Virus record (IMG/VR): IMGVR_UViG_3300030110_002853
Coordinates: 4,783 to 25,843 of that record
Reading direction: 5' to 3' (one strand)
Length of the DNA stretch: 21,061 nucleotides
DNA from: a virus
The notes under the pieces were generated by a model. That model did not search any database. It had not been told where the DNA came from and worked only from the letters and a program-made list of their open reading frames with translations. Positions 1 to 21,061 of this stretch are shown here, piece by piece (the stretch's first letter is position 1; every line of letters starts with the position of its first letter). Made by a program: the position numbers and the translations under genes.

Positions 1-32
1 ATAAGACAAGTTACACAAATGGAGTAAATCGC

Positions 33-509
33 ATGAAAAAACAAAGGTACAAAAAGACCACTACTTTAGATGTGGGTACAATGGTACAAGGGAAAATCGG
101 GGAGAATAACGTATCCAATCTATTTCTGAAAAATAACTATATCGTGAGTATGCCCGAGGTTGATCTTGGTGTTGATATGGTGGTATGTAAGCCGAAGAAA
201 TGGGGCAAGAGGTTACTTATGAATAAGTGGCGATCCATACAAGTAAAATATCATTCTAGGGTATCAGAGACGACATTTGGAAAATCTTTAAGGGTGAAGA
301 TAACCCCTAACCACTGTGATTATATCGCAATACCTTTGGACGAACACACGAACAGAGTGATTTTCTACCCTCAGCCAAAGGATATGAAGGGCAAAGAATA
401 TGTAAGGGAGTTCGCTTTCTATGATTCGAGTAAAGCAGGGAAGAATGGCAACTTTCAGAATCAGAATAAACGAAGGTGGGCAAAAGATTTTTATGATTTG
501 CCAAATTAA
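33..509 (+). CDS. PD-(D/E)XK nuclease-like protein (158 aa)
   Basis: Probably a small metal-dependent DNA endonuclease. The sequence shows the order of the fold: a GKIGE motif with E24 in the first helix, D48 in GVDMVV on the next strand, then Q70-V-K72 in IQVKYHSR, and a following strand DYIAIPL. This E...D...QxK arrangement matches the PD-(D/E)XK endonucleases related to group I intron and Holliday-junction enzymes, with Gln in place of the second acid, a known variant. The length fits a stand-alone nuclease. The C-terminus is basic and aromatic. The start has GGAG eight bases upstream. The stop codon directly abuts a promoter-like element. Family assignment is by motif only; the cellular target is unknown. 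Confidence 0.7.
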   Translation: MKKQRYKKTTTLDVGTMVQGKIGENNVSNLFLKNNYIVSMPEVDLGVDMVVCKPKKWGKRLLMNKWRSIQVKYHSRVSETTFGKSLRVKITPNHCDYIAIPLDEHTNRVIFYPQPKDMKGKEYVREFAFYDSSKAGKNGNFQNQNKRRWAKDFYDLPN

Positions 510-510
510 A

Positions 511-542
511 TTGGAACTATTTAAAACAAGCCTAGTTATATA
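511..542 (+). promoter_or_regulatory. promoter-like element, copy A
   Basis: TTGGAACT at 511-518 is followed after a 19-base spacer by TTATAT (or TATATA one base on, 537-542). The block runs directly from the TAA stop of the preceding gene to the ribosome site AAAGGAG of the next. It shares a 14-base start, TAGTTATA at equal distance, and the TAAACAAAGGAGT leader with the copy at 1591. Promoter function is inferred from recurrence and position. The 19-20 base spacing is longer than the usual 17. Confidence 0.55.
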
Positions 543-563
543 AGTAAACAAAGGAGTAATACA

Positions 564-782
564 ATGAAACAAATAGAAGTAAACAATATCAGAAGAAAGG
601 CACTCCATTGGTGGAGGTCTTTAAATTCTGAGATGAAGAAAACAATGGTGCATAATCCATCAGTAAATAAATCTAGTTTTAATTCTGTTTCTTTGATGAG
701 CAAGTCATCACTACAAGTGCAAAGAATGTTTGAGAATTGGTTGACTTGGGAAATAAAAGGAGGTTCAAAAAATGAGCAGTAA
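564..782 (+). CDS. small hypothetical protein (72 aa)
   Basis: A short hydrophilic, basic protein that I do not recognise. It contains a WW pair near residue 16, a Ser-rich centre and a final helix-like stretch (residues 49-66). There is no signal peptide or membrane span. The start is well supported by AAAGGAG eight bases upstream, and the gene is the first behind promoter-like copy A. Its 3' end overlaps the next gene by 11 bases, with that gene's AAAGGAGG lying inside this one, so the two are probably translated together. Confidence 0.6.
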   Translation: MKQIEVNNIRRKALHWWRSLNSEMKKTMVHNPSVNKSSFNSVSLMSKSSLQVQRMFENWLTWEIKGGSKNEQ

Positions 783-1092
783 TAAATACAACGGATGGAC
801 AAATTACGAGACGTGGAACTTTAATTTGTGGATAACGAACGAAGAGTCAGATTACGAGTACGCTTTGGAACTTGCGGAAGATTCTGAAAACAAATACGGA
901 CTCAGTAAAAAACTAGAGGAGTGGGCAGAAGATATGGCTAGTGATGCATTGACATCATACGAATACACACATGGCTTTATAAAAGACATGGTGAATAGTT
1001 CTGTGGGAGAGGTCAACTTTTATGAGGTGGCTGAACATCTTTGGGAAGAGCGACAAGAGGCAATAAAGCAACATGATGGGGAGGAAGAGTAA
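772..1092 (+). CDS. YNGWTNYETW-family phage protein (106 aa)
   Basis: The N-terminus carries YNGWTNYETW (residues 6-15) followed by NLWITNEE, the signature of a conserved phage family of unknown function found in many tailed phages. The rest is acidic and helical, with several Trp residues (LEEWAEDM, EHLWEER) and an acidic end DGEEE. The protein is soluble, without membrane spans. AAAGGAGG lies seven bases before the ATG. The stop overlaps the next start as TAATG, so downstream translation is probably coupled. The family resemblance is firm; the function is not known. Confidence 0.75.
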   Translation: MSSNKYNGWTNYETWNFNLWITNEESDYEYALELAEDSENKYGLSKKLEEWAEDMASDALTSYEYTHGFIKDMVNSSVGEVNFYEVAEHLWEERQEAIKQHDGEEE

Positions 1093-1589
1093 TGCACATG
1101 ATAATAAGAAACATAGTCTATGCCAATTCTAAGAAAGAGGCACTTTCTGTGGCTAGGGAGAATTTCAAGAATCTATGTAAAGGACAGAGAATATTTGACT
1201 ACTACGATATGTTTGATGATGGGGGCAGTGCATACTGGGGTGACAGATGTCCCGAAATATCGCTTTTAAATAAGCCTGAAGGGCGTAAAATGATAGTAGA
1301 CGGATGGAAGGCTACCCTAAGAGATATGCGAGAGCATTTAAGAGAAATAAAAAAACTTACAGAAGGTAAGAAAGTTACAGAAGTCATGCGAGATATCAGA
1401 AAAGACTGGCTTCAGTATCGTTATCATTCTGTTGGAGAATACTATGGAAGTTCTGTTTGGTTGTACGACCACGATGCAGAGGGTATAAAGGATAGGAGAC
1501 ATCTTGACAATGCACTTAATAAATGGGATAATAATACAGAATATAAAGGCATGAAAGTTTATGTCGTACCCGCAGATGTACACTATTAA
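1092..1589 (+). CDS. conserved phage hypothetical protein (165 aa)
   Basis: Not assigned to a named family. Visible features are an acidic aromatic block around residues 35-50 (FDYYDMFDDGGSAYWGD), a charged helical centre (residues 75-115) that could form a coiled coil, and a C-terminal part with GSSVWLYDHDAEG and a final strand KVYVVP. The ATG at 1092 is chosen over the ATG at 1098 because GGGGAGG (1078-1084) sits seven bases upstream of the former. It overlaps the preceding stop by one base. The TAA stop abuts the second promoter-like element, so this gene probably ends a transcription unit. Confidence 0.65.
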   Translation: MHMIIRNIVYANSKKEALSVARENFKNLCKGQRIFDYYDMFDDGGSAYWGDRCPEISLLNKPEGRKMIVDGWKATLRDMREHLREIKKLTEGKKVTEVMRDIRKDWLQYRYHSVGEYYGSSVWLYDHDAEGIKDRRHLDNALNKWDNNTEYKGMKVYVVPADVHY

Positions 1590-1590
1590 A

Positions 1591-1622
1591 TTGGAACTTT
1601 TAATAATAAGTGTAGTTATAGA
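1591..1622 (+). promoter_or_regulatory. promoter-like element, copy B
   Basis: TTGGAACTT at 1591-1599, then TTATAG at 1616-1621 (or TATAGA one base on), with the same 19-20 base spacing as copy A. The flanking ATTAAA before it and TAAACAAAGGAGT after it are identical to copy A, while the middle differs. This is what two conserved contact boxes separated by a free spacer would look like. Confidence 0.55.
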
Positions 1623-1642
1623 GATAAACAAAGGAGTTTTAA

Positions 1643-2143
1643 ATGAATATATTTAAACTAGATGACTGCCCTCAGCGATCAGCAGAATTGCAACACGACA
1701 AGCACGTTGTAAAGATGATCTTAGAATCAGCACAGCTTTTGTGTGGTGCTTACGATACAGAAGATACACCACCTTACAAAAGGACACACTACAACCACCC
1801 TTGCTCAATATGGACAAGGACAAGCAGAGAGAATTATGAGTGGCTCATATCACACGCTATGTCTCTATCTTACGAGTACACAAGGAGATACGGCAGAGTA
1901 CACAAGTCACAAGCAGTGATAGAATGGTGTTCTGAGAATATAGACCTCATAGAATTTACTGATAGTGGATCTACGGAATTGCCTATGGCTATGCCAGACA
2001 AATATAAATCCGATAACGTAGTTACTTCTTACCAACAATACTATATTAATGAGAAGTTGAACCCGAAAACGGGTTGGAAGGCCAGAGGTGTACCTGAAAT
2101 ATTTAAAAACAAGATGGAACTTATACAAAGTGGGAGCGTATAA
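1643..2143 (+). CDS. DKHVVKM-family conserved phage protein (166 aa)
   Basis: It belongs to a protein family common in cyanophages and other tailed phages, recognised from the N-terminus MNIFKLD and the motif DKHVVKMILE (residues 19-28), then HYNHPCSIW (49-57), NYEWL (64-68), MPDKYK (117-122) and a final W-x-R-x-x-P. Some database members are labelled pyrimidine-dimer glycosylase-like, but I see no firm basis for that here and leave the function open. Conserved His, Cys and Asp residues would fit an enzyme or metal site. AAAGGAG lies before the ATG behind promoter copy B. The last codons contain another promoter-like element. Confidence 0.7.
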   Translation: MNIFKLDDCPQRSAELQHDKHVVKMILESAQLLCGAYDTEDTPPYKRTHYNHPCSIWTRTSRENYEWLISHAMSLSYEYTRRYGRVHKSQAVIEWCSENIDLIEFTDSGSTELPMAMPDKYKSDNVVTSYQQYYINEKLNPKTGWKARGVPEIFKNKMELIQSGSV

Positions 2144-2144
2144 A
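2114..2144 (+). promoter_or_regulatory. promoter-like element, copy D (inside a gene end)
   Basis: ATGGAACTT (2114-2122), 11 free bases, then GAGCGTATAA (2134-2143). The last ten bases and their distance to GGAACTT are identical to the intergenic copy at 4325. The TATAAA box (2139-2144) includes the TAA stop of the overlapping gene. It stands 33 bases before the next start at 2177. Promoter function is inferred. Confidence 0.5.
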
Positions 2145-2176
2145 TGCCATATCCAATGAAACAAAAGGAGAAACAA

Positions 2177-2419
2177 ATGATAACAGAACAAGACATCATA
2201 TTTGACAATCTATATGAGGACATAGCTATGAAACTAGACTCTATCTTAGATGAGGTCATAGCAGACATAGAGCATGACTGGGGAATCAAGCACGATATGA
2301 TGATGAAGATAGTGGAGACATGGTCTGTGGGGGTATCTGCAAGACTACCCCTTACAACTACTATAGATAAGAAAACAATGGAGTTACTAAAGAAAGAGGT
2401 GGAAAATGTTAATAAGTAA
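2177..2419 (+). CDS. small hypothetical protein (80 aa)
   Basis: An acidic, helical protein that I cannot assign. The frame is open from an ATG at 2144, but AAAGGAG (2164-2170) is six bases before the ATG at 2177, so the shorter form is preferred. The sequence has two helical blocks: residues 8-40 with many Asp/Glu, and the last 20. The ATG at 2144 would also begin inside the preceding promoter-like element. The gene overlaps the next one by 14 bases. Confidence 0.6.
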   Translation: MITEQDIIFDNLYEDIAMKLDSILDEVIADIEHDWGIKHDMMMKIVETWSVGVSARLPLTTTIDKKTMELLKKEVENVNK

Positions 2420-2738
2420 TTGTTGTGGATATGAAGTAAAGTATCACGATATATGCTCTAGTTGTCTAGAACATACTGATCCATACGAAGAGGAGGATGT
2501 TCAGGAGTTAGAGGACGAGTTGGAGAAAGAGGCTTTAGAGTGGGAAAGAAAGGATAGTGAGGAAGAAAGGGGTAGTACAGAAATAGAGCGAGGTATGGAA
2601 AGGATAAGAAACTTAATAGCGAACAAAGGTGTTGTGAATATTGACCATGATGACATCTGGGAGATATTTGGAATAACAGTTGAGTGCTTAGAGGGAGAGC
2701 CGACAACGGCTGATGAATTTAATAAGGAGGTAGAATAA
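2406..2738 (+). CDS. small acidic zinc-ribbon-like protein (110 aa)
   Basis: The N-terminus carries C6-C7 and C17-S-S-C20, spaced like the small zinc ribbons that begin many marine phage proteins (NCCG...C..C). After that comes a long, very acidic helical stretch (residues 27-60, mostly Glu/Asp/Lys/Arg), which could be a coiled coil or a DNA mimic, then a smaller folded end with IWEIFGITVECLEG. Function is unknown. It overlaps the previous gene by 14 bases and the next by one base (TAATG), so it is part of a tightly coupled operon. Confidence 0.6.
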   Translation: MLISNCCGYEVKYHDICSSCLEHTDPYEEEDVQELEDELEKEALEWERKDSEEERGSTEIERGMERIRNLIANKGVVNIDHDDIWEIFGITVECLEGEPTTADEFNKEVE

Positions 2739-2944
2739 TGAAAACAGCAATAATAAAAGTTAGATTGGCTTACGATTTTCCCGATGAAATGTCGATCAAA
2801 GAGATCAAGGAAAAAGTAGAGAATCTTGAACTGCCAAAGGAGTATGATGAGGATAGTTTTGAATGGCTTGGTATCTACGACAACGAAGATGAGTTCATAC
2901 CATATTATAAGTTCCCCGAAGAGTGTTATGAGGTAGAGGAATGA
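2738..2944 (+). CDS. small acidic hypothetical protein (68 aa)
   Basis: Begins with a strand MKTAIIKVRLAYDFP followed by an amphipathic helix (residues 18-31) and an acidic aromatic end (EWLGIYDNEDEFIPYY). This alpha/beta pattern is seen in several small phage proteins of unknown role. AAGGAGG precedes the ATG at a good distance, and the start overlaps the upstream stop by one base (TAATG). The stop overlaps the next start as ATGA. No family is recognised. Confidence 0.6.
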   Translation: MKTAIIKVRLAYDFPDEMSIKEIKEKVENLELPKEYDEDSFEWLGIYDNEDEFIPYYKFPEECYEVEE

Positions 2945-3327
2945 CATCAAAAGAATATGAATTTATGAGAGAGAAGTTTCTTTCAGAAACCTTAGAGCTT
3001 TCAGATGCCAAACGAATTGAGTATACTGAAGGGAATCACGAGACCAATGTATTATGGAACTTTGAACATATTGGGAAAACTTTGGGACTTACTCCCATGA
3101 AAGTGTTGTCTGTATATTTACAGAAACATATTAGTAGTTTATTGAACTACTTAAAAACAGAGAAAGAATATGCAGAGAGTATCGAGGGTAGGATAATGGA
3201 TATGATCAATTATCTTTTGCTCTTGCTCTGTATGATCAGAACATACAAAGGAGATAAAAATGAAACGATTCCTAAAAGCAATGGAACTGGTAACTCAACT
3301 AATACTGGGAAAGGAAGCGACATCTAA
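2941..3327 (+). CDS. DUF1599/Nmad1-like protein (128 aa)
   Basis: The core resembles the DUF1599 (nucleotide modification associated domain 1) proteins. It shows LWNFEHIGKTLGLTP (residues 38-52), a K-H pair in LQKHISS (60-66), and ESIEGRIMDMINYLLLL (79-95) with conserved Glu, Asp and Asn-Tyr. The fold is all-helical and related by pattern to MazG-like nucleotide pyrophosphatases, so a role in nucleotide metabolism is plausible but unproven. The last 20 or so residues are low-complexity (Asn, Thr, Gly, Ser). They coincide with an overlapping gene in another frame, so the functional protein may end near residue 105. Start overlaps the previous stop (ATGA). Confidence 0.6.
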   Translation: MTSKEYEFMREKFLSETLELSDAKRIEYTEGNHETNVLWNFEHIGKTLGLTPMKVLSVYLQKHISSLLNYLKTEKEYAESIEGRIMDMINYLLLLLCMIRTYKGDKNETIPKSNGTGNSTNTGKGSDI

Positions 3328-3379
3328 ACCTAAGAGGAAGAAAAGGAAGTATAAGAGGAGAGTGAGGAAGGCTAAGTAA
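3260..3379 (+). CDS. very basic 39-residue protein, overlapping gene
   Basis: A short frame lying partly inside the preceding gene (68 shared bases). It has an ideal ribosome site, AAAGGAG at 3247-3253, six bases before the ATG, and its TAA overlaps the next ATG as TAATG, which fits the operon's style. The protein has a short helix (residues 4-17) and a tail from residue 23 that is almost wholly Lys/Arg; 17 of 39 residues are basic. It probably binds nucleic acid or an acidic partner. No family is recognised, and translation is inferred from signals only. Confidence 0.6.
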   Translation: MKRFLKAMELVTQLILGKEATSKPKRKKRKYKRRVRKAK

Positions 3380-3618
3380 TGGATATTCTATACTACACAT
3401 GGGAACTATTTACGGCAGATGAAAAGAACGCTTGGTGGTTGATGATGGTGGTGTTTGCCTGTACCTGTATTACTTTTATATACACCAATGTAAAAATGCG
3501 GGTACACTTGGAAAAGATATCCAAAAAACAAAAGACCTTTTTGGTTGCCCTTTGGCTACTGGCTGAAGGCGAGAAGGACGAACTTCAATTAATGATGGAA
3601 CAGGAGGAGGAAGAATGA
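3379..3618 (+). CDS. single-span membrane protein (79 aa)
   Basis: A hydrophobic stretch at residues 19-37 (WWLMMVVFACTC then ITFIYTN) should span the inner membrane. It is followed by a basic helix (residues 39-53) and a very acidic tail ending EQEEEE. The first 18 residues would be the outer part if the positive-inside rule holds. It is directly coupled to the basic mini-protein upstream (TAATG) and to a second small membrane protein downstream (ATGA). Holin, spanin or superinfection-exclusion roles are possible, but nothing in the sequence decides. Confidence 0.6.
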   Translation: MDILYYTWELFTADEKNAWWLMMVVFACTCITFIYTNVKMRVHLEKISKKQKTFLVALWLLAEGEKDELQLMMEQEEEE

Positions 3619-3746
3619 TAGTGCTAGACCTTTGGGAATGGGTGGTGAACCTGTTCATCCTTTCGATGAGCTTCGTTACCCTTACAATGGTAATGTTCAT
3701 TGCCTGCTTGGTGGTATATACAATACAGGACTGGAGAGGAAAATGA
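3615..3746 (+). CDS. 43-residue membrane protein
   Basis: A short frame between two confirmed neighbours, overlapping both by four bases (ATGA at 3615-3618 and again at 3743-3746), with GGAGGAGG just upstream. Residues 8-36 are almost all hydrophobic (NLFILSMSFVTLTMVMFIAC), a clear membrane span, and the C-terminus is short and polar (QDWRGK). It forms a pair with the upstream single-span protein. Function is unknown; small paired membrane proteins in phages are often lysis or exclusion factors, but no lysin gene is present nearby. Confidence 0.6.
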   Translation: MIVLDLWEWVVNLFILSMSFVTLTMVMFIACLVVYTIQDWRGK

Positions 3747-4036
3747 AAGAATACATGGAGTTGCAGTTGGAAGTTCTGAGATATGAACAGATGGTGGAAC
3801 GAAGAGAAGAGAAGATAAAAAGATTACAGAGCGTGATCGCATCCCTAGACCCGAATGATTTACAGAGATTCAGGTGTTGGCATTGCGATTGTGAACTGAT
3901 CTGGGGTGGAGACCACGACATACAGGAAATCATACTAGACGAGGACAAGGAAGGTATCGCATCCAATTTTTCCTGTTCTAATTACGACTGCAACACTCAT
4001 GTTGAAGTATACCATTTTAGCCAAGAAGAAGAATAG
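3743..4036 (+). CDS. coiled-coil plus Cys-cluster protein (97 aa)
   Basis: Residues 1-35 form a strongly charged helix (likely coiled coil: EYMELQLEVLRYEQMVERRE). Residues 44-90 carry Cys residues as C45-W-H-C48-D-C50 and C78-S-N-Y-D-C83, plus His 86 and His 91, a probable zinc-binding module. The frame is open from 3632, but the ATG at 3743 is chosen because it overlaps the upstream stop as ATGA and has GGAGAGG before it. A DNA- or protein-binding role is likely in general terms; the family is not recognised. Confidence 0.65.
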   Translation: MKEYMELQLEVLRYEQMVERREEKIKRLQSVIASLDPNDLQRFRCWHCDCELIWGGDHDIQEIILDEDKEGIASNFSCSNYDCNTHVEVYHFSQEEE

Positions 4037-4038
4037 GC

Positions 4039-4323
4039 ATGGTAAAGTATACCCACAACCATAAAACGCCGTTAGAAGCAAAGGTAATGCTCTTATTGGG
4101 TATATGTGGGGCAAGACCTAGTGAGTTCAGTTATCATAACTGGGGAGACAATAGAACTTTAAGATGGAAAGAAGGTAAAAGGATAGGTAAGGATGTCAGG
4201 GATTATGTGAAGATGGTTTTTGTTGGGGAACACGATCAGGTTCTGAGATTCGCTGAATTTATGTATCGAGACCGATTAGACAAGCGATGTTACAAATATA
4301 TTATCGCCCCTCTAAAAAATTAA
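4039..4323 (+). CDS. small basic hypothetical protein (94 aa)
   Basis: A basic soluble protein that I do not recognise. It begins with YTHNHKTPLEAKVMLLLGICGARPSEF in two pieces: a polar start and a hydrophobic helix (residues 12-24). Later parts are rich in Arg, Lys and Tyr (FMYRDRLDKRCYKYI), so nucleic-acid contact is possible. The start lies two bases after the preceding stop with only a weak GAAGAAGAA site, suggesting re-initiation. Its TAA abuts promoter-like copy C. Confidence 0.5.
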   Translation: MVKYTHNHKTPLEAKVMLLLGICGARPSEFSYHNWGDNRTLRWKEGKRIGKDVRDYVKMVFVGEHDQVLRFAEFMYRDRLDKRCYKYIIAPLKN

Positions 4324-4324
4324 T

Positions 4325-4355
4325 TTGGAACTTTTTGAAACCTAGAGCGTATAAT
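4325..4355 (+). promoter_or_regulatory. promoter-like element, copy C
   Basis: TTGGAACTT (4325-4333), 11 free bases, then GAGCGTATAAT (4345-4355), giving a perfect TATAAT box 19 bases after TTGGAA. This is the best -10 match among the copies and lies in a 62-base gap right after a stop codon, with about 30 bases to the next start at 4386. It shares GAGCGTATAA with the copy at 2114 and TTGGAACTT with that at 1591. Confidence 0.6.
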
Positions 4356-4385
4356 GGGAAACGGCACACACAAAAAGGAAAACAA

Positions 4386-4694
4386 ATGGACACACAATTA
4401 AAACAAGTATTAGAAAAATCGCCACCGCTAGACTGGGGAGATTCTTATCATCTTAGATATGATTCTTTAAAGAATTACATAGAGGATTTAGAACATCAGT
4501 TGTACTGGTTCAAAGAAGAGAGAATGGTAGAGGAGGCTAAGGATGGATACGAACTTGTAAAAAGGTCTAATGTCAAGCAAAGCACATTAGATAGCTACAA
4601 AAAAGAATATAAAGATGTGCAGTTAGAGTACGGACAACTAAAGAAACATTTAAAATACATAAACAAACAAAGGAGTAATAATGAAATTAACTAA
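4386..4694 (+). CDS. coiled-coil hypothetical protein (102 aa)
   Basis: Mostly helical and charged. Residues 25-60 (YHLRYDSLKNYIEDLEHQ onward) and 70-95 look like coiled-coil segments. The frame is open back to 4287, but AAAAAGGAAAA lies before the ATG at 4386 and the longer form would read through promoter copy C, so 4386 is chosen. No family is recognised. The gene's end contains the ribosome site of the next gene and overlaps it by 14 bases. Confidence 0.6.
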   Translation: MDTQLKQVLEKSPPLDWGDSYHLRYDSLKNYIEDLEHQLYWFKEERMVEEAKDGYELVKRSNVKQSTLDSYKKEYKDVQLEYGQLKKHLKYINKQRSNNEIN

Positions 4695-4875
4695 TGAACA
4701 AAAAATAGAATTGCAAAGATTGCAGTACGATCCTTGCGACAGGCACTTGAACATATACCCCGAAGACTTTAGGGGAAGTATCTGGAAAGAAGTTTTACAG
4801 TGCTTAGGCATTGATGATTGCTACGGGGTTACTCTTGCTGTCGTTGGAATCAAAGAGGAATTTGAGGAGGAGTAA
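4681..4875 (+). CDS. small acidic hypothetical protein (64 aa)
   Basis: A compact acidic protein starting with a helix (TNEQKIELQRLQ), a Cys-containing centre (DPCDRHLNIYPEDF), CLGIDDC at residues 41-47 and an acidic end EEFEEE. No known domain. The ribosome site ACAAAGGAG seven bases upstream copies the leader found behind promoters A and B (AACAAAGGAGTAATA). The stop overlaps the next ATG as TAATG. Confidence 0.55.
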   Translation: MKLTNEQKIELQRLQYDPCDRHLNIYPEDFRGSIWKEVLQCLGIDDCYGVTLAVVGIKEEFEEE

Positions 4876-5045
4876 TGAAATCATACCATTGGACAATAAC
4901 TGCTAGTGGGTTTATAGAAGCACACTCACTTGGAGAAGCAAAGGAGAAGCTGAAAGAAGATGCTATTGGGTATATCATAGATGATGAGAAATACTGGGAG
5001 TTTGAGGTTGAAGATTCTTTACCATACGAAGAAGAAGAGGAGTGA
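4875..5045 (+). CDS. 56-residue acidic hypothetical protein
   Basis: Short frame starting MKSYHWTITASGFIEAHS with a strand, then a helix (residues 18-28, LGEAKEKLKED), a second strand and a tail of Glu residues (YEEEEE). The strand-helix-strand pattern fits the small phage proteins that begin with a strand followed by an EAH(S)LxEAxEK-type helix. GAGGAGG precedes the start, which overlaps the preceding stop by one base. It is the last gene before a 69-base gap. Function unknown. Confidence 0.55.
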   Translation: MKSYHWTITASGFIEAHSLGEAKEKLKEDAIGYIIDDEKYWEFEVEDSLPYEEEEE

Positions 5046-5066
5046 TGTCAGGATATAGTTAAAGAT

Positions 5067-5088
5067 TTTAGTGGCATAAGACACTAAA
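5067..5088. other. short inverted repeat in intergenic gap
   Basis: TTTAGTG (5067-5073) and its exact complement CACTAAA (5082-5088) flank an eight-base loop, in the 69-base gap before the HNH gene. No T-run follows, so it is not an intrinsic terminator. It could be an operator or an RNA processing site; a chance AT-rich repeat is also possible. Confidence 0.35.
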
Positions 5089-5114
5089 TATCAATAACTT
5101 AAAGGAGTAGTTGA

Positions 5115-5639
5115 ATGTTAAAGAGATGTAGTAGATGCAAACACGAAAAGCCCAAGAGGGACTTCTATGTCAATAGGCAGAAGCATGATGGTAGACAGAC
5201 CACATGTAAAGTATGTCAAAGAGAATATCATAATAAACGATGGTACAAAGGGAACAGAGAAAAAAGAATTAAAGACATGAAGGAAAGAAAGCGGAGATTG
5301 AGGGATGAGAACTACGAGAAGATATTGTATTTGTATTTTATAAAGGGGTGTGTTGACTGCGGTACAAGAGACCACCGAGTTCTGGAGTTCGACCATGTTA
5401 AGGGAATCAAGAAGAAATCATACAAGACAGAGGGCATATCCTACATGGTCAGGAATGGATATAAGTGGAGTACGATCAAGCGAGAAATAGAGAAGTGTGA
5501 GGTTCGCTGTCGTAACTGTCACAAGATAAGAACCTATAAACAATACGGTTATTATAAAAGTTTAAGAGGGATGATAAAAGAATATGAAAAGAATATGGAA
5601 CTTACTGATAGTAAGAGGCGTTATGAGTGTGTAACATGA
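5115..5639 (+). CDS. HNH endonuclease with N-terminal zinc ribbon (174 aa)
   Basis: An HNH-type DNA-cutting enzyme. An N-terminal ribbon has C5-x2-C8 and C31-x2-C34 (TTCKVCQREYHN). The catalytic region shows C79-x2-C82, then LEFDHVKGIKKKS with D93-H94, and ends with KCEVRCRNCHKIRTYKQ (C132, N134, C135, H136), the normal spacing of phage HNH proteins of the CxxC/FDHV/CxNCH class. It is very basic throughout, as expected for DNA binding. AAAGGAG precedes the ATG. Free-standing genes of this kind are often homing endonucleases, and the gene sits alone between a hairpin-bearing gap and a promoter-like element, which fits insertion; packaging-type nicking is the alternative. Confidence 0.85.
   Translation: MLKRCSRCKHEKPKRDFYVNRQKHDGRQTTCKVCQREYHNKRWYKGNREKRIKDMKERKRRLRDENYEKILYLYFIKGCVDCGTRDHRVLEFDHVKGIKKKSYKTEGISYMVRNGYKWSTIKREIEKCEVRCRNCHKIRTYKQYGYYKSLRGMIKEYEKNMELTDSKRRYECVT
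5595..5626 (+). promoter_or_regulatory. weak promoter-like element, copy E
   Basis: ATGGAACTT (5595-5603), 11 bases, then GAGGCGTTATGA. This is close to GAGCGTATAA of copies C and D at the same distance, with an extra G and a poor TTATGA box. It lies in the 3' end of the HNH gene, just before the next start. It may be a decayed copy or chance. Confidence 0.3.
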
Positions 5640-5842
5640 AAGAAACAACATTTAATAAAGAACTTCAAGATTCACTTAAAGTGAGGTATGAGTATCATGG
5701 CTTCAATGGCGAAGAGCATGTGCGAGTACCGATCATGTACGATCCGAAGACTGGATTCACCTATGATACTGGAGACCTATACGACATAAAAGGAGACGAT
5801 GATGTTCAGTGTATTGAGCAAGTTAAAGTACAGGATAAATAA
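5627..5842 (+). CDS. small hypothetical protein (71 aa)
   Basis: A small acidic beta-type protein (VRYEYHGFNGEEHVRVPI, then YDPKTGFTYDTGDLYDIKG) with no recognised family. Two starts are possible: GTG at 5627, eight bases after AAGAGG, and ATG at 5636, which overlaps the HNH gene's stop as ATGA but lies 17 bases from that site. The first is given; the difference is only three residues. The 3' end overlaps the next gene by 44 bases, and AAGGAG for that gene lies within it. Confidence 0.5.
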   Translation: MCNMKETTFNKELQDSLKVRYEYHGFNGEEHVRVPIMYDPKTGFTYDTGDLYDIKGDDDVQCIEQVKVQDK

Positions 5843-6044
5843 AGACATACAACAGGCAGAGGAGCAGTGGGACAACAACCCGAACAATGACTATTACTTT
5901 GCTGAGATATGTGGATTAAGGCGTGCCCTTGAGCATATAATAAGGGCAGAGGCGGGAGAGCTCACAGCCTTAGATAAGTGGGCAGAACAACAACAAGGAA
6001 AGGAACAACATGCAACTACAACTAGGAACAGGGCAGGAAGTTAG
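5799..6044 (+). CDS. small helical hypothetical protein (81 aa)
   Basis: Mostly helical and polar. A conserved-looking core AEICGLRRALEHIIRAEAGE (residues 35-54) is followed by a Gln-rich tail (EQQQGKEQHATTT). AAAAGGAG sits five bases before the first of two adjacent ATGs. It overlaps the preceding gene by 44 bases and the next by 35 bases, unusually long for this operon, so the C-terminal Gln/Thr tail may be a by-product of the overlap. Function unknown. Confidence 0.5.
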   Translation: MMFSVLSKLKYRINKDIQQAEEQWDNNPNNDYYFAEICGLRRALEHIIRAEAGELTALDKWAEQQQGKEQHATTTRNRAGS

Positions 6045-6213
6045 TATTCATAACGTAGAATCCATATCCGTGGAAGAAACCAACGAATACTTTTCTCACA
6101 GCCAAAAGAATAAATATTTTAAAACTATATATATTAAGACAGCATCGGGAGAGACAATAGAGATAACTCTGTTCTCAAGCGATAAGAGTGTCTTAGACTA
6201 TCAAGCACAATGA
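6010..6213 (+). CDS. small beta-rich hypothetical protein (67 aa)
   Basis: Alternating hydrophobic strands (MQLQLGTGQEVSIHNVESI, YFKTIYIKTASGETIEITLFS) suggest a small beta-barrel or sheet domain. No family is recognised. AAGGAAAGG precedes the ATG. It is the last gene before the 108-base gap that holds a nested hairpin, so it probably closes the left gene block. Confidence 0.55.
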   Translation: MQLQLGTGQEVSIHNVESISVEETNEYFSHSQKNKYFKTIYIKTASGETIEITLFSSDKSVLDYQAQ

Positions 6214-6218
6214 TCCGC

Positions 6219-6293
6219 ACGGGGCAGGCTTTAGGCGGTTTTCAACTCCATTTGTACCGCCTTCCCACAACTACACATCTCTGTCTGCCCCGT
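6219..6293 (+). other. nested GC-rich hairpin (candidate structured RNA or origin)
   Basis: Outer stem: ACGGGGCAG (6219-6227) pairs exactly with CTGCCCCGT (6285-6293), nine base pairs. Inner stem: AGGCGGT (6233-6239) pairs with ACCGCCT (6256-6262), seven base pairs, with a 16-base loop. The remaining 22 bases between the inner and outer 3' strands are pyrimidine- and A-rich and unpaired. The element is markedly richer in G+C than its surroundings, has no T-run after it, contains no gene, and lies 29 bases before the start of the recombination operon. A 5' leader regulator, a small RNA, an RNase site or a replication origin are all possible. Confidence 0.5.
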
Positions 6294-6321
6294 ACTATTC
6301 ACATACTAAAGGAATCGAATA

Positions 6322-7050
6322 ATGATAGACATACAAAAAGTATATGAGGACTGGTTGCGTAAAGGCAACGACCTCCATAGAAAGAAAAGGTATCAAGGTA
6401 AAGAAGAATGGTTTCATGCATCGTCTGCGGGGATGTGTATGAGAAAGCATTACTTCCAACATGTAGCAGATGTAGAGCCAACTGAGATAGATGACAATAC
6501 TATGAGGTTGTTTCGACTTGGAGATCTTGTACATGGTGACATACAGGAAGCACTGATGGATTATGCAAGGATTAATGGTTCTCAGATAATGATAGAGCGT
6601 GAGATACGATTGCCTGATGTAAACGTAAGGGGTTTCCTAGATGTTATTATTGTTGAAGATAACGCCCTGTACGATATTAAGACCTGCAATGCTTGGAAGT
6701 GGAAAGGCTTGTTTGGTCGTAACCCAGACCCTAACCCATCTGTTAACTATAATATACAGCTAGGCACATACGGTTGGTGGTTTGAAGAAGAAACTGGGAA
6801 CAAATTAAAGAAGTTGTCGTTACTCTATTATAACAAGGACAATTCAAGGATGAAAGAAAAAGTAATACCGACATCATATATACAGAAAGCAAAAGAGTAT
6901 TGGTACGATGTCAAAAAGATATTTGAAACAGGTAATCCACCCATAGAGTTAGGAGTAGCTCCCGTATATAAATGGGAGTGCAACCCTAAGTATTGCAACT
7001 TCTATCAGATATGCGGAGGTGGATACAAAGAGAAAGGAGTCGACTTATGA
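6322..7050 (+). CDS. Cas4/RecB-like PD-(D/E)XK exonuclease with Fe-S cysteines (242 aa)
   Basis: Probable DNA exonuclease of the Cas4/RecB/AddB nuclease type. In order: SSAGMCMRKHYF with C39, H71 in GDLVHGD, D107 in GFLDVI, D118-I-K120 in YDIKTC, and Q146-x3-Y150 in IQLGTY (the RecB motif). The C-terminus has C220, C225 and C231 (WECNPKYCNFYQIC). One early and three late cysteines are the arrangement that holds a 4Fe-4S cluster in this family. Length is typical. It would trim DNA ends to expose single strands for recombination or replication. AAAGGAA lies before the ATG. It heads the operon and its stop overlaps the next start (ATGA). Confidence 0.85.
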   Translation: MIDIQKVYEDWLRKGNDLHRKKRYQGKEEWFHASSAGMCMRKHYFQHVADVEPTEIDDNTMRLFRLGDLVHGDIQEALMDYARINGSQIMIEREIRLPDVNVRGFLDVIIVEDNALYDIKTCNAWKWKGLFGRNPDPNPSVNYNIQLGTYGWWFEEETGNKLKKLSLLYYNKDNSRMKEKVIPTSYIQKAKEYWYDVKKIFETGNPPIELGVAPVYKWECNPKYCNFYQICGGGYKEKGVDL

Positions 7051-7466
7051 GCGACAAACAACCCGATTGGGATAAGATAACAGAAGGTAAGATACGGCAC
7101 GGTGTTGCTGTGGAAGCCTTTAGTAAGGGCATGGAACTTAATAAGGAGAACGCAAAGCTGATAGAGCAATGGGTTCAATTCATTATACATGGATATGATG
7201 GTATCAATGCCATACTTGAACAAGCACAGAAAGACAATAAATCCCTGTCAGATAGCGAGATAGAGGAAGAGATAATGGAGAAGTTTGACGGTGAGGTGGT
7301 AAAAGAAACTGACGATGAATACATTAAGAAGGAGATAGAAAAGGCTATAAAGACACTGGGACAGAAAGACAAGAACAAGGTTTTGTATCAGTTAAAAGAG
7401 GGAAGGATAACCCTTGATAATCTTCAGGCTTGTCTTGATAAGATAGGAACAATGAAACATTTCTAG
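7047..7466 (+). CDS. hypothetical protein of recombination operon (139 aa)
   Basis: A charged helical protein: DWDKITEGKIRHGVAVEAF near the N-terminus (residues 7-25), an acidic middle (SEIEEEIMEKFDGE) and a basic C-terminal helix (KDKNKVLYQLKEGRITL). The frame opens at 6993, but the ATG at 7047 has AAAGGAG seven bases upstream and overlaps the nuclease stop as ATGA, so it is chosen. Translational coupling to the exonuclease suggests a partner or accessory DNA-binding protein. I recognise no family. Confidence 0.6.
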   Translation: MSDKQPDWDKITEGKIRHGVAVEAFSKGMELNKENAKLIEQWVQFIIHGYDGINAILEQAQKDNKSLSDSEIEEEIMEKFDGEVVKETDDEYIKKEIEKAIKTLGQKDKNKVLYQLKEGRITLDNLQACLDKIGTMKHF

Positions 7467-7469
7467 AAG

Positions 7470-7946
7470 ATGGTAGATATTGGAGATGCATTTTATCCTG
7501 CTGACGACAGTCAGTTCACACGATCTGTGCCAACTGGTAGGTACACGGCAAAGGTCGTAGGTATGGAGATATCTGAAAATGTTAAGTTTGGTCGGTATGT
7601 GGCAGATGTCTTTAAACCAGAATACGAAGTTGATGGAAAGGAACACCCGGAGTATGAGGCATGTGTGGTCAAAGATGATGGTGTGTTTCGATACAAGAAG
7701 GTAGGCGATTGTCAGTATGAACATAGAAAGAACTGGGGTTTTGCTAAGTTTATTTCTATAATGCAACTCCGCAAGGATGAGGGTAAGGGTGGGCAACTAC
7801 CCTACCTTCACCTTGTCGATATCAAAGGTGCGAAAGTATTGATAGATGTTTCTATGAAAACATTTATGAACGACCTTGACTCTGAAATAAGGTATCCGGT
7901 GGCTAGGGCTATCCAACTTATTGAAACCGCTTCAGTGCCTTTCTAA
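7470..7946 (+). CDS. possible DNA-binding protein with SSB-like tip (158 aa)
   Basis: A beta-rich protein of about the size of phage single-strand binding or DUF669-like recombination accessory proteins. It has PTGRYTAKVVGMEIS (residues 21-35), EYEVDG, VFRYKK, NWGFAKFI and a final helix YPVARAIQLIE ending in VPF. A terminal Pro-Phe is how bacterial SSB tails dock partner proteins, though the strongly acidic run before it is missing here. Location between two nuclease genes supports a role in handling single-stranded DNA. This is inference; no sequence family is certain. The start has only a weak ribosome site, three bases after the preceding stop. Confidence 0.5.
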   Translation: MVDIGDAFYPADDSQFTRSVPTGRYTAKVVGMEISENVKFGRYVADVFKPEYEVDGKEHPEYEACVVKDDGVFRYKKVGDCQYEHRKNWGFAKFISIMQLRKDEGKGGQLPYLHLVDIKGAKVLIDVSMKTFMNDLDSEIRYPVARAIQLIETASVPF

Positions 7947-8428
7947 TGGATATACTTACAGAAAAAGGACAGGCATCGCTTCGTTATGAAAGAGAAATGC
8001 TAGACCGCATAAGACATTCTATATGTGCCGAGCATAAAAAAGGTTCTTATATCTTCGAGACGGATAAGGACATGGATGCAAAGGTAGATGGTATGATCGT
8101 GAAAGACGATCAGGTTACAGGAATATTTGAATCAAAGTGTAGGGACATGAGCATGATGGAACTTATAAACTATGGTTCTTGGCTTGTTACATTTGATAAA
8201 ATCATGGATGGCAAGCGTCTTTCAGAAATGTTACGAGTTCCCTATCTCGGATTTTTATACCTTATAAAAGATAAGATAATCATGTACTGGAAGATAACTG
8301 ATAAGTATGGGAACTTTTTATTTGACTTTGACGTTAGAAATACAAGAACACAAAAAACAATTAATGGTGGTAGTATCATAAGAACAAATGCATATCTACC
8401 GTTTAAAAAAGGGAATGAGTTATTATGA
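7946..8428 (+). CDS. PD-(D/E)XK nuclease-like protein (160 aa)
   Basis: Second nuclease of this operon. E17 lies in the first helix (YEREML), D48 in DAKVDGMIV, and E62-S-K64 in GIFESKCRD, a complete D...ExK active site on consecutive strands. The later part (YLGFLYLIKDKIIMYW, FDFDVR) fits the remaining strands of the fold. Likely an endo- or exonuclease or a junction resolvase for phage DNA. The start overlaps the preceding stop as TAATG without a clear ribosome site, so translation probably depends on the upstream gene. The stop overlaps the next start (ATGA). Confidence 0.7.
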   Translation: MDILTEKGQASLRYEREMLDRIRHSICAEHKKGSYIFETDKDMDAKVDGMIVKDDQVTGIFESKCRDMSMMELINYGSWLVTFDKIMDGKRLSEMLRVPYLGFLYLIKDKIIMYWKITDKYGNFLFDFDVRNTRTQKTINGGSIIRTNAYLPFKKGNELL

Positions 8429-8667
8429 GTAAATATATATGCACAGCAAAAATAAAATATACCAGACAGGAGGTTCAGCTTCATATCAACGCTTTGAAGA
8501 TGGCCTTGAATAGCCCTACCCTCTCTAATTATCGTGGTAGGTACGAAGCTTTACTGAAAGATATGAAAAGAATTAATGAGCAAATGCTCGACAAAGAGAA
8601 TGATGCGATGATAAACAGAGATAAAAAAGAACAGACAGTTGAATCATCTGTAATTCAAAATGCGTAA
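8425..8667 (+). CDS. small helical hypothetical protein (80 aa)
   Basis: A short charged protein with a basic N-terminus (KYICTAKIKYTRQEV), then two helices (residues 18-30 and 40-62) and a polar tail. Coupled to the upstream nuclease by a four-base overlap (ATGA) and to the next gene by an eight-base overlap. No known domain; perhaps a small accessory factor of the operon. Confidence 0.55.
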   Translation: MSKYICTAKIKYTRQEVQLHINALKMALNSPTLSNYRGRYEALLKDMKRINEQMLDKENDAMINRDKKEQTVESSVIQNA

Positions 8668-8830
8668 GACGGTAAAGAAAAAGAATGTCAATGGTTACGA
8701 CATGATAAAGTATTTATATGATTGTGACAAATGTGACTATGAGTACTGGAGTGATTCCAAGAGACTGTTTAAACGCTGTCCTAAATGTTTTGTAAAAAAA
8801 GTAAATAGCAAAATGAGGCTTGCAATATGA
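8660..8830 (+). CDS. 56-residue zinc-ribbon protein
   Basis: A short frame fully contained between confirmed neighbours. It has C22-D-K-C25 and C40-P-K-C43, a classic zinc ribbon with 14 residues between the knuckles, within a very basic protein (MRKTVKKK at the start). It overlaps the previous gene by eight bases and ends as ATGA with the next start. Small ribbons of this kind usually bind nucleic acid or a protein partner. Confidence 0.65.
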   Translation: MRKTVKKKNVNGYDMIKYLYDCDKCDYEYWSDSKRLFKRCPKCFVKKVNSKMRLAI

Positions 8831-9162
8831 AAGACCCAAAGAATGTAAAACGTGGAAGAAGAGCACGGCAGAGAGGTGCTGAGTTACAGCGACAGGCTGT
8901 ACGCATGGCAAAGGATGCCGGACTAGATGCATACAACAGAGATAGAGGTGGAGCACAGCACGAACAGGGAGACATAGAAATAGAAGGTCATTACTATGGA
9001 TGTAAAAGACGTACCCGCATTGCACAATGGCTGAAGCCAGAGAAGCAGGAAGAAGGTGTTGTTATAAGGGAGGATAGAGGTAAACCCTACATCGTACTAG
9101 ACTATGAATATTTCGTTAACTTATTATCTATAATGAAGGAGATGGCAGATGAGCGGGAGTAA
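8827..9162 (+). CDS. Holliday-junction-resolvase-like protein with altered active site (111 aa)
   Basis: Resembles small RecU/Hjc-type PD-(D/E)XK resolvases. It has a basic helix RGRRARQRGAELQRQAVRMA with E19, then NRDRGGAQHEQGDIEI with D49, and YYGCKRRTR, where the usual E-C-K is G58-C-K60. The second acidic residue is therefore replaced by Gly; E51 or E53 could substitute, or the protein may bind without cutting. A late strand IVLDYEYFVNLL is typical of the fold. The protein is strongly basic, fitting branched-DNA binding. Start overlaps the previous stop (ATGA); GAGG lies before it. Confidence 0.65.
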   Translation: MKDPKNVKRGRRARQRGAELQRQAVRMAKDAGLDAYNRDRGGAQHEQGDIEIEGHYYGCKRRTRIAQWLKPEKQEEGVVIREDRGKPYIVLDYEYFVNLLSIMKEMADERE

Positions 9163-9367
9163 CAACTCAATAAAGAGAAGAGGACTTATAGCTTTTTATA
9201 AAAAACTTTTGAAACAGAATCGTATTAAGCAATACGGAGCGGCTTGTCAAAGATTAAGACAATTAGAAGAAAGACAATTACAACAAACGAGGTGGTTCGG
9301 AGTCAGATACAAGAGTGAGACAAATGAAAACAACTCTCTAGGTTTGGCGACCAAAGATCTGAACTGA
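9149..9367 (+). CDS. small basic hypothetical protein (72 aa)
   Basis: A basic, Gln- and Arg-rich helical protein (IKRRGLIAFYKKLLKQNRIK; RLRQLEERQLQQTRW) with a polar tail. It has no recognised family, but charge and position suggest nucleic-acid contact. AAGGAG lies seven bases before the ATG, inside the resolvase-like gene, and the two overlap by 14 bases. Confidence 0.55.
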   Translation: MSGSNNSIKRRGLIAFYKKLLKQNRIKQYGAACQRLRQLEERQLQQTRWFGVRYKSETNENNSLGLATKDLN

Positions 9368-9392
9368 ACCATCTCATAAACAGGAGGCATGC

Positions 9393-9605
9393 ATGGCCGA
9401 ATACGAACAAAAAGACAACAGCTTTAAGCTGTGGAAGAACAAGTACAAAAAGGACGGAGATAAGAAACCGGACTACACTGGTAATGGAATGTTTGGAGGG
9501 GAGAAAAAAGACGTTTCTCTCTGGATAAACCAAGACAAAAACGGTGATAAGTACTTGTCTGGTCAAGCAAAAGAACCTTATAAGAAAGAAGACAGCCCTT
9601 TCTAG
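9393..9605 (+). CDS. small protein with SSB-like acidic tip (70 aa)
   Basis: A lysine-rich small protein with a probable beta fold: SFKLWKNKYKKDG, then YTGNGMFGGEKKDVSLWINQ and DKYLSGQAKEPY. It ends KKEDSPF. An acidic-Pro-Phe end is like the bacterial SSB C-terminal tip that recruits other repair proteins, so it may bind single-stranded DNA or compete for SSB partners. The start is strongly supported by AGGAGG five bases upstream. It is the last gene before the terminator, hence the end of the recombination operon. Confidence 0.6.
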   Translation: MAEYEQKDNSFKLWKNKYKKDGDKKPDYTGNGMFGGEKKDVSLWINQDKNGDKYLSGQAKEPYKKEDSPF

Positions 9606-9616
9606 GTTCGATTAGT

Positions 9617-9644
9617 AATAAGGGGGCTACGGCCCCCTTATTTT
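9617..9644 (+). terminator. strong intrinsic terminator
   Basis: AATAAGGGGGC (9617-9627) pairs exactly with GCCCCCTTATT (9632-9642) around a TACG loop. This gives an 11-base-pair stem closed by a cUACGg tetraloop (a very stable type), followed by TTTT on the + strand. It lies 12 bases after the stop at 9605 and ends the + strand operon. The reverse side also has an A/T-rich stem end but no clean T-run. Confidence 0.95.
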
Positions 9645-9727
9645 AATTATAATTATTATGCTATACTTATATCCAAAAACTTTTTTTACGGCGAAATACG
9701 GGATTATAGAGGGGGTTTTTTTAGGCT
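9645..9727 (+). other. AT-rich leader between terminator and last + genes
   Basis: 83 bases without a gene. They contain ATTATAAT (9646-9653), TATACTTATAT, two seven-base T-runs (9681-9687 and 9716-9722) and a GGGGG just before the second. TATAAT-type boxes are present on both strands, so a promoter for the following genes is likely in general terms, but no convincing -35 box is seen. The purine site GAGGGGG is 12 bases from the next ATG, longer than usual. Confidence 0.3.
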
Positions 9728-9967
9728 ATGTTTGAAAAATGTAGTAAAATAGAAAGGTCTTGTGGTTTTTGTACAATTTCTAATTATAATCCTACTATTT
9801 CTAAATATGATGATATTAAAAAAGAATTTTGTGGTGTTGCGGGTGGTTATGACACTCGTGTTTCATCGCTTCCAAACTGTTGGCTTAAAATGACAACTAG
9901 CCAAAGGACTACTTACGTTAAGAATAAAAAAACAGAACTACAACTATTAGAAATAAGGAGTGGATAG
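9728..9967 (+). CDS. Cys-containing small protein, moron-like (79 aa)
   Basis: Unrecognised protein with C5, C12-G-F-C15, C35 and C51, perhaps a small metal-binding fold, and a helical Lys-rich C-terminus. Its coding strand is T-rich, with codons such as TGT, TTT and AAT. The preceding genes are A/G-rich, so this one differs visibly in composition. It also stands alone after a terminator with its own AT-rich leader. These are signs of a moron-type insertion. The ribosome site is weak. Its TAG stop overlaps the next GTG start. Confidence 0.6.
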   Translation: MFEKCSKIERSCGFCTISNYNPTISKYDDIKKEFCGVAGGYDTRVSSLPNCWLKMTTSQRTTYVKNKKTELQLLEIRSG

Positions 9968-10164
9968 TGGATATATTAGATGACTTTCCAAAAGAAGAGA
10001 AGTTTTTGGAAAAAGGTCAAGGTAGGAAACTCATTAAGCTTATGGGAAGGCTAAGTCAGGGGAGCTTAGGGTTAAATGAATATTACAGAGAAATGGCTAA
10101 GTTCTGGAAAGAGAACGGGTTTCCAGAATGGGCTGAAGAGTTTAATGAAAGGGCTAAGGGCTAG
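9967..10164 (+). CDS. small hypothetical protein, GTG start (65 aa)
   Basis: An acidic-to-basic helical protein (DDFPKEEKFLEKG, KLIKLMGRLSQG, YYREMAKFWKENGFPEWAEEF) with several aromatic residues. Not recognised. The GTG start is supported by AAGGAG six bases upstream and by TAGTG overlap with the previous stop. Its own TAG shares the bases CTAG with the stop of the opposite-strand giant gene, and no terminator lies between. Confidence 0.55.
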   Translation: MDILDDFPKEEKFLEKGQGRKLIKLMGRLSQGSLGLNEYYREMAKFWKENGFPEWAEEFNERAKG

Positions 10165-13100
10165 AACTGAAAAAACTCAGAATACATATCCAGTAATTCA
10201 TCGTGCCTTAATAGTCTCTTATATGCTTTATCACCTATTCTTTTTCTCAACTCCGCTAATCGTTGAGAATAAACCAAATCACTTTTACCCGGAGCTATTT
10301 TAGACTTAATAAGCAATCTTTTTCCAATAATTGACTTAGATATACTAGCCGGGTCTTTTCCTGTATCGCTAACAGCATCCACAATATACTTACTTACTGT
10401 AGATGGATCGTCTCCTCCCATGATAGCATCATAAGCCTTATTCATATTTCTTCTAAAGTTTTTAATTTCTTCGTCTGGCTTTGATATGTATGTTCCACCA
10501 TATTTGTTTTCAAACTTCCATCTATAATAGGCACGAATAGCATTATCATCTTTTTTGGTTTCTGGATTACCAAGACCTACACCAACTAAAGTTTGTTTAA
10601 ACACTCGATTGGCAGGAAAGAATCTTTCACCAAACTTTATTGCTCTATCCATAGCTTCATCATAAGTGTATCTTCCTGTTCCCCGTATTGCTTGAGTCAA
10701 TTCTTTTCCCAAAACCCAAGGATAAAAAACATCCATAACACTTTCTTTTCCTCCGGCCGTAGACTGAATGACTTGACCGTACAACCCGGCAAATGTCGTA
10801 TATGCCCAACTTTTTGCAAGAAACTCCAAAGGGTTTTCTTTTACTTCATTCCATTTTATTTCAACATTGTCTCTACCACCATATACAAATGCTAATAAAA
10901 ACTGTGCCGTAGCACCAGAAACAGCTCCTCCAAACAAGTCACTCATTACTGATTGTGTCACATTTACTAGCTTTTTATAGTCTTGTTCAGCGATTGACTC
11001 ATTAATTGCTTTTGAATTTGTTCTAACGATTCTATTAAAAGACCTTATTTTCATTTGAGCGTATGTTTCAAAAGCCGTTACAGCTCTAAAAATTCTTGCT
11101 TGTTCTAATCTAGATTGCTCACCTGCTCTTTGAGCACCGCCAGTTAAAGCGGCCGGGGCTCTTCTAATCAAAGCATCATACAATTCTTGAGGTGCTTTTC
11201 CAGAAACCATTAGTTCTGCATTGGGTCGTGAAAAACCCATTTCCCTTAAAAGAATAACGTCTTTACCTGTTCCTTTTTGATTTTTAAACTTTTGTACTTT
11301 ATTTGAAGCCACAACAGCACTTATTTTCTCTTGAAATTCATTTAAATACCTGTATAAAAATGCACTTCTTTGAGCTTCGTTTAGTTGCTTAACTCTGGAC
11401 TCTACAGGCCTTACTGGATTGGTAGCTAGGTTGGTAACATCAGAAGTAAATGCACCTATAGAGTTTAAAGTAGCCTCTAAAGCTTTTGCTTTTCCAGATG
11501 GCAAACCTAATTTTAAATCGTACACTGCCTTTATCAAACCCGGTGTTCCAGAAAACCTTCTTATGTTACCTAAAAATTCAGGAATATTTGGGACTACGGA
11601 AACAGATAATGAAGTAGCTCTTACAGTATTGTAAGCACCTTTAACAGCTCTCATAGCCTTGCCACTCATAGAACCCGCTTCTAATATAGGAGCCTCAACA
11701 GGTGCACCGCTTAAAGCCCTGACCATTTCGTGAAATTCTATCGTAGTGCCACCCTCGGATTCTATTGCTTTCTTAAATTTATTTACTGTGCTAGTGTTGT
11801 TTATTTCCTGACCAAACGTAGTAGCAACGCCAACCCTAGCGGCTCCTGTTTCAGCTAATCTCTGAGCGTATTCATAGGGTCTGTACTCTACTAAAGGTAT
11901 AATATCTCCACCAACTTCAATAGCATGTGGTATATGTTTCCATTTACGGCTATGTTCTACTTGAGTAGTTCTTGTTGGATTCTCTGTAGACTTTCCAGAA
12001 ATATTATCGGTAAATTCTTTAAAATACTCTCTTACACTAGCCTCAGAGGTTCCTGTCGCTTGAGCAAATTTAGAGACCATTTCTGAAAACTCTTTTGAGC
12101 CTGCACCCTTACCTAATATAGCATAAAACTCATTAGACATAATCCTTGGTGCTATCTCTCTACCTATCACCTTAAAAGGCCTAGGAACGCCATCTTTCCC
12201 CTCTGTGTAAATATTGTTTTGTTCAAATATTCGACCCCTTCCCTCTATTAAATCACGTTGCAATTCAATAAGAGGCTTTTCCCTAGGGCTTGTTTTAATA
12301 GTGCCTTCAATTTTTCCATGCAAGTTTGACTGTAAAATTTTATTACCACCTATATCAACTTCTACAAAATCAGAAAGTTCCCTAACTATTTTACCATCCT
12401 CACCAAATCCTTTACCACTAAGCCCTAACACCTTATCAAGTGTTGGTGCCAGTTCACCCCTAACCTGCTTTTGCTTATCAATGACCTGTCTTCCCAACTC
12501 TGCTGATTGAATAGAAGACTGGGTGCCCACACTAGCAGTACGTTCAACCATATCAGAAAAAACATAATTATAAACCTTAGTAACCAAATTTCTTTTATTA
12601 GTTACTGGTGGATTATTTGTAGATGGGGTAACAAAAGATATACCACTATCTTCTTTGTCTTTTTTACTAATTCTATTCATTGCATTTTTGTACAATTTAT
12701 TTATTTCCCCATCAGTATATTTTTTTGGTCTCTTCTTTCCTGACCCAAACAAACTTTTTAATATTGCGGGGCTAGGTATTCCAAAAAAAGCCATCAATTC
12801 AATGCCTTGACTATCTGCCCTTTCCTGAACGTCTCTTCTTAATTCTTTAGCTTTTTGATTGGAGTCCTCAAGCCTTTGTCTCTGTACCAAAGTAAGGGTT
12901 TCACTTTTTAATGACTGCTCATTTGACCTTATCGTAACGTCTAAATCAGCATATTCTTTTTGCAATAAATACCCTTTTGCTTTTTTCTCAAACGCCTCCT
13001 TTACAGGTAACTCGCCCACTGTTTGTTTTGGCGGTTTAACAACCTCAGCTACAGGAGCTATTTGTTTTGTGGGATTAACAGGAACTTCTACAATAGAATT

Positions 13101-15350
13101 GACTTTTACAGGTTGATTCTGCAACTTAGATGTTTCCAGTAACAATTCTAGTTGAGTACCTTCGCTACCTACTCTTCTCTGAGCTTCCTCAGCAATCCTT
13201 TCCCTAGGTTCTAATTCTATTAACCGCACTGCTTTTCGACCTGCATCAGCAGGATGCAAGGGCACTTCTAACATTGGATCTGGCTCAAAGGGGCGGTTAA
13301 GTATATCCCTTTCTTGCAAGGTCTTATCAAGCCTTTCCTGTTCTGACCTAGCTCTTCTTCTCATTTGAAGCTGAACTTCTTTCGTGCTTGGAGTTGTTTT
13401 GGGTCTTACTCCACTTTCTGTTGGTATTATATCTGCCCTAGGTTGAGATTCAAGAGCATATTGCTCTCTTGGTAAAGTTTTAATTTTTTGTATTAAAGAA
13501 ACCTTGGAATCTTTAGAAGAAACCTCAATCTCTTTAGACTTTAAAAACTTTACTAATTCTGATTTTGGAAATTGTGTAGATAAAGATTTTTTAGAGAATT
13601 TTGTAAGGTTTACTTCTTTTGTACTTGGAGTTGTCTTGAGTTCCAATGCTTTATTAATTTCAGCTTGCCCAACTCCAATTTCATTTAGCCTTGAAACCTT
13701 AGAGTCTATTTGAAATTGTAAGTCATCTAAAACTTTTTGATTAGAACGATTTCTCTCTAAAATGTTCATATCTTCAGACAATCTTTTTATTTCCTGATTT
13801 AATTGAATACGTTCACTGACAGGCTTAACACCACGTCCCTCAGGTTGTAATACTTTCACATCTGAAGGTTTTGCCTCAGCACCTATCTCTTGTATAACCG
13901 TTCCTCTGTTTACCTTGGTAGGTGTCTTACCCTCCATAGCCAGCTCTAAAGATGTTTTAAGTTGCCTACCAACAGTATTTGCAACCACCTCTAGGGGCTT
14001 TCCTGTGGTTTCTACGATACCTTGCAACTCTTTAGCAACGGTTTCTGTAACTTGCTGTTGTTGTTTAGGACTGGTAAAAGATTTAATTGCTTTTATACCA
14101 ATAATAGTCCCCGCCGCATCTAAGTAATTATCAAATGTTAATTCCTCTCCAGCTAATAAAGTTGGCACTGTGCCTAATCCAAAAACCTCACCAGAAAACT
14201 CACCAACCTTAGCACCTATTTCACCGGTAGCTTTTCTACCAGCCATAGTTCCAGCGAGTCCAAGTGACCCAACTGTAACGCCCGTCACCGTTCCCTTTAG
14301 TGTGGCAAGCAATGCTTCTATAGGGTCTACAGAGCCAGTGGTCTCTATTTGCTCTGCAATATTAGCACCTGCATCAAATGCAGAAAACCCACCAGCACCA
14401 CCTACAATTCTTTGGAAAGCATTTTTGGTAAACACCCTAGCCTCAGGAAGCGTCATGCTTGTTCTTTTTGCTAGTAAATTAGCGGCCTCATCAGCGTATT
14501 TACCCACTTGTTTTACTTTGCCTAACTGACCCCCAAATGCAAAAAGTGCCGCATCTACAGGCATGACCATAGATATAGCACTAGAAGCAATCTCCTCCCA
14601 TCTCTCAGTAGGATAGTCACTAATATCAACATCTTGTTCTAGGCCAATAGACCTAAAAACAGAACCGGTTACAGAGTTTTCCATACCCAAATTAACAATA
14701 TTTGGTGGAGTACCACCTACCCTAGAGAACACTGTTTTGTATGCCTGCTTAGGGCTTTTGCCTTTTTTAATCTCCTTAGACATTTCCTGATGCAACATTC
14801 TCTTATTAAAGAACTTAGCAACATCCTTACTATCAGGAGTAAAAGGCAATCCCAATGCTCGTCTTTGATTATCTAGTTCTTCTTGAGCCGCTTTACCAGA
14901 GGGTGCACCATCAAAAAACTGATCTTGTTTTCCTAGCACCTTAGACACAGGTATTCCCATTGCAAACTTTGGTTGACTGCTTGTTAGGTTGTTAATTTTT
15001 TTATCAGGGTCTGGGTCAGACACAGCTCTCATAATATACTTAGGATTGTCTTTATTTTGCTCAAGAGCTTCTCTTAATTTATTTCTTTGTAAATCAGCTT
15101 GAGAAATATTAGGAGCAGAGAGTGCTTCCTCATCAAAGAAAACATCGCTTGCATTTATAGACGGCTCTAGAGAAGAAACTTTTAATTCAAATGTTTCGTA
15201 GTCTGGGAGTTCGTATTGATCTGCAAGAGAATCATAAAAAATCCTACGTTTTTTAGAGTCTTGCATTTTACCACTAAAAGAATCGTAGGTTCCAATGTCG
15301 TATTGCTCCGACACTGTGTTATATAATGACTGTAGAGACTCCTTTGGCAT
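10161..15350 (-). CDS. giant internal-virion-type protein (1729 aa)
   Basis: Very likely a virion protein that travels with DNA ejection. The N-terminus holds a tandem motif, LYNTVSEQYDIGTYDSF (residues 9-25) and YDSLADQYELPDYETF (39-54), common at the start of large phage internal proteins. Residues about 250-430 are Gly/Ala-rich and hydrophobic (GTVTGVTVGSLGLAG), a possible membrane-active region. Residues about 593-625 look like a SAP/HeH helix-loop-helix fold (KSELVKFLKSKEI), flanked by two copies of KTTPSTKEV. A long charged middle follows, then a structured half with VVPNIPEFLGNIRRF and a second hydrophobic zone near 1470-1545. No lysozyme motif is seen. There is no clear ribosome site; the start is seven bases after the upstream stop. 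Role is inferred from size and context. Confidence 0.75.
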   Translation of the reverse strand: MPKESLQSLYNTVSEQYDIGTYDSFSGKMQDSKKRRIFYDSLADQYELPDYETFELKVSSLEPSINASDVFFDEEALSAPNISQADLQRNKLREALEQNKDNPKYIMRAVSDPDPDKKINNLTSSQPKFAMGIPVSKVLGKQDQFFDGAPSGKAAQEELDNQRRALGLPFTPDSKDVAKFFNKRMLHQEMSKEIKKGKSPKQAYKTVFSRVGGTPPNIVNLGMENSVTGSVFRSIGLEQDVDISDYPTERWEEIASSAISMVMPVDAALFAFGGQLGKVKQVGKYADEAANLLAKRTSMTLPEARVFTKNAFQRIVGGAGGFSAFDAGANIAEQIETTGSVDPIEALLATLKGTVTGVTVGSLGLAGTMAGRKATGEIGAKVGEFSGEVFGLGTVPTLLAGEELTFDNYLDAAGTIIGIKAIKSFTSPKQQQQVTETVAKELQGIVETTGKPLEVVANTVGRQLKTSLELAMEGKTPTKVNRGTVIQEIGAEAKPSDVKVLQPEGRGVKPVSERIQLNQEIKRLSEDMNILERNRSNQKVLDDLQFQIDSKVSRLNEIGVGQAEINKALELKTTPSTKEVNLTKFSKKSLSTQFPKSELVKFLKSKEIEVSSKDSKVSLIQKIKTLPREQYALESQPRADIIPTESGVRPKTTPSTKEVQLQMRRRARSEQERLDKTLQERDILNRPFEPDPMLEVPLHPADAGRKAVRLIELEPRERIAEEAQRRVGSEGTQLELLLETSKLQNQPVKVNSIVEVPVNPTKQIAPVAEVVKPPKQTVGELPVKEAFEKKAKGYLLQKEYADLDVTIRSNEQSLKSETLTLVQRQRLEDSNQKAKELRRDVQERADSQGIELMAFFGIPSPAILKSLFGSGKKRPKKYTDGEINKLYKNAMNRISKKDKEDSGISFVTPSTNNPPVTNKRNLVTKVYNYVFSDMVERTASVGTQSSIQSAELGRQVIDKQKQVRGELAPTLDKVLGLSGKGFGEDGKIVRELSDFVEVDIGGNKILQSNLHGKIEGTIKTSPREKPLIELQRDLIEGRGRIFEQNNIYTEGKDGVPRPFKVIGREIAPRIMSNEFYAILGKGAGSKEFSEMVSKFAQATGTSEASVREYFKEFTDNISGKSTENPTRTTQVEHSRKWKHIPHAIEVGGDIIPLVEYRPYEYAQRLAETGAARVGVATTFGQEINNTSTVNKFKKAIESEGGTTIEFHEMVRALSGAPVEAPILEAGSMSGKAMRAVKGAYNTVRATSLSVSVVPNIPEFLGNIRRFSGTPGLIKAVYDLKLGLPSGKAKALEATLNSIGAFTSDVTNLATNPVRPVESRVKQLNEAQRSAFLYRYLNEFQEKISAVVASNKVQKFKNQKGTGKDVILLREMGFSRPNAELMVSGKAPQELYDALIRRAPAALTGGAQRAGEQSRLEQARIFRAVTAFETYAQMKIRSFNRIVRTNSKAINESIAEQDYKKLVNVTQSVMSDLFGGAVSGATAQFLLAFVYGGRDNVEIKWNEVKENPLEFLAKSWAYTTFAGLYGQVIQSTAGGKESVMDVFYPWVLGKELTQAIRGTGRYTYDEAMDRAIKFGERFFPANRVFKQTLVGVGLGNPETKKDDNAIRAYYRWKFENKYGGTYISKPDEEIKNFRRNMNKAYDAIMGGDDPSTVSKYIVDAVSDTGKDPASISKSIIGKRLLIKSKIAPGKSDLVYSQRLAELRKRIGDKAYKRLLRHDELLDMYSEFFQF
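13374..13637 (-). repeat. paired in-frame repeat flanking a SAP-like segment
   Basis: Two copies, 13612-13637 and 13374-13400, match at about 23 of 26 bases and encode KTTPSTKEVNL and KTTPSTKEVQL, about 80 residues apart. They bracket the SAP-like segment. This looks like a repeat-mediated insertion or duplication of a DNA-binding module in the giant gene. Confidence 0.5.
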
Positions 15351-15357
15351 ACATTAA

Positions 15358-16320
15358 TTAAAAGCCGGGTATTTTTATTTTTGTAGACTCTGCTGAAGCC
15401 TGATTCATGCCGGGAAACCTTGCCCGGGTAGACTCCGCTGTAGTTGAACCGGGTGGAGGTATTGTTAAACCCCCAGTTTGATTATCTAAAGTTAAGCTTT
15501 TGATTTGAGTTAATAACGCCTCTCGCTCTCTTTCTTTTTCTAACACTTCATCAGCACTCATCCCAGCCCTACCAAAAGTCAATTCTCTATCTAACGAAGA
15601 CAAAGCAGATGTTAATCCTCGAATAACCGCAGTAAGGGGTGGTTGTTTTACAACATCAGGAAAAGCCCTTTCTCCCGTATCTGAATAGCGTTTATAGCCA
15701 CTCGCATCTGCAATAATTTCTCTTTTCTTGGGGTCTTTTAATGTGGTAATGTTTTTTATAGCACCAGATGGGTCGTATTGAGATTGTTGTAGAATGATTT
15801 TTGCATTAGGATTGTCTTTATTTGCATTATACCACTCTTGAACTTGGGATCGTAATAGTTTATTATTAATAGATTTTATCTTTGTTTTTACTTGGCCTAT
15901 TCTAGCTTGATTATTTCTAACATTAGGATTGTTAAGTAAATTGTTATAATAATCTAATTGTTCGCTATCAGTCTCAGAAACCTCTAATGGGTTCAACATT
16001 GCATCAAACGCATTAGATTCCTCTTCAACCGTTCTACCTGCCTCTTGAATATTTTCATTCTCTGAACTAAGCATTGCTTTAGCTCTAGCAGATTCAGGAA
16101 GTGAGTTTATCAATGTTAATTCATTTCTGAAAACCTGTTGTTCCTGTGCATCATCATATCTTTTATCTGCAAGTTGTTGTTTACCAAGCTCTAACTGGTT
16201 TCGTTGGAATTGATTAACATAACCCGGAAGATTGTCTAAAAAGTCTGCAAAAGGATTGTCGTATTGACCGGGAGCCATACGCTGTCTTCTGCTATATATA
16301 CTTCTAGGGCCGTTAGCCAT
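15358..16320 (-). CDS. Gln/Asn-rich coiled-coil structural protein (320 aa)
   Basis: A mostly helical, Gln- and Asn-rich protein. Residues 25-75 (FADFLDNLPGYVNQFQRNQL onward) are coiled-coil-like, and the centre has polar helices (LDYYNNLLNNPNVRNN). The tail repeats a motif: AESTRARFPGM and AESTKIKIPGF at the very end, likely docking peptides. The size and order, just before the giant internal protein and after a Gly-rich tail protein, fit the small internal core proteins of podoviruses. This is an inference; no family name is certain. It starts as TAATG with the preceding gene. Confidence 0.65.
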   Translation of the reverse strand: MANGPRSIYSRRQRMAPGQYDNPFADFLDNLPGYVNQFQRNQLELGKQQLADKRYDDAQEQQVFRNELTLINSLPESARAKAMLSSENENIQEAGRTVEEESNAFDAMLNPLEVSETDSEQLDYYNNLLNNPNVRNNQARIGQVKTKIKSINNKLLRSQVQEWYNANKDNPNAKIILQQSQYDPSGAIKNITTLKDPKKREIIADASGYKRYSDTGERAFPDVVKQPPLTAVIRGLTSALSSLDRELTFGRAGMSADEVLEKEREREALLTQIKSLTLDNQTGGLTIPPPGSTTAESTRARFPGMNQASAESTKIKIPGF

Positions 16321-17777
16321 TATGCTACCTGTTCAAAGGATACATCAACCTTGCTATAGTCTACAGCAAGATATCCATTATCAGCTTCAAAAGATGCCCA
16401 AGGAACATCTTGTGCCATTACACCGCTATAAACACCATCCCCATGTCTTTTGTCCTTGTATTCAAATGTGTATATATTAATACCACTGTCAGATAAACCG
16501 ACTAAATTGATGTTTTCTTTTAGTCTTATATCGCTAAGATTAAAATTTCCAATACTAACGTACTGTCCCTCTTCTTCAGACCAAACATAAGTCTGCCCAA
16601 GATAATTAACAGCACCTTGGTTTACACTTGGTAGGCTAGTGACTACAGACGGTGCCGTTGTGACTTTGCCAAACTCACCCCCACCTGTAACAATGTCTGC
16701 CGCAGTACCCAAGACTTGAGACTGATAAGCTGTTTGCTCATCCTGTATCTGATCCTCAAGGGATTTTTGACCGCCCTCTACTGCTTGAGCTATAGCACTT
16801 TGTTGTGCACCAAATCCTCCGCCACCACTAGACAGGCCTTGTCCGGCGGTCATTCCAAGTAAGCCTTGCCCTAATTGCTGACTAGCTTTTCCTACGCCAG
16901 TAGTGTCAAAACCTTGAAACAACGCTAACTGCTCAGGTGTAGCTGTCATACCTTGTTGCTCTAAAATAGTCTGAGCTGTAAAGCCTCCATTCTGCATACC
17001 AATATAACCACCATCTTCAAGACTAAGCCTTCTAACACCACCACCAAATAACCTATCAAGGTACGGTGTAGCATCGGCAACTTTTGGAGTTGCCAATGGG
17101 GTGTTTATATAATTTGGAGTCCCAAAAAACGATTTACTAAATAGTTCACCAGTACCTCCCGAATATCCAGTCACTCCCTTTCCCATGCTTAATGCCTTAA
17201 TTCCTTGTCGCCCTGACTCCGTAAAAGGATTATACTGACCATATTGTCCACCACCCGGAGTAAGCCCTGCTGTAAGTCCAGCCTGTGCACCCGCCATTAA
17301 CGAGCGACCCAACATACCCTTATTATATTCATCACTGGCTTCATCTATATCCCTAAAAGATTCTTGTGCATACACAGTACCACTTTCATCATAATCTTTT
17401 GCTTTGCCCGCACCAAGCCTCTCACCTAAGCCTTTTCCTAAGCTTGTGCCTATCGCCGCACCACCGGGGCCTAACAATCCTCCAGCTAAACCACCAACTG
17501 TACCTAACACAGAACCAAATAGACCGCCTCTTTTTTGCCTTTCGGCTTCTTCTCTTTGATAATCTTCTAGTAACCCAAGGTCGTCTTGTTTCTGTAGGGC
17601 TCTTGCCAATAAAGCGGCACCTCGTGTTTTAGGTTTGCCAAAGGGTTGTGGTTTGCCAAAGCTACCACCAGTTTGCATGCCCATTAAATTAGGAGATTCA
17701 CCCAAGTAATAACCGGTCATGTTTGGGCCAGACGATAGCGGTTCATAACCTTTTGATTTGTTAGAGTTGTAATCCAT
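16320..17777 (-). CDS. Gly-rich virion protein with C-terminal S74-type self-cleaving chaperone (485 aa)
   Basis: Residues 84-125 are a glycine-zipper, membrane-active type stretch (GGLFGSVLGTVGGLAGG). More Gly/Gln-rich regions follow, with LSLEDGGYIGMQNGG near 250-265. The last 71 residues match the S74 endosialidase-type chaperone core: S415-D-I-R-L-K420, then GINIYTFEYKD, YSGVMAQDV and VDYSKV. In this family the Ser/Lys pair cuts just before the Ser after folding. The domain is shorter than the usual 100-160 residues and lacks the terminal coiled helices. AAAGGAA precedes the start; a promoter-like box lies upstream. Tail or internal virion placement is inferred. Confidence 0.75.
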   Translation of the reverse strand: MDYNSNKSKGYEPLSSGPNMTGYYLGESPNLMGMQTGGSFGKPQPFGKPKTRGAALLARALQKQDDLGLLEDYQREEAERQKRGGLFGSVLGTVGGLAGGLLGPGGAAIGTSLGKGLGERLGAGKAKDYDESGTVYAQESFRDIDEASDEYNKGMLGRSLMAGAQAGLTAGLTPGGGQYGQYNPFTESGRQGIKALSMGKGVTGYSGGTGELFSKSFFGTPNYINTPLATPKVADATPYLDRLFGGGVRRLSLEDGGYIGMQNGGFTAQTILEQQGMTATPEQLALFQGFDTTGVGKASQQLGQGLLGMTAGQGLSSGGGGFGAQQSAIAQAVEGGQKSLEDQIQDEQTAYQSQVLGTAADIVTGGGEFGKVTTAPSVVTSLPSVNQGAVNYLGQTYVWSEEEGQYVSIGNFNLSDIRLKENINLVGLSDSGINIYTFEYKDKRHGDGVYSGVMAQDVPWASFEADNGYLAVDYSKVDVSFEQVA

Positions 17778-17818
17778 GGTGTGATTCCTTTGAATTTAAT
17801 AAAACTTTTATCATAATG

Positions 17819-17849
17819 ACTATACTATATTGTCACTATCGTCTTCCAA
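17819..17849 (-). promoter_or_regulatory. promoter-like element in tail operon (- strand)
   Basis: Read on the - strand, TTGGAA (complement of 17844-17849) is followed after exactly 19 bases by TATAGT (complement of 17819-17824), 41 bases before the S74 gene's start. The box order and spacing equal those of copies A-D on the + strand, though the CTT after TTGGAA is missing. It lies over the 3' end of the upstream gene. Confidence 0.4.
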
Positions 17850-18502
17850 ATGGAAGTGACCCAGAAAGCTTTAGAGCTTGTTACTATTCCAGCATCAGAC
17901 GCAGTTATTGCAAGAGCTACAACATCGCCAGCATCGACAGTAGGAGTTGCACTCCAGTCTGATTGGTTGACCGTTATTGCTGTATGATCTACAAAGGATG
18001 TTGAATATGTATAATTACATAAAGCATCAGTCGTATCATCACCATCATCTTTCTTCTCTATGGCAAATACAATATCATCAGCATTGTCGTCAAGGTCAGG
18101 TGGTTTTACTATTAGCTTATGACAGGTCATCTTAAATGGGGCTAAAAAACCCTGTCCAGTTCTGAAAGTCCCAAGTTCTGTGTCATTAAACCAAGGTAGG
18201 TAAATTTTACTTGCGTCAACATCAGCAGTAAAGTTATGTGAAAAAGCACGGTAGTCAACGAAAGAAGAACTATATTCCAGCCTAGAAGTTTTGAGAGTAC
18301 CACCTACTTTATTACCCTCACCCTTGGTCATATCAGAACGCCATAGCTGACCTCTTTCTTTTCTATATCTAGACAGGACACCATCCCTACCAAAGAACAA
18401 GACCTCTTCGCCTTCTCTCATTGACTGTATAGATGGTTGGTCTTTAACGACCCTTATCTTGTCTTGCTTTCTATTGGCAATAAATCTAGTGGCTCTATCC
18501 AC
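17825..18502 (-). CDS. beta-rich structural protein (225 aa), GTG start
   Basis: A mostly beta protein resembling small tail or fibre-associated phage proteins. It begins QPSIQSMREGEEVLFFGRDG (residues 22-41), then LSRYRKERGQLWRSDMTKG, a motif also seen in other phage tail proteins, and ends with strands around VVALAITASD and KAFWVTSIWKTIV, typical of receptor or fibre-tip folds. The GTG start is supported by AAAGGTG upstream and by a one-base TAGTG overlap with the preceding gene. No enzymatic motif is seen. Exact family uncertain. Confidence 0.65.
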   Translation of the reverse strand: MDRATRFIANRKQDKIRVVKDQPSIQSMREGEEVLFFGRDGVLSRYRKERGQLWRSDMTKGEGNKVGGTLKTSRLEYSSSFVDYRAFSHNFTADVDASKIYLPWFNDTELGTFRTGQGFLAPFKMTCHKLIVKPPDLDDNADDIVFAIEKKDDGDDTTDALCNYTYSTSFVDHTAITVNQSDWSATPTVDAGDVVALAITASDAGIVTSSKAFWVTSIWKTIVTI

Positions 18503-21061
18503 TACACACCTTTTCTATACAATGTTCTGTATTCTATGGATATGTCATTGATATACACCTTTGCAGATGTACTACTTGTATTAAGCTGTAAAGACACTTT
18601 ATTACATACAACTGGAGAAGAAGGGGTTATCTTTACTTTTGCCCAGTTACTAGCAGAAGCAGATATGGTTCCAGCTAATGCCGTTGATGTATTATCTTCT
18701 TCAAGCAAGGTAAACATATTTGTTAATGCGACATCAGACTTATAAGTAATATGAACCGCATAAATCTTTTTTACTTGAGCAATACCTCCAAAGTCAAAAG
18801 CTTTAGTAGTGAAACGAACACCATCATTTGCAACTACGGATCTATGCAGTTGATAAATATCTACCGAGCTACCCGTGTCGTGAGCTATTAACGTGTTACT
18901 ACCCTCAGTGTCTACGGAATTTGTAAGCCCATCATTTGTATCTAAAACAAAGTCTTTAAGCAATGTAAAGTTCCCTTTCTTTAAATCGCACATATACGCA
19001 TCGCCATCATTATCAAGGCTCTTTACAATAAACGCCATAGACTCTTGCTCGTCATATATAATACCGGTGGTTCCACCCACATGACCACTCCAATCACTAT
19101 CACTAATTTTATTTTCTTTTAAATTCGTTATGGAAGACCCATTGTATAAATACAACCCTTGTTCATTTGCCCACAATACACCATACTGGGTTCTTTTTAC
19201 TGCCTCTGGGTGAGCAACGCCCTGATACTGCTTACTGTCTTCTAAAAACCAATTACGGTCATCTCCGGCTATATTAATAATGTCTAAGCTTTTATTCTTG
19301 TACGCTAGTAGTCTGTCCGCATAAGCCTCTATAGCAACGTACACATCTGCATCACCCTTAGCCGCTTCTATAAAGTTGTCCGATGGGAACGTATCATACC
19401 TATTAGGCATAGAGTACATGATTCTATCTGGATATGACTTTAATGTTGCATCTGCTTTTGTGTCCCCAGTGCTTTCATCCTTCATGGTCACATTGCATAC
19501 AAACACTCTATTGTTTGCAACGACTGCATCTTTCCAATGTTCCCCAGAATCACCTAAAGCGTTACTAAATATACTAGAACTAAAACCATTAATAACCTCA
19601 TAGGTAATAAACCCTAACTCTGTTACGCTAAAATTTGCAGATGCTGTTGCGGTGGGGCAGTTATATGTCGAAGCAACGGTAGCTCCATTATCAAACCACA
19701 CAGTGTAGTCATCTGAAAGTTTCGTTCTTGCCCCTTTTGTAAGGTCTATATCTAAAAGCATAGTGTATTCAGAATCATCTCCTTGCTTTCGTATATATAT
19801 TCTACCGCCAGATATTCTTTCATCGTATGGGCCTTTTGCACCTATATTGATAGACAATGATTTAAACTCATCATCCTCTGAAACAGTATGTGTATTTGTG
19901 TATGCAAATGGCAAAGATTCTTGATTCCCATCATAGATAAAAGTAGACGCTAGTTCGTAAGTACCAGCTTCTATTAAACCATCTACATCTGTTTCTGTAG
20001 CGATTGCTATTTCAAAACCCGCTCCTGCACTATTTGGATAAGTAGATACGGCACCGGCTGTACCTGTAGATGTTGCTAGATCATCTTCTGTAGGCCTTTT
20101 AAGGTCGTTATCTTTTGAGAAATAATTCATGTAAGAATTGTCATCAGTAGATGAATTTGCACCATCAAAATGCCTTCTCTGTATCCAGCCATACCATTGA
20201 ATTTTACAATCATTTTTATCGGCAGTGTCACAGCATCGTATAGAATCTTCTACTTTGTAATATTTAACTTGAGAGGCAATGCTGGTTGCTGAAGAACGCA
20301 AAGTAATTGAACTTAATTCCCATACTCCAGAATTTATAGAAAGAGTATCTACCGTATGGTCTGCCGGGCTAGACAAAAGCAATACTTGGTCGCCCATAGA
20401 AGCACCCACAAGAGTAGCACCCCAAAAAACTTGAGGAAGTGGGCCACCGCCCGGAGCAGTGCCTTCAACCACAATAGGGATTGCCCTATCAAAAACGATA
20501 TTACTTCCATTGGTGTCTACAACACGATATATTCCCTGACCGGCTGGGTCTATTGCATTTGACGGAAAGGAACTTGCGGTTAAATGTACCAAGGTTCCAA
20601 CAGGGAAAGAAGATGCAAGGTTTTGTTGAGTGCCACTAACCTTATACTCTAACTCCTTTAGCACACTGCCATTTGTTCTTGCTATAAACCCAGTTGCAGA
20701 ACCTTCACTGTCATCATCACCCGCAATGGAACTTGTTTGCGAAATTGTAACTAAGTCTCTTGCGAAGTCTGTTTCAAAGTAACCGAGTCCGTATCCCGGC
20801 TGTACTGTAGCCACCCCTGTTGTAAAAGTCAATGTTCCATCTGTTACGCTACCTCCAGTAGTATTGACATCGCTCCCTGCGGGGCCGTCTCCTAATTCAA
20901 ATGAAGTACTACTTGTTACAGACTTCACAAATGAGTCGGCAGGAATCCCCGTTCCAGAAACGGTCATTCCAAGTACTATTTTCGTATTGGCATCATGTGC
21001 AATCGTTGGGTCGTTGTTATAATCACAAGTTGCGTCTGTAAAGGAGGTGGAGTATGCAGAA
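18502..21061 (-). CDS. large beta-rich tail protein, 5' end outside window (at least 852 aa)
   Basis: The frame stays open to the right window edge, so the ATG at 20967 is internal and the true start lies beyond. The first visible part reads TKIVLGMTVSGTGIPADS, a beta domain found in phage and marine surface proteins. The middle is propeller-like, with repeated strand blocks (VYVAIEAYADRLLAYKNKSL; GVLWANEQGLYLYNGSS), as in nozzle or tail-tube proteins resembling T7 gp12 in general shape. The end is a jelly-roll-like sheet (VCNKVSLQLNTSSTSAKVYI). It is acidic and Asp/Ser/Thr-rich. Tail-nozzle or stabilisation roles are inferred from fold pattern and gene order. Confidence 0.7.
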   Translation of the reverse strand, partial: SAYSTSFTDATCDYNNDPTIAHDANTKIVLGMTVSGTGIPADSFVKSVTSSTSFELGDGPAGSDVNTTGGSVTDGTLTFTTGVATVQPGYGLGYFETDFARDLVTISQTSSIAGDDDSEGSATGFIARTNGSVLKELEYKVSGTQQNLASSFPVGTLVHLTASSFPSNAIDPAGQGIYRVVDTNGSNIVFDRAIPIVVEGTAPGGGPLPQVFWGATLVGASMGDQVLLLSSPADHTVDTLSINSGVWELSSITLRSSATSIASQVKYYKVEDSIRCCDTADKNDCKIQWYGWIQRRHFDGANSSTDDNSYMNYFSKDNDLKRPTEDDLATSTGTAGAVSTYPNSAGAGFEIAIATETDVDGLIEAGTYELASTFIYDGNQESLPFAYTNTHTVSEDDEFKSLSINIGAKGPYDERISGGRIYIRKQGDDSEYTMLLDIDLTKGARTKLSDDYTVWFDNGATVASTYNCPTATASANFSVTELGFITYEVINGFSSSIFSNALGDSGEHWKDAVVANNRVFVCNVTMKDESTGDTKADATLKSYPDRIMYSMPNRYDTFPSDNFIEAAKGDADVYVAIEAYADRLLAYKNKSLDIINIAGDDRNWFLEDSKQYQGVAHPEAVKRTQYGVLWANEQGLYLYNGSSITNLKENKISDSDWSGHVGGTTGIIYDEQESMAFIVKSLDNDGDAYMCDLKKGNFTLLKDFVLDTNDGLTNSVDTEGSNTLIAHDTGSSVDIYQLHRSVVANDGVRFTTKAFDFGGIAQVKKIYAVHITYKSDVALTNMFTLLEEDNTSTALAGTISASASNWAKVKITPSSPVVCNKVSLQLNTSSTSAKVYINDISIEYRTLYRKGV

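Follow-up and report, generated by a model that had tools for sequence, protein, structure and literature searches.

The window considered here, i.e. the whole stretch of 21,061 nucleotides corresponding to bases 4783-25843 of a 25,843-base IMG/VR virus record, carries a series of small rightward genes extending to about 10.1 kb, followed by large structural genes in leftward orientation. Related contigs of about 40-44 kb exhibit divergent arms, presumed early (+) and late (-), together with terminase, portal, endolysin and capsid-type genes, a gene set that shows them to be tailed phages. A Cas4-like exonuclease, encoded at 6322-7050 in the window, is common to more than 30 contigs with 54-100% identity. 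Among cultured phages, a near-DNA search gave no close match and protein searches with the exonuclease and the portal gave none, the TerL and capsid proteins matched at only about 25%, which gives no host, and scans of GTDB with the portal and TerL found no relative. Within the rightward block, the protein encoded at 1643-2143 bears a Pyr_excise (pyrimidine dimer glycosylase-like) domain and has relatives in many cyanophages as well as in Vibrio and Acinetobacter phages. Regarding assembly, a run of ten N at G000:4773-4782, G000 being the record itself, lies just before window base 1 and represents a scaffold gap, so that the ORF at the left edge of the window may be broken. Besides, another contig (G041, L217-L219, 56,959 bases) harbours two structural gene sets, each with its own terminase and portal (about 30% alike between the sets), and therefore results either from chimeric assembly or from the joining of two phages.

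Five copies of a bipartite promoter-like module, hereafter A to E, are present on the + strand, where they would serve the rightward small genes at 564-6213. All five had been listed in the original prediction, with boxes beginning at 511, 1591, 2114, 4325 and 5595, that is two bases before the GGAACT found at 513, 1593, 2116, 4327 and 5597. Putative promoter A (511-548) associates GGAAC (513-517), 16 intervening bases (N16) and AGTT(ATAT) at 534-541; it is preceded by a stop codon at 507-509, and its predicted start near 545-548 lies upstream of the ORF 564-782. Putative promoter B (1591-1628), with GGAAC at 1593-1597, N16 and AGTT(ATAG) at 1614-1621, would have the Pyr_excise-like ORF 1643-2143 as its downstream target. 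Copy C (2114-2151), with GGAAC at 2116-2120, N16 and CGTA(TAAA) at 2137-2144, overlaps the 3' end of this same ORF; as ATG 2144 stands upstream of the start predicted for C, the next gene likely begins at ATG 2177, which has AAAGGAG as ribosome site. Orthologues of C, reading GGAACTTATAACAACAAGGAGCGTATACATGCC, occur in G011, G012 and G017, with one close variant in G029. Copy D (4325-4362), composed of GGAAC at 4327-4331, N16 and CGTA(TAAT) at 4348-4355, is located upstream of ATG 4386 and has near-identical copies in many relatives. As for copy E (5595-5633), it falls within the 3' end of the HNH ORF 5115-5639, upstream of ATG 5636, and combines GGAAC at 5597-5601, N17 and CGTT(ATGA) at 5619-5626. 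Two further copies are found in the same record just upstream of the window, at G000:3951 and, as a GAAAC variant, at G000:4438.

Other traits of these copies were also as predicted, since A, B and D begin one base after a stop codon (ORFs ending at 509, 1589 and 4323, respectively), C and D have the stretch GAGCGTATAA in common, and A and B carry the same leader and ribosome site, with 83% identity over 53 nt including AAACAAAGGAGT (546-557 for A and about 1626-1637 for B, both on the + strand). The likeness of A and B is consistent with the duplication of a promoter-leader unit, which would fit with a mobile cassette. A third copy of the leader and ribosome site, TAAACAAACAAAGGAGTAATA at 4656-4680, resembles those of A and B and has no GGAAC/CGT promoter before it.

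Which bases make up the module had to be revised. The 19-base spacing presented as fixed applies to C and D only, the distance from TTGGAA to TATA being 20 nt in A and B, and it arose because TTGGAA and TATA were picked as the boxes. In the window, the invariable arrangement is GGAAC-N16-[CA]GT[AT] in A to D, with N17 instead of N16 in E. Neither does TATAAT hold as the -10 element, the conserved -10 core being [CA]GT[AT] at N16/17; the variants CGTTTAATAAG, AGTTAGATAAG and CGTTACAT are devoid of TATAAT, and a further natural variant, AGTTACATAAG, has lost TATAAT and kept [CA]GT. As natural variants drop TATAAT yet keep [CA]GT, the element is to be written GGAAC-N16/17-[CA]GT[AT], and a parse centred on TATAAT was dropped, [CA]GT being the fixed part.

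In line with the enrichment in relatives that the original prediction called for, the motif is present in more than 30 related contigs of about 40 kb, on one strand and in the rightward small-gene block. If everything that follows the seed [TG]GGAACTT is considered, with no further requirement, G and T emerge at offsets 22-23, counted from the first G. Considering the 169 unique sites for [TG]GGAACT on the + strand of the early block (34 contigs), 107 are followed by [CA]GT[AT], at N16 for 89 of them and at N17 for 18, with just 0-2 sites at each of the neighbouring spacings N13-15 and N18-20 and a flat distribution elsewhere; for the late block and the opposite strand, the spacing histogram is flat or empty. 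With a loose core, the N16 and N17 counts amount to 150 and 25, vs. 0 and 1 on the opposite strand. Over 187 kb, the early + strand has 130 occurrences of the seed [TG]GGAACTT and the minus strand has 4. A -35 box with AAC, i.e. GGAAC, is present in all five window copies and in 104 unique [TG]GGAACTT sites of the early + strand. In the -10 core of the 107 paired sites, GT is fixed and the first base is C in 59 and A in 48 (AGTA/AGTT).

With a scoring matrix derived from 68 sites of relatives, from which this contig and a near-identical one were left out, A to D are the four best matches in the window (16.7, 15.5, 22.6 and 31.8 bits, respectively). In a dinucleotide-shuffled control (200 replicates), the best score on a 21-kb strand averaged 5.8, with a 95th percentile of 13.2 and a highest value of 16.5, and no site of the minus strand of the window exceeds 8 with the same matrix. 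Copy E had been described as weak, which is borne out by a score of just 2.9 with this TATAAT-weighted matrix but not by its core: 29 of 31 relatives retain it at the 3' end of the HNH gene, in more than one reading frame and with offsets from the stop codon that range between -52 and +34. In diverged relatives this core reads GGAACAAATCAGTAAACGATGCGTTACAT or GGAACAAAGTAAAAAGTAGTGCGTATAAG, without TT after GGAAC. Copy E separates the core from the A/T-rich decoration and, as it is kept despite the shifted offset and frame, coding conservation is ruled out as the whole cause.

That the module could be something else than a promoter, namely a conserved element of DNA or RNA, such as a site for replication, recombination or processing, or a mere outcome of coding conservation, might be suggested by the overlap of C and E with coding sequence, and by GGAACTT also being part of the sequence coding for the conserved words WNFNLW and LWNFE, where the second box is lacking. 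This is very improbable, considering that the predicted starts lie at a median of 33 nt from the ribosome-site ATG downstream, vs. 177 nt for random early-block positions, that the HNH-end copy persists through changes of frame and offset, that both halves and their spacing match a known promoter class, and that no Rfam family is found in the window. The confinement to one strand and the proximity to starts with a ribosome site uphold the part of the original prediction that saw a bipartite promoter-like module serving the left block, its 19-base spacing and TATAAT -10 having been given up. At 8310-8340 of the window, a GGAAC-N17-CGTT located in a conserved coding stretch (YGNFLFDFDVRN) and kept in several relatives is probably a case of coding conservation.

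The motif appears quite restricted in distribution. An IMG/VR-wide scan with TTGGAACTT-N14-CGTATAAT returned 24 stretches, and 2 with the same halves at N12; among the 19 records examined from these two scans, 9 encode the exonuclease of the clade and several of the others are short fragments. Close to 80 loci from phages that are for the most part unrelated, amounting to 1.16 Mb and read on both strands, display no N16 peak, and CRP-810, Kuura and CRP-5, which are cultured but distant relatives, have no excess of the motif at N16/17. Three good GGAAC-N16-CGTA sites lie on one strand of a large, tRNA-rich contig from an unrelated phage (G038, 101,743 bases), at about 19617 in L202 and about 3212 and 3764 in L204; another phage may use this type of promoter.

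Regarding the sigma factor involved, many copies display TATAA directly after [CA]G, and GGAACT-N17-TATAAT corresponds to an ideal sigma70 geometry, as would be the case for sigma70 promoters with a TATAAT -10 in which a phage activator takes over from, or assists, the non-canonical -35 (GGAACT, 17 bases away), as at T4 middle promoters. Set against the TTGACA -35 and TANNNT -10 of sigma70 promoters, however, the module has GGAAC at -35, TANNNT is found in only 32 of the 107 sites, and 34 of the 107 have T at the second -10 position, where A is normally invariant. Moreover, the spacing to TATA drifts (17, 18 or 19) whereas the spacing to [CA]GT stays at 16/17, and [CA]GT remains fixed throughout, including in CGTTACAT, AGTTACAG and CGTTTAAT, which altogether makes a sigma70 promoter of this kind quite improbable. 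In the left block, sigma70-type sites show no enrichment (24 vs. 30 in shuffles). Upstream of the block, the divergent intergenic region begins with a canonical promoter, TTGACA...TATATATT, which is conserved in relatives (L157:1660-1720 in G000); then come long TAGTATATATAGTA-type repeats as well as a structured-looking leader, and this region may constitute both an early promoter and a replication origin. At L157:3660-3770, upstream of the first promoter of the contig, three tandem copies of a unit of about 35 nt (ATAACTACTTAACGAAGGTAACTCATTCTTTT) are also present. The coexistence of sigma70-type and ECF-type promoters side by side is what one would expect of a block started by sigma70 and boosted by another sigma.

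AAC at -35 and CGT at -10 are the hallmark of promoters recognised by ECF sigma factors, the -35 of RpoE being GGAACTT (PMC8103513), and EcfG promoters correspond to GGAAC-N16-CGTT with a flexible -10 (PMC7083833). Judging from the motif and its spacing, the copies are probably tandem ECF (group 4) sigma-type promoters used by the host RNA polymerase, most likely with the host's own stress ECF sigma. Two features count against an ECF sigma, namely the many copies with a good TATAAT after the G, which such a sigma does not need, and the A at the first -10 position (48 of 107), which differs from the textbook ECF base. In the phages of the clade, profile searches with Sigma70_r2, r4 and r4_2 gave nothing over the cut-off, the weak partial matches to r4_2 (13.5-15.5 bits) being nearly all inside a giant late-block protein. 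Similarly, phrog_1740, a phage ECF-like sigma family, was found in 0 of 19 clade contigs, while phiEco32 and 7-11, serving as controls, were both detected (E<1e-39); a T7-type RNA polymerase model had no match in the phages and was silent in the control genomes as well, which deprives this negative of any weight. As no phage sigma is recognisable, a host ECF sigma would be the simplest reader of these promoters, and the use of a divergent host sigma factor, one of the two options offered by the original prediction, is now the best one, with promoter function, the ECF sigma and its host origin all being inferred from sequence.

As the main alternative, the ECF-type promoters could be read by a phage-encoded protein, either a highly diverged sigma or a sigma-appropriating protein comparable to gp36 of phiEco32 or gp47 of Salmonella phage 7-11. 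There is a precedent in the late promoters of 7-11, which are bipartite, GTAAtg-(16)-aCTA, and depend on a phage sigma just 15% identical to its phiEco32 homologue (PMC8948821). Since known phage sigmas are barely detectable with Pfam, where they score just 18-26 bits, a very diverged phage factor is possible; many early genes belong to no known family and the motif is specific to the clade, which is also what a phage factor would predict. This alternative is rather unlikely, given that the three Pfam profiles and phrog_1740 all remain below cut-off, though the latter detects both known examples, and that a universally conserved early protein of 139 aa (7047-7466) matches no PDB structure or sigma-like fold, its model being poor with a low pTM.

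Phages usually start on the host sigma70 and then change promoter use via their own factors, and a host stress sigma is normally held off by an anti-sigma. Under recognition by a host ECF sigma, the conserved TTGACA promoter would start the block via sigma70, and the ECF-type promoters repeated along the early/middle gene block of this single clade of tailed phages of about 40 kb would then boost expression gene by gene. At each of them, the host RNA polymerase with an ECF-type sigma would bind GGAAC at -35 and melt the DNA at [CA]GT[AT], and transcripts would begin a few bases downstream, just before the ribosome site of each gene. We tentatively propose that the clade, which has no recognisable sigma of its own, runs its early/middle programme on a host stress ECF sigma, stress induced by infection or already existing switching on about 5-9 tandem promoters. 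If true, a host stress sigma would act as a switch for phage expression and the outcome of infection would be tied to the stress state of the host. The host of this uncultured clade should then own an ECF sigma reading GGAAC/CGT, which could help in host inference, and the motif would provide a precise promoter rule for annotating the viruses of the clade. In the literature searched, whose coverage is incomplete, no description was found of a host ECF sigma acting on phage promoters.

Compared with known systems, the module is similar to alphaproteobacterial EcfG promoters in its identical -35 core and same spacing, and in part of the sites in its CGTT/CGTA-like -10, the -10 of EcfG promoters being documented as flexible (PMC7083833); the host of the phage may not be an alphaproteobacterium. 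The module differs from them by its location in a phage early block, by a first -10 base that is either A or C and by an extra TATAAT-like tail. The -10 of Escherichia coli RpoE (sigmaE) promoters is of the GTC/TC type, whereas that of the phage module is [CA]GT[AT]. Their -35, GGAACTT, is identical (PMC8103513). The promoters dependent on 7-11 gp47 and phiEco32 gp36 also form a phage promoter class with several copies before phage genes, and those of 7-11 have the same bipartite form with a 16-base gap (PMC8948821). The 7-11 sequence is GTAAtg...aCTA, however, and these promoters drive late genes, unlike the early/middle block of this clade; furthermore, these two phages encode a sigma detectable with phrog_1740, whereas no such sigma was found in this clade. 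T4 middle (MotA-dependent) promoters likewise recur in a phage and have an upstream box that is non-canonical. This box, the MotA box, is TTGCTTA-like with its centre at -30 and is accompanied by a sigma70 TATAAT, whereas the module described here has GGAAC at -35 and its TATAAT is dispensable.
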